NCBI GenBank assembly: GCA_002368155.1
Contig: AP018180.1
Span: forward strand, 7,372,561 to 7,436,560
Length of the DNA: 64,000 nt
Origin: Nostoc carneum NIES-2107
GTDB lineage: Bacteria > Cyanobacteriota > Cyanobacteriia > Cyanobacteriales > Nostocaceae
Direction: 5' to 3'
Part shown: positions 1 to 64,000 of the stretch, piece by piece
Numbering within the stretch: position 1 is the first letter of the stretch
Layout of the letters: every line of letters starts with the position of its first letter
Program-made: the position numbers and the translations under genes
Notes under the pieces: model-generated
The model's input: only the letters and a program-made list of their open reading frames with translations
Databases searched by the model: none
Told to the model about the DNA's origin: nothing

Positions 1-1344
1 CCGGGCGGTGGTACTGCTCATCACAACAAACCAGTGGAACATATATAAGGTGCCACGTAGGGTTTGCAGCAGTAACACCAGATATGTAGAAAGCTGGAAT
101 TTTTGCCCTTGATGAATCCGCTTCAAACCAGTGAACATCCCTATTACTGAGAGAGTTACAGACAAACCAGTAATCGGGCCGAAGATGGGGGGACGATGAC
201 GGGCGATCGCCATTAATAAATCTGGTATTGCTGCTGTCGGTAAAATATACATAATGAGCATAAAGCTCAATAAATCCCAGGTTTTGCGGGTTCCTAGGCG
301 GTTTTTGAGCAGCAAATCCCAGTAATCTAAATAGCGCTGATATCCACCTTCTGCCCAACGGTTGCGCTGATGCCAAAGTGCGATCGCATTGGTCACGCCT
401 TCTTCTTCTACGGCGGGCGAGAAGACACAATCAATATCCCAATTATCCAAATGTAGCCGCAGCGTCAAGTCTAAATCATCGGTAATGGTTTCTTCATTCC
501 AACCACCACAACTTTCTAAAGCTGTGCGCCGCACAAATTGACCGTTACCGCGCAGTTCGCCAATCCCACCCAGTGCCGTCCGCTGTTGCTGAAAATAGGT
601 ATCAACAGCCATTTCTGCCATTTGACCTTTAGTCCAAAAATTCTCTTTGGCATTGGCGATCGCTTTTCGCACCTGCACCGCCCCTACCTGTTCTCTTTGA
701 AATAAAGGTACTACTTGGTGTAACAAGTCTGGTGAGACTTGAGCATCAGCATCAAACACGGCGATGATTTCGCCTTTTGTTAGTGGTAACACTTGATTTA
801 ATGCTCCAGACTTACCACCACTTGCTTGTGCTGAACGTCGGAAAGTTTTTAGTTGTTTATATTCTTTGGCCAGTTCTGTTAATAACTGGGGTGTGCGATC
901 GCTGCTGTTATCGTCAATGACCCATAGTTCGTACTTGCCATCTGGATAATCCAAACCGCAAAGACTCTTGACTAATCTGCCAATTACTGCTTCCTCATTT
1001 TTTGCTGCCACCATTACAGATACAGAAGGTAATTCTCCCTCTATTTTTTTTGGGTGACGGCGGGGTCTGGTAAATACCACCTCCAGAGCGTGAATACCTA
1101 GAATAGTGGTCAGTCCCAGTACGAACAAAGAACCCCAGGAAACTAAATGCAGCGCGATCGTGCTACTCCAGACTATAGTCAAAACTAGAGCTGCTTTGCG
1201 TCTGCGTCCTTGAAACCGGAATGGTAGAAACAAAGGATCTGTCTCTACAATTGACTCCTCGGTTGCTGAGAGGTCAGACAACAGAGAGTTGAGCGGAGCC
1301 AGCTCGTTGCTAGAATCGTCTTCGGGCCAGAAATTCGCTGGCAT
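1..1344 (-). CDS. mgdA: GT2 membrane glucosyltransferase, MgdA-type monoglucosyldiacylglycerol synthase (3' end cut by window edge)
   Basis: Reading from ATG at 1344 to the left edge gives 448 residues without a stop; only about the last 20 residues should be missing. Seen: a hydrophobic segment near residues 54-93, then a family-2 glycosyltransferase domain with AKNEE (about 110), FDADAQ (about 196), GNGQF, ITDDLDL (about 288) and QRNRWAEGG (about 326), followed by further membrane segments at about 360-440. These are the D, DxD, (E/D)D and QxxRW signatures of processive-type GT2 enzymes. From memory the sequence closely resembles cyanobacterial MgdA (Synechocystis sll1377), which transfers glucose from UDP-glucose to diacylglycerol, the first step of galactolipid synthesis for thylakoid membranes. 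Family assignment is firm; the MgdA identity rests on recalled similarity over most of the length. Confidence 0.8.
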   Translation of the reverse strand, partial: MPANFWPEDDSSNELAPLNSLLSDLSATEESIVETDPLFLPFRFQGRRRKAALVLTIVWSSTIALHLVSWGSLFVLGLTTILGIHALEVVFTRPRRHPKKIEGELPSVSVMVAAKNEEAVIGRLVKSLCGLDYPDGKYELWVIDDNSSDRTPQLLTELAKEYKQLKTFRRSAQASGGKSGALNQVLPLTKGEIIAVFDADAQVSPDLLHQVVPLFQREQVGAVQVRKAIANAKENFWTKGQMAEMAVDTYFQQQRTALGGIGELRGNGQFVRRTALESCGGWNEETITDDLDLTLRLHLDNWDIDCVFSPAVEEEGVTNAIALWHQRNRWAEGGYQRYLDYWDLLLKNRLGTRKTWDLLSFMLIMYILPTAAIPDLLMAIARHRPPIFGPITGLSVTLSVIGMFTGLKRIHQGQKFQLSTYLVLLLQTLRGTLYMFHWFVVMSSTTAR

Positions 1345-2136
1345 AGGTTACTTGATTCCAAAACCACTATTTGTCTAAGCCAATAAAGAAGCTGAGAATC
1401 AGGTAACACCAAACTGTACAATCTTGAGCAACGTTGAGCTAGCCTGAGATTGGCAGTGTTTTTCTGCCTTTTCTCACTCAAAATTGAGCCAAGAGAATTG
1501 CCTGATAATGGCAAATCTGGTTTAGTCACAGCGATCGCCAAGTAGCAACAGCTAGTTGTCGAGATCAATCGCAATCACAGCATCTACCCTTAGATAGAAG
1601 AGATTTTTGGCTGTTATTGCTCTCAGCTTCTATAAAAGCCAATGCAGCCCTATTGTACCTGACATTCATACATTTCTTAACAGTAACTTTGCGCCTAATT
1701 AAGTAGTTAGGCAAGATTCCAGTTGCGACTGAAGGACAGGGAACTATTAAGAGCCTGCAAGGTACTTATTAAGTTTTTTAAGTATTTATAAATTTATATA
1801 ATGCCATCCCGGCCACTCAACTAGACCCACATTTCTTTGTAGAGGTTGGTAAGCTCAAAATCCAGCATATTTATAACGAAAAGACCCCAATGCTGTGTAC
1901 ACAGCAAATAGAGGTTCGGTGATCGCGAAAATTTTTTGGGAATACTGAGTATTGAAACCAACTGATAACCTTAGCTAACAACAGTTGTAACGTTAGCAAA
2001 TCCACCAAGGTCGGAGTTTCCCGCCCTATCAGGCACTCTATAACTAGGGACTGGGGTGTAGGAATCTAGGTACTCAGCTTCTTTTCCCAATTACTTATCC
2101 CTAGTTACTTTTACATAACTTGAGGAGCATTTAACG
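1345..2136. other. Intergenic region, 792 bp
   Basis: AT-rich spacer between the divergent glucosyltransferase and the EbsA-like gene, so it should hold both promoters. I see no tRNA, no convincing small ORF and no repeat array. Residues 2040-2110 are a worn pyrimidine/purine-rich stretch that may be a decayed heptamer repeat. Confidence 0.4.
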
Positions 2137-2511
2137 ATGTCTATTGAGCAACTCCAGCCAGCCAGCCAGCAACAAGCAAGTGTTTATCTGCCCTACATTC
2201 AAGGGAATAAGCGCAATTTCTTACCCTATGCCATCAGTCTTTATCAAAAAGGCGTTTTGGAAGGAAACCGGAGAATCGAGGCCAGTGAAGGGATTCCTTT
2301 TGTTGCCACCTGGAATGTTGTCACCCTACCTTCAGATTTAACGCGTTGTCGAATGCAATTTCAAGGTGATGCTGAGCTGAGTTATGAAGTGATGATGGTG
2401 AATTCGGAGTTTATAAGTTATTTAATTGAACTAATGGATAACTATAAACGCAATCGCAGCACTGATTTTTCTCAAGCATTTTACCGCAAACTGCTGCGGA
2501 TTGATGAATAA
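2137..2511 (+). CDS. ebsA: EbsA-like conserved cyanobacterial protein (type IV pilus / biofilm self-suppression)
   Basis: 124 residues, ATG start preceded by GAGGAG about 10 bases upstream. No signal peptide or membrane segment is visible. The sequence has a conserved cyanobacteria-only look (SVYLPYIQ, FVATWNVVTLPSDLTRCRMQF, SYEVMM). In size and recalled sequence it matches EbsA, a small protein that in Synechococcus elongatus works with type IV pilus assembly proteins and is needed for biofilm self-suppression. The next gene is 210 bp downstream on the same strand. The name is from memory of the family; treat it as probable and the conserved-protein status as firm. Confidence 0.6.
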   Translation: MSIEQLQPASQQQASVYLPYIQGNKRNFLPYAISLYQKGVLEGNRRIEASEGIPFVATWNVVTLPSDLTRCRMQFQGDAELSYEVMMVNSEFISYLIELMDNYKRNRSTDFSQAFYRKLLRIDE

Positions 2512-2721
2512 ATCAGGAGCAACCTCAAAATTATCTAGAATAAATAGATATTGCTAGTAATATCACAGGGAAAAGATTTTCTGTGAACCATTCATTCCTT
2601 TGAGCATTTAGACATTCACTTCTGTAACTAAGGTTTGTAACAACAGCGATGGCTAAGTTCGACCTAAAATTAGGAAACACCAAGCTGGGTTCTACTTCCT
2701 TTTGAAAATAGGAGTGCATGT

Positions 2722-3816
2722 GTGCCAAAATCCGCGAAATATTTGCTGATTGGATCAACTGAGACTTACAGTGGTAAATCTGCTACAGTTCTAGGTTTGT
2801 CTTATCAGCTACAGCAAGCAGGACTGGATATTTCCTACGGCAAACCATTAGGTACTTGTTGGAATGTATCTGTTGGTAATGTATTTGAGGAAGATGTCCA
2901 GTTCATTGCTCATAGCCTTAACTTGGCAGAAAATCGTATTGCACCACCAATACTGGCTTTAGATGAAGCCAGCGTACAAAGACGCTTAGGTGGCGAAGAC
3001 ACAACCAATTATCAGCAGTCTCTACTACAGCAATATTTGCAAATGTCCAAAGGAGATTTGGTGTTGCTAGAGGGGCCTGGTGATTTGGAAGAAGGTAAGT
3101 TATTTGACTTATCTTTGCTGCAAGTAGCGGAAGTTTTAGATGCGGCTGTTTTATTAGTAGCACGCTATAAATCGCTGGTTTCAGTTGAACCACTTTTATC
3201 TGCAAAACAGCGAATAGGCGATCGCTTAATTGGCGTTGTACTCAATGATATCCCTAGCGAACAAATAGAATCGGTCACTACTCTGGCGCGACCGTTTTTA
3301 GAACAGCAGGGAATTCCTGTATTGGCTATGCTACCAAAACATGATGTACTACGTAGTGTGAGTGTTGGCGAACTAGTGAAGCAGTTAAAGGCCGACATTC
3401 TCTGTGGTAGCGATCGCCTAGATTTAATGGTGGAAAGCCTAGCAATTGGTGCGATGAATGTGAACGCTGCTGTGAAATATTTCCGTAAACGTCGGAATAT
3501 GGCAGTAGTTACAGGAGGCGATCGTGTGGAAATTCAGCAAGCCGCATTGGAAACTTCTACCCAATGTCTGATTCTCACTGGACAATTACCTCCTCCGCCG
3601 TTCATTCTCAGTCGTGCTGAAGAACTAGAAATCCCCATTTTATCTGTTGACTTAGATACACTCACCACGGTAGAAATTGTTGATCGCACTTTTGGACAAG
3701 TACGCGTTCACGAACCGCTCAAAGTTCACTGCATCCGCCAACTGATGAGCGAGCATTTTGACTTAGAACGCTTATTATCCAAACTGGGGTTAAGCCCAGC
3801 AGCTGCTTTACCTTAG
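2722..3816 (+). CDS. Phosphotransacetylase family protein (BioD-like P-loop domain plus DRTGG domain)
   Basis: 364 residues, GTG start at 2722 with AGGAG 8 bases upstream; the overlapping ATG at 2718 is out of frame. The N-terminal half is a dethiobiotin-synthetase-like P-loop domain: GSTETYSGKSAT at residues 11-22 and LLEGPGDLEEG near 115. The C-terminal part (about 210-320) matches the DRTGG regulatory domain found in Pta-like and CBS proteins (AVVTGGDRVEIQQAAL). The catalytic phosphotransacetylase domain itself is absent, so despite the usual database name this is more likely a regulatory or ligand-binding protein than a Pta enzyme. Conserved and usually near core genes in cyanobacteria. 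A heptamer repeat block follows immediately. Confidence 0.8.
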   Translation: MPKSAKYLLIGSTETYSGKSATVLGLSYQLQQAGLDISYGKPLGTCWNVSVGNVFEEDVQFIAHSLNLAENRIAPPILALDEASVQRRLGGEDTTNYQQSLLQQYLQMSKGDLVLLEGPGDLEEGKLFDLSLLQVAEVLDAAVLLVARYKSLVSVEPLLSAKQRIGDRLIGVVLNDIPSEQIESVTTLARPFLEQQGIPVLAMLPKHDVLRSVSVGELVKQLKADILCGSDRLDLMVESLAIGAMNVNAAVKYFRKRRNMAVVTGGDRVEIQQAALETSTQCLILTGQLPPPPFILSRAEELEIPILSVDLDTLTTVEIVDRTFGQVRVHEPLKVHCIRQLMSEHFDLERLLSKLGLSPAAALP

Positions 3817-3819
3817 GGG

Positions 3820-3938
3820 TTGGGGACTGGGGACTGGGGACTGGGGACTGGGGACTGGGGACTGGGGACTGGGGAGATGAGAAAGATAAGTGGAGAAGTA
3901 GTCATTACCCATTACCCATTACCCATTACCCATTACCA
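3820..3938. repeat. Heptameric STRR block: (GGGGACT)n then (TTACCCA)n
   Basis: About seven tandem copies of GGGGACT from 3822 to 3874 start six bases after the stop codon of the upstream gene, followed at 3903-3937 by about five copies of the other heptamer, TTACCCA. These short tandemly repeated repetitive sequences are characteristic of heterocystous cyanobacteria. The G-rich strand has four-G runs every seven bases. Confidence 0.9.
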
Positions 3939-4055
3939 AATCACAAACGACCTTAAATTATCCAGAAATTGTAGCAAAATCTAACCAAAGTTGGCTTCGC
4001 ACTTACCCTCTGTTTGGTAAAATAGCTGGGTCGTTTCATCTCATTTAGTCCATCT

Positions 4056-4559
4056 TTGAGTCAGTCAATAGACCTCATTAACCTCGATACATTAGCGCAA
4101 GAACTGGCGACAATCCAGCAAACAGGTTCTAAACGAATTGCTTTGCTGGGTTCCCGCCATGTGCCAATTACGCATCAAACTCTTATTGAAATGATGACTT
4201 ATGCCTTAGTTTTATCAGGCAATCGAGTCATCACTTCTGGGGCTACAGGTACCAATTCAGCTGCCATTAAAGGCGCAATGCGCGCTGACCCCAACTTGTT
4301 AACGGTGATTCTACCCCAAAGCTTGGATCGCCAGCCCAACGAATCACGCCAGCAATTAGAGCAGGTAATGCACCTGGTAGAAAATCCCAGTAACGATAAT
4401 CTGTCTCTTGCCGAAGCGAGTTACATTTGCAATAAGGAGATCATTTCCCGCTGTCAGCAACTCATTTGCTTTGCATTTCACGACAGTCGCACTCTGCTAC
4501 AAACTTGTAAAGATGCAGAAGAACAGAGAAAAGTGGTAACACTTTTCTACTTTGACTAA
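4056..4559 (+). CDS. DprA/LOG-like Rossmann protein (annotated as DNA recombination-mediator protein A)
   Basis: 167 residues; TTG is the only start that keeps the conserved N-terminus (LSQSIDLINLDTLAQEL). Seen: IALLGSRHVPITH at about 28-40 and VITSGATGTNSAAIKGA at about 58-74, the nucleotide/ssDNA-binding fold signatures shared by DprA (Smf) and LOG-type proteins, then VILPQSLDRQP. The protein is about half the length of true DprA and has no C-terminal winged helix. It is a conserved single-domain cyanobacterial version; a role in DNA uptake or recombination is inferred from the fold only. Confidence 0.7.
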   Translation: MSQSIDLINLDTLAQELATIQQTGSKRIALLGSRHVPITHQTLIEMMTYALVLSGNRVITSGATGTNSAAIKGAMRADPNLLTVILPQSLDRQPNESRQQLEQVMHLVENPSNDNLSLAEASYICNKEIISRCQQLICFAFHDSRTLLQTCKDAEEQRKVVTLFYFD

Positions 4560-4810
4560 TGTGAGGCCGAGTTTCCGTGGGTGTAATTATCAAGAAAAGG
4601 AATTACTCATGGTTAATGGGTAATAGGTTCTATTGCCCATAACCTTAAATTAATGCTACTTATTGATTGGGTTGATGACAGACAACCGCCTGTTTCTGCT
4701 GTCGTTCAGGTGGCGATCGCAGAGGAAGGGTAAAGAAAGGGGTAGCAATTCCCCATTGACTCATCCCGAATATCTATCCCAAATTCAACATCTTAAACCC
4801 AACATTTTTT

Positions 4811-5302
4811 ATGGCTTCTACTTTTTCTTTTGACATTGTGAGTGACTTTGACCGTCAAGAATTGGTCAACGCTGTCGATCAAGTTGTACGAGAAATTAAG
4901 GGCCGTTACGACCTTAAAGATACTGCCACTACTGTTGAGTTAGGTGAGCAAAGTATTGATGTGAATACCGATAGTGAGTTTACTTTAGACGCTGTGCAAA
5001 ATATTCTGCGGGAAAAAGCAGCTAAACGTAATCTCTCTCAAAAAATCTTTGATTTCGGCCAAGTCGAATCAGCTAGCGGTAATCGTGTACGTCAAGAAAT
5101 TAAACTCAAAAAAGGCATTAGCCAAGACATTGCCAAACAAATTTCTAAACTAATTCGCGACGAATTTAAAAAGATTCAAGCCTCGATTCAAGGTGATGCA
5201 GTTCGCGTCAGTGCAAAATCTAAAGATGAATTGCAAGCTGTCATCCAACGCTTAAAGCAAGAAGACTTACCTGTAGCTTTGCAATTTACAAATTACCGAT
5301 GA
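4811..5302 (+). CDS. YajQ family nucleotide-binding (c-di-GMP-type) protein
   Basis: 163 residues, full length for the family. Starts [21 protein letters not shown] and contains KGRYDLKDT (about 30), DFGQVE and [12 protein letters not shown] followed by [21 protein letters not shown], the two-domain ferredoxin-like repeat of YajQ/UPF0234. YajQ proteins bind nucleotides, cyclic di-GMP in Xanthomonas and Pseudomonas, and act as cytosolic effectors; the ligand in cyanobacteria is not shown by sequence. Followed directly by GGGGATT-type repeats at 5310-5338. Confidence 0.92.
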
Positions 5303-5307
5303 ATAGC

Positions 5308-5388
5308 GGTAGGGATTGGGGATTGGGGATTGGGGACAAGGTAAACAATAGAAAATTTGACCCTTGACCCTTGACCCTTGACCTCTTC
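5308..5388. repeat. Heptamer repeats (GGGGATT)n and (TTGACCC)n
   Basis: Two short arrays, GGGGATT about four copies and CCCTTGA about four copies, fill the gap between the convergent YajQ gene and the minus-strand gene that ends at 5389. Confidence 0.85.
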
Positions 5389-5853
5389 TTACAAAACCTT
5401 GTGTGTATGGGAATGCTGCTTAACGTTATCTTCTTTAGTAACTACTCTGGCAGCATTGAGTATCCGTTTGCGTTCGGTGGAATATTTCAAATCTGTGTAG
5501 GTTGTCCCCAAAGGAATCAGAGACTTGGCACTTTCACGACGCTTGTAAGTTCGAGATGCAGCAAATAAACGAGGTACAAATTCATCTCCAAATTGAGATG
5601 ATTCGGGGAAGCCTGTAGGTAATAAAAGTTGATCCCCGTTGAATACAGAACCTAAAGTTGTCGCATAAGCCAACTTGTATGATGTGGGAATACCTTTCAT
5701 CACTGCTTCCAACGCTGCAGAAGGAATAGGTTCAATCACTTCAATTTGATGAATTTCTCCATCTTCCTTGACAAAGCAGGTCGCCAAGCCGATAACAACA
5801 TAATCATCAGCCGTGAGATCCGGCGCGTCGTGATAAGAAATTGCAATTGTCAT
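5389..5853 (-). CDS. Conserved cyanobacterial protein of unknown function
   Basis: 154 residues, ATG at 5853. No family recognised. The sequence is protein-like throughout (YVVIGLATCFVKEDGEIHQIEVIEPIPSAALEA split over the first 50 residues, then a basic C-terminus with RTYKRRESAKSL and a His-rich end QHSHTH). No signal peptide or membrane segment. Convergent with YajQ. Codon use resembles the neighbours, so I regard it as a real gene. Confidence 0.7.
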   Translation of the reverse strand: MTIAISYHDAPDLTADDYVVIGLATCFVKEDGEIHQIEVIEPIPSAALEAVMKGIPTSYKLAYATTLGSVFNGDQLLLPTGFPESSQFGDEFVPRLFAASRTYKRRESAKSLIPLGTTYTDLKYSTERKRILNAARVVTKEDNVKQHSHTHKVL

Positions 5854-6574
5854 AAGAAAATTTTCTCAAAACTTAAAAGTCAGATTAAGAAACTGGAACC
5901 TAGGAAGCGTAAGATGCGAGCCTAGAGGTATACACACTAAGACAGCACTGCAACATTAATGCCTTACACAGTTCATACGTGTTGGGCAATTTCAGAGTAG
6001 TATAAGGCAAAGCTAAAAAGTTGCTTTTGCCTTCTTTGCATCGCCACTTTCCTGTGTTCTCTGCGTCGTCCCTATTTTGAACGGCTTGTTCGCATTCTAC
6101 CAAGTTGTCGCTCTCACTATTTGAGCGTACCAATTTTAGATTTGAGATTGCCGATTTGAGTTTTTTTTGGTAATCCTACAGAGAAGCAGGCTCAATGCTT
6201 CATCAAGTCAGGGTGGAATAAATCCAAAATCGCAGCACTTGTGACAATGGCAACATTTCCACAACGCAGTGGTAACAAAATTTGAAATTTTTGAGTCTAA
6301 GTAGCAAGCGTAGCCAGGGTCAATCCGAAATCTCACATCCAAAATTAGATTGACTAGTCTTTGAGATTGATATTTGCTTTTTCTGGAATTTAACTTGAGG
6401 ATGAGGTATCCATGATCAGATTAGATCATTGTGTGAAGTAAAGTCTTCGACTGACTTAAGGTTTAGATAGTCGAGTAATTATAGACACCTTAATAACTGA
6501 CATATCGGATCAACCAGCAGCAACATAGAAAGTATATTTTAATTCACGAAAAAGAGTATAGGCGGCAGGAAAAT
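5854..6574. other. Intergenic region, 721 bp
   Basis: Upstream region of both flanking divergent genes. Holds a short dispersed motif around 6030-6070 (the CTCTGCG type also seen near 28860) and AT-rich sequence. The minus-strand frame open at 5900-6133 has no family resemblance and overlaps that repeat, so I do not call it. No tRNA seen. Confidence 0.4.
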
Positions 6575-7270
6575 ATGACTAATAACTCCTACTTAGCTTT
6601 TGGGGATAAGGAAAATAACTTATATAAATTAGTATCTAATAATACAATTAATTCTCAAGATTTAGTCATAGAAGATAGTTATGTGCGCTCTTGTGCTTTA
6701 AAGTCGGCTCAACAAGGAGATTACACAAAGGCGATCGCATTACTCAGCCACCTGATTCGCCGTCATCCCCAAAATGCCGTTGATTATAACAACCGGGGAC
6801 TGGTTTATTTTCAAAGTGGAGAAGCGCAAAAAGCTTTTTGTGACTATAACACAGCAATCCAAATCAATCCGACTTTAGCTAGCGCTTATAATAACCGTGC
6901 CAATTATTACGCCGCCTGTGGCAAATTAGCAGCTGCGATCGCGGATTATGATCGCGCAATCGATTTGAATCCTAGCCATGTGCGGGCCAGAATTAATCGT
7001 GGCATTACCTGGCGCGAATTAGGGCAATACGAGGAGGCAATTGAGAATTTTGATGTTGCACTACTATTCGGGCAATTAGAAGGTCATATCTGGGCAGAGA
7101 GAGGCAGAACATATCATTTGTGGGGAGATTGGAATTGTGCGATCGCTGACTACCGTCGGGCCCTGACTCAACTACCCAATAGCAGAAAAAATGTTATTGG
7201 TTGGCGCTTGCGTATCCAACTAGAGAATTGGCTAACCGAACTGCTATCTCCTGAGTCTCCTAGTGCTTAG
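6575..7270 (+). CDS. Tetratricopeptide repeat protein
   Basis: 231 residues. At least three canonical TPR units lie between residues about 45 and 180: AVDYNNRGLVYFQSGEAQKAF, ASAYNNRANYYAACGKLAAAI and VRARINRGITWRELGQYEEAI begin successive 34-residue repeats, each ending with an NP turn. The N-terminal 40 residues are polar. No signal peptide or other domain, so a soluble protein-interaction scaffold; partner unknown. Confidence 0.88.
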   Translation: MTNNSYLAFGDKENNLYKLVSNNTINSQDLVIEDSYVRSCALKSAQQGDYTKAIALLSHLIRRHPQNAVDYNNRGLVYFQSGEAQKAFCDYNTAIQINPTLASAYNNRANYYAACGKLAAAIADYDRAIDLNPSHVRARINRGITWRELGQYEEAIENFDVALLFGQLEGHIWAERGRTYHLWGDWNCAIADYRRALTQLPNSRKNVIGWRLRIQLENWLTELLSPESPSA

Positions 7271-7439
7271 ATGAATTCCTGTAGTCGGAAAAAATCTCAA
7301 ATTTTTCTTAGAGATAGTCACCCTGTATAACTAAATAGCTAATAGATAATTGATAATGCAGCGTAGTGGCAATAACTATAACAAGCAATATCCTTGGAAA
7401 AGTGCTGAGTGCTGAGTAAAAAATACTAGCTTCTAGCCT

Positions 7440-7838
7440 CTAGTTCCCAGATGCTGGTGTCTCATCTGGATTCATCAGGACTATTTGCCGTTGGTTGGGG
7501 TCAAATCGGTATGATTGTTGTTGCATAATGCTTTTTGCTTGATGGGGATCAAAGTTGCGGCTAAACTCAGCCTGCAAAACCTCCACACGTTTTTCCATCT
7601 GCTTGACTTCAGTCCGCATTTCTCGTAACTTCTCTTGCTGTAACCAGTGATAGGGCAAAAGTTGCACAAGGGCAGAAACTGCTGCGGTTGAGATTGCAAT
7701 ATTAACTGCAATCTTGGCTGTCACTTCCATCGCCATAACTTGATGAGACCTTTGACGAAGATGCCGTTTGGGACGAGGCATTACTTGACGTTTTTGTATC
7801 GGTTGTAGCGGGGGACTAGAATGTTGAATCGCGTTCAT
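7440..7838 (-). CDS. slr1601-type small membrane protein, putative cell-division related
   Basis: 132 residues. A basic N-terminus (MPRPKRHLRQRSHQV) precedes one membrane segment at about 38-60 (IAVNIAISTAAVSALVQLLP), then a coiled coil at about 68-100 (REMRTEVKQMEKRVEVLQAEF) and a conserved tail SYRFDPNQRQIVL. This order is that of the cyanobacterial slr1601 family, tentatively linked to cell division and reminiscent of FtsL/FtsB topology. Function is inferred from topology and recalled family name only. Confidence 0.65.
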   Translation of the reverse strand: MNAIQHSSPPLQPIQKRQVMPRPKRHLRQRSHQVMAMEVTAKIAVNIAISTAAVSALVQLLPYHWLQQEKLREMRTEVKQMEKRVEVLQAEFSRNFDPHQAKSIMQQQSYRFDPNQRQIVLMNPDETPASGN

Positions 7839-8090
7839 GATCAGAAAAAAACCTTGTAAATTGACAGGGAACAGCCTAAACAGCCGACTTCCAACGATTA
7901 CAGCTAGAGTTAGCTGCCATATTACTTCATTTTTTGCTAAATGCTACACGTGTATTCAATGCCAAAAAATAAACCTGGCATACGTACGTATGCTTGCTCA
8001 AACTGTTGATTGCATTTAGCGATCAATGTCGATCAAGTTTACTTACTAATGCCAGGAATTTTAGTCTAATAACTGTGTCACAGATTGGCT

Positions 8091-8201
8091 TTATTTGTAA
8101 AGCTCTGTAGCTAAACGCCAAGCTAGAAGCCCTGGAAGCAGCGCTACAACTAAAGCGATGTAAACTTGAGAATCTGAGAGAGATGTTACGGCTAGGAACA
8201 T
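8091..8201 (-). CDS. psaM: Photosystem I reaction centre subunit XII (PsaM)
   Basis: A 36-residue frame, ATG at 8201, TAA at 8091-8093, preceded by a strong AGGAGG (complement of 8208-8213) seven bases from the start. The peptide is a single transmembrane helix with the PsaM pattern SDSQVYIALVVALLPGLL followed by AWRLATELYK; the ALVVALLP core and the ATELYK end are diagnostic. PsaM sits near PsaA/PsaB at the monomer interface of trimeric PSI. The first six residues (MFLAVT) are longer than the usual start, which begins near the second serine; no better start with a ribosome site exists. Divergent from the sugar kinase gene. Confidence 0.9.
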   Translation of the reverse strand: MFLAVTSLSDSQVYIALVVALLPGLLAWRLATELYK

Positions 8202-8357
8202 AGGAAACCTCCTAAACTCAATCGATTATTTGAATAGTTCGTTTACTACTTTTCCTTGTTTTGCAAGAATTGTGGAATATCTTGTAACAAGATGCAACAA
8301 AAGCAGTCTGCCATCAGTATCTATTATTTATTCTTTTTAAACAAAATATATAAATCT

Positions 8358-9617
8358 ATGAATTTATTTCTGGGGATAGACTTCGGTACCTCTGGCGCAA
8401 GGGCGATAGTCATTGATGCTGAAGCTACCATCCAGGCAGAGATCAAGTATCCTTGGGAAATTAGCGCTAATTGGGTAGATGTTTGGCAGCAGGCTTTATT
8501 TACGCTTCTAGCGTCGATTCCAGAGGCTTTACGGCAGGGAATTCAGGCGATCGCTATTAATGGGACTTCTTCGACAGTATTGCTAGTAAACGCGGCTGGG
8601 AAACCTGTAGACGCGCCTCTGCTTTATAACGATGCGCGGGGATCTGTGATGCTAGAACAGTTAAAAAGCATCGCTCCAGAAAATCATACAGTAGTCAGCG
8701 CTACTTCTAGCCTGGCAAAACTGCTGTGGATGTCGCAGTTACCTACCTTTAGCCAAGCTAGATATTTTCTGCATCAAGCAGATTGGCTAGCATTTCTGCT
8801 GCATGGACACTTAGGTATCAGTGATTACCACAACGCTTTAAAACTGGGTTACGACGTTGAAGAGTTAAAATACCCCCAATGGCTAGAAAATTTGCACATT
8901 CCCATCCAGCTACCTGAAGTTTTACCTCCTGGTACACCTATTGGCAAATTAACTCCAGAAATTGCAGCTAAATTTGGTTTACGCGATGACTGCATAGTAT
9001 GCGCTGGAACGACAGATAGTATTGCAGCTTTTCTTGCTAGTGGCGCTAAATCCCCAGGGGAAGCGGTGACTTCCTTAGGTTCAACACTAGTACTCAAACT
9101 ATTGAGTCGGACTCGCATTGAAGATGCGCGATATGGAATTTACAGCCATCGCCTGGGTGATTTGTGGCTGACTGGTGGTGCTTCTAATACTGGGGGTGCA
9201 GTGTTGCGGCATTTTTTTACTGATGCTGAGTTAAAAAACCTGAGTAGTCAGATTGATGCTAGTACAGCCAGCCAATTAGATTATTATCCTTTATTGAAAC
9301 CAGGCGATCGCTTTCCGATTAACGACCCCAATCTACCCCCACGCTTAGAACCACGCCCAGATAATCCCGTAGAATTTTTGCATGGATTATTAGAAAGTAT
9401 TGCCCGCATAGAAATGCATGGGTATGAATTATTACAGCAAATGGGCGCAGACCAGCTAACTCATGTTTATACTGCTGGTGGCGGTGCAGCGAATCATACT
9501 TGGACTGCGATTCGTGAAAGATATTTGAAAGTCCCCGTAGTTTCATCTAAAAATACAGAAGCAGCCTACGGGACAGCGCTTTTAGCCATGCGAGGGGTAG
9601 GGAGTGGAGAGTGCTGA
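8358..9617 (+). CDS. FGGY-family carbohydrate kinase, D-ribulokinase (SePSK) like
   Basis: 419 residues from ATG 8358. The reading frame continues upstream to 8256 but those residues are low-complexity and the family N-terminus MNLFLGIDFGTSGARA begins here. Seen: phosphate-1 motif GIDFGTSGARA (residues 5-15), NGTSST near 73, CAGTTDSIAAFL near 217 and adenosine-binding VYTAGGGAANHTW near 370. The shape and length match the cyanobacterial/plant XK-1 group, whose Synechococcus member phosphorylates D-ribulose. Substrate is inferred from that subgroup, the kinase fold from the motifs. Confidence 0.85.
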   Translation: MNLFLGIDFGTSGARAIVIDAEATIQAEIKYPWEISANWVDVWQQALFTLLASIPEALRQGIQAIAINGTSSTVLLVNAAGKPVDAPLLYNDARGSVMLEQLKSIAPENHTVVSATSSLAKLLWMSQLPTFSQARYFLHQADWLAFLLHGHLGISDYHNALKLGYDVEELKYPQWLENLHIPIQLPEVLPPGTPIGKLTPEIAAKFGLRDDCIVCAGTTDSIAAFLASGAKSPGEAVTSLGSTLVLKLLSRTRIEDARYGIYSHRLGDLWLTGGASNTGGAVLRHFFTDAELKNLSSQIDASTASQLDYYPLLKPGDRFPINDPNLPPRLEPRPDNPVEFLHGLLESIARIEMHGYELLQQMGADQLTHVYTAGGGAANHTWTAIRERYLKVPVVSSKNTEAAYGTALLAMRGVGSGEC

Positions 9618-9897
9618 GTTCTGAGTTGCAGAGACGCGATTAATCGCGTCTGTACAAAATAAAAGTATTTATATTCTCATCTCCCTTCCCCAATCCCCAA
9701 TCCCCAATCCCCAATCCCCAATCCCCAATCCCCAACCCCCATTTCCATCAACTTCCGCTGAAGCTGTGAGAGTTGATCTAGCATAGGAAAAAGCCTGTTA
9801 AGATGGCATATTTGCCCATGTTATATTTGGGTAGATTTTTCAGAACACTCACTGAACAATCACTTTAGCAATCACTTCGCCAATGGTTTAGCAGCCG
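9618..9897. repeat. Dispersed palindrome plus (CCCCAAT)n repeat block
   Basis: 9632-9651 is a perfect 20-base palindrome, AGACGCGATTAATCGCGTCT, followed by GTACAAAA; a near-identical copy lies at 24766-24785 (one mismatch). 9687-9740 is a run of about seven CCCCAAT heptamers (complement of GGGGATT). The remainder is the thrS leader, with no recognisable regulatory RNA. Confidence 0.85.
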
Positions 9898-11727
9898 ATG
9901 TCGCCTAATCAAGTTCCTAACCAATCAGAACAACCTGCAAAAATGTACTTACCTCGTAGCAGCGAATCGGAAAACTTAAAAAAAATCCGTCACACTGCTT
10001 CCCATGTGATGGCTATGGCCGTACAAAAGCTGTTTCCTAAGGCGCAAGTAACAATTGGCCCCTGGATTGATAACGGTTTTTACTATGATTTTGACAATCC
10101 AGAACCATTCACTGATAAGGATTTAAAAGCCATCCAGAAAGAGATGGTAAAAATTATCAATCGCAAATTACCAGTAGTTCGCGAAGAAGTAAGCCGGGAA
10201 GAAGCTGAACGCCGGATTCAGGAAATTAAAGAACCATACAAGTTAGAAATTTTGGCAGATATTAAAGAAGAACCAATCACAATTTACCACTTGGGAAATG
10301 AATGGTGGGATTTGTGTGCGGGGCCGCATTTAGAAAATACCAGCGAAATTAACCCTAAAGCTATTGAATTAGAAAGCGTTGCGGGTGCTTATTGGCGTGG
10401 TGATGAAACCAAAGCCCAACTACAACGGATTTACGCTACTGCTTGGGAAAATCCCGAACAATTGGCTGAATATAAGCGGCGCAAAGAAGAAGCACAGCGT
10501 CGGGATCACCGCAAATTAGGTAAGGAACTGGGTTTATTTATATTTTCTGACCTTGTGGGGCCGGGTTTACCTTTGTGGACTCCCAAGGGAACTTTGCTGC
10601 GGAATCTGTTAGAAGACTTTTTGAAACAGGAACAGCTAAAACGGGGTTATTTACCTGTCGTCACGCCGCATATCGCCAAAGTAGATTTATTTAAAATCTC
10701 TGGACATTGGCAGAAGTATAAAGAAGATATGTTCCCCTTAATGGCGGAAGATGAAGCTGCTGCAGCTTTAGAAAATGGCTTTGTGATGAAGCCAATGAAT
10801 TGTCCTTTCCATATCCAAATCTATAAGAGTGAATTGCGTTCCTATCGGGAACTACCAATGCGCTTGGCAGAATTTGGTACTGTTTACCGCTACGAACAAT
10901 CAGGGGAATTAGGCGGTTTAACCAGAGTACGCGGCTTTACCGTGGATGATTCTCACCTGTTTGTCACCCCCGAACAGCTAGACAGCGAGTTTTTGAACGT
11001 CGTTGATTTGATTTTGTCGGTTTTCAATAAATTGCAACTGAAAAACTTCAAAGCCAGACTCAGTTTCCGCGATCCAGCCAGTGATAAATATATTGGTTCT
11101 GATGAAGCGTGGGAAAAATCTCAAGGTGCAATTCGCCGTGCTGTAGAACAGCTAGGAATGGAACATTTTGAGGGAATTGGAGAAGCAGCTTTCTATGGGC
11201 CTAAACTCGACTTTATCTTTAGTGATGCCCTAGAAAGAGAATGGCAATTAGGAACCGTACAAGTAGATTACAACTTACCAGAACGCTTTGAGTTAGAGTA
11301 CGTTGCTGAAGATGGTTCTCGCAAACGTCCGGTAATGATTCACCGTGCGCCCTTTGGTTCACTGGAACGGCTAATTGGGATTTTGATTGAAGAGTATGCG
11401 GGTGATTTCCCCTTGTGGTTAGCACCAGTGCAAGTGAGGTTACTACCAGTTGGGGAAGCACAAATTGATTTTACAAAAGAAGTCGTCGCGAAGATGCAAG
11501 CTTTGGGTATCCGTGCCGAAGTGGATCTGAGTGGCGATCGCTTGGGTAAATTAATCCGTAATGCTGAGAAAGAAAAAATACCCGTAATGGCAGTTGTGGG
11601 AGCCAAGGAAGTTGAAACCAACAGCTTGAGTATTCGTACTCGCGCTTCTGGGGAATTGGGTGCTATTGCAGTAGATGAGGTTTTAGATAAATTAAAAACT
11701 GCGATCGCTAACTTCGAGAACTTCTAG
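9898..11727 (+). CDS. thrS: Threonyl-tRNA synthetase
   Basis: 609 residues. Class II synthetase charging tRNA-Thr. The N-terminal TGS domain of the E. coli enzyme is missing: the protein opens almost directly on the editing domain (IRHTASHVMAMAV at about 31-43, CAGPH near 140). Catalytic core: motif 1 region near 270, MKPMNCPFHIQIYKSE with the zinc-binding Cys (about 300), motif 2 FGTVYRYEQSGELGGLTRVRGF (first 20 residues around 325-345) and motif 3 MIHRAPFGSLERLIG near 480; anticodon-binding domain to the end. Cyanobacteria often carry two thrS paralogs; which one this is cannot be told. A GC stem-loop follows at 11735-11759. Confidence 0.97.
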   Translation: MSPNQVPNQSEQPAKMYLPRSSESENLKKIRHTASHVMAMAVQKLFPKAQVTIGPWIDNGFYYDFDNPEPFTDKDLKAIQKEMVKIINRKLPVVREEVSREEAERRIQEIKEPYKLEILADIKEEPITIYHLGNEWWDLCAGPHLENTSEINPKAIELESVAGAYWRGDETKAQLQRIYATAWENPEQLAEYKRRKEEAQRRDHRKLGKELGLFIFSDLVGPGLPLWTPKGTLLRNLLEDFLKQEQLKRGYLPVVTPHIAKVDLFKISGHWQKYKEDMFPLMAEDEAAAALENGFVMKPMNCPFHIQIYKSELRSYRELPMRLAEFGTVYRYEQSGELGGLTRVRGFTVDDSHLFVTPEQLDSEFLNVVDLILSVFNKLQLKNFKARLSFRDPASDKYIGSDEAWEKSQGAIRRAVEQLGMEHFEGIGEAAFYGPKLDFIFSDALEREWQLGTVQVDYNLPERFELEYVAEDGSRKRPVMIHRAPFGSLERLIGILIEEYAGDFPLWLAPVQVRLLPVGEAQIDFTKEVVAKMQALGIRAEVDLSGDRLGKLIRNAEKEKIPVMAVVGAKEVETNSLSIRTRASGELGAIAVDEVLDKLKTAIANFENF

Positions 11728-11734
11728 CAATCAA

Positions 11735-11759
11735 GTTGGCTGGCTAATTACCAGCCAAC
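11735..11759 (+). terminator. Stem-loop after thrS
   Basis: GTTGGCTGG at 11735-11743 pairs with CCAGCCAAC at 11751-11759 (9-bp perfect stem, 7-base loop), eight bases after the thrS stop. No T-run follows, so it may be a weak terminator or 3' stabiliser. Confidence 0.6.
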
Positions 11760-11785
11760 AAACACAAGTAAAATAGAAAATTTAT

Positions 11786-11976
11786 ATGGCTCTCCGAGTT
11801 TGGATATGATAAATTAATACATAAAAAAGGCTGAAACCATTTATATGGTAAGGTTTCATACAGATAAAACAACAGATTTGATAAAAATAAAATTTGATTG
11901 TATTGAATCCCTTGCCATCTAAAGAATTGAAGTCGTATTAAGTATTAATTTTGTATAGCAAGTCTCGGAGAGCCAT
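11786..11976. mobile_element. MITE-like element, 191 bp, TTAT target duplication
   Basis: The ends ATGGCTCTCCGAG (11786-11798) and CTCGGAGAGCCAT (11964-11976) are perfect 13-bp inverted repeats, and the similarity continues inward imperfectly for about 45 bp (both contain ATTAATAC). TTAT flanks both sides (11782-11785 and 11977-11980), a plausible target duplication. The interior has a hairpin TGAAACC/GGTTTCA around 11832-11860 and no coding frame. Confidence 0.8.
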
Positions 11977-11982
11977 TTATAT

Positions 11983-12060
11983 TTACCTTGTAAATTAAGG
12001 TGAATTTGGTCAAGTTGAAATTGGTAATACATCGATAATCAAATTGATATACTACTAATC
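11983..12060 (-). pseudogene. Decayed fragment duplicating the 3' part of the downstream SGNH hydrolase gene
   Basis: 11983-12011 repeats 13115-13143 at 28 of 29 positions; the latter encodes the conserved DHIHLNLQGN region of the SGNH hydrolase on the minus strand. The following 50 bases still resemble the more upstream coding sequence (the LLPIFN region) but with gaps. Together the two copies flank the Rpn gene in direct orientation. Confidence 0.6.
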
Positions 12061-12065
12061 AACTC

Positions 12066-13055
12066 ATGACAGAGGAACGCGAAAGAGCCGATCAAGATAG
12101 CCCTTGGAAAGAAATTTTAGAAGCTTACTTTCCGCAAGCGATGCAATTTTTCTTTCCGCAAACAGCTGCATTAATTAACTGGGAACATCCCCATGAATTT
12201 TTAGATAAGGAATTTCAACAAATAGCGCGAGATGCCGAACAAGGAAGAAGATATGCAGATAAATTAGTCAAAGCTTGGCACATAGAAGGCGAAGAAATTT
12301 GGCTATTGATACATATAGAAATTCAGGCAAAACCAGAATCAAACTTTGCCGAACGAATGTTTTCATACAATCTGCGAATTTTTGACAGATTCGGCAAACC
12401 AGCAATTAGTCTGGCTATTTTGTGTGATTCGGACTCGACATGGCGACCAAACCAATATAGTTATAATTACCCTGATACCAAGCTGAACTTTGAATTTGGA
12501 ACAGTTAAGCTTTGGGATTACCAAACCCGTTGGGCAGAATTAGAAGCTAGCAATAATCCTTTTGCAACGGTGGTAATGGCACATTTAAAGACACAACAAA
12601 CAACTAAAAAACTCCAAGAACGCAAAACTTGGAAATTTAGTTTAATTCGACGATTGTATGAACAAGGTTGGCAAGAAAAAGATATTCGTAACCTTTATCG
12701 CTTCATTGACTGGGTTATGATTTTACCAAAATCATTAGAAGTAGAGTTTTGGGAAGAATTTAAACAATTTGAACAGGAGCGAACTATGAGCTACATTACC
12801 ACAGGTGAGCGTATAGGCTACGAGCGAGGAAGAGAAGAAGGTAAGCAAGAAGGTATACAAGAAGGTAAGCAAGAAGGTGAACAAATTCTGGTTCTCCGAC
12901 TACTACAAAAACGCTTTGGAGAGTTACCAGAACAACTTCGCTTACGCATCCAAACTCTTTCTCTCAATCAGTTGGAAGAACTTGCTGAGGCGTTGCTGGA
13001 TTTCACAGCCATTGAAGATTTGTTGAGCTGGTTAGACACTAATCAAGCACAGTAG
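12066..13055 (+). CDS. Rpn family PD-(D/E)XK nuclease / putative transposase with DUF4351 C-terminus
   Basis: 329 residues. N-terminal half is the Rpn (recombination-promoting nuclease) PD-(D/E)XK fold: DKLVKAWHIEGEEIWLLIHIEIQAK around residues 70-100 carries the D...ExQ catalytic pattern. Residues about 240-275 are a low-complexity tract of GxxEGxQEG repeats, and the end (LLQKRFGELPEQL, LNQLEELAEALLDF) is the DUF4351 helical tail. Family members are abundant in cyanobacteria and behave as mobile genes; E. coli Rpn proteins promote RecA-independent recombination. Its last 17 bases overlap the convergent SGNH hydrolase gene, and copies of that gene's tail lie on both sides. Confidence 0.85.
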   Translation: MTEERERADQDSPWKEILEAYFPQAMQFFFPQTAALINWEHPHEFLDKEFQQIARDAEQGRRYADKLVKAWHIEGEEIWLLIHIEIQAKPESNFAERMFSYNLRIFDRFGKPAISLAILCDSDSTWRPNQYSYNYPDTKLNFEFGTVKLWDYQTRWAELEASNNPFATVVMAHLKTQQTTKKLQERKTWKFSLIRRLYEQGWQEKDIRNLYRFIDWVMILPKSLEVEFWEEFKQFEQERTMSYITTGERIGYERGREEGKQEGIQEGKQEGEQILVLRLLQKRFGELPEQLRLRIQTLSLNQLEELAEALLDFTAIEDLLSWLDTNQAQ

Positions 13056-14016
13056 GAAGTTTCTCTTTCATCAGTTCAATCAGCGATCGCTCTATGAGTT
13101 GGCTGACTAACTGATTACCTTGTAAATTAAGGTGAATATGGTCTTGGTATAAGGCTTTGACGTTGGCTGTTGAGTTAAATATCGGTAATAAGTCTATATA
13201 TTTAATCTGCTGTGCTTGCGTAAAGTCAGTTAAACGCTGACGTGCTTCTATTTCGTAATCGCGGGGGCCGGGATCGCCTATTTCTCGCAATAAAGGAGTC
13301 ATCGCCAGCAAAAATTGACTGTTACTTGCGCGAGTTAGGGCTTTAATTTGAGCGATCGCATCTAAATTAATTCCCACGCGATCGCCTGGTTCATTTTGCA
13401 AGGCTGTAATTTCTGGTATTGGCTTTTGCTTACTGATATAGCGTTGCCAAACTTCCGCTAAAGCCAAGGGTGGTTGACGATCTGGATAGTTGCGATTGCG
13501 TCCCACTGGTAAGGATGTGGGAGCAGTAGCAAATAAGTCATCGGTATTTATTAATAAAACGACTACCTGGGCTTGGAAATTCCCAAATTTTTGGATATAG
13601 GCTAATTCATTTCTTGGCCCCCAAGAATTAGCTGATGCATTTAATACTTCAATCTGTTGATACTTCTCAGTTTGTGCGGCACTTAAAGAACGCATCATTA
13701 ATTCCGAGATGGTATTCTTTTGATCCGTCCACCAACCACCATTAGCGATAGAGTCTCCCAGAAGCAGGATTCGCACAGTTGTAGGCGCAAGTATTGGTTT
13801 AATCGTCCCACTACGCATGGAATACTCGTTAATCTCAATGCGATTTCCAAAACGACGGGTGCATTGGTTAGGTGCTAACAAATAACCGATTTCTTGATCG
13901 CCAATGTAAATTAGCGGATTACCAAAACCAAACAGCGATCGCAATCCTATCTCGATGACTAGGAATAATCCAATCACCACTATCAAAATGACTATCAGTG
14001 CTAACTTCACTGGCAA
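13039..14016 (-). CDS. SGNH/GDSL-type hydrolase, membrane-anchored
   Basis: 325 residues. Residues 4-25 form a membrane anchor (LALIVILIVVIGLFLVIEIG). Catalytic blocks: LLGDSIANGG (block I, Ser in GDS, about 85), NASANSWGP (block II), LLINTDDLF in place of GxND (block III), and DHIHLNLQGN near residue 292 (block V, Asp and His). Such enzymes are extracytoplasmic esterases or carbohydrate acetyl-modifying enzymes; the substrate is unknown. Overlaps the end of the Rpn gene tail-to-tail. Confidence 0.8.
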   Translation of the reverse strand: MPVKLALIVILIVVIGLFLVIEIGLRSLFGFGNPLIYIGDQEIGYLLAPNQCTRRFGNRIEINEYSMRSGTIKPILAPTTVRILLLGDSIANGGWWTDQKNTISELMMRSLSAAQTEKYQQIEVLNASANSWGPRNELAYIQKFGNFQAQVVVLLINTDDLFATAPTSLPVGRNRNYPDRQPPLALAEVWQRYISKQKPIPEITALQNEPGDRVGINLDAIAQIKALTRASNSQFLLAMTPLLREIGDPGPRDYEIEARQRLTDFTQAQQIKYIDLLPIFNSTANVKALYQDHIHLNLQGNQLVSQLIERSLIELMKEKLPTVLD

Positions 14017-14168
14017 AGACTCTCCACATTCATCTCAAACCCAATGGGCGAAATCTTGACCATGATAACCGCCATTGACTCAAATCTGAAAGAACAACCA
14101 AAGCAATGCCAAAGGCTGGCTACGCCTACGCGTACATTGTTGAGTTCTCAAAACTTTGCACACAAAAT

Positions 14169-14711
14169 TCACCTAGTATTTACGCCTGTAACATTGCTAC
14201 GGAATCGTACCATTTCCTCACTTGCATTAAAATGTGATGCTATTTCCGTTTTTGTCATTTGACGCTGAACAGCCCAAAGTAAACCCCGCCGAGGAATCTG
14301 AAGACAACCACCTAAATAAGTTGCTTCATCTTCATCACTCTGTCGGCGCAGAGGAAGCCCGGTATTTGAATCAAAGCGGACAATTTTATGTCTTAATAAC
14401 AGGTGTCCAAACTCGTGCATCAGGTTCGATTCACGCCTTGCGGGTGTATGGCGTGGGTTGTTTACAATCCAGAGTGGGCTTTGATTAATAATCCCTGCTG
14501 ACCATTGGTCGCTATCGAGCAATACCTTTACTACGGAAGGATTTAAACTGGGAATCTTTTCAGGTGTCAAAATTTTTGCATTCAATTGAGCCGCCAGTAT
14601 ATCTGCTGGTAATGGGTCAAATGCCCGTAATTTCAATGAACTACGTTGCTCAGTGGCAATCCCTTCACACTTTTGCCTAAACGCAGTTGGTAATGTTTCT
14701 GTTAGTGCCAT
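14169..14711 (-). CDS. ImmA/IrrE-type zinc metallopeptidase
   Basis: 180 residues. HEFGH near residue 100 (LMHEFGHLLLRH) is the HExxH zinc site of the COG2856 family; the downstream acidic DEDEATYLGG supplies the third ligand region. ImmA-type peptidases cleave an XRE repressor to relieve repression of mobile or conflict genes (Bacillus ICEBs1, Deinococcus IrrE/DdrO). Here the gene starts 18 bases after the stop of a truncated regulator-like frame (14730-14876), the usual regulator-peptidase pair. With its partner truncated it may no longer have a substrate. Confidence 0.85.
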   Translation of the reverse strand: MALTETLPTAFRQKCEGIATEQRSSLKLRAFDPLPADILAAQLNAKILTPEKIPSLNPSVVKVLLDSDQWSAGIINQSPLWIVNNPRHTPARRESNLMHEFGHLLLRHKIVRFDSNTGLPLRRQSDEDEATYLGGCLQIPRRGLLWAVQRQMTKTEIASHFNASEEMVRFRSNVTGVNTR

Positions 14712-14729
14712 ATTCTTGTCATCTGGCTA

Positions 14730-14876
14730 TTAATCGTCGCTTTGTTGAGCATTATCCCGATACGCTGCTTTGACTAATTCTGCCAGTGCATTGGCTACTG
14801 CTGGATCAAGTTTTTTCGATGCTCGCAATTGAATTTCTATTGCTTCTAATGTATTTAAATCGGAAGGCGCTTTGCA
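14730..14876 (-). pseudogene. C-terminal remnant of a regulator (XRE-type) paired with the ImmA peptidase
   Basis: An open frame of 48 residues (APSDLNTLEAIEIQLRASKK, then LDPAVANALAELVKAAY) ends 18 bases upstream of the ImmA start. The text resembles the tail of XRE regulators that precede ImmA genes. An in-frame TAG (complement of 14877-14879) and loss of resemblance mark the break at about 14872, where the sequence switches to an unrelated plus-strand coding fragment. The helix-turn-helix part is gone. Confidence 0.55.
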
Positions 14877-15051
14877 CTACGACGAAAGTTTTTATGTTAT
14901 TCCTCACCATCGTCTGCATCAACGCCAAGATTACATTGATATCTTGCGTGAAGAAGCAACAGGATTGCCAATAAGCACCCATCTTTTCAGCGATACAGCT
15001 TTTGAAGAACGAGTCAGCACCAAGATAATGCACCTGAGTAAAGGGAAATAG
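14872..15051 (+). pseudogene. 3' remnant of the first gene of the pPIWI_RE island (probably the REase/pPIWI_RE_Y gene)
   Basis: A frame of 59 residues (LHYDESFYVIPHHRLHQRQD, YIDILREEATGLPISTH, FSDTAFEERVSTKIMHL) ends with TAG at 15049-15051, only four bases before the helicase ATG, as expected for the upstream gene of the same operon. No start codon with a ribosome site and no N-terminal domain remain; the frame is lost at the junction with the regulator remnant. Position and the known three-gene organisation suggest the restriction-endonuclease-like component; the fragment itself is too short to prove it. Confidence 0.55.
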
Positions 15052-15055
15052 CATT

Positions 15056-18000
15056 ATGAGTCAAATGACATTATTTGAGCCACCTGTTATTTTTACAAAA
15101 CGTATCAAAGAATTGGAAGATAACTCTGAGCTAAATCGAGAGCAAGCCAAATTATTACTTCAGGTAGAACTTGGCTTCGCTTTGATGGAGTGTTTAGGAC
15201 TCGATGATGAACCAGTCACAGCAGTTTGGGCAATACTCAGTGGTATGCCTTTGCGACATCCAAGGTTACAAAACTTAGATGAAAGTCAGAAGCGTGCAGT
15301 TGCTAACGCTCGGCAAATTATCCCATTTTCTGCACGTTTCGCCTGGTTGAACGCATTACGTTCTTATATACGCAATATTCCACGAAATTCGCGTAATTAT
15401 GATTTTGGTATCCAAGATTTAGATTCTCAGATTATTCATGCGGCGAAAGGTCTGCGCCATCAAGTCCACCAAAATTTATATGAAAGCTGTCTGAGTGCCG
15501 ATTTGAAGTTTCGCCAACGCAGGGCTGAACCAGTAAAGGCTGGAGTTCCCTACCAATTCCAGGCGAAGACGGAAAAAGAAACAGTCACGATGCAAGTACA
15601 GTTCACACCAGAACATTTAAGTACGGCAAGACAACAACCTTGGTTTCCCACACCACGCGATCGCAACCCTTTTTCAGTGCAAATTTCAGATTTAGAGTCA
15701 GATGCAGAGTTCCTAGATCGCCGGGAACAGTTATTAGCACGCCGATATGGTTGGCATGAAACACAAAAAGGACATTGGGTAAGCCGCTTTCGCAAAATCA
15801 ACTTTCACAAAATTCAGGAAGACGGGACGGTGAGCGATCGCAATACAGAACCACTAGATTTAGATGGTTTTGTACATATTGCGGGACAGGTGGCTTCTGG
15901 GAAGTCTACCCTGTCAACTTTGCAGGCCGTTAATGTTGTGCGACATCATCCTGATCGCCGCATCACCTTGGTTGTCAGTGACGTACAATCAGCAATTCGG
16001 TTAGCAAATCAAATTAATTGGTGGTTCTGTGACGATCCAGAAAACGATGAGCCAGTTGCAGTACCGTTATTAGGACGCACTAAACGAGACGCGCACCTGA
16101 AAAGCTTCTATGCCTCAAAAGACTTTCAGGAACACTGGGAACGCGGACAACTACACTGGGGTGATCGCTTTTTGGGAACTGCTTGTCCTTTGCAAGGACT
16201 CCTACAAGCTAGCGACATCTTCGACCGTTTACATGGTAAGCCACTCATACCTGGAACTGAGCCATGTCACGCTTTGAAAGAAGCACCAGAAAGCGAAAGC
16301 AAGCGTAAAAAACAAAACAATAACCCTGGTGTCTCTCACTTGTGTCCGTTTTTTGCTACTTGCCCATCACAGCAAGTCTATCGTGATATGCCAAATGCCC
16401 GTGTTTGGATTACAACTGCAGGCGCAATGGCAATGGCTGGTTTACCACGTCATCTAGAATTGCGTCCCATCAAGATAGGAGAACTCGTTTATCTACATTC
16501 CGATATTGTTGTGTTTGATGAAGTAGACACAGTTATTAAGTGGTTTGATGACGTATATGCTGAAGAAGTTTTACTGACTAATGGTGGTGTTTTTGATGAC
16601 ATTGGGGTACAAACTGAAGATTACATGAGATTCAACCGTGTCACCCCACCATTGATGCAGCGATGGACAACCGCAGAACGTCATGTACAAAGTGTAGTTA
16701 CAGCAACTTTAACCCTATTAGATAAACGTTTAGGACACGAGTTTTTACGTAAATGGATAGAACGTGGCTATTTTACACCTAATTCTCTCCTGTATAAATT
16801 TTCTCGTCGCCTAGCTGGACTTGAAGAATTAGATCATCCTGATGTCACTGAGCAAGAAATTAAAGCTAATAATCGACGCGTACAGCAAATAATGCGATAT
16901 TTTGACGCATTACTTGATGATGACCCTTTACTTGGGCAAACTCGACCAAATTCTAAAGTTCAGAGACTAGCACTGTTGATTCAACAGATTAATAGTATTG
17001 GCGAAAGTGCTACCGACGATAGTATTTATAGTGCTTGCAAAGCCTGGATAGTTGATTTTTTCCCCAAAACAGGAAAAAGGTTAGCAAAACTGCGAGAAGA
17101 ACTAGAAAAGCGTCAAAACAACTCACAGCAGACAGCCAAGAAAAAACGGCGAAAGTCCTCAAAACAGGAGGAAGAATCAGATCCGGTAGATACCCTCGAA
17201 ACCCTAACTTATCGTTTACAGTTTGCCCTGACCATCACCCTTTTAGATCGGCACACACGCATTGTTTTTTATGAATGGCATCATCGACCACCCACTTTAG
17301 ATGACGAGCCACCACATCGTCGGATGCCAACAGCAATGTTAAATATTTTACCCTTACCACCAACAGGAAGGCAGTTTGGTACTTATTATTCCTGCAAGGA
17401 TGACAATCATAACCAATCTGAGAATAGCAGCGAAAATGCTTTATCTATATTTGCCTATACCAACATTGGTCGTTACTATGTTTTGAACTTTCATCGCTTG
17501 CTGACAGACTTGGATGGTCAACGCGGCCCCAACGTATTAGCATTATCAGGAACATCTTATCTAAGAGATTCCACTCAGTTTCATGTGGGCAATCCCCAGG
17601 GTATTTTAATGCCAGAGGCGAGTGCAACAGAAGCGATGGCTGCGCCAACGTCTTTGACGAACGCTCAAAGTCGCTTCAAGTTTCTACCCCAATCGAACCA
17701 CAAAGATGAACCTATCCGTATTTCTGGGACACCAGAACGCCAAAAAATGGGAATGTTTAAAGAGATGGCACAAGCATTAGTTGGTAACAACGGTAGTGGC
17801 GATTTAGGACAGGAACTTGAGGAATTGAAACAGCTTGGCCAGAGCAATCCAGATTTTTGGCAGGATAGGGAACGCATACTATTACTCGTCAACTCCTACG
17901 ATCAGGCGCGATGGGTAGCAGAGGAAATCCGTCAATGTTGGTGGGGTATGCGCGAGCAAGTCTACCATTTGCAGCGCGATCGCACAGAAACATTCACTGA

Positions 18001-18700
18001 GGATGACATGAACTATCTCTCAAGGATGGAAGTTGGTGCCCTCAATCGTGCTGACATCGAAACTTTCGCACTAACTGGCGGTAAAATCCTGGCTGCACCG
18101 ATCAGTGCTATGGGGCGCGGATTCAACATTTTGAATGCCAATGGTAAAGCGGCTTTCGGTGCGGTTTACTTTCTCACCCGTCCCTATCCTCATCCTCATG
18201 ATACTCAAGCGATCGCTCAAGAAATCAACCGTCGTGCTTTGGATTGGGTAGAAGATGCGAATTTCGTGGCTTGGGAAAAAGACGGCATTTTAGGGCGTGC
18301 GGAAGCTGTGCGCCAATTAGCTGCACGTTACTGGCGATCGGTAGAACATCGTTCTTACTACAAAACACTGTATAAAAATGAAGAATTACGCGCCTTTCCA
18401 CGCCAAGACTTAGCTGCAACTACGGCTGGCGTAATCGTTCAAGCTGTCGGTCGTCTTTTGCGCGGAGGTGTTCCCTTTCACGCTTACTTTGTTGATGCTG
18501 CTTGGGGGCCCAACTATACCAAAGAACAACAGCCTGATACACCCCGTACCAGCTTACTAGCCGCAATCATTGATTTGCTTTGTGATTATGTTGAAGAAGA
18601 CTCGATAAGTAAAGCTTTATACCAATCAATAGCAGATGCTTTGGTTGATATTGATGGCTTCAACTGGGAAATAGATCCAAGAGATAAAGAGAGAGTATGA
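15056..18700 (+). CDS. pPIWI_RE island helicase (DinG/XPD-like, pPIWI_RE_Z type)
   Basis: 1214 residues, intact. Superfamily-2 helicase signatures: Walker A GQVASGKSTL (about 277-286), DEVD box VVFDEVDTV (about 486-494), and motif VI QAVGRLLRGG (about 1129). Between Walker A and B are four cysteines at about 379, 403, 430 and 436 (ACPLQG, EPCHA, HLCPFFATCPS), positioned like the Fe-S cluster of XPD/DinG. The first 240 residues have no helicase motif and fit the Z domain described for three-gene pPIWI_RE islands. ATGA overlap with the next gene shows translational coupling. In such islands the helicase is thought to unwind DNA or RNA-DNA hybrids for the PIWI protein. A Lys-rich, low-complexity insert lies near residue 695. 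Confidence 0.85.
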   Translation: MSQMTLFEPPVIFTKRIKELEDNSELNREQAKLLLQVELGFALMECLGLDDEPVTAVWAILSGMPLRHPRLQNLDESQKRAVANARQIIPFSARFAWLNALRSYIRNIPRNSRNYDFGIQDLDSQIIHAAKGLRHQVHQNLYESCLSADLKFRQRRAEPVKAGVPYQFQAKTEKETVTMQVQFTPEHLSTARQQPWFPTPRDRNPFSVQISDLESDAEFLDRREQLLARRYGWHETQKGHWVSRFRKINFHKIQEDGTVSDRNTEPLDLDGFVHIAGQVASGKSTLSTLQAVNVVRHHPDRRITLVVSDVQSAIRLANQINWWFCDDPENDEPVAVPLLGRTKRDAHLKSFYASKDFQEHWERGQLHWGDRFLGTACPLQGLLQASDIFDRLHGKPLIPGTEPCHALKEAPESESKRKKQNNNPGVSHLCPFFATCPSQQVYRDMPNARVWITTAGAMAMAGLPRHLELRPIKIGELVYLHSDIVVFDEVDTVIKWFDDVYAEEVLLTNGGVFDDIGVQTEDYMRFNRVTPPLMQRWTTAERHVQSVVTATLTLLDKRLGHEFLRKWIERGYFTPNSLLYKFSRRLAGLEELDHPDVTEQEIKANNRRVQQIMRYFDALLDDDPLLGQTRPNSKVQRLALLIQQINSIGESATDDSIYSACKAWIVDFFPKTGKRLAKLREELEKRQNNSQQTAKKKRRKSSKQEEESDPVDTLETLTYRLQFALTITLLDRHTRIVFYEWHHRPPTLDDEPPHRRMPTAMLNILPLPPTGRQFGTYYSCKDDNHNQSENSSENALSIFAYTNIGRYYVLNFHRLLTDLDGQRGPNVLALSGTSYLRDSTQFHVGNPQGILMPEASATEAMAAPTSLTNAQSRFKFLPQSNHKDEPIRISGTPERQKMGMFKEMAQALVGNNGSGDLGQELEELKQLGQSNPDFWQDRERILLLVNSYDQARWVAEEIRQCWWGMREQVYHLQRDRTETFTEDDMNYLSRMEVGALNRADIETFALTGGKILAAPISAMGRGFNILNANGKAAFGAVYFLTRPYPHPHDTQAIAQEINRRALDWVEDANFVAWEKDGILGRAEAVRQLAARYWRSVEHRSYYKTLYKNEELRAFPRQDLAATTAGVIVQAVGRLLRGGVPFHAYFVDAAWGPNYTKEQQPDTPRTSLLAAIIDLLCDYVEEDSISKALYQSIADALVDIDGFNWEIDPRDKERV

Positions 18701-21129
18701 CTAGTAAAACTAAACCAGCAAATATTTTGCTACCTGCACGCATGAGTTTGGTAACAAATGCCTTTGCCAAGCTAGAGATTGCTGTGTTGTTATTTCCTTT
18801 TGTTCAGGTGGTAGCAGACTTTCGCCGTGATATGGAACGAGTACTCTCTCGTGGTAATAAAAAAATAGAGGTTCCGCCACCATATCGACAGTTAAATAAT
18901 GCTCTACTTGCCTGTGCATCTACACTGACATACGGCTTTGAGTATGTTGGTTATGATCAGGAAAGTAACTCTTCCTTATATCAAGCATTAGCTGTAGGAA
19001 CTCCAGAGAACCCATTGAAAACCCCTACACCCCAGCAAATACATGAATTAGTGAGAATTTGGGCGCAGGAGTGGACGAAGAAATATCGTGACAAAGGTAA
19101 ACCGGATGAAGTGAATAGCGTGTGCGATCGCTTTCTTGAAAGAATAGCTATCATACCACCTGATTGGGATTGGCAACCTATTAAACCGGAAATACTGGTG
19201 CGCGATATTAACGCAGAGAGAGGATTGGGATTTCAAGCTATTCCCAGTCTTCTCGCAACCATGTTGCATGGTAAAAAGTGCATTATTAACTCTAGAAAAA
19301 GACAACAGGAAATTCAATGGCGCAAAGTACAGGGAAGTGGTTCGGGTAAGGTTGGACTGTACCTAGTTAGTAAGCCGTTTAAGGCCAATTATACAGATAA
19401 TAGCAAGGAAAGAGAAGGTTATTTTGCTTACCGTCTAGACTTTAATGTTGAAACCCAAGCAGGACGGTTCAATAATAATGGCAATCTAGAACCGTGGATT
19501 TTCTTACATTTGAGTTGTCAAAGATATCCTCATGAACCACTTTTAGAAGCTAACTATGGACGTGATATCTCTGTTCTTATGGGTATGAATAAGGCACGTT
19601 TATCTGATTATGAGGTGGATTCAACGTTAGTACGTCTTGTTATTGAGAACAATGCCAAAGAAGAAGAAAATTTGTGGAGATTACAACTACCCGAACTACT
19701 TGCTGCATTCAAAGCACGCGCTCTAGAACTGCCAGATAATATTCTGAATAATCCCGCAGGATTTGGTAATTTAGATAACTCAAATAGCTGGGGTGACAGA
19801 GATGAATACTATATAGTTCATGCTGAAGGCTATAAGTATGAGCATGAGCAACATAAACGAGGACATAGTATAAAAACAGGCTTTAGTTTTTTGGAACGGG
19901 GCGATATTATTGCACGAGTATTAGAACTACTCAACGGCGTTTTAATACCAGATAATCCGATGCAATCTGACATTCCTGCACCATCTGGTATTAAAGCACC
20001 ACTAGCAATGCGGGATTATGAATTTATTTCTAAAACGCGCAAAAAACGCCAACCTTATCAGCAAATTGCTACTGATGCTATTTACCGAGCATTGCAAGGT
20101 AAGCCAATGCACATCTTTATAATTTATCGGGAACAAGACACTTATGAGACTGTTTACCAGCAATTACGCGATGTATTTCTTCTCAATGAAAATGAAGATT
20201 TTCCACAAGATATAACAGTTTCAAAAATTTTGATTGATGATGCGACGCTTTTGCAGCCACTTAATACAGGTGGATTGTTGCCTAAAGATCGTAAGAAATT
20301 CGATGATCAAATATGTAAGCAGCATCAAGCAAAGCGAGAAGCATGGCGAATTTTTCTCCAAAAAAACGCTATTCTACAGATAAATTTTGAGACTAATCCC
20401 CACTGTTTAGCGATTATCGAAATTAGCCGCATCAAAACAAAGGGAGTTCTTCCGCAACAAAATATCAAAGGAGCTATTCGTGAAGCTTGTGTCAGAGAGG
20501 GAATTAGCTCCCAAATGATACAGACAGTTACAGCAAAATCAAGTGACACAGAAGACGATGAAGACAAATCGCCAGCCTACAGCAAAGCCACAAAAGGAAG
20601 AGTGATGAATGCTGTACTGGATGGAACATTACGTCAAATTGGGGCACTATACGGGCTACCTTCTCAACTCTATGAACAAGCAAATATACCCAAAGAAATT
20701 GCCCAAGAACTAGATGTAATTGCCTTTTGTCGTCGCAAAACTAACCAATATCAAGGTGATATTCACTATGTGCTTGCGGTTCGTTTGCGTGCAACGGGTG
20801 CGGTAGATGTAATGCTTCCTGATAGTGATGATTGGATTCCTTACTCACAGGCGGGGATCACTGTCGGAAAGATTTTTGCTGAAGCACGCCGCGATCGCTA
20901 TGAAAATACAAAACGCATTCAAAGTAAAATCAAGTTGAGCGGCACAGAATTAGTACAGTTTGTTGCGCGGGTAGTAACCAAACATTTAGACAGGCCAAGC
21001 ATTGTTTTAGTTGAAGCCGAAGGGTGGCGTAACGAACGTGGTGAAGATAATGATGGCTCAGTCTGGTTTCAGTTGAAAAATGAGTACCTGCTGGCAAAAC
21101 GCAACGTTCCTTATATCTTGCACCTGTAA
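18697..21129 (+). pseudogene. pPIWI_RE protein (prokaryotic PIWI, MID-like X + RNase H-fold domains), N-terminal 804 residues, interrupted by IS
   Basis: The native frame runs from ATG 18697 to 21109, where the IS begins; the apparent stop at 21127-21129 is inside the IS end and adds six foreign residues. Removing the IS and one GTTC copy joins this frame exactly to 22502-23037 for a 982-residue protein. N-terminal about 400 residues fit the pPIWI_RE_X (MID-like) region, then an RNase H-fold PIWI domain from about 480 (HIFIIYREQ, LAIIEISRIKTKG, DVIAFCRRK, IVLVEAEGWRN). The family is named after conserved Arg and Glu residues in the PIWI fold and is predicted to act in defence against invading nucleic acid, possibly via RNA-DNA hybrids. 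As it stands the gene lacks its C-terminus and is probably inactive. Confidence 0.85.
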
Positions 21130-22497
21130 ACTTGGATGTCAATTCCATGACTAAGTGCCAAGTTTCTCAGGCGTTCAATATCTTGTAAAAGAAATAACAC
21201 CAATAATTGTGGAAAGATAGTTTGAAATGCAATTTCTGCGGCTTGTCCCCAATTTGGTAAACTTGTGGATGTTTTCGTTGTAGATAAGTAAGCCCAATGG
21301 GCCAATATGTAGGAAATCAAAGACAGTATCAACCAACGGTAAACGCCTAAAAGTGTTCCTTGCCCAAAGCGGTGTAAGCCGAAACGATGCTTGGCAGTCT
21401 TAAACCAGCCCTCTATTTGCCAACGGCGTTTACCCCACCAAGAAATAGTACTGGCTTTAAGAGCTTTGGTGGAAACGACAAATCGTTTTTCATACTTGCC
21501 ATCATCACGTTTAAAATAATACCAAGATACATAAACAGGAAACTTTAACCCTTTGAGGTGCAGGTGTTGTCCGCGTTTATATAGTTGAGAAACGCTGTAT
21601 CCCGAAGTTAATTTCCGCTTTTTTGCGATACCAGCAATGACGTGATACTTAAGTTTTCTCACACCATGTAGAAATTCCACACTGCCGAATGCAGTATCTA
21701 CAAGAATCATCACCTGAAAGCGCTGGGTTAATTTTTGAGGTAAACATTTGACCAACTTTAAAGCCAACTGTGCAGGCGATGAAGTGCCTTTCCCCCTCCA
21801 GACACGGAAACTCCAAGGGACTCGCCACTGACCGACAACTAAATACACGACAACTAAATGCAAGCCTCGTTTTCCGTTGTAGACGCGGATTAAGTCCTGA
21901 AATTGTGGAAATTTGCCGCATTTCTCTAAAGTTGTCAGGTCAATAATCACTTGTAGACAAGGTTTGCGTCCTTTTGGACAGTGAGACAAAATCTCCTCAA
22001 TGATACGATTGCGAGCAGTGCGAATTACACTACGGGTTGACCAATCATAAATATTGAGAAATCGGCTTAAAGCACTAGCAGACTTACTTTTAGAATGTTC
22101 TGGTAAAGGTTGGCCTTGTGCTTCTAAGAACAATCCCAACATTGCTTCTAAATTTTGTTGCTGATATCTAGAAGGCATTAACGACAACAGAGTGTAAACT
22201 AGCCCTTGGGCGTGGGCAAGAATTGAAATCATTTTTCTTGCTTTTCTATATGCTTTTAACGCCCTTTTTTCTCATACTTCTACCCTTGTGTGCAAATCGA
22301 ACTTCTGTTTCAAGTTAGTGTTCGTCAAAGACGTTGGCGCAGCTATCGCCTGTTTCCTGGTAATTTACGTAATTTAAACAATCATTTTAGTTAACAATAT
22401 TACTTACTTTACTTGAATGGATTCTCGTTTATGAAGTAACTTTTTTACACTTCTATTTGCGTATTAGTGGTTTATCCCGACAGGTGCAAGATATAAG
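21110..22497 (-). mobile_element. Insertion sequence, 1388 bp, IS4/IS701-like, inside the pPIWI_RE gene
   Basis: Ends are perfect 17-bp inverted repeats, CTTATATCTTGCACCTG at 21110-21126 and its complement at 22481-22497 (18 bp if the next base pair is counted). The flanks carry a GTTC duplication (21106-21109 and 22498-22501). Excision of IS plus one GTTC restores the host frame KRNV-LDFRHV. One transposase gene occupies most of the element and its stop codon lies in the inverted repeat. Confidence 0.95.
21111..22232 (-). CDS. IS4/IS701-superfamily DDE transposase
   Basis: 373 residues, ATG at 22232. DDE residues visible: first Asp in QVIIDLTTLEKCGKF (about 107), second in MILVDTAFGSVEF (about 178), Glu in RRWQIEGWFKTAKHRFG (about 288), the last matching the Y/W-x-E-x5-K signature of IS4-like transposases. 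The N-terminal 90 residues are helical and basic. The gene is full length with no frameshift, so the element may still be active. Transcribed opposite to the host gene. Confidence 0.93.
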   Translation of the reverse strand: MISILAHAQGLVYTLLSLMPSRYQQQNLEAMLGLFLEAQGQPLPEHSKSKSASALSRFLNIYDWSTRSVIRTARNRIIEEILSHCPKGRKPCLQVIIDLTTLEKCGKFPQFQDLIRVYNGKRGLHLVVVYLVVGQWRVPWSFRVWRGKGTSSPAQLALKLVKCLPQKLTQRFQVMILVDTAFGSVEFLHGVRKLKYHVIAGIAKKRKLTSGYSVSQLYKRGQHLHLKGLKFPVYVSWYYFKRDDGKYEKRFVVSTKALKASTISWWGKRRWQIEGWFKTAKHRFGLHRFGQGTLLGVYRWLILSLISYILAHWAYLSTTKTSTSLPNWGQAAEIAFQTIFPQLLVLFLLQDIERLRNLALSHGIDIQVYRCKI

Positions 22498-22501
22498 GTT
22501 C

Positions 22502-23037
22502 TAGACTTTCGCCATGTTCCTGGTCATAATTGCGAGTACAGCCGTGAGAGTAACCAACTAGAAAACTTGCTAGCAGTAATTCGGATTCGCACTAGTCAAG
22601 AAACACCACAGTACATTACCAATCGAGAAACTTGGAACAAAGATTGCCCAGCACGAGATTTTCAACATTTGAGCAGTTTTTACGATAACTCAGTACCAGA
22701 ACTACTGCATTACTTTTCTGTGGGAAAACTCCCAAAAACACAGAAGGCGCAAGATGAAAAGCCAATACCCGAACTTTATAAACTCGGTTATCAAGAGGAT
22801 AAATTCGGTGCTAACTTTCCATTCAAACATCAACAGCTAGTGGAAATTGTACCGTTCTTTGTACGCCCAGATTTTCAACCAGAAGAAGCTTTAAAAGCAC
22901 TATGTCGTGTTCCTCACTATTTAAGATGCTCACCATCTTGGTCTATGGGAAATATCGTTTCGCCATACCCAATGCACTTAGGCCAGGAAGTCATAGAGGA
23001 TCACTTATGCATACTTGGTGTAAATTTGCCAATTTAA
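22502..23037 (+). pseudogene. pPIWI_RE protein, C-terminal 178 residues beyond the IS
   Basis: Continues the interrupted PIWI frame: LDFRHVPGHNCEYSRESNQL, IRIRTSQETPQYITNRETW, then VEIVPFFVRPDFQPEEAL and the tail SPSWSMGNIVSPYPMHLGQE-VIEDHL. The RIRT...ETPQYIT stretch and the PYPMHL tail are what I recall as hallmarks of the end of pPIWI_RE proteins, so it likely contributes active-site residues of the RNase H fold. The first in-frame start inside the fragment (TTG at 22567) has no clear ribosome site. Ends 28 bases before an IS630 element. Confidence 0.85.
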
Positions 23038-23065
23038 TATGAGGTATCGCAGCAAAATGTATATA

Positions 23066-24186
23066 GCAATCCTAAATCATTTGTGAAAAATCACAGTTGT
23101 TGATATGGTGAACATTAGAAGTCATTGATAGGGTGCATGGCAGCACAAATGGAAGAGTTGATAGAGTTCATTCAGGCTACCTCAGACTCCAGAGAACTAA
23201 AACGGGCACTGGCAGTACAAATGGTGATGCAAAACTATAAACATTCAAAGATTGGAAATATTCTCGGAGTGTCTGTTGGTTTTGTAAACAAATGGAAATA
23301 TATATTTATAGAACAGGGTATAACCGGATTGAGGCTAAAATACAAAGGGTCAAAAAGTTATCTTGACTCTGCACAAAGACAAGTAGTATTAAACTGGCTT
23401 CAACAGAAAAACTATTGGCATTTATCAGAATTAAAGGAGTACGTAGAAGATAATTTTGATGTTGTATTTGAGTCAAATCAAAGCTATTACGATCTCTTTA
23501 AAGACGCTAATATAAGTTGGAAAAAAACACAAAAAAAGAATCCTAAAAAAGACGCAGAACTAGTAGCTAAAAAAAAACTAGAAATAACCGCATGGCTGAC
23601 GGCACATGAGCGTGAGATAGTATCTGGGGAACTCATAGTTTTTTTTGAAGATGAATGTCACCTATTATGGGGAGATATTTGTGGTTATATTTGGGGAAAT
23701 ACGAAAGAACGGATTGAAGTTCCAGTGATCAATGAACGACAAAGACAAACCTATTTTGGCGCTCTAAATTATTACACACAAGAGTTTCTAATTAAGCCTT
23801 GTAAAAAAGGTGATTCTAGCAACGCGATTGCTTTTGTACAATATTTAATTTCCCAGTATCCAAAAAGCCGTATTGCTTTAATTTGGGATGGAGCTAGTTA
23901 TCATCGTTCTGCTGAATTTAAAGCTTACTTAGATAATCTGAATCAAGGATTAAGTGAAGATGAATGGAAAGTTACTTGTATGAGATTTGCACCCAATGAC
24001 CCAACGCAAAATCCTGTAGAAGACATCTGGTTGTACGCTAAAAAATTTATTCGAGAGTTTTACCACTTATGTAAATCCTTTTCTCAGGTCAAGAGATTAT
24101 TTGAACTCGTTACTAATCATCAAGTTTTTAATTTTCCCAAAATATTTATGTATGGTTCATTTTTTTCACAACTCATTTAGGATTGC
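23066..24186 (+). mobile_element. IS630-family insertion sequence, 1121 bp, TA target duplication
   Basis: Terminal inverted repeats GCAATCCTAAATCATTTGTG at 23066-23085 and, as complement, GCAATCCTAAATGAGTTGTG at 24167-24186 (17 of 20 match), flanked on both sides by TA (23064-23065, 24187-24188) as expected for IS630/Tc1. Sits between the broken pPIWI_RE gene and the hydrogenase accessory genes. Confidence 0.92.
23137..24180 (+). CDS. IS630-family transposase
   Basis: 347 residues from ATG 23137 (a TTG 12 bases upstream and a second ATG at 23149 are alternatives). N-terminal helix-turn-helix (RALAVQMVMQNYKHSKIGNI, VSVGFVNKWK), then the DDE domain: FEDECHLLWGD (about 170), ALIWDGASYHRS (about 250) and NDPTQNPVEDIW (about 290), the D, D and E of IS630/Tc1 transposases. 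Single intact frame, unlike many cyanobacterial IS630 copies that need frameshifting. Confidence 0.93.
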   Translation: MAAQMEELIEFIQATSDSRELKRALAVQMVMQNYKHSKIGNILGVSVGFVNKWKYIFIEQGITGLRLKYKGSKSYLDSAQRQVVLNWLQQKNYWHLSELKEYVEDNFDVVFESNQSYYDLFKDANISWKKTQKKNPKKDAELVAKKKLEITAWLTAHEREIVSGELIVFFEDECHLLWGDICGYIWGNTKERIEVPVINERQRQTYFGALNYYTQEFLIKPCKKGDSSNAIAFVQYLISQYPKSRIALIWDGASYHRSAEFKAYLDNLNQGLSEDEWKVTCMRFAPNDPTQNPVEDIWLYAKKFIREFYHLCKSFSQVKRLFELVTNHQVFNFPKIFMYGSFFSQLI

Positions 24187-24279
24187 TATAGTGCGGTTTG
24201 CTGCTTTATCCATTAAACTCTCTGTAAATCCAACATTGACTGCTAGATATTGTGCAAAACGCAATATTAGCAGCTAAGT

Positions 24280-24756
24280 TTATTTTACAGCAATTACTTT
24301 TGTGATTTCTGGACAATATTCTTTAATTGCCTGTTCTACTCCTTGAGTTAAAGTCAAAGTAGAAGCTGGACAATTACTACAAGTGCCAACTAGTCTAACT
24401 TCCACTGTATCTGGTGGTTTAATAGCTACTAACTCTACATCTCCATTATGACTTTGCAAGCCTGGGCGAACGCTTTCCAGGGCTGCTTGCACGCGTTGCA
24501 AAAGTGGTGGCTGGGGTGGTTTAACTAACTCATGATAAAGTAATACGCCATAGACAACTTCATCTTGAACTGCATTTTTGAGTGCTGCTAAAGATTCCTG
24601 CTTCACACTTTTAATTAACCGTGTTAAAGCCTCTTTATGTAAATCTTCAATTGCCCTTTTTAGTCCTACAGCTACGCTACGCTGGCTTTCGTCCCAGTGA
24701 GAGATAATTGCCTCAAAGCGGTTGATTTCCGTTACTAATTCTTCTAGGTTAGTCAT
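24280..24756 (-). CDS. NifU C-terminal-domain protein of the hup/hyp neighbourhood
   Basis: 158 residues; I choose ATG 24756 (MTNLEELVTEINRFE) because the frame upstream to 24798 is a dispersed palindromic repeat. The C-terminal 80 residues are a NifU-type iron-sulfur scaffold domain (LESVRPGLQSHNGDVELVAI, then GTCSNCPASTLTL with the CxxC). N-terminal half is helical and unknown. From memory, Nostoc PCC 7120 has a NifU-like gene in the extended hyp operon next to hup; the position here agrees. Likely role: Fe-S or cofactor delivery during uptake-hydrogenase maturation (inferred). Confidence 0.8.
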   Translation of the reverse strand: MTNLEELVTEINRFEAIISHWDESQRSVAVGLKRAIEDLHKEALTRLIKSVKQESLAALKNAVQDEVVYGVLLYHELVKPPQPPLLQRVQAALESVRPGLQSHNGDVELVAIKPPDTVEVRLVGTCSNCPASTLTLTQGVEQAIKEYCPEITKVIAVK

Positions 24757-24765
24757 GAGTTGAAG

Positions 24766-24785
24766 AGACGCGATTAATTGCGTCT
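24766..24785. repeat. Second copy of the AGACGCGATTAAT palindrome
   Basis: AGACGCGATTAATTGCGTCT followed by GTACAAAA; differs from the perfect palindrome at 9632-9651 by one base. It lies inside the small minus-strand operon, between the NifU-like gene and the 74-residue membrane protein gene, where it would form a hairpin in the mRNA. Confidence 0.8.
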
Positions 24786-24809
24786 GTACAAAAGCCAATA
24801 TTTAACCAA

Positions 24810-25034
24810 TTACTTCATTTTTAAATCTTTGAACAGCCAAGGCATGACTGCACCAGTAACCATACTGGATATAACAATGACGTATACTAATGGCAAATTT
24901 AAGAAAGTTAGTAAAACAAAAGTAAAAAACCCAATACTAGAACCTATAGTAGTTTGTTTTACTAGATAAATTGGATCACGCAGTAATTTGCCTTCAAAAA
25001 ATAATTTGGCAGAAAACCAACCTATTTTAAACAT
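24810..25034 (-). CDS. Small membrane protein of the hup/hyp neighbourhood
   Basis: 74 residues with one or two hydrophobic segments (IGFFTFVLLTFLNLPLVYVI, VISSMVTGAVMPWL). Basic N-terminus FFEGKLLRDPIYLVKQ. No family name recognised. Occupies the second position of a minus-strand operon that diverges from hupS, like the small membrane-protein genes next to hup in Nostoc PCC 7120 (recalled). Starts 12 bases downstream of the preceding gene's stop. Confidence 0.7.
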   Translation of the reverse strand: MFKIGWFSAKLFFEGKLLRDPIYLVKQTTIGSSIGFFTFVLLTFLNLPLVYVIVISSMVTGAVMPWLFKDLKMK

Positions 25035-25046
25035 GATTACTCCTGA

Positions 25047-25283
25047 TTAATTTATTAAAAAGCTCAACCAAAGTAAACCTAAAATTATTGCCGGAACTGC
25101 ACCAGCAGGGCCAGCGAAGCTACCAATGATGGCAGAAAACTCATAACCAAAATCTTTGCCAGCTAGGATGATACCGCCAATTGCACCGCTAATCATAGAT
25201 AAAGCGATCGCAATCAATACCCAAACGAACCCAGTGAGTAAATTAATATCACCTGCTGCCAAACTGGTAATTAAATCTGACAT
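25047..25283 (-). CDS. Small membrane protein, first gene of the operon divergent from hupS
   Basis: 78 residues from ATG 25283 with GGGGAAG about 9 bases upstream; the longer frame to 25307 begins with an unlikely MILRRGSN. Two membrane helices (GFVWVLIAIALSMISGAIGG, then FAGPAGAVPAIILGLLWLSF) with a glycine-rich turn. Function unknown; conservation of this gene pair beside hup suggests a role in hydrogenase maturation or membrane attachment (inference). Confidence 0.72.
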   Translation of the reverse strand: MSDLITSLAAGDINLLTGFVWVLIAIALSMISGAIGGIILAGKDFGYEFSAIIGSFAGPAGAVPAIILGLLWLSFLIN

Positions 25284-26094
25284 ATTACTTCCCCTTCTTA
25301 AAATCATGCGTTAGTGATTCATACTGACACGAATTTCTGCTGTGGCAATTCCATCAGCATTTGGATTTTCTCTTCTATCTTTACTGATTTTGATGTCAAA
25401 GCTGCACTATCAGATTTGACTGTAGAATTTTTAATGTTGAGAATCATTTAAGGTTACTTATAAAGTATTAGATATTAAATAACTATTGATCCATTTAGAT
25501 GTAAGTATTTGCTTTCAGCACACGTTGCAATTTTTCTCTTGACTGTATACAAGAAGAGACGCTGCTATTGAGGACGATCAACTGTAATGAAAAGTAATTT
25601 CAGCCTATGCTAATTCTCTCAATATTTAGGCAATTTTAACCAAAATCTTCTCGATAAAATTATTTCTTTGTGTTTCTTCATATTTGCTCAATAAATTGTC
25701 AATTACGGTTTTATACGGCGGAAAATAATCATTGGTATTGACTTTGACAATATTAAAGCCGCCAACGCAGACTTACAGAAATAAAATTTAAGTAAAACGT
25801 ATTATAAATTACTAGAAAATCATTGCTTAAATATTTGTTTATGTAACAAAAATAGTTAATTTTTCTAAATTACTACTGGTATTGAACCAAGGATAAACGA
25901 TACTCGATAATTATAATCCTCAAGCATTATTTTAGACTCAGATATCAAGCAGAATGATGGCTAATTTTAGGTGCGCCACTGTTACTTAATAAACAAGCAA
26001 GAGAACATCTTTTGGGCATCACAATATCGATAGCAAAAATCTCATTGATTCTGAGCAGACAGATAGACAACAATACGAAGAGCAAAACAAGCCA
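25284..26094. other. hupS upstream region, 811 bp
   Basis: Divergent regulatory region between the small-gene operon and hupS. Contains a consensus NtcA site at 25799-25812 (separate entry). A minus-strand ORF of 42 codons (ATG complement of 25446-25448) overlaps another frame ending DGIATAEIRVSMNH at about 25315; these could be remains of a small gene but support is weak. Confidence 0.45.
25799..25812 (+). promoter_or_regulatory. NtcA-type site GTA-N8-TAC upstream of hupS
   Basis: GTATTATAAATTAC at 25799-25812 fits the NtcA consensus GTAN8TAC exactly and lies 282 bases upstream of the hupS ATG. NtcA control of hupSL is known in Nostoc and Anabaena species, with a site several hundred bases upstream. 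No clear TAN3T box sits at the canonical 22-base spacing, so the site may act from a distance. Confidence 0.6.
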
Positions 26095-27057
26095 ATGACT
26101 AACGTATTATGGCTACAAGGTGGAGCTTGTTCTGGTAACACCATGTCTTTTTTAAATGCCGAAGATCCTACAGTTTGTGATTTAATTTCCGACTTCGGTA
26201 TTAACGTCCTGTGGCATCCTTCTTTGGGCATCGAACTTGGTAATAATCTGCAACAACTATTGCGGGATTGTATTTCTGGAAAAACTACTCTAGATATTTT
26301 GGTATTTGAAGGGACTGTAGTTAACGCCCCTAATGGTACAGGTGAATGGAATCGCTTTGCTGACCGACCGATGAAAGATTGGTTAGCAGACTTATCGAAA
26401 GTAGCATCATTTGTCGTCGCTGTAGGAGACTGCGCTACTTGGGGAGGAATCCCCGCCATGTCACCCAACCCCAGCCAATCCCAAGGCTTACAATTCCTCA
26501 AGCGTAAAGAAGGCGGCTTTTTAGGCAAAGACTACCGCGCCAAATCTGGCTTACCAGTGATTAATATTCCTGGATGTCCAGCCCATCCAGATTGGATAAC
26601 TCAAATTTTAGTTGCGATCGCCACCGGACGCATAGCTGATATAACACTTGACGAACTCAACCGTCCGCAAACCTTCTTCAAGAGTTTTACTCAAACTGGC
26701 TGTACTCGCAACGTTCACTTTACTTTCAAAGCTGGGACAACCGAATTTGGTCAACGCAATGGCTGTCTCTTCTATGATTTAGGTTGTCGCGGCCCCATGA
26801 CTCATTCATCCTGCAACCGCATCCTCTGGAATCGCGTTTCCTCCAAAACTCGTGCTGGAATGCCTTGTATAGGCTGCACCGAACCGGAATTTCCTTTCTA
26901 TAACCTCCAACCAGGAACAGTATTTAAGACTCAAACCCTCATGGGAGTTCCGAAACAACTACCCCCAGGACTCAAAGCTAAAGACTACGCTTTATTGACA
27001 ATGATTGCCAAAGATATGGCTCCCAGTTGGACAGAAGAGGATATGTTTACGGTTTAG
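26095..27057 (+). CDS. hupS: Uptake [NiFe]-hydrogenase small subunit
   Basis: 320 residues, exactly the cyanobacterial HupS length, without the Tat signal peptide of proteobacterial HupS. Cysteines for the proximal cluster (LQGGACSGN at 8-16, VGDCATWGG near 108, NIPGCPAHP near 160) and medial/distal clusters (LGCRGPMTHSSCN, GMPCIGCTEPEFPF) are present. HupS relays electrons from HupL to the membrane chain; in heterocysts it recovers electrons from H2 made by nitrogenase. Separated from hupL by 136 bp of complementary heptamer repeats. Confidence 0.97.
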   Translation: MTNVLWLQGGACSGNTMSFLNAEDPTVCDLISDFGINVLWHPSLGIELGNNLQQLLRDCISGKTTLDILVFEGTVVNAPNGTGEWNRFADRPMKDWLADLSKVASFVVAVGDCATWGGIPAMSPNPSQSQGLQFLKRKEGGFLGKDYRAKSGLPVINIPGCPAHPDWITQILVAIATGRIADITLDELNRPQTFFKSFTQTGCTRNVHFTFKAGTTEFGQRNGCLFYDLGCRGPMTHSSCNRILWNRVSSKTRAGMPCIGCTEPEFPFYNLQPGTVFKTQTLMGVPKQLPPGLKAKDYALLTMIAKDMAPSWTEEDMFTV

Positions 27058-27059
27058 TG

Positions 27060-27178
27060 GTTAGGGACTGGGGACTAGGGATTGGGGACTGGGAAGCAAG
27101 AAATTTTAAGATTCCAGTACCTAATACCCAACACTTCAAACCTAATCCCCAGTCCCCGATACCCAATCCCCAATCACC
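27060..27178. repeat. hupS-hupL intergenic heptamer hairpin
   Basis: GGGGACT/GGGGATT heptamers at 27063-27092 are complementary to CCTAATCCCCAGTCCCC-type heptamers at 27137-27172, so the transcript can fold into a long hairpin between hupS and hupL. A similar STRR hairpin between hupS and hupL is known in other Nostoc strains and may stabilise or attenuate the mRNA. Confidence 0.85.
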
Positions 27179-27193
27179 ACGAAGGACAGCAGA

Positions 27194-28789
27194 ATGAGTA
27201 TTCAAACATTAGATATTTCACCAGTTGGTAGAGTTGAAGGCGATTTAGATGTGCGGGTGGAAATTGCTGACGGACAAGTAGTTAACGCCTGGACACAAGC
27301 TGAACTATTTCGCGGATTTGAAGTGATCCTGAAAGGCAAAGACCCGCAAGCAGGATTAATTGTGACACCACGTATCTGTGGTATTTGCGGTGCTTCTCAC
27401 CTTTCTTGTGCATCTTGGGCATTAGATACAGCCTGGCAAACAGAAGTACCACGCAACGCCATCTTAGCCAGGAATCTTGGCCAAATTGTTGAAACGATAC
27501 AAAGTATTCCTCGGTACTTTTATGGTTTATATGCCATTGACCTTACTAATAAAAAGTACCAAAACAGCCCATTTTATGAAGAAGCAGTGAGACGCTTTGC
27601 GGCTTTTACAGGCAAATCATACGAAATTGGGGTGACTATTTCCGGTAAACCTGTACAAATTTACGCCCTTTTGGGTGGACAATGGCCCCATTCTAGCTAC
27701 ATGGTTCCTGGTGGTGTGATGTGCGCCCCTACCCTCACAGACGTAACTCGCGCTTGGTCAATTCTGGAATATTTCCGAACAAATTGGATTGAACCAGTGT
27801 GGTTAGGTTCTTCTATGGAACGCTATGAAGAAATCAAAACCTATGATGACTTCATGGCTTGGTTAGATGAAAGCCCCAATCACGCCAATTCTGACTTAGG
27901 TTTTTACTGGCGCATGGGTTTGGATATTGGTCTAGATAAATATGGTGCTGGTGTAGGTAAATATATTTCCTGGGGATATTTACCCCATGAAGACAAATAT
28001 CAAAAGCCAACTATCGAAGGACGCAATGCAGCCTTAATCATGAAAAGCGGTGTGTATGACAGCTTTAGCGATACTCACAGCTTGATGGAACATACCTTTG
28101 CACGTGAAAATACTGAGCATTCTTGGTATGACGAAGGTACAGCCAGCGTTCACCCCTTCGATCGCACAACTCAACCTACTCAAAATAATACCAAAGACTT
28201 TGACCACGCCTATTCCTGGTCAACTGCTGTCAGTCACATAAATTACGGACGCTTAGAAGCTGGCCCCTTTGCTAGACAAATGGTTGCAGGTGGAAAACAT
28301 GGCGAGTCTTGGCAACACTACGATGGCTTTATCCTCAGTATGTTTAAAGCTATGGGTGGTGCAAGTCTGCATCTGCGCCAATTAGCACGAATGCACGAAT
28401 TGATTAAACTCTACCATCAAGCTGAACGTTGCTTGCGTGAGTTCCGCTTAAACGACCCCTGGTATATCAAACCCAAAGAACAAGATGGGCGTGGCTGGGG
28501 TGCAACGGAAGCGGCGCGTGGTGCTTTGTGCCATTGGGTTGAGTTAGAAGGTGGCAAGATTAAGAACTATCAAGTCGTTGCCCCCACGACTTGGAATGTC
28601 GGCCCCCGCGATGGTGAAGGTATCCGCGGCCCAATTGAGGAAGCGTTAATTGGTACGCCGATTTATGACGCAACTGACCCCGTAGAAGTTGGGCACGTCG
28701 CCCGTTCCTTTGATTCCTGTTTAGTTTGTACAGTCCATGCCCATGATGCGAAAACAGGTAAAGAGTTAGCCCGCTTCCGCACCGCTTAG
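27194..28789 (+). CDS. hupL: Uptake [NiFe]-hydrogenase large subunit
   Basis: 531 residues with AAGGA 9 bases before the ATG. Both NiFe-binding pairs are present: RICGICGASH near residue 60 (L1) and DSCLVCTVHAHD near 510 (L2), with the C-terminal extension that a HupW-type protease removes after the His. N-terminal PVGRVEGDLDVRV is typical. The gene is continuous; it does not carry the XisC-excised hupL element found in Anabaena PCC 7120, so no developmental rearrangement is needed for expression. Confidence 0.97.
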   Translation: MSIQTLDISPVGRVEGDLDVRVEIADGQVVNAWTQAELFRGFEVILKGKDPQAGLIVTPRICGICGASHLSCASWALDTAWQTEVPRNAILARNLGQIVETIQSIPRYFYGLYAIDLTNKKYQNSPFYEEAVRRFAAFTGKSYEIGVTISGKPVQIYALLGGQWPHSSYMVPGGVMCAPTLTDVTRAWSILEYFRTNWIEPVWLGSSMERYEEIKTYDDFMAWLDESPNHANSDLGFYWRMGLDIGLDKYGAGVGKYISWGYLPHEDKYQKPTIEGRNAALIMKSGVYDSFSDTHSLMEHTFARENTEHSWYDEGTASVHPFDRTTQPTQNNTKDFDHAYSWSTAVSHINYGRLEAGPFARQMVAGGKHGESWQHYDGFILSMFKAMGGASLHLRQLARMHELIKLYHQAERCLREFRLNDPWYIKPKEQDGRGWGATEAARGALCHWVELEGGKIKNYQVVAPTTWNVGPRDGEGIRGPIEEALIGTPIYDATDPVEVGHVARSFDSCLVCTVHAHDAKTGKELARFRTA

Positions 28790-28819
28790 AGTAAAATTAC
28801 GGAAACTTGGACGGCAATA

Positions 28820-28854
28820 GTAGGATGCGTTACGCTGGCGCTAACGCATCCTAC
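28820..28854. repeat. Dispersed hairpin GTAGGATGCGTTA, downstream of hupL
   Basis: Perfect 13-bp stem (28820-28832 with 28842-28854) and 9-base loop. The GTAGGATGCGTTA inverted repeat is a common interspersed cyanobacterial repeat and may also end hupL transcription. Followed at 28861-28915 by a second imperfect inverted repeat built of CTCTGCG motifs. Confidence 0.75.
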
Positions 28855-28946
28855 ATCATACTCTCTGCGTCCTCTGCGGTTTAAAAACACAGAGGCGCAG
28901 AGAACACAGAGAAAAGAGTTTATGGTGAGAATCGCTAATTTATTCG

Positions 28947-28977
28947 CAAAAAAAGAGGCAGATAATTGATCTGCCTC
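28947..28977 (-). terminator. Rho-independent terminator of the glutamate dehydrogenase gene
   Basis: On the minus strand GAGGCAGAT (from 28977) pairs with ATCTGCCTC (to 28955), a 9-bp perfect stem with 5-base loop, followed by TCTTTTTTTGC. It lies 24 bases after the gene's stop codon. Confidence 0.85.
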
Positions 28978-29000
28978 AGAACACTATCAGGGATAAAAAT

Positions 29001-30290
29001 TTATGGATAAAGACCTCTGTCAGTTAGTGCTTGTGCTACACGACCAACACCCAAGGTATAAGCTGCTAACCGCAGAGGAATTTGCCGCAACTTCGATTGT
29101 TGAATTACTTGATGGTAAGCTTGCACCATCAAATGTTCCATTTCGCGGTTAACTCTTTCCTCATCCCAAAATACATAAGAAAGACCTTGTACCCATTCCA
29201 AATAACTCACGACAACACCACCAGCATTCGCCAAAATATCAGGTAACACGATCGCACCTCGCGCCTCTAAAGCCCGGTTTGCTTCCAGTGTGACTGGGCC
29301 GTTAGCCGCCTCTGCAATAATCTGCGCTTTGATTTGATTCACATTCTCTTCGGTGATTTGATTTTCCAAAGCTGCGGGAATCAAGACATCGCAAGGTAAG
29401 GTTAGCAAATCTGCATTGCTAATTGCGATCGCATCTGGAAAACCAACCACACTGCGATGATTTCTACTGGCGTAGGCTTTCACTGCGGGAATATCTAAAC
29501 CAGCTTCCGAATATATCCCCCCACCACTGGTAGAGACAGCAATAATTTTTGACCCAGCTTGGTATAGTAATTCAGCTGCGGCAATACCTACATTACCAAA
29601 ACCTTGAATAACTACTCGTACTCCTTCTAAGGATCTACCTTGATCCGCCAAAGCTTCGCGAACAATAATCATTGCACCGCGTCCTGTAGCCATTTCCCGT
29701 CCTCTGGAACCACCTACAGAAATTGGTTTACCAGTAACAACACCAGGAACAGCATGACCAACATTCACGGAATATGTGTCCATCATCCAAGCCATTTCAC
29801 GGGCAGAAGTTCCCATATCTGGCGCGGGAATGTCTACAGATGGGCCGATATCTTTAATTAATTCGCTGGTGTAACGTCGGGTAATTCGTTCCAATTCGCT
29901 AGCACTGTACTGTTTTGGATCGATCGCAATTCCTCCCTTTGCACCACCGTAGGGAATACCTAGCAACGCACATTTCCAAGTCATCAGCATTGCTAAAGCA
30001 GACACTTCTCGTAGTGTCACCGCCGGATGGTAACGAATACCACCTTTATATGGCCCTAAAATATCGGAGTGTTGTACCCGATGTCCTGCAAAGACGCGAA
30101 TTTCGCCGTTATCCAGTTTTACCGGAATGGAAACTGTCACTACTTTGCGCGGGTGGCTAAGAATTTCTAAGACTCCTTGGTCTAGTTTTAATTCTTTAGC
30201 TGCTGCTTCTAAATAGCTACAAGCTTGATCGAATGGACAAATATACGCTGGAGAGGCAGGTTCCAGCGGCAGTGTAGGTGTTGCAATCAT
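29001..30290 (-). CDS. gdhA: Glu/Leu/Phe/Val dehydrogenase (glutamate dehydrogenase type)
   Basis: 429 residues from ATG 30290 with GGGAG about 10 bases upstream; an in-frame TTG at 30305 is less likely. Catalytic region GPYKGGIRYHP and GGAKGGIAIDP (Lys residues, about 92-130), PAPDMGT near 165, and NAD(P)-binding GFGNVG near 232. Catalyses reversible deamination of glutamate to 2-oxoglutarate and ammonia; the length and motifs favour glutamate over leucine or phenylalanine as substrate, but this is family-level inference. In cyanobacteria GDH is secondary to GS-GOGAT. Confidence 0.9.
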   Translation of the reverse strand: MIATPTLPLEPASPAYICPFDQACSYLEAAAKELKLDQGVLEILSHPRKVVTVSIPVKLDNGEIRVFAGHRVQHSDILGPYKGGIRYHPAVTLREVSALAMLMTWKCALLGIPYGGAKGGIAIDPKQYSASELERITRRYTSELIKDIGPSVDIPAPDMGTSAREMAWMMDTYSVNVGHAVPGVVTGKPISVGGSRGREMATGRGAMIIVREALADQGRSLEGVRVVIQGFGNVGIAAAELLYQAGSKIIAVSTSGGGIYSEAGLDIPAVKAYASRNHRSVVGFPDAIAISNADLLTLPCDVLIPAALENQITEENVNQIKAQIIAEAANGPVTLEANRALEARGAIVLPDILANAGGVVVSYLEWVQGLSYVFWDEERVNREMEHLMVQAYHQVIQQSKLRQIPLRLAAYTLGVGRVAQALTDRGLYP

Positions 30291-30337
30291 AAAATTTTCT
30301 CCCAATCGCGGTATCTTTGCGAACCGGAATATATATG

Positions 30338-30402
30338 TCTGGGGGAAAGGTTAAAGGTTAAAGGATTTTTCTTTCCCTTTTGCCTTTAACCGACCAGTAT
30401 TG
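30338..30402. repeat. Short copy of the TTAACCGA-CAGTATTG interspersed element
   Basis: Contains CCTTTAACCGACCAGTATTG at the right end, nearly identical to the ends of the elements at 33990-34117 and 45136-45305. ATATATG flanks both sides (30331-30337, 30403-30409), possibly a target duplication. The internal part is mostly deleted. Confidence 0.55.
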
Positions 30403-30552
30403 ATATATGCCTAGCTTATCCTTTCTGATAAAGAAATTAGAAATTTTGTAGTTTTTGTTACAATTTTATTTGGGTTTTATGCAATGAACGACAAAGGAAC
30501 ACAGGCTGTCAATTCTGTGTTCCTTTATAATGAGGCGATCGCTGTTCTTGAA

Positions 30553-32052
30553 TTAACCTTGTACAAACACTTCAGGCGTAAAGCTACCATGTAAACCGTA
30601 GGGTATATGATGCTTGAGATGCAAACGCGCGATCGCACCTTTATGCAAATCCCGTGCATCCAAAATCACTACATCTGATCGATCATGAGCAGCATCATAA
30701 ACTAAAGCCAACAGCCAGCCGTCATCTTCTGTTTGAGAATTGGGACGGGGGACAAAAATTGGCTCGCCCGTAAAACCGCGGGGTGCAGCACTCCACAGTT
30801 GTCTTTCACCAGAATCTAAATCGATTTTCAAAATTGCTTGTAAAGGAGCATTACCTGTTTCTGCATGAGCTGCACCTATATATAGATAACGATATTGGCG
30901 ACCTACGTTATCTGGATGAATAGTAGGAAACTCACAGCAACGGCTTTCTATTAATTGTCTTTGGACTGTGCCATTTTGCAGTTGTAGTGCAAACCGCCAG
31001 AGTTGTCCCGGTGCAAGTGCGTCAAAGTTAACTTGGCGAAAATCACTTTCGGGTTCGACTTGTGATAAGGAATCGTAGCAAATTGAGTCAATGATAATTT
31101 CATCGCCCACCTCAAAAGCATTGACGTGATGAAAGATGAAACCTGATTGAGTTTCTAGAAGTTTGATACCTGTGGTCGCAGTTTGAGGATCGCGGGGAAT
31201 AACTATGATCTGCGTTGGCTGATTTGGCTGAAACTTGATACATTCCCCAGCCGAACGCATTCCCAAAACAAAAGGTAAGGGATTGAAAGTCACAGGATTT
31301 TGTAAGAATATGCAGTAATTTGGCGTAATTACAAAATCATGAATAAAGCAGAAACCCGGCACACTATGAGCGTGTTTTCTGATAATTTCCCCTGCTGGAT
31401 TTAACTCAAAAATCGTAATTGTGGTAGATAGTCCCGGCTGAATTGAAAAGTTGACCAAACAAGGCGCACCATTATCTTGATTGCAACTGGGGTCAAGGCG
31501 GGGATGAGCGCTAAAAGCTTCACCTGTTGACAATACACCATTGAAATATTCCCTTCCCAAGGTTTCCAAGGTGTTGGGGTCGAGGCGGTAGGGTTCAGCG
31601 GCTTCCCACAGTGCCAACAGTTTACCGCCCCAATAAATAACATTGGTGTTAGCAATATCTTTGATTTTGAAATCAAAGATATTAGCTAGCCAACCGCCTG
31701 GTTTTTGAGTGCCAAATGCACCGCGATACAGAATTTTTCCTGCTTTTTGTTCAGCTAAATAGCCTTCAGTGCGGATAAAGCGATTGCGAAAATGAGCGCG
31801 CCCATTAATAAAGCTAATGCGGCTAATCATGCCATCACCATCAAAGGGGTGATGAATTTGTTGACCGTTGATATCAAGTAAACCAGGGCCGTTTCTAAAT
31901 AGCGTGCCTTGCAGTTCTGGGGGAATTTCTCCTTCTATATCATCAATCCAGTAATCAAATTCTTGCTTTAAAGATTGATATCCCCCCTGCCAATCTTCGC
32001 GATTGTAGGATTTTTCTAAAATTGCGTTTTCTGAAATTTTTGAACTCTGCAT
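30553..32052 (-). CDS. Carotenoid cleavage oxygenase (RPE65/CCD family)
   Basis: 499 residues from ATG 32052 (MQSSKISENAI); an in-frame upstream start gives a 19-residue extension without a ribosome site. Full-length seven-bladed propeller enzyme. Iron-binding histidines are visible in EAFSAHPRLDP, FCFIHDFVIT, FIFHHVNAFE and the C-terminal GLHGSF. N-terminal EIPPELQGTLFRNGPG is diagnostic. Such enzymes cut carotenoids or apocarotenoids with O2 to give retinal-like aldehydes; the cleavage position is not predictable here. 125 bp separates it from the upstream transporter gene. Confidence 0.92.
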   Translation of the reverse strand: MQSSKISENAILEKSYNREDWQGGYQSLKQEFDYWIDDIEGEIPPELQGTLFRNGPGLLDINGQQIHHPFDGDGMISRISFINGRAHFRNRFIRTEGYLAEQKAGKILYRGAFGTQKPGGWLANIFDFKIKDIANTNVIYWGGKLLALWEAAEPYRLDPNTLETLGREYFNGVLSTGEAFSAHPRLDPSCNQDNGAPCLVNFSIQPGLSTTITIFELNPAGEIIRKHAHSVPGFCFIHDFVITPNYCIFLQNPVTFNPLPFVLGMRSAGECIKFQPNQPTQIIVIPRDPQTATTGIKLLETQSGFIFHHVNAFEVGDEIIIDSICYDSLSQVEPESDFRQVNFDALAPGQLWRFALQLQNGTVQRQLIESRCCEFPTIHPDNVGRQYRYLYIGAAHAETGNAPLQAILKIDLDSGERQLWSAAPRGFTGEPIFVPRPNSQTEDDGWLLALVYDAAHDRSDVVILDARDLHKGAIARLHLKHHIPYGLHGSFTPEVFVQG

Positions 32053-32177
32053 CTGAGTATATATTCTTAAAAAGGATGAAGGATCAAGAATGAAGTCAGA
32101 ATAGATCAACGCTTAAATCTGGACTAATGCGTTATCTCTTGTTAGGTGAAGTAATTTCACACTTCTGACTTCAGCCT

Positions 32178-33605
32178 TCAGTTAACTCGGGTGATGGTAG
32201 CCTCAACGTCAGTGATCAACTCAGGTAAAAATGGTTCCCCTTGAGTTGCTGAGGCTGGTTGCAATGCTGTGGATATTTGACTTTGTTCTTGTGCTGCTGG
32301 TAGCCAGTTAAGAAATGGTAGTGGTAACAAAGTGCTGAGGTTAGTAATCATCACCAACAACCACAGAGAATCAAAGTTAGTTTCTGTAATTCCCAGCCAA
32401 TGCATAATAATGGCCCCAAATTCATAGGAAACCATTCCTGCTAAATTCGACACCGACATTAATAAAGCAAATAATGTTGCTTCTACTCCTGGTGGGCAAA
32501 GTCTAGCAGCCAGTACCAATACAGGCATATAGGCGATTTGCCCCATGACGGTGAGAATTAAGCTATCACCTAAACTAAACCAATGGTCATCTATACCTAA
32601 AGCGCGGTTTGTATGGGTGACTAATAGCAGCATTGTCATTCCTAAAGCTGCTGATAGCACAGTACTCCAACCAAAGATGACGCGAAAAGGTAAGCTTTTC
32701 AGGTATCGCTGGAAAATCCAAATCCCTACTAAAGACGCGAGATTTGTAACTAAGCGCACTCGTCCCAAAAATTCTGGTGCAAAATGTAATTCGTTGGTGG
32801 TGAAGAAGAAAAAGGCTGAGTCAGCAGTTGGTGTAGCTTGCCAAATAAAGACAAATGCTGTTGGTAGCCAAATTGCTTTTTGGGTAACGGCTTGGCGGAG
32901 TTGGCTTAGTTGATGCTTAACGCTGACACTGTTATTTTGAGAGGAATTTTCCGCACTTTTATTTACAGGAGATTCGGCAATTAACCAAGCTACAGCCGAA
33001 ACCAACAGGGGAAAAACGGCGGTAATCAAAAATACAGTGTGTGTAGAGAAATGCTCTAGCAGCCAGCCGCTAAAATATGCTGTAATCAAACCACCAAATG
33101 CAGAAGCACCCCAGCAAATAGATTGTAGTGAACCTGCATCGGCTTGGGATTCTGCTCTGGCGCGTTCAACTACTAGGGAGTCAACAATCACATCACTGAC
33201 TGCAACTGAAAGTGACCCCAGGGCGATCGCTAGTGTTGCCGCCCAGGTAGTATGAACTAATGTTGCTAGGCTTACCCAGGAAATGGTTCCCAAGATCCCC
33301 GACAAAATGAGATATGGGCGGCGGCGATAGCCAAAAATGGGCAAGCCATCGGAGATAAAACCAAATACTGGTTTAATAATCCAAGGTAAGGCAACTATTC
33401 CTAATAGCGCCGACACTTGGGTGGGACTCAGCAACAGTTCATCTTTTAAGAAAAAGCTGACGGCTAGACGCGCCAACCCTAAAATGCCTTGGACAAAGTA
33501 GACCGTAAGAATGGCGATTAACTCGGCACTGGGTTCATGGCCGAAGAAAATTTTCTGTTTTACTGAGTCTTTGACCTTGGACAAGCCAGAGGAGTGAATC
33601 AGCAT
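32178..33605 (-). CDS. Folate/biopterin-type MFS transporter (BT1 family)
   Basis: 475 residues with about 12 membrane segments. N-terminal region GILGLARLAVSFFLKDELLL, then SPTQVSALLGI and PWIIKPVFGFISDGLPIFGYRRRPYL (split over about 60-100) is the BT1 signature found in Leishmania biopterin transporters and Synechocystis slr0642, a folate transporter. Inner-membrane location. Substrate is a family-level inference. Preceded by a 2-kb gene-free region. Confidence 0.88.
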   Translation of the reverse strand: MLIHSSGLSKVKDSVKQKIFFGHEPSAELIAILTVYFVQGILGLARLAVSFFLKDELLLSPTQVSALLGIVALPWIIKPVFGFISDGLPIFGYRRRPYLILSGILGTISWVSLATLVHTTWAATLAIALGSLSVAVSDVIVDSLVVERARAESQADAGSLQSICWGASAFGGLITAYFSGWLLEHFSTHTVFLITAVFPLLVSAVAWLIAESPVNKSAENSSQNNSVSVKHQLSQLRQAVTQKAIWLPTAFVFIWQATPTADSAFFFFTTNELHFAPEFLGRVRLVTNLASLVGIWIFQRYLKSLPFRVIFGWSTVLSAALGMTMLLLVTHTNRALGIDDHWFSLGDSLILTVMGQIAYMPVLVLAARLCPPGVEATLFALLMSVSNLAGMVSYEFGAIIMHWLGITETNFDSLWLLVMITNLSTLLPLPFLNWLPAAQEQSQISTALQPASATQGEPFLPELITDVEATITRVN

Positions 33606-33989
33606 TAGGTAAATATTTTTTAAGCTTTATCTACTTTTCTATATTATCTATGTTCTGAGAAATGGGGGTAAAGGCAGAGCCAGCGATCGCGGATGCACAA
33701 ATTCCCTACCCAAGGCAATACCGTTCAGTTAGCGTCCAAAAGCAAGTTTTGTGATCAACCTGAAAATTAAATGCGATCGCACTCAGCAAGATAATAGCGA
33801 CAAAGCTAAATCATCAATTATCTTCTGTCAAGGTCAACTTTAAGGTTTGGTTGTCAGTTTTTTCTTGAAACTTATTTCCTAGTACAGCGCAACGTAAATA
33901 AAGTTACCCTTTCAAACAGTCACAAGCTTTGATATGTCAAATTTAGATTATTGGTATTTTTTTATACCAATTTATCTTAAAAAAGTTAA

Positions 33990-34117
33990 ATTAAGTACAA
34001 GGATTTTCAACTCGGAATTTGGTTTGCGGAAAAGGTGTTAGCGTAGCGTCTCCGCAGGAGAAAGGGTAAGGGTTAAAGGTGTTTTCTTGCTCCTTTTACC
34101 CTTAACCGACAAGTATT
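33990..34117. repeat. Interspersed element, degenerate copy of the 45136-45305 MITE
   Basis: Aligns in inverted orientation with 45136-45305: shared blocks include AACTCGGAATTTGGTTTG, GCGTAGCGTCTCCGCAGGAG, AAAGGGTAAGGGTTAAAGGT and CTTAACCGACAAGTATT. Lacks about 20 bases in the middle and a few G/C-rich bases near the right end; its left terminus is decayed. Confidence 0.75.
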
Positions 34118-35454
34118 AGAAGTGTACCTGACGATAGGTAGCTTCTGTAACATTAGTGATATCTGCTGTAATTAGTCAGTTCAGCAGGCTTTTTTATTGA
34201 TAACCGCAGTTGCATCTCAATAATGATTTTTATACTTCCAATTGTTTGTATGAGACAATAAACTGCCTATTTGCCATAACTATCACACTTTAGTTTTTGG
34301 TTAAGATTAGCTCATGATTAAATAAATTAATGATTACTATTTGATGGTTTCAAAACTGAATAATCAGATGTAGCCAAAATTCCTCTTATCTCATTCAGTA
34401 AGTGATTTACGGCATTAGATGGCATTGATACATATCATTTATTCTGCTCAATAAAGGCTCTCATAATAAAAGCGATCGCTTGTTGTCGATGGCAATGCAT
34501 AAATTGCCAATTAATTCTGTAGCAGCAATTAAATAACTGTAAATCCAAGAAAAAATATTTTGATGGCTTGTTATTTATTCATGGGTTAAATAATGCTTAA
34601 ATAGCAAGATACTTTAGGTTAATTCCACTGCCATTATAGATTAAAAATTATTAACTAAACTATTAATATTCATAAGGCAGACAAATAAAAATTTTCTAAG
34701 CAGAAATGAAAAATAATTTTTTAGCTCAGCTACCCTAGCCGAAAATTAAAATACAGCAGCCAGAAGCAATCTCATGAATAGATTGAAAGCTTTCAAGCCC
34801 CAATTTAACATTGACAAACAAATCTTCTCTTGAACAGCTATATTTTCCAAATTGCTGTTCTCTGGCTTTCTTTACCACTTCTAAGAAACCAAAGCTAACT
34901 ATATTGCTATTTAGCGATATTGCCAATTTGAGAATTATATTGGCAAAAATAAATGTACATAATTTCTGTACATCTGGATGAGATTTATGCGAAGATAGCT
35001 AGGTCAACAAGTTTTCCGTTTTGATTGTCCAAAAATTAAGTTAATTAACAAGCGATCGCGGCCTGTCTAGAGTGGCTAACAACAAATCGCCCATAACAAT
35101 TTTGTCATTCTGACAAGCAACTTTTACAATTTGTTATCTCCAAGAGAAAATCATAATTTACATAAAAAATTAAGAATCTGATTGGACAAACTGGAGAAGT
35201 AAATATTATTCTAGTAGCGTGTTTTAAAAATTACCCTCTAACAAAATCACTTTATCAGGCGAGGTAATTTTCCGAAATCACGAAGGATGCAAGTGTAGGC
35301 TTATAAGTTGCCTACTTGAATACACAAGATAGATACTATCTGGCTTTATGGTTTTTCTCATATAAGCCTGTAATCTGGTGGGCTTTGTCTAAATCCCAAA
35401 GATCAACTTTTCTTTAAGTATCAAAGCAGTAGATGCGTATTCCTGATCAGGATA

Positions 35455-35560
35455 ACTAGCGACTCAGCTGCTTCTAACGGGAGTGGGATAGAGGGCGCAG
35501 TCGTGTCTCCTGCAAGGGTAGTATAGTCACAACAGGGTGCTGAGAAAAACATGGGATTTT
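35455..35560 (+). promoter_or_regulatory. Possible structured 5' leader of the DJ-1/ThDP cluster
   Basis: GC-richer than its surroundings. CTCAGC at 35463-35468 can pair with GCTGAG at 35539-35544, enclosing purine-rich sequence (GGGAGTGGGATAGAGGG) and a GTGTCTCCTGC arm. It ends about 80 bases before the first gene of the cluster. No known riboswitch class recognised. Confidence 0.3.
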
Positions 35561-35637
35561 TCACGAACAACCTGTAACTATAAATACCATAACTGTGATA
35601 TTTCTATTTCTGTGAGCCGTAACAAGGAAATAAGACA

Positions 35638-36504
35638 ATGACAAAAAATGTTCTCTTTATCATTTCAGAGTGGGGCTACTGGGGCGAAGAACTCATTGGG
35701 CCCTTAGAGGCATGTGATGCTGCTGGATATAACATCACCTTTGTCACCCCCAACGGCAAAAAACCAACACCACTATCTGTAAGTTGTGCGCCTGGTTATA
35801 TCGATCCCCCATTAGGACGTGGCGTTACCTCTGAAGAAATGGGAGCAAAGACCACCCGTGTTCATGAGTCAGATAGACTCGACAGCCCTAAGAGTTTAGC
35901 TGATTGGTTTCCTCTAAGAGCTTATCCTAGCTCTCCTACATATCTCAGAGATATGGAAGCCTACTACCAAAAAATAGACAAAATTATTGCGGAAGAACTA
36001 GTCAATTACGACGCGATGGTCATCGTTGGTGGTAGTGGTGCGCTAATTGATTTAGCTAATAATTCCCGTCTACACGAACTCATCCTTGGCTTTGTCAAAC
36101 TCAACAAACCTATTGCAGCTGAGTGTTATGGAGTTACCTGTCTAGCATTTGCTAGAGACTTCCGCGAGAAGAAGAGCTTGATTTGGGGTAAGCACGTTAC
36201 CGGACACCCAATTGATTACGACTACCTAGACGGTACCGGATTTGAAGGCCCCCACGCTATTGATGGCTCTAAAAAAGGATTTGGCGACGGCTATATTAAT
36301 TTTGGCCCTCCATTCTACCCTCTAGAATTCATTCTCCGTGACGCTGTTGGCCCAGATGGAGCTTTTATCGGTAACGTTGGTCACCAAACCTCCGTTTTAG
36401 TTGATTATCCTTTCATTACCAGTCGTTCTACAGCTTCTTCTGTTGAGTGCGGTCGCATATTAGTAGAAGTCCTAGAGAAAGGACTTACCCGTTATGGATG
36501 GTAA
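35638..36504 (+). CDS. DJ-1/PfpI family protein (class I glutamine amidotransferase-like)
   Basis: 288 residues with AAGGAAATAAG just before the ATG. Begins NVLFIISEWGYWGEELIGPL; nucleophile elbow AAECYGVTCLA puts Cys at about 163; GGSGALIDLA at about 133 forms the oxyanion region. Resembles Hsp31/glyoxalase III-type and larger PfpI members rather than the 190-residue DJ-1 core. Members act as glyoxalases, deglycases or chaperones; the substrate here is unknown. First gene of a long plus-strand cluster; 67 bp to the ThDP enzyme. Confidence 0.85.
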   Translation: MTKNVLFIISEWGYWGEELIGPLEACDAAGYNITFVTPNGKKPTPLSVSCAPGYIDPPLGRGVTSEEMGAKTTRVHESDRLDSPKSLADWFPLRAYPSSPTYLRDMEAYYQKIDKIIAEELVNYDAMVIVGGSGALIDLANNSRLHELILGFVKLNKPIAAECYGVTCLAFARDFREKKSLIWGKHVTGHPIDYDYLDGTGFEGPHAIDGSKKGFGDGYINFGPPFYPLEFILRDAVGPDGAFIGNVGHQTSVLVDYPFITSRSTASSVECGRILVEVLEKGLTRYGW

Positions 36505-36571
36505 ACCTGATTAGTCTTTGCTACTCAAACAAGACCAATCAATGACCTAAGCACTAATAACGACAGAATCC

Positions 36572-38278
36572 ATGACTCAAAAAACTGGTCGTTTTGCCAT
36601 TCTTGAGCAATTCCTCGCAGATGGCATCCACTATATGTTTGGTAACCCAGGCACAGTGGAACAGGGTTTTTTGGATGCCCTGTGGGAATATCCAGATCTC
36701 AAGTACATTCTGACTTTGCAAGAAACCGTGGCTGTGATGACAGCCGATGGTTACGCTCGAGCTACCAAAAAGCCAGCATTAGTCCAAATTCATAGTGGCG
36801 TTGGTTTAGGTAATGCGATCGGCGCACTCTATCAGGCTATGCGTGGTCACGCTCCGTTAGTAGTGATCGGCGGAGATGCGGGTATCAAATACACAGCAAT
36901 GGATGCTCAAATGGCAGCGGATTTGGTCGGTATGGCCAAACCTGTCACAAAATGGGCAGCCACAGTCAATGAGCCATCTTCATTGCTGAGAATGCTCCGC
37001 AGAGCCATTAAGATTGCCTCTACACCCCCGATGGGGCCAGTTTATCTCTGCCTTCCTCAAGATATTTTGGATGCGCCTATAGTCGAGCCAATCATACCTA
37101 CCTTGACTCCCTCTACTCGTGTAGCACCAGACAATGAGACAGTTAAGGCAGTAGCCCAGACTCTAGTATCTGCCAAAAAACCCATGATTTTTGTTGGGGA
37201 TGGAGTTGCTTATTCTGGAGCACAGGCAGAGTTAACCAAAGTAGCTGAACTTTTAGGGGCAGAGGTTTGGGATGTAGACTCTGGAGAAATCAACATCAGC
37301 TATGCTCACCCTCTATATCAAGGGGCGACAGGGCATATGTTTGGCTCTAGTAGTCTGCCAATTACCACCAAAGGGGATGTCAATCTAGTTTGTGGCACTT
37401 ATATGGTGCCAGAGGTCTTTCCAGAACTAGGAAATATATTTGCTCCTGGCGCAAAGGTGATTCATATTGATTTGAACGCCTATGAAATTGCCAAGAACCA
37501 CCCAGTAGATGTAGGGATTGTCAGCGATCCCAAACTGACACTGGCTAAACTAGCAGATGCGATCAAAGACATCATTACCGCACAAGAGCAAAGCGCAGCG
37601 CAAACCAGAGCCGCAGAGATTGGTAAGGCCAAAGCAGACAAGATTGCTGCAGCTAAGGCAGCCGATCAAGCTGTCAGAGACTCAGTTCCTCTGCATTTCT
37701 CTCGGTTTATGGAAGAGCTTGCACCTCTGTTACCAGAAGATGCAATCTTTTTTGATGAAGCTTTGACCTCTTCACCCAATATCGTCAGATACAAACCACC
37801 CAGTAAGCCAGATCACTATTTTCTCACCCGTGGCGGTTCTCTAGGGGTGGGAATTCCTGGGGCAATTGGTGCTAAATTGGCTAATCCTGACAAAAAGGTG
37901 ATTGGGTTTACAGGTGATGGCGGTGGGATGTATACCATCCAAGCTCTCTGGACAGCGGCTCGTCATAATGTAGATGCCATATTCATCATTTGCAATAACC
38001 GTTCTTACAAGCTATTGCAATTGAATATTCAAGCTTACTGGCAAGAACAAAGTGTTGCCAAGCATGACTTTCCCATAAGTTTTGATTTGTCGAAGCCAGT
38101 ACTGCGCTTTGATGAAATGGCTCGTTCTATGGGGGTTGAAGCAGTCCGAGTCGAGAAGCCAGAAGAAATTGCCCCAGCAATTAAGCAGGCATTAGCACAC
38201 AATGGCCCTTTCCTCATCGATGTTGTCTTAGAGGGTGATGTTCGCCCAGACATGATTGGAATTCGGTGTGGTCAATAA
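36572..38278 (+). CDS. Thiamine-diphosphate enzyme, benzoylformate decarboxylase / acetolactate synthase-like
   Basis: 568 residues, three-domain ThDP fold. N-terminal MFGNPGTVEQGFLDAL, catalytic Glu in LTLQETVAVMTADGYA (about 50), IHSGVGLGNAIGAL with the His equivalent to His70 of benzoylformate decarboxylase, and GPVYLCLPQDI near 157 all look more like MdlC than acetolactate synthase; the Ser26 equivalent is Thr. The cofactor motif GDGGGMY (about 449) to CNN (about 474) is complete. An Ala/Lys-rich linker lies near 335-365. Likely decarboxylates or ligates a 2-oxo acid; the true substrate is unknown. Paired with DJ-1 and SnoaL genes. Confidence 0.85.
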   Translation: MTQKTGRFAILEQFLADGIHYMFGNPGTVEQGFLDALWEYPDLKYILTLQETVAVMTADGYARATKKPALVQIHSGVGLGNAIGALYQAMRGHAPLVVIGGDAGIKYTAMDAQMAADLVGMAKPVTKWAATVNEPSSLLRMLRRAIKIASTPPMGPVYLCLPQDILDAPIVEPIIPTLTPSTRVAPDNETVKAVAQTLVSAKKPMIFVGDGVAYSGAQAELTKVAELLGAEVWDVDSGEINISYAHPLYQGATGHMFGSSSLPITTKGDVNLVCGTYMVPEVFPELGNIFAPGAKVIHIDLNAYEIAKNHPVDVGIVSDPKLTLAKLADAIKDIITAQEQSAAQTRAAEIGKAKADKIAAAKAADQAVRDSVPLHFSRFMEELAPLLPEDAIFFDEALTSSPNIVRYKPPSKPDHYFLTRGGSLGVGIPGAIGAKLANPDKKVIGFTGDGGGMYTIQALWTAARHNVDAIFIICNNRSYKLLQLNIQAYWQEQSVAKHDFPISFDLSKPVLRFDEMARSMGVEAVRVEKPEEIAPAIKQALAHNGPFLIDVVLEGDVRPDMIGIRCGQ

Positions 38279-38299
38279 AGGAGCTAGGGGATGAGGGGG

Positions 38300-38395
38300 T
38301 AGGAGAGCAGAGGAAGCAGAGGAGCAGAGGAGAAATCAAATACGCCCAATGCCCCATGCCCTATGCCCAATGCCCCATGCCCCATTCACGATTTT
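38300..38395. repeat. Low-complexity repeats (GAGCAGAG and CCCCATGCC types)
   Basis: Between the ThDP and first SnoaL genes: purine tracts of GGAGCAGAGGA type, then CCCAATG/CCCCATG heptamers in tandem, another STRR variant. Confidence 0.75.
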
Positions 38396-38424
38396 GAGTC
38401 TAGTTTCATAAGGATGCCTTAAGT

Positions 38425-38811
38425 ATGAGTACCACTACTACACCAGGTCGCCAATTCTTCGATGAACACATGAAGTACATCGTCGCTAAAGACGTGGTTG
38501 GCATGGTGACCAATACCTATACAGAAGATGCAATTCTGTATAATGCTTTTCCTTTTTTAGATACTCCACCCCCAAATGTAATTCAGGGGAGAGAAGCATT
38601 AATCAAAGCTTTTGAAGGTTACCTAGAATATCAAGGCGAAATTCAAGTTGATTCTTTATACAACTTTTTAGAAACTGACGACGTAATTTCCTTCCAAGCA
38701 ACAATTACCTCTCCCAAAACAGGTAAGTGGGCAGTAGGTGATGTGTGGGTGCTTCAAGATGGCAAGGTGGCTCGTCACTTTGGTTTTGCTCACAGGCTAG
38801 GAGATGCTTAA
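38425..38811 (+). CDS. SnoaL-like/NTF2 small protein (first of three)
   Basis: 128 residues. Cone-shaped NTF2 fold pattern: FDEHMKYIVAKDVVGMVTNTYTEDAILY (first 30 after the start), GREALIKAFEGYLEY, then DVWVLQDGKVARHFGFAH at the end. No signal peptide. In other bacteria such proteins are small isomerases, cyclases, hydratases or ligand binders. Within this cluster it probably acts on, or holds, a pathway intermediate. Catalytic residues cannot be assigned. Confidence 0.8.
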   Translation: MSTTTTPGRQFFDEHMKYIVAKDVVGMVTNTYTEDAILYNAFPFLDTPPPNVIQGREALIKAFEGYLEYQGEIQVDSLYNFLETDDVISFQATITSPKTGKWAVGDVWVLQDGKVARHFGFAHRLGDA

Positions 38812-38950
38812 TAACCATCTGGGCTGGTAAGGTGTTTTAGTACTACGAAGGTTCATTTAAGTTGTAAATCTGTTGCGTTGATTAAATCTGCGGTTCTGTA
38901 GCAACATCCCAACTTTTGAGTAATTAACTGTTCAATAAAGGAAATAAATC

Positions 38951-39394
38951 ATGAGTGAGCTAGCACCACTAACTCAACCAGAAATTTTAGAATTTGCAAA
39001 AGCTTGGTATAGAAAACTAGACATTCACGTTCCTGTAGACGAATATGCTCCTCTGTTGGCATCAGACGTAGAATTGAGGTTTCCTGAAGCCACAGTTAAA
39101 GGCTTTGAAGGATATAGCGGTTGGTACGATCGCGTCATCAATATTTTCTTTGATGAAGTTCATACAGTCAAAGAAGTGACAGTCAAATCTGCGACAGCCG
39201 AAAAAGCAGATGTACAGGTGGTTGTGAAATGGGAAGCTAGTGTTTGGAAGGCTCCAGCCGCTAACAGCGAACGCATTGTTTTAGATGCTTATCAAACTTG
39301 GGAAGTTAAGCGATCGCCCGAAACTAATAAACCAGTAATCTCTGTTTATATAGTTGATGAACTCAAATACTACGAGGGTTCAGCTACATTGTAA
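38951..39394 (+). CDS. SnoaL-like/NTF2 small protein (second of three)
   Basis: 147 residues, AAAGGAAATAAATC before the ATG. Divergent member: LTQPEILEFAKAWYRKLDIH and YAPLLASDVELRFPEATVKG resemble the helix-strand start of NTF2 folds, followed by VNIFFDEVHTVKEVTV-type strands. Sequence similarity to the two flanking small genes is low, so they are not recent duplicates. Function unknown beyond the fold. Confidence 0.72.
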   Translation: MSELAPLTQPEILEFAKAWYRKLDIHVPVDEYAPLLASDVELRFPEATVKGFEGYSGWYDRVINIFFDEVHTVKEVTVKSATAEKADVQVVVKWEASVWKAPAANSERIVLDAYQTWEVKRSPETNKPVISVYIVDELKYYEGSATL

Positions 39395-39401
39395 ATAATA
39401 G

Positions 39402-39556
39402 AGAACTCTTAACAGATAACTGGAAAAACAGAATATTAGATAGATTTTTAGCACAATAAATTGTCCCTAAGAGCATGGGAAAAATCTCATCTATTGCTGC
39501 TTCTATATACAGAATAAAGCTGAAATTATCTGCTTTTTTTGTCTGTTAAGAGTTCT
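39402..39556. repeat. 155-bp element with perfect 15-bp inverted ends
   Basis: AGAACTCTTAACAGA at 39402-39416 and TCTGTTAAGAGTTCT at 39542-39556 are exact inverted repeats in the 217-bp gap between the second and third SnoaL genes. No coding frame inside. Either a MITE-like insertion or a long-range hairpin acting on the operon mRNA; T-rich sequence follows the right arm. Confidence 0.7.
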
Positions 39557-39611
39557 TTTTATCTAGTCTAAAAGATTTGTGTAATCAAAAAATTTACGGA
39601 GAATCGAAAAT

Positions 39612-40004
39612 ATGGGTAAGCCTCCCGATACCGCTTTAGGAAGACTATACGAAGAACACATTCAATTAATCCTAAAAAAGGATATTGAAGCATTATTAAA
39701 TCAATATACTGAAGATGCTGTTTTAATTAGTAGCTTTGAGAAAGTTCCTAAATATTTCCGCGGACGCAAAGAATTAGAAGAACATTTTAAAGGCATCCTA
39801 GGAATTGAAGGGTTACAAACAGATATTGCTTTTTGGGCAGAAACAGAAAATCCCCAAACCCTAATGATTGTTGAAGCTATTACTTTGCAGGCTGGCGGAC
39901 AAGAAGCTAAGATGCGCTTTGCCGATAGTTGGGTTTTAAGAGATGGCAAAATAGCCATTCACTTTGCTGGAATGACTCAATATCCCGATGGCACAGTGGC
40001 TTAG
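39612..40004 (+). CDS. SnoaL-like/NTF2 small protein (third of three)
   Basis: 130 residues, GGAGAATC before the ATG. LGRLYEEHIQLILKKDIEAL, NQYTEDAVLIS and FRGRKELEEHFKG then DSWVLRDGKIAIHFAGMTQY follow the same layout as the first copy (38425-38811), with which it shares the TEDA and the (V/W)VL-DGK-A-HF ending. Probably a paralog of that protein with an overlapping role. Confidence 0.8.
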   Translation: MGKPPDTALGRLYEEHIQLILKKDIEALLNQYTEDAVLISSFEKVPKYFRGRKELEEHFKGILGIEGLQTDIAFWAETENPQTLMIVEAITLQAGGQEAKMRFADSWVLRDGKIAIHFAGMTQYPDGTVA

Positions 40005-40174
40005 ATTAGTTACTGAGTGCTGAGTTAAATACCATCACAGATGTTGTTAACCTATAAGTACGTTAGCAGGTAGCGTCTTAATGGGTAAGTCCTGGGTAGA
40101 GGATGTACAGAGTAAATAATTGCTGAGTACTTTATTGACTCAGCAATTATAACTATCTATTTATTACCGAAATC

Positions 40175-40891
40175 ATGGATTTAACCAATCAAAAAATAGT
40201 CATCATTGGTGGTAGTTCTGGAATTGGATTAGCAACTGCAAAAGCAGTTGTGGCTGCAGGGGGCAATGTCGTAATTGCTAGTCGTTCAGCGGCCAAATTA
40301 AATGCTGCCCAAGCTGAGATTGGTGAACGGGTAACTACCTTTAGCTTAGACATCACCAATGAAGAAGAAGTGCAAAAATTATTTTCCACAGTTGGTAGTT
40401 TTGATGGTTTAGTCATCACTATTTCTGTGGAAGCTATGGGTGCATTTCTAGAATTAGATTCCAAAGTAGCCCGCCAGATATTTGAAAATAAATTTTGGGG
40501 GCACTATTATGCAGCTAAATATGCTGCAGCCCAACTAAAATCTAGTGGTGCGATCATCTTCTTTTCTGGGTATGCATCGCAAAAACCGGTACCTAATCTT
40601 TCTATCATGGCATCTGTGAATGGAGCGCTGGAAGCATTAGCTCGTTCTTTAGCAGTTGAACTCAGCCCAATTCGCGTAAATGTTGTGTCTCCTGGTTTAG
40701 TAGCAACTCCTCTCTATGAAGGAATGCCAACAGAACAACGGCAAAACTACTTTAATTATGTAGCTGATTCTCTACCTGTAAAGCGGATCGCTCAACCAGA
40801 AGATATTGCTGAGACAGTTCTATATTTAATCAACAATAAGTTTACAACTGGTGCGGTTATTGATGTAGATGGTGGAGCGAGGTTAGTATAA
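40175..40891 (+). CDS. SDR-fold protein lacking the YxxxK catalytic pair
   Basis: 238 residues. Cofactor motif GGSSGIGLA at 12-20 and the PGLVATPL region are normal for classical short-chain dehydrogenases. The active site is not: where SDRs have YxxSK, this protein reads MASVN (Met145, Asn149), and NNAG is replaced by ITISVE near 81. A group of SDR-like proteins with MxxxN exists in other bacteria, but the usual proton relay is absent, so it may not be a dehydrogenase of standard mechanism. Only 6 bases separate it from the iron-sulfur-type subunit gene, implying co-expression. Confidence 0.85.
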   Translation: MDLTNQKIVIIGGSSGIGLATAKAVVAAGGNVVIASRSAAKLNAAQAEIGERVTTFSLDITNEEEVQKLFSTVGSFDGLVITISVEAMGAFLELDSKVARQIFENKFWGHYYAAKYAAAQLKSSGAIIFFSGYASQKPVPNLSIMASVNGALEALARSLAVELSPIRVNVVSPGLVATPLYEGMPTEQRQNYFNYVADSLPVKRIAQPEDIAETVLYLINNKFTTGAVIDVDGGARLV

Positions 40892-40897
40892 GCAGGT

Positions 40898-41362
40898 ATG
40901 GAAATTTCCTTGACGGTTAACGGTAAGAAATATACAGCAGATGTTGAACCCAATTTACTGTTATTAGATTTTCTTAGAGATCATCTGGGTTTAACAGGTA
41001 CAAAAGATGATGGCGGTTCAACTTCTGGTGTGTGTACAATTCTACTCAATGGCGTATCGGTAAAAAGCTCATTTGTGCTAGCAGTACAAGCAGATGGTGG
41101 CGATATTGTTACCATTGAAGGTATTGCTAAAAATGGACAACTGAGCGTTATTCAAGAAGCATTCTGGGAAAAGCACGCAGTGCAAAACGGCTTTTGTACG
41201 CCAGCAATGATCTTGTCTTCAATGGATCTCTTACAACAAAATCCCAATCCTACAGAAACAGAAATTCGTGCTTGGTTAGATGGGATTTACTCACGAGATA
41301 CAGGCTATCAAAATGTTGTTAGTGCCATTAAATATGCGGCTGAAAAATTACAGCAAAGCTAG
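40898..41362 (+). CDS. Molybdenum-hydroxylase small-subunit homolog with most [2Fe-2S] cysteines lost
   Basis: 154 residues, collinear with the two-cluster small subunit of xanthine/aldehyde oxidases (CoxS type): VNGKKYTADVEPN, DFLRDHLGLTGTK, LAVQADGGDIVTIEGIA, NGFCTPAMILSSMDLL, NPNPTETEIRAWLDG. Of eight cluster cysteines only Cys46 and Cys100 remain; the others are Asp38, Ser43, Ser58, Asn97, Ser132 and Asp134. The rest of the fold is well kept, so this is not random decay. It should not hold canonical clusters and cannot relay electrons as in the known family. Co-located with XdhC and the large subunit. Confidence 0.88.
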   Translation: MEISLTVNGKKYTADVEPNLLLLDFLRDHLGLTGTKDDGGSTSGVCTILLNGVSVKSSFVLAVQADGGDIVTIEGIAKNGQLSVIQEAFWEKHAVQNGFCTPAMILSSMDLLQQNPNPTETEIRAWLDGIYSRDTGYQNVVSAIKYAAEKLQQS

Positions 41363-41459
41363 GTAATGGTGATGGCAGAGATGCGGGAGACAAATAATAT
41401 TCTAAATTACGCCCTATTCTCTGTTCTCTAAATAGAAATAATATGGAGCAAATAAAGCT

Positions 41460-42221
41460 ATGAAACTTGAAGGTAGTGTAGTTCTAGTCACGGGTGCTAG
41501 TGGTGGTATTGGAAAAGAGTTCATTCAAGGATTACTAGCAGCAGGTGTGGCGAAAATTTACGCCGCAGCTCGTAAAGTAGAGGCTCTGGAAAATTTGAAG
41601 GCTGCTAATCCCGACAAAATTGTGCCGATCAAACTTGATGTTACTAACCTAGCTCAAGTTAATGAAGCAGCTGCTCAATACCATGATGTCAATGTACTGA
41701 TCAACAATGCTGGGATTACCCGTGACCAAGGAGTAATTTCTGCGCCAGACATTGATGGTGCGCGCCAGGAAATGGAAACCAACTACTTTGGTACGATGGC
41801 GATGTGTCGCGCCTTTGCTCCTGTACTGAAAGCGAATGGCGGGGGAGTGATAGTTAACCTCGTTTCTTTATTAGGTAAAATTAATCTCCCCTTTATGGGT
41901 ACATACTGTGCTTCTAAAGCTGCAGAACTATCCCTAACTCAATGTGTACGCGCAGAATTAGCAGCCCAGGGAACATTAGTTGTTGGTGTGATGCCTGGTA
42001 CAGTCGATACTGCATTTGCTAAGGATTATCCACCGCCAAAGGTTGCACCCGCAGAAGTTGTTAGAGTAGCTTTAGATGCTGTCATTAATGAAGTTGAAGA
42101 TGTCTATCCAGGCGACCAAGCAACTTACTTGGCAGCTGAACTGCTCAGAGACCCTAAAGGATTAGAAAAACAACTGGCAGGAATGTTACCGGGTATCTTG
42201 GAGCAGCTAAAACAGCAATAG
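41460..42221 (+). CDS. Short-chain dehydrogenase/reductase (intact active site)
   Basis: 253 residues. VTGASGGIGKEF at 9-20, NNAGITRD near 82, Ser in NLVSLLG near 138 and the catalytic YCASKAA near 152 are all present. Contrasts with the neighbouring SDR-fold protein at 40175-40891. Likely an NAD(P)H-dependent carbonyl reductase or alcohol dehydrogenase; substrate unknown. 19 bases upstream of the XdhC gene. Confidence 0.9.
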   Translation: MKLEGSVVLVTGASGGIGKEFIQGLLAAGVAKIYAAARKVEALENLKAANPDKIVPIKLDVTNLAQVNEAAAQYHDVNVLINNAGITRDQGVISAPDIDGARQEMETNYFGTMAMCRAFAPVLKANGGGVIVNLVSLLGKINLPFMGTYCASKAAELSLTQCVRAELAAQGTLVVGVMPGTVDTAFAKDYPPPKVAPAEVVRVALDAVINEVEDVYPGDQATYLAAELLRDPKGLEKQLAGMLPGILEQLKQQ

Positions 42222-42240
42222 CAATCGAGGTAAAGCACCG

Positions 42241-43353
42241 ATGAAAGAAGTAATAGATGAAGTCGAACAATGGCTAAATCTCGGACATACTGTAGCATTA
42301 GCGACTGTGGTCAACACCTTAGGTTCCAGCCCTAGGGAAGTCGGTGCTGTAATGGCGGTTAACGATGCTGGAGAAGTTCTCGGTTCTGTTAGCGGTGGTT
42401 GTGTAGAAGCAGCCGTGGTAGAAGAAGCGCTGATAGTCATCCAATCAGGCGAACCACGGCTGGTAAGTTATGGGGTCAGTGATGAATTGGGTCTATCGGT
42501 TGGCTTAACCTGCGGCGGTACAATTCAAATTTTTATCCAGCAGTTCTCAGACAAATTACATAGCAGTAATCTCAGTCTGAGGGATATTTTCCAAGCAATT
42601 CGCCAATCATTACAGACACCCATAGCTATCTGTACAGTGGTTGAGGGAATGCAAGCAGGAGCCAAGATGATTGTCACGGAAAAGGGCGATCGCTTGGGTT
42701 CCCTCGGTAATGCAGAGATTGATGGCATAGTGGCTGATGATGCTCAAGGAATGTTGCATCAAGGGCTGACTAAATTGTCTGACTTTAGTTTAAATGAAGA
42801 ATGTCGGCAAGCAGAGGTCACAGTTTTTATAGAGTCTTTTGCTCCACCACCTCACTTGATGATTTTTGGTGCCATTGACTTCACGCGATCGCTCTCTGTC
42901 TTAGCTAAAGTTCTGGGTTACCGGGTGACTGTTTGCGATGCGCGCGATAGCTTTGCCACAGTTGCCCGCTTTCCTGCAGCTGATGAAGTGATTGTGGAAT
43001 GGCCCCATAAATACTTAGAAAATGCTCATGTAGACCACCGCACTATGATTGTTGTTCTCACTCATGACCCCAAATTTGATGTCCCCGCTTTAGTTAGCGC
43101 TGTGAAGACACCAGCCGCTTATATTGGGGCAATGGGTAGTCGTAGAACTACTAAAGATAGAATCAGCCGTCTTCAAGAAGCTGGGCTGACTGAGGCAGAA
43201 ATTAACCGGATTTCTGCCCCCATTGGGCTAGATATTGGCGCTCGTACCTCAGAAGAGACAGCAGTTTCAATTATGGCTGAAGTGATTGCCCTCAGAAGCG
43301 GGCGCAGCGGTGGAAGGCTATCTCACAATGAAAAACCAATTCACGCCAGATAG
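42241..43353 (+). CDS. xdhC: XdhC/CoxI family molybdenum-cofactor chaperone
   Basis: 370 residues. N-terminal VNTLGSSPREVGAVMAV, GSVSGGCVEAAV and GLTCGGTIQIF are the XdhC_CoxI signatures; the C-terminal Rossmann part has HLMIFGAIDFTRSLSVLA, YIGAMGSRR and IGLDIGARTSEETAVSI. XdhC proteins bind the molybdenum cofactor, allow its sulfuration and insert it into a xanthine-oxidase-type enzyme. Its presence argues that the large subunit of this cluster still receives cofactor. Confidence 0.92.
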   Translation: MKEVIDEVEQWLNLGHTVALATVVNTLGSSPREVGAVMAVNDAGEVLGSVSGGCVEAAVVEEALIVIQSGEPRLVSYGVSDELGLSVGLTCGGTIQIFIQQFSDKLHSSNLSLRDIFQAIRQSLQTPIAICTVVEGMQAGAKMIVTEKGDRLGSLGNAEIDGIVADDAQGMLHQGLTKLSDFSLNEECRQAEVTVFIESFAPPPHLMIFGAIDFTRSLSVLAKVLGYRVTVCDARDSFATVARFPAADEVIVEWPHKYLENAHVDHRTMIVVLTHDPKFDVPALVSAVKTPAAYIGAMGSRRTTKDRISRLQEAGLTEAEINRISAPIGLDIGARTSEETAVSIMAEVIALRSGRSGGRLSHNEKPIHAR

Positions 43354-43367
43354 TCAAGCATTACCCA

Positions 43368-43396
43368 GGAAAATCACGCCAGTGGCGTGATTTTCC
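43368..43396. terminator. Strong hairpin after the XdhC gene
   Basis: GGAAAATCACGCCA at 43368-43381 is perfectly complementary to TGGCGTGATTTTCC at 43383-43396, 14 base pairs. It sits in the 70-bp gap between XdhC and the next gene. No T-run follows, so it may attenuate or process the transcript rather than end it. Confidence 0.65.
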
Positions 43397-43423
43397 GCTA
43401 GCAATGAAGATTTAAGAAAATTT

Positions 43424-44413
43424 ATGAAAGCAGTACGCACTCATGCCTACGGCAAACCAGAGGTACTTGTTTATGAAGATGCACCTCTTCCTGGAATTAG
43501 CCCAGAAGAAGTTTTAGTTGAAGTTCATGCTGCTGGAGTAAATCCCCTAGATTGTAAAATCCGCGAAGGTCGCATGAAAGCGATTTTTGATTATCCAAAA
43601 CCCTTCATTTTGGGATTGGATGTATCAGGTAAAGTTGCGGCTATTGGGTCAGCAGTGCAAAACTTTCATTTAGGTCAAGAGGTTTATGGAGTTGCAGAAG
43701 TAAGCCGTTCTGGTGCTTACGGCGAATATGCGATCGCGCAACCGCAAAAGCTAGCTGCAAAACCAAAAACCCTCGACTATGTTCAAGCTGCATCTATTCC
43801 CGTGGTTGCTATGACAGCATGGCAAGCTTTATTTGATGTCGCGGGAGTATCACCAGGGCAAACCGTACTCATTCATGCAGCATCAGGTGGTGTAGGGATA
43901 TTTGCTGTACAGTTGGCTAAGTTAAAAGGAGCCAAAGTCATCGGTACAGCATCAGCTAATAACTTGGAGTTTGTCAAAGAATTAGGCGCTGATCAGGTGA
44001 TAGATTATAAAACCACCAAATTTGAAGATGTTGTCAGCAATGTAGATATGGTTTTAGATACAATCGGTGGCGATACGCGGGAACGTTCTTGGGGAGTTAT
44101 TAAACCTAATGGCATTTTGGTTTCATTAATTTCCTCTCTTCCTCCCTCTCAAGCGACTGCACTAGAAAAAGGCGTTCGTGCGGTGGGATTGGTGATGCAG
44201 CCTCAAGCTTCGCAATTAACAGAAATCGCAGCACTGTTAGATAGCAGCAAAATTAAAACTGTTGTTGGTAAAGTCTTACCTCTGGCTGCAACTCGTCAAG
44301 CGCACGAATTGATTGAGAATGGCGGGACTCGGGGAAAAATTGTGCTGCAAGTCGAACAATCGTCAAATGAGTTAATAGTCAATCATGAAAATCGGAATTC
44401 TCGGTGCAGGTAA
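43424..44413 (+). CDS. NADP-dependent medium-chain oxidoreductase (zeta-crystallin/quinone reductase type)
   Basis: 329 residues. GroES-like domain with AAGVNPLDCKIREG, then the nucleotide-binding domain with HAASGGVGIFAVQLAK near 150 and VLDTIGGDT near 210. No structural or catalytic zinc cysteines. Its last 29 bases overlap the next gene in another frame, which suggests translational coupling. Enone or quinone reductase activity is the family default; substrate unknown. Confidence 0.88.
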   Translation: MKAVRTHAYGKPEVLVYEDAPLPGISPEEVLVEVHAAGVNPLDCKIREGRMKAIFDYPKPFILGLDVSGKVAAIGSAVQNFHLGQEVYGVAEVSRSGAYGEYAIAQPQKLAAKPKTLDYVQAASIPVVAMTAWQALFDVAGVSPGQTVLIHAASGGVGIFAVQLAKLKGAKVIGTASANNLEFVKELGADQVIDYKTTKFEDVVSNVDMVLDTIGGDTRERSWGVIKPNGILVSLISSLPPSQATALEKGVRAVGLVMQPQASQLTEIAALLDSSKIKTVVGKVLPLAATRQAHELIENGGTRGKIVLQVEQSSNELIVNHENRNSRCR

Positions 44414-45002
44414 TATTGGCGGTAATCTGGGTAAAATCTGGGCAGCAAAGGGACATGAGATTTTTTTTGCTGTGCGAGAACCTCAGAGCGACAAGGTGAA
44501 AGCTTTATTGAATGAGTTAGGATCTAGCGTTCACACAGGTAGTTTACAAGAAGCTGTCTCTTTTGGAGAAGTGGTGTTACTGGCTGTACATTGGCAAAAC
44601 GTACCAGCAGTTTTACAAGAAATTCAAGGGCTGATGAGCGATAAAATTCTCATTGACAGCACTAATCGCATGATACCCCCGCCTCCTGATACTACTGGTT
44701 CAGCAGCTGAGGATATTGCTAGGGCACTCCCTGGAGCTAAGGTAATAAAAGCGTTCAGTACTCTAGGGGCAAATAATCTCACTAATTTAAAGTTTGGATC
44801 TGAGGATGCTAGCACTTTTATTTGTGGCGATGACCCAAAAGCTAAAGCCATAGTTACCCAATTGGGAGAAGAACTTGGTTTTGATGTAGTGGATGCAGGA
44901 CTATTAAATACTGCTCCTTTAATAGAGTCCTTAACTAAGCTTTGGGTACAGATATCACGTAACTATGGTAGAGAAATTGCCTTGAAGTTATTGCGACGGT
45001 GA
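44385..45002 (+). CDS. NADPH-dependent F420 reductase-like Rossmann protein
   Basis: 205 residues. ILGAGNIGGNLGKIWAAKGHEI at 4-25 is the dinucleotide-binding start of the F420H2:NADP oxidoreductase-like/6-phosphogluconate-type family; LLAVHW, DSTNRM and KAFSTLGANNL follow in family order. Cyanobacteria generally lack abundant F420 enzymes, so a different partner is likely. Overlaps the previous gene; followed by a 659-bp gap holding a MITE. Confidence 0.82.
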   Translation: MKIGILGAGNIGGNLGKIWAAKGHEIFFAVREPQSDKVKALLNELGSSVHTGSLQEAVSFGEVVLLAVHWQNVPAVLQEIQGLMSDKILIDSTNRMIPPPPDTTGSAAEDIARALPGAKVIKAFSTLGANNLTNLKFGSEDASTFICGDDPKAKAIVTQLGEELGFDVVDAGLLNTAPLIESLTKLWVQISRNYGREIALKLLRR

Positions 45003-45661
45003 AATTTATAAGAATATACTATTCAATTACACTAAAAAAGAAGATAAATTGACAAATTGAGTTTCTTCTTTTTCCCCAACAATTGATTTTAAATTTTATA
45101 AATTACCAATGAGTAACTTTTCGTGCGTTACGGCTCAATACTTGTCGGTTAAGGGCAAAAGGGGAAGGGGAAAAGGGGCAAGAAAACACCTTTAACCCTT
45201 ACCCTTTCTCCTGCGGAGACGCTACGCGTAGCTTGCTTAAGCGCAGGGGTACACTTTTTCCCCAAACCAAATTCCGAGTTAAAAATCCTTAACCGAGCAG
45301 TATTGCGTTACGGCTTACACCTAACACACACTACAAAATACTTAATTTATATTAATTAATCTTGTTAAAATTTATAAATTACTAATTAGTTATATATAAA
45401 ACCAAAATTTTCATCTATTTAAATAAATGAAAGTATTTATGCTGATATAAAACAATTACTTATCATAGGCAGACAAGACAATATCAATCAAAGCTAGTAC
45501 TAGAAAAGATTTCCAGATAATTGTCAACCTTGATACGTTTCGTAAAAGTGTCAATTTAAGCAACTAGATGACAATCATCTCGCTTGATTGCCGTCTTAAT
45601 TAACAGTTATTCTGTTCTTAATTATCAGGGACTTTTGCTTTAGTATTGGGATTGACAACTT
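45003..45661. other. Intergenic region, 659 bp, containing a MITE
   Basis: AT-rich spacer that splits the cluster. Apart from the element at 45136-45305 it probably contains a promoter for the downstream pair of genes. No small ORF or RNA gene recognised. Confidence 0.45.
45136..45305. mobile_element. MITE-like element, 170 bp, with 10-bp target duplication
   Basis: Ends CAATACTTGTCGGTTAAG (45136-45153) and CTTAACCGAGCAGTATTG (45288-45305) are imperfect inverted repeats (16 of 18). The flanks carry an exact direct duplication CGTTACGGCT at 45126-45135 and 45306-45315, direct evidence of insertion. No coding frame. Related copies at 33990-34117 and 30338-30402. Confidence 0.85.
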
Positions 45662-46678
45662 ATGAAAAATCAATGCGTACTAGTGACAGCTAAAGGCGGT
45701 TCAGAAAATTTAAAGTTAGTTGAGCAAGATATTTCTGAACCAAAACTTGGACAAGTGCGGATTAAGATTTTAGCAACCGGGGTTTCTAGTGCAGATATAT
45801 TAATGCGTGAGGGAGTGTATCCAGTAGATCCTCCCTCTTTTCCATTTGTTCCGGGATATGACATTGTCGGAATTATTGACAAATGCGGTGATGGAGTCAA
45901 AAAATTCCAAGTAGGTCAAAAAGTCGCAGCATTAACTAAGATTGGTGGCTATGCAAAGTTTATTAATTTATCAGAAGATGACTTGGTATTAATGCCTGAT
46001 GGAGTTGACCCCGTAGAAGCTGTAGCTATCATCTTAAATTACCTCACAGCTTATCAAATATTGCACCGCATCGCAGAAGTCAAAGCTGGTGAAAAAGTAT
46101 TACTTTATGCTGCTGCTGGAGGTGTAGGTACAGCATTTCTACAGTTAGGTCAATTAGCTGGGCTGGAGATGTATGGTACAGCATCTCTGGCAAAACATGA
46201 AACCATTAAGGAATTGGGAGCAACTCCTATTGACTATAAAAATGACAATGTTGAAGAAAAAATTAAGAGTCTCACTGGTGATGGCGTAGATGTTGTTTTG
46301 GATTCCATTGGCGGAGAAAATTGTTTCCGTTCTTATCAGACTTTACGCCCAAAAGGTAGGATAGTAACTTTTGGTGCTTCATTTACTTTGTACGGACAAG
46401 CGGAACCAGATTTACAAGAAGTATTCTTTTGGTGGCGTGCATCTTTAGCATTAAATTTAATATCTAAAGATAAACAAGTCTTAACTTATGCCATTTCTAC
46501 TTTTAAACAAGAACATCATGGCTGGTATTTAGAAGATTTAACAACTCTTCTTAAATTGTTAGCTGAAAAGAAAATTCAGCCGTTAATTGATAAAACAATG
46601 AGTTTATCAGAGGCAAGAGAAGCACATCATTTACTTGATACACAAGCTGTAAGAGGTAAGATAGTTTTATTGCCTTAA
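45662..46678 (+). CDS. Medium-chain (zinc-independent) quinone-reductase-like oxidoreductase
   Basis: 338 residues. GroES-like part ATGVSSADILMREGVYP and VPGYDIVGII, nucleotide-binding AAAGGVGTAFLQLGQLAG near 160, VDVVLDSIGGENCFRSY near 215. No zinc ligands. Only moderately similar to the other MDR of the cluster (43424-44413), so a different substrate is likely. 26 bases upstream of the molybdenum-hydroxylase large subunit, with which it is probably cotranscribed. Confidence 0.87.
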   Translation: MKNQCVLVTAKGGSENLKLVEQDISEPKLGQVRIKILATGVSSADILMREGVYPVDPPSFPFVPGYDIVGIIDKCGDGVKKFQVGQKVAALTKIGGYAKFINLSEDDLVLMPDGVDPVEAVAIILNYLTAYQILHRIAEVKAGEKVLLYAAAGGVGTAFLQLGQLAGLEMYGTASLAKHETIKELGATPIDYKNDNVEEKIKSLTGDGVDVVLDSIGGENCFRSYQTLRPKGRIVTFGASFTLYGQAEPDLQEVFFWWRASLALNLISKDKQVLTYAISTFKQEHHGWYLEDLTTLLKLLAEKKIQPLIDKTMSLSEAREAHHLLDTQAVRGKIVLLP

Positions 46679-46704
46679 TTTAGAAGAGTTAACTAAAAGA
46701 GAAT

Positions 46705-49077
46705 ATGGCTCAACCAATATTGGGAACCTCTATTAAACGGCGGGAAGATCCAGAATTATTGCGCGGGGAAGCCAAATTTACGGCAGATATCACTCTGCCA
46801 AATATGTTACATATGGCAATTTTGCACAGTACTGAGGCTCATGCTCTCATTAAGAGCATTGATACCAGTGTGGCAGAAAAAATGCCAGGAGTGGTGCGAG
46901 TAATTACAGGAGCCGATACTAGCGCCATTTTTCCCCTCCCTGTGATTATGAATCCTGGCGGTGCAGAGGCAAAATTCCCGCCCCATCCCTATGGCATACC
47001 AGCAGGTCAAACTATCTTAGCCATCAATAAAGTCCGCTATGTAGGGGATTTTGTGGCTGTGGTGGTTGCCCAAACCCGTCAACAAGCATATGACGCTCTT
47101 AAAGGCATTAAGGTAGAGTACGAGCCGCTACCAGTTGTGACTGATGCGGAGGAAGCGCTGCAGCCAGATGCACCGCAACTATATGACAACGTACCTGGTA
47201 ATTTGAACCAGTATGCTAGTTATGGAGATAAAGAAGCCACAGAAAAAGCGATCGCATCTGCTGAGGTAGTCATAAAGCAAAAAATTCGCATTCCCCGGGT
47301 GATTGCCAATTCTAGCGAAACCCGCGCCACGATCGCAGATTACAATCCCGAAACTGGAGACTATACCCTGTGGACAAATACCCAAATTCCCCACGGGAAC
47401 CGCTTTTTGCTCTCACAATTAGTTTTAGGAATTCCTTTTAACAAACTGCGGGTGATTGTTCCCCACATGGGTGGAAGCTACGGTTCTAAGGGATATCTAT
47501 ATCAAGACACAGCCATCACACTGTTTTTAGCTAAAGAACTGGGTCGCCCTGTCAAGTGGGTAGATACTCGTCAAGGGTTAGCACGTACAACCGTCCATTC
47601 CCATGATCATATAGAGTATGCCACCCTCGCAGGTAACAGAGATGGCAAAATTACAGCCCTCTATTGCACCAATTACGCCAATCTAGGGGCATTTTCTGGT
47701 ACCAACGGCCCTGGCGCGCCTACAAGTTTGACAGGTCGTAGCATCTCAGGGGCTTATGCTATTGAGCATCCTTTTTATGAAGTTTACTGCGTATTCACCA
47801 ACACTACCCAAACAGGCCCAATTCGCGGTGCGGGACGGACAGAAGCCCACTGTGTAATTGAGCGTTTGGTTGACCTCTTTGCTGATGAAATTGGTTTAGA
47901 TCCAGCCGAAGTCCGCCGTCAAAACATGGTTCCTCCTGATAAGTTCCCTTACAAGAACGGTTTGGGCTGGACTTATGACTCTGGTAATTATCAAGTCGCC
48001 CTTGATAAAGCCTTAGAAATGGTGGATTACAAAAATATTCCCCAACTCAAAGAACAAGCCAAGGCGCGAGGTAAATATTTAGGTGTCGGAATTGGTTCCT
48101 TTGTTGCCATATCTGGTGTTGGCCCTTCGCCAATTATGGCTACAGATATTGGTCTCAATGGTAGTACTTGGGGTAGCGTTCACCTGCGCGTACATCCCAC
48201 AGGTGATGTTAGTTTAATTACAGGTAGTCAGCCCCACGGTCAAGGTCATGTAACCACTTTCTCTCAAGTTGCTGCCCAAGAGCTAGGGATTGATATTGAA
48301 CGTATTGAAGTAATACATTCCGATACTAGAGGTGCTATTTACGCTCAGGGTAGCTATGGTTCCCGTAGCTTCAGCGTTGAAGGTGCAACAGTCTACAAAG
48401 CTGCCCAAAAGATTAACGAAAAAGCCCGGAAAATGGCAGCTCATATCTTCAAAGTTCCAGAGGATGAGATTATTGTTGAGGACGGTAAATTCTATCCGAA
48501 AAATCAACCAGATCAGGTTAAGACTATACAGGATATAGCTTTAGCTCTTTGGTATGCTTGGGATTTACCACCAGGAATGGAACCAGGCTTAGAAGTCATT
48601 ACCTTCTTCGATCCACCAGATTTTAGCTATCCCTTTGGTACTCATATTGCCGTCGTGGAAGTCGATCAAGAAACTGGTGAAGTTGAAGTAGTGCGCTACG
48701 TCGCAGTCAATGATTTTGGCAATGTGGGCAATCCGATGATTGTTGATGGTCAAACCCACGGCAATATTTACCTGGGCATTAGCCAAGCTTTATTTGAAGA
48801 AACTGTTTATGATGAGTCTGGCAAAATCCTCACAGACGACCTCACCAGTTATGCGATCGCCAAACCTTCCGATTTACCCCATTTTGAACTGGCGCGTACC
48901 GTCACCCCCACACCTCACAATCCACTAGGAGCCAAAGGAGCTGGGGATGTCAGCAATCCACCCGTAGCACCTGCAATCGTCAATGCTGTTTGTGATGCTC
49001 TTAGTCCTTTAGGAGTCAAGCATCTAAATATGCCTTTGACACCAGAGAAGGTTTGGCGGGCGATGAATGGGGTGTAG
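46705..49077 (+). CDS. Xanthine/aldehyde oxidase-family molybdopterin large subunit, atypical active site
   Basis: 790 residues, full length for CoxL/XdhB-type large subunits. Molybdopterin-binding blocks are kept: PHMGGSYGSKGY (about 255), GPIRGAGRTEAHCVIERL (about 373), QPHGQGHVTTFSQVAAQELG (about 515) and GSYGSRSFSVEG (about 550). Near the C-terminus the family's KGxGExG, which holds the catalytic Glu, reads KGAGDVS with Asp748. No FAD (CoxM) subunit gene is in the window and the small subunit lacks cluster ligands, so the usual electron path is absent. It may be a non-oxidase or use an external acceptor. Followed by a heptamer block. Confidence 0.9.
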   Translation: MAQPILGTSIKRREDPELLRGEAKFTADITLPNMLHMAILHSTEAHALIKSIDTSVAEKMPGVVRVITGADTSAIFPLPVIMNPGGAEAKFPPHPYGIPAGQTILAINKVRYVGDFVAVVVAQTRQQAYDALKGIKVEYEPLPVVTDAEEALQPDAPQLYDNVPGNLNQYASYGDKEATEKAIASAEVVIKQKIRIPRVIANSSETRATIADYNPETGDYTLWTNTQIPHGNRFLLSQLVLGIPFNKLRVIVPHMGGSYGSKGYLYQDTAITLFLAKELGRPVKWVDTRQGLARTTVHSHDHIEYATLAGNRDGKITALYCTNYANLGAFSGTNGPGAPTSLTGRSISGAYAIEHPFYEVYCVFTNTTQTGPIRGAGRTEAHCVIERLVDLFADEIGLDPAEVRRQNMVPPDKFPYKNGLGWTYDSGNYQVALDKALEMVDYKNIPQLKEQAKARGKYLGVGIGSFVAISGVGPSPIMATDIGLNGSTWGSVHLRVHPTGDVSLITGSQPHGQGHVTTFSQVAAQELGIDIERIEVIHSDTRGAIYAQGSYGSRSFSVEGATVYKAAQKINEKARKMAAHIFKVPEDEIIVEDGKFYPKNQPDQVKTIQDIALALWYAWDLPPGMEPGLEVITFFDPPDFSYPFGTHIAVVEVDQETGEVEVVRYVAVNDFGNVGNPMIVDGQTHGNIYLGISQALFEETVYDESGKILTDDLTSYAIAKPSDLPHFELARTVTPTPHNPLGAKGAGDVSNPPVAPAIVNAVCDALSPLGVKHLNMPLTPEKVWRAMNGV

Positions 49078-49235
49078 GTGATTGGGGATTGGGGACTGGG
49101 GACTGGGGACTGGGGATTGGGGATTGGGGACTGGGAAGATGAGGGGGATGAGGGAGATGAGGGGGAAATTTCCATTACCCATTACCCATTACCAATTACC
49201 AATTACCAATTACCAATTACCCATTCCCCAACCCC
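49078..49235. repeat. Heptamer block (GGGGACT/GGGGATT)n and (TTACCCA/TTACCAA)n
   Basis: About seven G-rich heptamers at 49081-49135, a purine-rich GATGAGG stretch, then about nine TTACC(C/A)A heptamers at 49171-49222. Separates the oxidoreductase cluster from the signalling genes. Confidence 0.88.
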
Positions 49236-49301
49236 AATTTTATAAATTAAAACCCACGGCAATTAATAATAAGTAAAGACATAACAACATAGGTAAACTT
49301 T

Positions 49302-50966
49302 ATGGCTAAACCAATGATTCTGACCGTGGATGATGATCCTCAGGTTTTACAAGCGATCGCGCGGGATTTACGGAAGGAATATGGCGATCGCTTCCGGATC
49401 TTACGTGCAGATTCAGGCGCAGCAGCACTAGAGGCCATCAAAGAATTAAAATTACGTAATGAAACAGTAGCACTATTTCTGGCTGACCAGCGAATGCCCC
49501 AAATGACTGGGGTAGAGTTTCTCGAACAAGCAATTGCTATCTTCCCCGAAGCGAAACGCGCCTTGCTGACAGCTTATGCAGATACCGATGCCGCGATCGC
49601 AGCCATTAATAAGACAAGTATTAATTACTACTTAACTAAGCCTTGGGATCCACCAGAAGAGCGGTTGTATCCTATTCTCAACGATTTGCTAGATGATTGG
49701 TTCGCTTCTTATCGTCCACCTTTTGAGGGAACTCGCGTAATTGGTCATCGTTGGTCGCCTAATTCCCATAAAATCAAAGATTTCCTCGCCCGCAATCACG
49801 TTCCTTATCAATGGTTAGATATTGAAAGAGACCAAGAAGCCCAAGAGTTAGTTAACTATAGTGGCGTAGATAACGCCGAATTACCTTTGGTAATTTTGCC
49901 AGATGGCGAGCGTTTAGCTAAACCCAGCAATATTGAAATTGCAGCTAAAGTGGGATTGCAAACCCAAGCTAAACAGCCTTTCTACGACTTAGCAATTGTT
50001 GGTGGCGGGCCTGCTGGGTTAGCAGCCGCAGTCTATGGCGCTTCTGAAGGGCTGCGAACAGTGATGATTGAACGCGAAGCCCCTGGCGGACAAGCGGGAA
50101 CCAGTTCGCGGATTGAAAACTACCTCGGCTTCCCCATTGGTTTAAGTGGTGCAGATTTAGCCAGACGCGGCGTTACCCAAGCTAAACGCTTTGGTGTAGA
50201 AATTCTCACACCCCAAGAAGTAGCAGGAATTCGTACCAACGGTAACTATCGTTATGCACTGCTCAAAGATGGCTCAGAAATCGCTTGTCATGCCTTAATT
50301 TTGGCGATGGGTGTCTCTTGGCGGCGGTTAAATGTCCCTGGAATCGAAAAACTCACAGGTCGGGGCGTTTACTACGGTGCAGCCATGACCGAAGCAATGG
50401 AATGTAGTAACGAAAAAGTCTACATTGTGGGCGGTGCTAACTCCGCCGGACAAGCAGCGATGCATTTCAGTAAGTATGCCCAGCAAGTACACATGTTAGT
50501 GCGTGCTGACAATCTGGGTAAAGGGATGTCCCAGTACCTCGTCGATCAGATTGGCGCGACAGACAATATTATTGTGCAACTCAATTCCAGCGTCGTTGAG
50601 GTCAAAGGTGAAGAAAGTTTAGAAGCCTTAACTATTCTCAACAATGTGACTGGGGAACAAGAAACCGTCCCAGCTAACTCTCTATTTATCTTCATCGGTG
50701 CTGTTCCCCATACCGATTGGTTAGATGGCATTTTGGAACGAGATGAACATGGTTTTATTTTGACTGGCCCGGATTTAATCAAAGATGGTAAACGTCCCAA
50801 AGGCTGGAATTTAGATAGAGACCCTTACTTACTTGAAACCAGCGTCCCAGGAATTTTTGCTGTGGGTGACGTACATCATGGTTCCGTAAAGCGGGTAGCT
50901 TCCGGAGTGGGTGAAGGCTCGATATGTGTTAGTTTTGTCCACCAGTATCTTGCTAAGGTGTTGTAA
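49302..50966 (+). CDS. Response-regulator receiver fused to thioredoxin-reductase-like flavoprotein
   Basis: 554 residues. Receiver domain 1-125 (TVDDDPQVL, phospho-Asp in LADQRMPQMTG, Lys in LTKPW). Residues about 145-220 are a glutaredoxin/thioredoxin-like segment without CxxC. The rest is an FAD/NAD(P) pyridine nucleotide-disulfide-reductase fold: IVGGGPAGLAAAVYGAS near 228, SRIENYLGF, IVGGANSAGQAA near 377 and FAVGDVHHGSVKRVASGVGEG. The redox CxxC of thioredoxin reductases is GAAM here (about 357), so no dithiol exchange is expected. Overlaps the downstream kinase gene by one base (TAATG), so it is probably that kinase's output partner. Confidence 0.88.
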   Translation: MAKPMILTVDDDPQVLQAIARDLRKEYGDRFRILRADSGAAALEAIKELKLRNETVALFLADQRMPQMTGVEFLEQAIAIFPEAKRALLTAYADTDAAIAAINKTSINYYLTKPWDPPEERLYPILNDLLDDWFASYRPPFEGTRVIGHRWSPNSHKIKDFLARNHVPYQWLDIERDQEAQELVNYSGVDNAELPLVILPDGERLAKPSNIEIAAKVGLQTQAKQPFYDLAIVGGGPAGLAAAVYGASEGLRTVMIEREAPGGQAGTSSRIENYLGFPIGLSGADLARRGVTQAKRFGVEILTPQEVAGIRTNGNYRYALLKDGSEIACHALILAMGVSWRRLNVPGIEKLTGRGVYYGAAMTEAMECSNEKVYIVGGANSAGQAAMHFSKYAQQVHMLVRADNLGKGMSQYLVDQIGATDNIIVQLNSSVVEVKGEESLEALTILNNVTGEQETVPANSLFIFIGAVPHTDWLDGILERDEHGFILTGPDLIKDGKRPKGWNLDRDPYLLETSVPGIFAVGDVHHGSVKRVASGVGEGSICVSFVHQYLAKVL

Positions 50967-52360
50967 TGCTGGACATAGAAGAATTACGCCAAGTGGAATT
51001 GTTTGCCAGCTTAAGCGATGAGCAATTGCGGTGGCTGTGCGAACAAGGAAAAGAAATTTGGCTGCAACCTGGTGATATCCACCGTTCTGCGGGCGATCCT
51101 GCCGACCAAGTCTTTATTATGATTGACGGTGAGGTGCAAGTTACTCAGAAGGTAGGCAATCAAGAAATTGTCTTAGTTACCTATGGGCCGAAAACCTTCT
51201 TTGGGGAATTGCCAATTTTAACTGGAGAAACTCACTATTGGGCGGGTGGCAAAGCTGTACAGCCTTGCCACATCCTAGAATTGGACAAAGATAAATTCTG
51301 GCAAATGCTAGCCACTATGCCGGCTGTCACCACCTTGATTCTGCAAACGATGGCGCAGCGGGTACAAGAGTTACAATCCATGTCTCAGCAGCGGGAAAAA
51401 CTCGCGGCTTTAGGCACAATGGCGGCGGGATTATCCCATGAAATGAATAACCCGATGGCCGCAGTCAGGCGGGGGACTGGGGAATTGCAAAAGCTATTTC
51501 AACAGTTACCCTCGCTGGTGTTGCAACTAAGTCAACGACAATTTACCCAGCCACAAATAGAATATTTGGGTGGTTTGCAGCAAGAAGTGATTGCCAAGCA
51601 GCAGCAAACTACTCAATTGTCTCCCCTTTCAAGATGCGATCGCGAAGATGAACTGGTCGATTGGTTAGATGACAATGGTGTCAATGATGGCTGGAAACTT
51701 GCGCCTACCTTAGTTGCAGTCGGTTTAGATGCCAAAGACATCAGTAAAATTACGCAGCAAGTCCCAGCGGAGTCTTTAGGCGATATTTTAGCTTGGCTAG
51801 AAGCCAGCTTGAGCGGATTAAACTTACTCTCCGAACTAGACGAAGGTTCATCTCGTGTTTATGAGCTAGTTAAAGCTCTGCAAGACTACTCTTACATGGA
51901 TCAAGCACCCTTACAAGAGGTGAATGTCCATGACGGTATTGAAAGTACCTTAAAGATGATGCACCATAAACTCAAGGATGGAGTAGCGGTAATTAGAGAG
52001 TATGACAATTTACCCAGAATCAGCGCCTATGGTAGCGAATTAAACCAAGTCTGGACTAACCTGATTGATAATGCCATTGATGCAGTCAAAGGTCAAGGTC
52101 AGCTTCGTATCCATACAAAGTGCGAAAACGACCAAGTTTTAATAGAAATTATCGATAATGGCACAGGAATCGCGCCAGAAATCCAATCGCGCATTTTTGA
52201 ACCATTTTTCACCACCAAAGGCGTAGGCGAAGGTAAAGGATTAGGCTTGGATATCGTTTACCGCACTGTAGTTGGGAAACATAAAGGAGATGTCCGATTT
52301 ACCTCCTGTCCTGGTAACACCTGTTTTCAAGTTCGTCTACCAGTTGTGTTGACGGATTGA
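50966..52360 (+). CDS. Sensor histidine kinase with N-terminal cyclic-nucleotide-binding domain
   Basis: 464 residues, no membrane segment. CRP-like cNMP-binding domain at about 10-125 ([32 protein letters not shown]), then H-box [16 protein letters not shown] near 160, an unusual helical insert of about 150 residues, and HATPase_c with [44 protein letters not shown] soluble kinase that could sense a nucleotide or redox ligand. Start overlaps the stop of the receiver-flavoprotein gene. Paralog of the next gene. Confidence 0.9.
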
Positions 52361-52600
52361 TGGGGGATTGGGGACTGGGGACTGGGGATTGGGGACTGGG
52401 GATTGGGGGGGACTGGGGATTGGGGACTGGGGATTGGGGATTGGGGACTGGGGACTGGGGACAAGGAGAAAATTCCTATTACTCATTACTCATTACTCAT
52501 TACTCATTACTCATTACTCATTACTCATTACTCATTACTCATTACTCATTACTCATTACTCATTACTCATTACTCATTACTCATTACCCATTCCCCATCC
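52359..52600. repeat. Large STRR block: about 14 G-rich heptamers and 16 TTACTCA copies
   Basis: 52361-52462 is GGGGACT/GGGGATT repeated, with one irregular GGGGGGGACT unit; 52479-52590 is 16 consecutive copies of the heptamer TTACTCA (112 bp), the longest and most uniform array in the window. Because 7 is not a multiple of 3 all frames are open across it, which produces spurious repetitive ORFs. Confidence 0.95.
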
Positions 52601-52636
52601 CCAAACTATAAATTAATTTCTATATAGGTATTTTCT

Positions 52637-54013
52637 ATGCTGCAAGAACCCAATGCGATCGCGCTTTTTCCCCAGTTATCAGATGAAGTGTTGCAGCATC
52701 TTCAAGACTATGGGACTGAGATTGATTTAAATGTAGGTGAATATCTATTTAAAGAAGGCGAACATAGTTACGATTTCCATGTGGTTTTAGATGGAGAAAT
52801 TCAAGTAACTAAGCAGGTGGGGGGACAAGAAAAGTTACTCGCCAAGCATCAGCGAGGTGAGTTTATTGGTGAACTGTCTATATTAATGGAAGCTGATTCC
52901 TTTGCAACTGGCTATGCAACTCAGCCTAGTCGGGTATTAAAGCTAGAACTCAAGACTTTTAAACAAATTATTGCCACTTTCCCACCCTTGGCTGATGTTG
53001 TGCTTTCTACTTTCGCGGCTAGAACCAAAGCTGTAGAATCGCAGTTACAACAGCAGGAACAATTAGCATCATTAGGTAAACTCTCCGCCGGATTAGCCCA
53101 TGAGTTGAAAAATCCCGCCGCTGCTGGCGCAAGGGTAGCCGAGGAGTTACGAACAAGGTTTCAGGAGTCGCAAACTTTAGCGCTACGTCTTCATCAATAT
53201 TCATTTACCCCAGCACAACTAGATTTTTTAGCCCAGTTGCAACAAGATAGCCGTGTTTCACATAAACTGGATTTGATTAGCCAAAGCGATCGCGAAGATG
53301 AAATTACAGATTGGCTAGAAGACCATCAGGTAAATCAAGCTTGGGAAATTACCTCAACTTTGGTTGATGCTGGATTAGATGCTGACAAATTAGATGCTTT
53401 AGCCGATCAAATCCCAGATATAGCCATTAGCGATGTTGTGCATTGGTTAGGCGCAAATTTAACTACTCTGGGACTAATTTGCGAAATTGAACAAAGTACA
53501 GCCAGGATTTCCGAATTAGTGCAATCAATCAAATCCTATGCTCATATTAATCCGCTGCTACAACATCAAGTAGATGTACATCAAGGCATTGAAAATACTT
53601 TAACAATGCTCGGTCATAAGTTAAAGGGAGGTATTGCTGTTACAAGAGAGTACAGTCAAAATTTACCACTAATTAATACCTATGGCAGCGAACTCAACCA
53701 AGTTTGGACAAATCTGCTTGATAACGCCATTGATGCGTTAGAAGGTAAAGGCAAAATCTGGATACGTACTTATCAAAAAGATAATTATGTGATTGTAGAA
53801 ATAGCCGATAACGGGCCTGGTATTCCCCCAGAAATTCAGACACGAATTTTTGAACCCTTTTTCACCACCAAAGGAGTTGGTAAAGGTAGCGGTTTAGGTT
53901 TGGATATCGTGCATAGTCTCATATTTGATAAGCATCACGGCCAAATCCACCTCCACTCTCAACCAGGGGATACCAGGTTTCAGGTATTGCTACCGATAGT
54001 GGGGAATGGGTAA
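52637..54013 (+). CDS. Sensor histidine kinase with N-terminal cyclic-nucleotide-binding domain (paralog)
   Basis: 458 residues, same architecture as 50966-52360: cNMP-binding domain at about 15-130 (LFKEGEHSYDFHVVLDGEIQ, FIGELSILMEAD), H-box LSAGLAHELKNPAAAGARV near 155, helical insert with the shared DREDEITDWLEDH motif, and HATPase_c with NQVWTNLLDNAIDAL and [18 protein letters not shown]. The two kinases are tandem duplicates separated by the repeat block. Their shared DREDE(L/I) insert is not a standard kinase element. Confidence 0.9.
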   Translation: MLQEPNAIALFPQLSDEVLQHLQDYGTEIDLNVGEYLFKEGEHSYDFHVVLDGEIQVTKQVGGQEKLLAKHQRGEFIGELSILMEADSFATGYATQPSRVLKLELKTFKQIIATFPPLADVVLSTFAARTKAVESQLQQQEQLASLGKLSAGLAHELKNPAAAGARVAEELRTRFQESQTLALRLHQYSFTPAQLDFLAQLQQDSRVSHKLDLISQSDREDEITDWLEDHQVNQAWEITSTLVDAGLDADKLDALADQIPDIAISDVVHWLGANLTTLGLICEIEQSTARISELVQSIKSYAHINPLLQHQVDVHQGIENTLTMLGHKLKGGIAVTREYSQNLPLINTYGSELNQVWTNLLDNAIDALEGKGKIWIRTYQKDNYVIVEIADNGPGIPPEIQTRIFEPFFTTKGVGKGSGLGLDIVHSLIFDKHHGQIHLHSQPGDTRFQVLLPIVGNG

Positions 54014-54104
54014 TGGGTAATGGGTAATGGCAAAGAATGTATCACCTTTGACCCTTGACCCTTCCCCCTTGACCCTTGACCCTCCCCCCTTACCCCTTGA
54101 CCAA
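54002..54104. repeat. Heptamer block (GGGTAAT)n and (CCCTTGA)n
   Basis: Three GGGTAAT units overlap the end of the kinase gene, then CCTTTGA/CCCTTGA/CCCCTTGA units fill the gap to the convergent porin gene. Confidence 0.8.
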
Positions 54105-56099
54105 TTAAAAATTAAACTGCGTCCTTAAGTTACCCACAAAAATAGTCGGGTTGTTATCGAAGTTATTCGCATTCAATACGACAGAAAAAGAGGGAACAAG
54201 GGCGATATTGCTTGATATCGGTAAGAAATAACTGCCCTCAACTTCATACCAAGTACCACCGTTACCGCCTCCAGATACTAGGTACTGACGACCCGATAAA
54301 ATATCCATTGGGATGAGGAAAGAAAGCTGTCCCATTGCACCTGGTTTACCTAAATCTGGGAAAGCCATACCAAACTGGAATGACTGGGTATTGATTTCTC
54401 CTCTAGGGATATTGGGATTGACTGGACGAATAGCGGTGCTACCGTAAGTATAACGACCAAAAATGCCAAATTTAGGGGTAATTCGCCAATCAGCGTTAAT
54501 GCCGAAGGTATCTGCTGTGCCATTATTGAGATCACCACCAAAACCGTCATCGGCTACGCCATAAAAGGGTTCTGTGAGTCCATAACCAAGTTGTCTCACA
54601 CCATCTCGATTAAACCGATAGCCTTCAATATTTGTACGGGTGTAAAGAAATCTGATATTAGAAGTATTACTTGGTCTAAAAGTTAGTTCAGCTGTCAGAG
54701 TGTTAGTCCCGCCAAATAAACCCTGAAGCGGATTGCTAGCAGAGTTAAATGGTGGACTAGGTAAATATTCATCAGTCTCACCAAGATAAGCCAGTTTGAG
54801 CAGAAAATTCTTGTTGATATCCCACATTGCTACTGCACCAGCACCACGGTCAATAGCATTGACTAAGGTACTGTTGGCAGAGTTGAAGGTAATGTAGTTA
54901 AAGATTGGTGGCCCTTGGGTGAAAGCAAAGGAAAATTGGTTTCCTTCTAAGAAGCGGAAGAAGTTAAATCTAGGCCCAACTACTAACTGAAGATTATTGC
55001 TGACGGGAAATTGATAGTAAAGTTCTCGAATCGTCACTTCAAAAGCATTCGCTGCCCCTGGCCCAGTAGTAAAATCAGCAAATGAGTAATCTAAACCAGC
55101 AGAAGCATAGGAGTTAGCTAAGGGGCCAGGAAATCCGTTGCTAGAACCCATCGCCAGTTGTAGCACTAGGCTATCTTTACCTGTGAAAGAGGTGACAAAA
55201 TCTAACCAGACTAAGCCTGTGAGTGTAGTGTTGGGATCGTCAACTCTGATAATTTCGCGATCGCTACTTCCTCTAACTACCCGGTTTCCCGTCTCCTTCT
55301 GTACACCACCTCCAGAAAACCCGGCTGCTAAGTTCATCCAAGCAAAACCAAATAGCTTGGTAGTGGTAGAAAATTGTTGGTTTTCCAGTTTAGTGGTTCG
55401 TGCTTCTAACTGATCTACACGTCCTCTGAGAGTTGCTAGTTCAGCGGAAAATTCTTCTTGTAACTTTTGTAAGGTTCCTAGGTCTTCTTTTTTTACTAGA
55501 TCGGAGGTAGCTGTAGAAATTAACTCTTGAACTCTTTCTAAACAAGCATTCAAACCCGCCGCAAATTCATAGCGAGTCATGGCGCGATTACCCAAAAAAG
55601 TCCCACTCGGATAACCAGCAATACAGCCATAACGTTCTACTAAGCTTTGCAAAGCGGTAAAAGCCCAATCTCCTGGTGACACATCCCGTAACTGCGATAC
55701 GGAGTTGACTTGCTCCATATCATTATTAGTATTCTCTTCACCTGGGGTTAAGCTGAGGTCAGCAGCATGAGAGCTAAACTGACTCACCCCATCAACTGGG
55801 GTGAGATCAGATATTGTTAGAGGCGATCCTAAGTCCTGTTTGTTCTCAGCCGCACTAGAGTCGGTTGACGGATCTAAGTGATTTAAAGGATTTTGATCGA
55901 CTACAGTTTGCGGAGGAGTAGTCAGTGGCTGTTCTACTGTACTAGTATTCTCTGATTTAATATTATTTACTGCATCACCCTCAGCCTGAGCTAATACTTG
56001 TAGAGGGTTGGCTATCACACCCGAAGAGAGCAGCACAGCAATCCATACAGCTTTTAATGCAGCTAGTTTAGCTTGCCAATGAGTTAAATTATTCAACAT
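54105..56099 (-). CDS. OprB-family iron-uptake porin with SLH domain
   Basis: 664 residues. Signal peptide at 1-39 (AVWIAVLLSSGVIA, cleavage near VLAQA-EG). A polar linker with Asn/Ser/Thr is followed by an SLH domain at about 130-190 (VSQLRDVSPGDWAFTALQSL, YGCIAGYPSG, AMTRYEFAAGL), a coiled coil (LQKLQEEFSAELATLRGRVD) and a beta-barrel to the C-terminal aromatic LRTQFNF. This is the standard cyanobacterial outer-membrane porin layout; the SLH domain binds pyruvylated peptidoglycan-linked polysaccharide. Several such porins have been linked to inorganic iron uptake. Confidence 0.93.
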   Translation of the reverse strand: MLNNLTHWQAKLAALKAVWIAVLLSSGVIANPLQVLAQAEGDAVNNIKSENTSTVEQPLTTPPQTVVDQNPLNHLDPSTDSSAAENKQDLGSPLTISDLTPVDGVSQFSSHAADLSLTPGEENTNNDMEQVNSVSQLRDVSPGDWAFTALQSLVERYGCIAGYPSGTFLGNRAMTRYEFAAGLNACLERVQELISTATSDLVKKEDLGTLQKLQEEFSAELATLRGRVDQLEARTTKLENQQFSTTTKLFGFAWMNLAAGFSGGGVQKETGNRVVRGSSDREIIRVDDPNTTLTGLVWLDFVTSFTGKDSLVLQLAMGSSNGFPGPLANSYASAGLDYSFADFTTGPGAANAFEVTIRELYYQFPVSNNLQLVVGPRFNFFRFLEGNQFSFAFTQGPPIFNYITFNSANSTLVNAIDRGAGAVAMWDINKNFLLKLAYLGETDEYLPSPPFNSASNPLQGLFGGTNTLTAELTFRPSNTSNIRFLYTRTNIEGYRFNRDGVRQLGYGLTEPFYGVADDGFGGDLNNGTADTFGINADWRITPKFGIFGRYTYGSTAIRPVNPNIPRGEINTQSFQFGMAFPDLGKPGAMGQLSFLIPMDILSGRQYLVSGGGNGGTWYEVEGSYFLPISSNIALVPSFSVVLNANNFDNNPTIFVGNLRTQFNF

Positions 56100-57917
56100 G
56101 GAATTCTCACACCTGTTTTTAAATCTTTGCCACAGAATTCACAAGCACCCACTCATGAGTCTTTAATAGGATATCTGAGAAGCATTATTTACTAGTCTTT
56201 TGGGCGGCTATTACAGTCGCTATCACTTAGTTCACTTAGTATTTAATTGTCTCCTCTTAAAGCCTTCCAGACATCCTTATAAGTTGCAAGATATACCTTT
56301 GTCAAATCATACAGTAGTCTAGGATGTCTGAATAGTAAAGAAAAATAACTCGTCGTTAACTGACTATCTAGTCTATCGCTTGCTAGTAACGGTTTTTGAT
56401 AGTGATGGCGAATAATTTTTTCTCCCTCTTTGCGATCGCGTCTTTGGGAGATAGAGCCATCAAAAACCCCCTGTTGAATGCAAAAATAACTTCATTTCCC
56501 TTCTTGCTAGAGTTGAATAATTCTTTATAGTCAATGATCACAACAGATAAAGGTCAATTAGCTACAAAAACTCATCATCTAACTCTTATAGAACCAGTAT
56601 CTTGCCCCTAATGGGTATACCCCATTCAAATGAAATTCGCTAACTCTCAGAGGCTGCGATCGCAAATACATAACTGCATAGAAAAATATCTATTTAGTAA
56701 TATTATTTACTGTAACATCAGCGTAAGCACTTATATAAATTTTTAATAAAGTTGGCATTGATAGCCGCATGAGCGCGAATCTTCAAACTCTGCATATTTT
56801 CTAGGTTTGATTCGATGTCAATGCAACTTCTTTAAATTTGCTTTATATTTATCTCCGTGATGTTACTGATACTTTATGAATTTTAATACTTTATAAAATG
56901 CAACTTTTTTGGGGTTGGCATCTTGCCGCCCTGGTGATGTAATTAGATATAGAAGCTACCAAACCAGTCGGTTTTCATGCTTAAATTTACATAAATTAAG
57001 CAGTACATCTCAGTTAGATTATACCTGTATCAGTAATTACTAGCTCATCAATAATTATCATGGCACCACTTAGGTAAATCATTCCTCAATATCGTCAACA
57101 AACCGATTGCCAGCAAGCTATTCGAGAAAAATCTCAGACACCTTGTCATAGAGATCAAAGTCTATAGCGTTCATAGGTATCATAAATGTTATAATTCTGG
57201 CTGTATTGACAGCATCTATCCGACAAGGTCACTCAATTACATTATTAACACTATTGAAGATATCAAATATCAAGCTAAAAGCACATCGATTACCTAAGCA
57301 TCAGCGATAAAACCAGCTGATGCTTGAGATGGTAAAAGCCTAGTTAAAGGTATTGAGTATTTGCGCTTGTTCGGAACATCATCAAAGGAAAATGTGAATA
57401 CTCTGCAATGTGTGTCTGACTGATCTGTGCAATTAAATGCACTATCCCCAAGCAAAAGCACAATTCCACACTAAACCCATGACTGGTAAATTTGGTTATT
57501 TAGTACATAGTATGCTATTTGCAGCTTGACAACATATAGACAGCGTCTAAACAAATTCAAACTAATAGAGAAGATGCTATTTATATTTTTGATTTTTCCT
57601 GGTGTTTAGCAATTTTAGGTTTTAGATCCCCAGCTAAAACCCATTATAAAATTAAAAATTTTCAGCAATCTTTTTGTAAGTTTGAGATTGGTGTTTAAAT
57701 ACTAAGTTGTTCAGAGCCAAAATTTTAGCAAAATACTTTTAGTAGGTAATGTACTCAAAATCCATCTATCTATTTACCAGCGTGGTAGTTTGCAACGTTA
57801 CCATGCAAATTTCCATCAAAACAGGTTATTCTATGAAGATTTTTCGGGAAAAATCCTTGAGAAACAGCAAATTTTTAGCATTGTAAACTCTCTGAAATAT
57901 TCAACAAAGAGGATGAT
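56100..57917. other. Gene-free region, 1.8 kb
   Basis: AT-rich DNA between the porin and the RTX protein genes. I find no coding frame with family resemblance. Small features: an inverted repeat AAGCATCAGC/GCTGATGCTT at 57298-57307 and 57318-57327, and the palindromic GGGTATACCC at 56614-56623. Promoters for both divergent genes must lie here. Confidence 0.4.
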
Positions 57918-60701
57918 ATGGCTTACACTACCCAAGAACAAAACAATATCAATGTAGTTAAAGGCTTTTTCGCGTCTTTTCGCCAGAAAAATGCTACAGC
58001 ACTCAATCAATACATTGATAGCAATGTCACATCCGATGGCAGATTTATCATCGTCCGTGGTGGTCAAGAACTATACGATGGCTTAGACGCAAACGGTAAT
58101 AAGGTATTTCAACTAGCTATTCCTGGTGGAGAAACACCACAGAAAAATCTCAATGATACCAATGCTTATGCTGACGATCGATTCTCTCACGAGCGCAATG
58201 CTCTAGTTCCAGAGACTAAAGAATACATCGGCCCCGCGGGTGTTAAGGATTTTATCACTGCTTTAGAAGCTGACTTTGACTTTAATAGCAAGTTCTTCCA
58301 ATTCAATGACCTAAAATACATAGCCGAAGGTAATAAAGTCGCAGTTTACGGCTACCTGCGGTACGTTCACTCGCGTACAGGTAACTTTGTTAGTACTCCT
58401 TTTGCCATCAACATTACGATGAGTAATGATGGCAAAATACAGCTATATCATTATTACGACAACTCTTTTGCTTACGCAGCCGGCTCCCGTGAAGGTGGTA
58501 CTTGGCAAGGACAGTATGGTGTCAACCTATGGGAGCAAAATGCTAACAGTCCTCTAGGCGCAATCCATCCCGTCAATATTCGCTGGGGTACTAGAGCCAG
58601 CGAAGCTTTAAATGGTGACAGTAATCCCAACCAACTCAGGGATGTCATCTATGGTTACCAAGGTAATGACACTATAACTGGTGGTAGCGGTGATGACTAC
58701 CTCAACGGTGGTAGTGGTAACGATTCTCTAACTGGTGGTGATGGTAATGATATTCTCTGGGGTGGTATTGGTTTTGATACTGCTACTGGGGGAGCTGGCA
58801 ATGATTTCTTCGTGCTGTACTCCGATGCCAAAGTTGCTAAACCCACAGACGAAGGATTCTTGACAGTTACAGACTTTGTCGATGGTGTAGATAAGTTAGT
58901 GGGAGCACCAGCGCTTTTAGATTCGACAGATGGAATAAATGTTACTGAATTAGCGCCTAAAATCACCTTTAGTATGCTCAAAATTGAGCAGCAGGGTGCT
59001 GATACAGCGATTAGTCTTGCTAGCACAAGTGAAAAGCTAGCACTTCTGAAAAATGTTGATGCTACCAAGATTACTGCAGATGACTTTATTGAAGCTGGCC
59101 CTCAGACTAAATCTACTGTTTTACAGGAATTTCCGGCTTTTAGAGGTTACCCAACAGACAATTCTGAAGCAGCAAACTTTACTGCACAAGCAGAAGCAGC
59201 TTATCGCCAAACAGTTCTCGGCTTCTTTAACGCTTTTGGCAACGGCACCATCATAGACTACATTGCTAATAATTTCGCCAGTGATGTTAAATACATCATC
59301 ATTGAAAGCCAAAACTCGTATTTTGAAGAATACAATTCAGATATAGACGGTTACTCTGTATCCTTCTCTCACGAGCGTTATGGCATTACTCCTCCCACTC
59401 AAGAATGGGAAGGGATTGCAGGTGCTCAAGCATTTATCAATAGTCTTGGCGAAGCTAACGACTTAACAGATTCAGTCACTAAGTTTTTGATTGATGATGT
59501 TTTCCAAAATGGGCCAGATGTAGCCTTATTTGGACGGTTTGAATATCGCGATAAAAATACCAAAAACGTTCATGATGTGCCCTTTGCCTACGACTTTCAC
59601 GTCAACCCCACCAGTGGCAAAGTAGATTTTATCCATTTCTATGAAGATGCCTATTCTTATAGTATCGCTGCTCGTAAAAGCGGGACTTGGACTGCTAATT
59701 TGAGTGCAGATCAAACCGTTGATTTTACCTTTGGCACCACAGGCGGAGATGAAATTACTGGTGGCGATCGCAACGACCAAATATATGGCTATCAGGGTGA
59801 CGATACAATCAATGGTGGAAAAGGAAATGATACCTTGATCGGTGGTGGAGGAAAAGATTCTTTTCTTTTAGCTGCGGGTGAAGGAACTGACACAATTAAT
59901 GACTTTGAAAAAGGTACTGACAAAATTAAACTGCTCAAAGGCCTGAATTTTAGTCAGTTAACCATTACTCCCACTAGCGGAAATGTAGAAATCAAAGTAA
60001 CTACAACTAACGAAGTCTTAGCTGTAGTTAAGGGATCAGTTCAGTTTGATGCATCTGACTTTATCGCCAGCCTCAATATTGGCACACCAAATGCAGATAA
60101 TCTCACTGCCGGATCGAATAATTTTGATGGTAACGCCAACGTCGTATTCACTGGCGCAGGTGATGACTATGTCGATCTCAGCACTTCCAAAACTGGGCGT
60201 AATCGCCTCTTTGGTGGTAGTGGCGGCGATGAGATATATGTAGGCAAGAACGATCGCGTGTTTGGTGGTTCAGGTAATGACACCTTCGATGCTACTGATG
60301 GTCAAGGTGGTAACCGCATCTCTGGTGGCGTTGGCGATGATACATTCTTCCTGCGTGCAGGCGATCGCGCTCTGGGTGGTGAAGGTAATGACATATTTAT
60401 TCAGATCGGCGATCAAGACAAGACTCTGATATACGGTAATAACATCCTTACCGGTGGTGCTGGTATCGATGAGTTCTGGCTGGTGAATACAGAAATCCCA
60501 ACTGCTGCGAACACCATCACTGATTTTGTACTAGGTACAGATATTGTGAAAATTGGTGGCTATCTAAAAACTGACCTTACCTTTAGTCAAGATGCTCAAA
60601 GCAACGCCATTCTAGCTGTGAAAGGTACTAATGTTGCCACATTCTTGGGGATTACCCAAGCTCAACTACAAACCGAAAGCGCTAAATTTGTGTTTGCCTA
60701 A
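57918..60701 (+). CDS. SnoaL-like / RTX calcium-binding repeat chimera (first of two)
   Basis: 927 residues, GAGGA 9 bases before ATG. Order: SnoaL-like domain 1 (about 7-200; NVVKGFFASFRQKNATAL, SHERNALVPETKEYIGP, SREGGTWQGQYG), RTX nonapeptides (about 240-300; GGSGNDSLTGGDGNDIL), linker ending in TDFVDGVDKL, SnoaL-like domain 2 (about 430-590; VLGFFNAFGNG, SHERYGITPPTQEW, ARKSGTWTANL), more RTX repeats (about 610-660) and a C-terminal RTX region to 870 with TDFVLGTDIVKIGG. No N-terminal signal; RTX proteins usually leave by type I secretion using a C-terminal signal. Acidic and Ca2+-dependent, so probably extracellular. Ends with a strong terminator. Confidence 0.88.
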   Translation: MAYTTQEQNNINVVKGFFASFRQKNATALNQYIDSNVTSDGRFIIVRGGQELYDGLDANGNKVFQLAIPGGETPQKNLNDTNAYADDRFSHERNALVPETKEYIGPAGVKDFITALEADFDFNSKFFQFNDLKYIAEGNKVAVYGYLRYVHSRTGNFVSTPFAINITMSNDGKIQLYHYYDNSFAYAAGSREGGTWQGQYGVNLWEQNANSPLGAIHPVNIRWGTRASEALNGDSNPNQLRDVIYGYQGNDTITGGSGDDYLNGGSGNDSLTGGDGNDILWGGIGFDTATGGAGNDFFVLYSDAKVAKPTDEGFLTVTDFVDGVDKLVGAPALLDSTDGINVTELAPKITFSMLKIEQQGADTAISLASTSEKLALLKNVDATKITADDFIEAGPQTKSTVLQEFPAFRGYPTDNSEAANFTAQAEAAYRQTVLGFFNAFGNGTIIDYIANNFASDVKYIIIESQNSYFEEYNSDIDGYSVSFSHERYGITPPTQEWEGIAGAQAFINSLGEANDLTDSVTKFLIDDVFQNGPDVALFGRFEYRDKNTKNVHDVPFAYDFHVNPTSGKVDFIHFYEDAYSYSIAARKSGTWTANLSADQTVDFTFGTTGGDEITGGDRNDQIYGYQGDDTINGGKGNDTLIGGGGKDSFLLAAGEGTDTINDFEKGTDKIKLLKGLNFSQLTITPTSGNVEIKVTTTNEVLAVVKGSVQFDASDFIASLNIGTPNADNLTAGSNNFDGNANVVFTGAGDDYVDLSTSKTGRNRLFGGSGGDEIYVGKNDRVFGGSGNDTFDATDGQGGNRISGGVGDDTFFLRAGDRALGGEGNDIFIQIGDQDKTLIYGNNILTGGAGIDEFWLVNTEIPTAANTITDFVLGTDIVKIGGYLKTDLTFSQDAQSNAILAVKGTNVATFLGITQAQLQTESAKFVFA

Positions 60702-60760
60702 TCTCAAATTTGTGAGTTTGCTATTATTACAAATTCAATTGTGAATTTGATTAAACTTTT

Positions 60761-60789
60761 AAGCCCGCTTAGCCGGGCTTTTGTTTTTT
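60761..60789 (+). terminator. Rho-independent terminator of the first SnoaL-RTX gene
   Basis: AAGCCCG (60761-60767) pairs with CGGGCTT (60774-60780) around a 6-base loop, followed by TTGTTTTTT. Confidence 0.88.
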
Positions 60790-60897
60790 ATACGCGTATT
60801 AACAGTTTATTAGGAGTATAACTCAAGAGTTATTTAATTAAATAATTTATAGATAATTAACTATTTAACCATTTAACTATTTAAAAAATATCAATAC

Positions 60898-61025
60898 TAA
60901 GTAGTTGAACAAAAATATTTACAGTCGTTGCGAGCAGAGCGAAGCAATCGCAAGGGCTAGGATTGCTTCATTCCGCTTCGCTTCATTCGCAATGACATTG
61001 TGAATTAATTCTGTCCAACTACTTA
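60898..61025. mobile_element. MITE-like element, 128 bp, TAAGTAGTTG ends
   Basis: TAAGTAGTTG at 60898-60907 and CAACTACTTA at 61016-61025 are perfect 10-bp inverted repeats; similarity of the two arms extends inward imperfectly to GTCGTTGCGAG / CGCAATGAC, and the centre folds on GAAGCAATC/GATTGCTTC. I recall near-identical sequences as abundant interspersed repeats in Nostoc genomes. No coding frame. Confidence 0.75.
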
Positions 61026-61616
61026 AAACTCTCTATATGTCCTCTACAAGTTCAATGTCAGGACTGAAGTTAGAACAGCCGCAAAACAGCATGAATTTTT
61101 TTATTACTCATTGCATAAATCTGCTTTTATGTGTTGATAATTTAAATAATGGTGAGTTATGCCAATTCAGAATTTCCAATTAATCAACCTCAAAAACATC
61201 TAATTTTTGGGGTTTGAATGTGTTGTCTACTTGGCGGGAATTGGCGTTAAAAATTTTTATTTTGTATTCTTACTGCTGCTTTTTAGCACAAATTGCGAGG
61301 TTCAGATGCACAAAATAACACAGTAAAATTCCACGGTCAAGAAGTTGCCAGTAAAAGAATCCTTAAAAATAAGGGTTTAGGCTCTCGATAAATTTATTCT
61401 GGTAGATTTCAGAAATACAGCACATTCGGTCTGTAGTCTATATAACCCCAATACCATCTCAAATGTATTCCAGATATTTCCTCTTTAGTGATGCAACAGA
61501 ACTGGGAAACTTTGGGATAAAGCTTTGATGGGTTTTTTCGCTTTAGAAATCTCTGTAATTCATGGTGTTTACCAGGAAAGCACACACAACAAACTAGACG
61601 GAGTTTATCTATTCAT

Positions 61617-64000
61617 ATGACTGGATACAGCTTGGAAGAACAAAAGCATATACAGCTATTAGAAAATTTCTTTAAAGCGCAGAAAGACGGCACTATATCA
61701 GAAAAAGCGGCTAATTTCTTTGCTAACAATGGGCGATTTATCTTTATCCGTGGAGGTGAAGAAAGGTTAGGTAGAGGAGATGAAACAGGCCCAGAAAGTC
61801 TTATCTCTAAGACACCTACAAAATATTCAGATTCCAAAGGTGGTTTACCACTGAAAGGACTCAACTTTCTCACGTCTGACCCATCCAAAGGGATATTTAA
61901 CCTTTACGATGTCAAAGTCGTTCCTCGAATTGGTGGTTATACAACAGAAACTACTCAGCAAGACACCAATGCTTACACAGATGCATCTGTAGCTCATGAA
62001 ACTCGTGACTTGATTCCATTTAGTGACAACTTTGTTGGGCCGGATGGAGTAGTTGATTTTTACAAAGACTTTTTCAATAACTTTGAAATAGTTTCCTTCA
62101 TCACCAACACAGATGAGTACACTGCTGCTAAGGGTAAAACTTCGCCATATCCCTATGGAATAATTGCCAATGATGATAATTTGGCAGTATATGGGGAATT
62201 TGAATTCCGCAATAAGTTTACCGGAAATACTGCTAGGTCGCCTTTCCGTATTGATATTGAGTTTGAAGATGGTCTAGAAGGCAAAATTAAGACCTATCAC
62301 TTCTGGACAGATCCTCATACCTTAGCCGCATCTATGCGTGAAGGTGGAACTTTTAGAGAACAATATGGTTTGCAGGTCACACCAATAATTAAAACCGGGC
62401 CAAACCCAGAAGATTTTCGTTTTCCGACGGTTCCAGAGTTAGACCCGAAGGACTATGTACAGCATCCCTTATTTGGTCGTCAATACGATCCCAAGGGCTA
62501 TCTGATTGATGAAAATGGCAATCCTGTTAACAATAACCCCTTTCAACAAGGCAAAGTAGATGAACGACTATTTTTGCCACTTTATATTCAATGGGGTACT
62601 GGTAAGGATGACCTCCTCACAGGCTTTGCAGATAAGACAAAGTACTACGACCCCAACTATCCCAACGACCAACTATATGGTTTACAAGGTAACGACACCT
62701 TAATTGGTCTGGAGGGTGATGATGAGTTTTATGGGGGTAGTGGAAATGATGTTATAGATGGAGGTTCAGGTAATGATTTGATCAATGGTAATACAGGAAT
62801 CAATACCCTTACAGGCGGTTCTGGAAGAGATACATTCATTCTCGATGACCTATTTGATCTGACATCGGAACCTACAACTTCTACAATTACCGACTTTTCT
62901 ATTGCTGATGGTGACAAAATTGGTTTAGGGGGAACATTAACCTACAGTAAATTAACGATTTCTGATGGTGCTAATGGTGCAGAAATTAAACTGACTGGTT
63001 CAAATTTACCCACTTTAGCTATTGTTAAAAATGTGACTGCTGCTCAGTTGACAGCAGATAAGTTCCAAGATGTTAGACCAGATTTTCAAATTGGTGTGAC
63101 TACACCAGATAATGTGATTGGAGATGCAAATGAAAATAAATCCTTAGTACTTGGTTTCTTCCAATCTTTTTTTACTGGTGACATCTTCAAGTACATTAAA
63201 GAGAATTTCACTCAAAACTCTCGTTACATAGTTATTCAGGGAGAAAATAACACCTATACATCAGACGATGCATTTTCTGCTGAACGCTATCGCATCACAC
63301 CTACTACAAAAGAATGGACTGGTATTGATGGCGCTCAAGGTTTTATTTTCAATCTCTTCCAAGTTGTTGATGTACTAGGAACACGCTGGCCAGATCAAGC
63401 ACCAGCTACTAACTTTTATATTGAAAAAATTGTTCCTGATTCAGCAGACCCCGATAATGTCGCCATCTTTGGACGTTTCTTGTACAGGAATAATAGTACA
63501 GGGATTCTCACAGATGGGCCGTTTGCTTACAACTTCCACATTAAACATGAAGTAGATCAAGCTACAGGTCAACAAGTCGCCAAGATTGATACAGTTAGCT
63601 TCTTCGAGCAGTATAACGCCTTCGGTTATTCATCTCGTCAAGGTGGGACTTGGACAAGAAATTATAATGGCAAACTAACCAATATTTATTGGGGTACAAC
63701 CAACGGAGACACTATCGATGGTAGTGACATTGAAGATATCATCTCTGGATATCAAAGCAATGACACAATCAATGGTAAAGCTGGAGATGACACCATCTAT
63801 GGTGGTGAAGGTGATGATACGATCGCAGGCGGTTTAGGTAACGATAATATCTGGGGTAATCCTGGTAAAGATACTTTTGTATTTGCTGGAAATGATGGCA
63901 CTGACATCATTAATGACTTTGAAAAAGGTCAAGACAAAATCAAACTTTTAGATGATTTGTCTTTCGATCAGTTAACCATTACTCCCACTAGCGGAAATGT
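61617..64000 (+). CDS. SnoaL-like / RTX calcium-binding repeat chimera (second of two; 3' end beyond window)
   Basis: ATG at 61617, open to the right edge (794 codons). Same plan as the first gene: SnoaL-like domain 1 (about 5-250, with an extra insert and SVAHETRDLIPFSDNFVGPD, MREGGTFREQYG), RTX repeats (about 355-400; YGLQGNDTLIGLEGDDEF), TITDFSIADGDKIGLGG, SnoaL-like domain 2 (about 508-690; SLVLGFFQSFFTGDI, SAERYRITPTTKEWTGIDG, SRQGGTWTRNYN) and RTX repeats (about 700-750). The last 33 bases are identical to 59954-59986 of the first gene, showing recent duplication or gene conversion. Probably secreted, function unknown. Confidence 0.86.
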   Translation, partial: MTGYSLEEQKHIQLLENFFKAQKDGTISEKAANFFANNGRFIFIRGGEERLGRGDETGPESLISKTPTKYSDSKGGLPLKGLNFLTSDPSKGIFNLYDVKVVPRIGGYTTETTQQDTNAYTDASVAHETRDLIPFSDNFVGPDGVVDFYKDFFNNFEIVSFITNTDEYTAAKGKTSPYPYGIIANDDNLAVYGEFEFRNKFTGNTARSPFRIDIEFEDGLEGKIKTYHFWTDPHTLAASMREGGTFREQYGLQVTPIIKTGPNPEDFRFPTVPELDPKDYVQHPLFGRQYDPKGYLIDENGNPVNNNPFQQGKVDERLFLPLYIQWGTGKDDLLTGFADKTKYYDPNYPNDQLYGLQGNDTLIGLEGDDEFYGGSGNDVIDGGSGNDLINGNTGINTLTGGSGRDTFILDDLFDLTSEPTTSTITDFSIADGDKIGLGGTLTYSKLTISDGANGAEIKLTGSNLPTLAIVKNVTAAQLTADKFQDVRPDFQIGVTTPDNVIGDANENKSLVLGFFQSFFTGDIFKYIKENFTQNSRYIVIQGENNTYTSDDAFSAERYRITPTTKEWTGIDGAQGFIFNLFQVVDVLGTRWPDQAPATNFYIEKIVPDSADPDNVAIFGRFLYRNNSTGILTDGPFAYNFHIKHEVDQATGQQVAKIDTVSFFEQYNAFGYSSRQGGTWTRNYNGKLTNIYWGTTNGDTIDGSDIEDIISGYQSNDTINGKAGDDTIYGGEGDDTIAGGLGNDNIWGNPGKDTFVFAGNDGTDIINDFEKGQDKIKLLDDLSFDQLTITPTSGN

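Follow-up and report, generated by a model that had tools for sequence, protein, structure and literature searches.

What remains of a pPIWI_RE island once two of its genes are broken, and how would such a system be switched on where it is still whole? We addressed these questions in a window, the whole analysed stretch of 64,000 nucleotides (G000:C1:7372561-7436560), of a 9.36-Mb genome in 4 contigs. A first-pass annotation had proposed a remnant three-gene pPIWI_RE island, disabled at least twice, and this is supported for window positions 14733-23037. The features of the island and its adjoining genes are as follows.

14169..14711, - strand: M78 (IrrE/ImmA/CapP-like) protease gene, open, HExxH kept (Peptidase_M78, E 2.1e-17)
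14733..14872, - strand: 3' end of the XRE repressor gene (tblastn with the XRE of the relative L033); roughly codons 74-120 of 120 remain, without the HTH part
14863..14872, no strand: deletion junction, where two BLAST arms against L033 overlap; about 1.33 kb of the relatives absent
14863..15051, + strand: 3' end of the pPIWI_RE REase gene (PF18154, E 1.1e-8); roughly codons 322-383 of 383 remain, without the D...DxK stretch
15056..18700, + strand: DinG-type helicase with pPIWI_RE_Z domain, intact, 1214 aa (Pfam, PADLOC, cysteine alignment)
18697..21109, + strand: 5' part of the pPIWI_RE gene, with X, MID and the start of the RNase H domain
21106..21109: left-hand GTTC of the target duplication
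21110..22497, - strand: insertion sequence, 1388 bp, with DDE_Tnp_1 transposase at 21111-22232 on the - strand and 18-bp perfect terminal inverted repeats
22498..22501: right-hand GTTC of the target duplication
22502..23037, + strand: 3' part of the pPIWI_RE gene, carrying the remainder of the RNase H domain and the family R and E (codons at 22582 and 22843, respectively)

The proposed order of REase, helicase and PIWI genes was borne out by Pfam on each piece apart: in the HMM search that the annotation had put forward as its check, the REase, the helicase and both PIWI pieces matched pPIWI_RE families. The preceding gene, of which a remnant had been noticed, is represented by a 59-aa ORF (14872-15051) matching pPIWI_RE_REase over profile positions 64-113 of 117 (E 1.1e-8), with its stop ending 4 bp before the helicase ATG. 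The helicase is intact, as described, and overlaps the PIWI gene by ATGA; it matched pPIWI_RE_Z (PF18155, E 9.8e-33), PADLOC PprDinG covered its residues 43-1201 (E 6.5e-124), and its Fe-S-like cysteines (C377, C404, C430 and C436) were invariant in five helicases, so that the Z domain, the DinG-like core and the four cysteines are all in place. The X, MID and RNase H domains of the PIWI protein are all present in two pieces, an 810-aa ORF (18697-21129) with pPIWI_RE_X, MID_pPIWI_RE and RNaseH_pPIWI_RE profile positions 7-106, and a 156-aa ORF (22567-23037) with RNaseH_pPIWI_RE positions 140-287 (E 4.7e-12). All three genes lie on one strand with close or overlapping ends. As far as the available text of Burroughs et al. 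2013 (PMC3702460) describes the REase - DinG - PIWI triad, the locus resembles it in domains, gene order, tight spacing, helicase Fe-S cysteines and the PIWI family R and E, but differs in that the window copy is broken in two genes and its relatives add a divergent XRE-M78 pair. The broken genes are those named by the annotation: the REase survives as a 3' remnant only, and the PIWI gene is split by the insertion sequence. Since the REase is reduced to its last 59-62 codons, whereas its Y domain and catalytic core are complete in L033, we regard the window copy as a system remnant rather than a working member. The description of such systems as predicted and little tested needed refinement, as one family member has been tested: the part of PMC10991935 available describes it as an ssDNA nuclease guided by RNA, and its knockout as sensitive to ciprofloxacin.

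Comparison with intact relatives, also proposed by the annotation, located both lesions. Against L033 (Nostoc sp. 106C), BLAST aligned the window in two arms (14178-14872 and 14863-21109; 92-93% identity), and about 1.33 kb of L033 between them was absent from the window. The missing segment comprises most of the XRE gene, the intergenic region and about the first 321 REase codons, including the D...DxK stretch at codons 285-301, which we take to be the catalytic core. A single deletion thus took the 5' parts of both the REase gene and the divergent XRE gene plus the region between them. The XRE/ImmA control suggested earlier stood insofar as XRE and M78 genes adjoin the island; the XRE itself proved to be truncated by the REase deletion. 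A repeat-mediated deletion was considered and rejected: the arms overlap by 10 bases at the junction, but the 10-mer has no exact copy in the relatives, so no repeat is claimed there. At the insertion point in the PIWI gene, three relatives have an uninterrupted gene with one GTTC; an identical 1388-bp copy of the insertion lies on contig C3 (G000:C3:169120-170507), and the insertion is therefore considered recent. Misassembly, which insertion sequences commonly cause, is a very unlikely source of these lesions, as the window lies inside one 8.35-Mb contig of a 4-contig genome, the insertion ends are exact with a 4-bp duplication, and the two arms beside the deletion align well and meet in a single clean change. 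Just 3' of the PIWI gene, at 23125-24180, is an IS630-like element with 17 near-identical full-length copies in the genome, including that of the window.

The 3' PIWI piece retains the conserved R and E: VIRIR and LVEIV aligned by eye with 13/14 and 11/14 PIWI proteins of other clusters, respectively. In our reading of the alignment, PIWI proteins of class A (the window's helicase cluster, 26 non-redundant members) have no aspartate in the first RNase H strand, as is also the case in the 14 other-cluster proteins, and have glutamate at a second place, where several of the 14 have aspartate. With these residues, a class-A PIWI protein would be expected to bind a hybrid without cutting, leaving the REase as the cutter. 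PsPIWI-RE, which is outside the 14-protein alignment, is reported in the available part of PMC10991935 to cut and to need D525 and D610.

The intact helicase raises the question of whether the remnant is alive. In a parsimony count with two outgroups, which is approximate and rests on small counts, helicase dN/dS was about 0.137 on the window branch and 0.12 on the L033 branch (Fisher p 0.85), and that of the PIWI 5' part was 0.163 versus 0.086 (p 0.19; small counts); relaxed selection was not shown for either window gene. The helicase looks still constrained, and since the insertion is recent, this constraint may have lacked time to fade. The 1214 open codons and the similar branch ratios would also fit a remnant that retains the helicase, and perhaps the large PIWI fragment, for a reduced function under a new promoter; we consider this improbable, as the promoter region and the REase are gone, the PIWI gene is split and no other class-A locus was seen with the helicase alone. 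That this copy has lost its function is preferred, and because its helicase is intact and constrained we infer this loss rather than observe it. The helicase also carries an 8-residue in-frame insertion (about 17626-17665), absent from four relatives, whose DNA matches a short stretch in the region of the insertion sequence, as would be seen if a small dispersed repeat had inserted into the gene. No match to the helicase was found among 50,697 phage records.

The annotation had further presented the locus as an example of the system's loss. This copy is broken, but the loss is not total for the host: a PF18155 search revealed a second, distant pPIWI_RE island at C1:6903318 with open frames for REase (506 aa), helicase (1141 aa) and PIWI (1051 aa), the helicases of the two islands being about 23% identical. 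A clean empty site was not found; in the compared loci, the left flank could be aligned but was not followed by the right flank. The left neighbour gene was present in 8/8 same-genus genomes (own included), as was a NifU-domain homologue, which was close (94% or more) in three genomes besides the own. Two intact frames at window 26095-28789 resemble, by eye, the small and large uptake hydrogenase subunits (hupS, hupL). The island as Tn7-like cargo was not supported: it follows glmS in L033, L034 and L035, but no transposition gene was recognised by eye. On contig C1 of the host, after glmS, lies a Tn7-like element (L082, 4352-13612) with the appearance of a CRISPR-associated transposon: it has TnsA, AAA/TniB, TniQ and Cas6 at scores above the Pfam cut-offs, frames resembling TnsB and Cas7 that fall short of them, and one frame without any match.

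The three-gene description holds for the remnant itself, but the unit in relatives consists of five genes. PF18155 occurred in 33/148 related genomes and in 14/386 genomes drawn from the phylum (own included in both), and a contig scan with two helicase-alignment patterns gave 21 loci, all cyanobacterial. Of the 26 class-A members, 21 have a readable REase start, and all 21, spanning 50-95% identity, carry divergent upstream XRE and M78 genes. Among the remaining five, L119 has XRE and M78, L114 has XRE and a piece of M78 at a contig end, L107 and L108 stop short of this region, and in the window M78 is accompanied by the XRE remnant. The pair of L033 matched HTH_3 (XRE, E 2.8e-8) and Peptidase_M78 (protease, E 6.7e-16), and the window protease, with HEFGH at residue 99, is 88-92% identical to those of four relatives. 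A search of the 148 genomes with the protease alignment returned 21 rows: 14 at 4.9e-51 or better, six from 1.2e-24 to 5.6e-20, and a further piece of the G007 relic. All 14 strong matches adjoin an island or its remains, four of them being same-genus copies beside a putative psbB (by eye), of which L141 and L142 are broken, L146 is a relic and L143 is cut by a contig end. XRE-M78 pairs adjoin other genes too, for example the ubiquitin-like operon of L148, and a pair left here by chance, e.g. by a mobile element, would then merely be a neighbour; its presence in every readable class-A locus and the placement of all strong protease matches make this extremely unlikely, and we favor a pair that belongs to the unit.

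Several observations concern the genes around such pairs. In the cyanobacterial L148 (8508-12263), the pair stands beside an operon of multiubiquitin, E2, ThiF-JAB and DUF6527 genes; L148 alone was scanned, and similar frames occur in L147, L149, L150 and L151. An AIPR gene, absent from the window, adjoins the M78 gene in L034 (3062-4735; PF10592 E 1.2e-39, PADLOC AbiU 3e-34), L035, where it is split into several frames, and L036. Among 24 class-A loci covering all five genes, the three main genes were open in 13 and not in 11, with open defined as at least 93% of the reference, eight partial loci dropped and L146 counted as broken in all three genes; some frame breaks may be errors, since draft and metagenome assemblies are included. 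The REase as the first gene to be lost was rejected, as among the 11 broken loci the REase was broken in 6, the helicase in 9 and the PIWI gene in 8; no gene was clearly the first to go.

The arrangement of class-A XRE and M78 genes beside the operon promoter is that of CapH + CapP regulators, the XRE being broken in the window. The modelled class-A protease matched the folds of CapP and PprI and has HExxH; however, it covers only residues 6-183 of CapP's 278 in the structural alignment. Because class-A proteases stop after about 181 residues, without the CapP part beyond residue 183, they are said to work like CapP, not to be CapP. PADLOC capP was weakly matched (E 0.003 in the window, 0.0057 in L033), and capH did not match the class-A XRE at the limits used. 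The XRE model was of low confidence (pLDDT 72.5), with DdrO as best match (E 0.013), and a PDB sequence search with the protease profile returned integrin matches only (E 0.061), taken as noise. CapH + CapP regulate CBASS, Pycsar, BREX, DISARM and Bub operons (PMC13373217); the portion of that source available does not list a pPIWI_RE operon among known targets. Compared with IrrE/PprI - DdrO of Deinococcus, sequence identity in the structural alignment was 17-18%, and that system controls DNA repair genes, as stated in the available text of PMC8072749, whereas the class-A pair adjoins one defence-like operon. In the relatives, GTTTC/GAAAC half-sites were enriched around the shared XRE/REase promoter region. 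The pair may instead answer another signal, such as zinc/redox or a phage protein, or be a toxin-antitoxin pair: Deinococcus IrrE is reported to be activated through zinc and redox (available part of PMC7907104), and an XRE/metalloprotease pair has been described as toxin-antitoxin (PMC10538038, as available). This appears unlikely though by no means negligible, as three points argue for a DNA-damage switch: the fixed place of the pair before the REase, the half-sites in the promoter region that both sides share, and the structural resemblance of the protease to ssDNA-activated CapP and PprI.

To place this switch among other islands, we surveyed 72 non-redundant islands, which fall into 14 helicase clusters at 40% identity; the REase start is readable in 63 of the islands, and 13 plasmid regions were taken from 22-24 plasmid records per search. 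Regulators were sought with profiles made from those identified beforehand, which would miss other kinds, and for unfused REases without a profile match the upstream ORFs were read by eye; regulator labels were assigned by hand. The REase N-terminal extension was bimodal (30 aa or less, or 41 aa or more). The available main text of Burroughs et al. 2013 (PMC3702460) makes no mention of XRE or ImmA, and describes HTH domains fused to the REase instead. Where the extension is lacking, 27/34 islands have a separate divergent regulator: 21 class-A islands, L046, L068 and four alphaproteobacterial plasmid islands with WYL. In the other seven (L044, L055, L061, L124, L131, L134 and L140) no regulator was found, and none of the 29 islands with an extended REase has the pair or a WYL gene by our own profiles. 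The contrast between fused and separate regulators gave a Fisher p of 1e-11 at the locus level, where loci are not independent, and 4/9 versus 0/6 (p 0.10) at the cluster level.

L046, from another cluster, matched PADLOC capH (1.8e-13) and capP (2.1e-34), and L068 has XRE and M78 fused in one protein. The five other members of L046's cluster have a 41-47 aa extension, which in the one scanned, L047, was MerR-like just under cut-off (E 3.2e-6); L046 looks like a swap of regulator within its cluster. A second type of extension may be LexA-like, a reading that draws on Burroughs 2013 and on a match below threshold (E 0.041). Similar to CapW/BrxR, the WYL genes (Pfam over cut-off) stand divergent before the REase in the four plasmid islands; unlike that system, WYL is absent from the window, and the two islands scanned matched only general PADLOC WYL models. 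The PIWI-annotated frame exceeded the fetched region (up to about 10 kb) in 3/4 of these islands (L126, L128, L132 and L133). In L060, which has an extended REase, a 371-aa M78-like ORF (E 5.3e-6) that begins like an XRE protein is perhaps, together with an adjacent small ORF, a toxin-antitoxin pair (3949-5392). On the - strand of L048 (G077:C245), a 1718-aa frame begins as a helicase and continues past the expected PIWI start, indicating a fusion or a deletion.

Taken jointly, the locus is probably a disabled five-gene unit, in whose relatives an XRE-M78 damage-type switch would act over the REase-DinG-PIWI operon. The unit consists of a divergent XRE repressor and M78 protease and the operon REase - DinG helicase - pPIWI_RE. 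Where the unit is intact, XRE is likely to bind the repeated half-sites and to keep the operon low, until an activated M78 protease, triggered most likely by something that DNA damage or infection produces, for instance single-stranded DNA, would cleave XRE and free the operon. Following the model of Burroughs et al. 2013, the pPIWI_RE protein probably binds a guide/target hybrid, which the DinG helicase would open and the REase cut. In the window, one deletion took away the promoter region with the 5' parts of XRE and REase, and one recent insertion split the PIWI gene. The weak capP and missing capH matches, the short protease, the low-confidence XRE model and the seven unfused islands without a regulator count against this explanation. 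For pPIWI_RE triads as a group, we tentatively propose DNA-damage-inducible operons that would come into play once damage or infection has occurred, rather than guarding the cell at all times, under exchangeable regulators at the operon head: an HTH fused to the REase, XRE + M78 (class-A pair, CapH/CapP or fused XRE-M78) or a WYL repressor. We rate this group-wide proposal slightly below an even chance because 7/34 unfused islands lack a found regulator and the lineage-level p is 0.10.

In a literature search that left most subscription papers and preprints outside, CapP, CapH and PIWI were nowhere found together, no paper was found joining PIWI-RE with at least two of WYL, XRE, ImmA and LexA, and PIWI-RE with cyanobacteria and defense gave only Burroughs 2013 (PMC3702460); other publications may already contain the regulator link. 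The locus itself belongs, in broken form, to a known kind, and the dedicated XRE-M78 control in its lineage is new; the wider, still tentative pattern of damage-type regulators before pPIWI_RE operons is likewise new. The window provides an example of island loss while the host keeps a second island. In several separate clusters, regulators of types known to respond to DNA damage occupy the same position before the REase, which bears on what turns pPIWI_RE systems on and what they act against. Such regulators would give a regulatory reason for ciprofloxacin sensitivity, the one knockout phenotype found in the papers available (PMC10991935). Judging from the intact relatives, such systems may be turned on by a repressor/protease pair of the DNA-damage-sensing kind.
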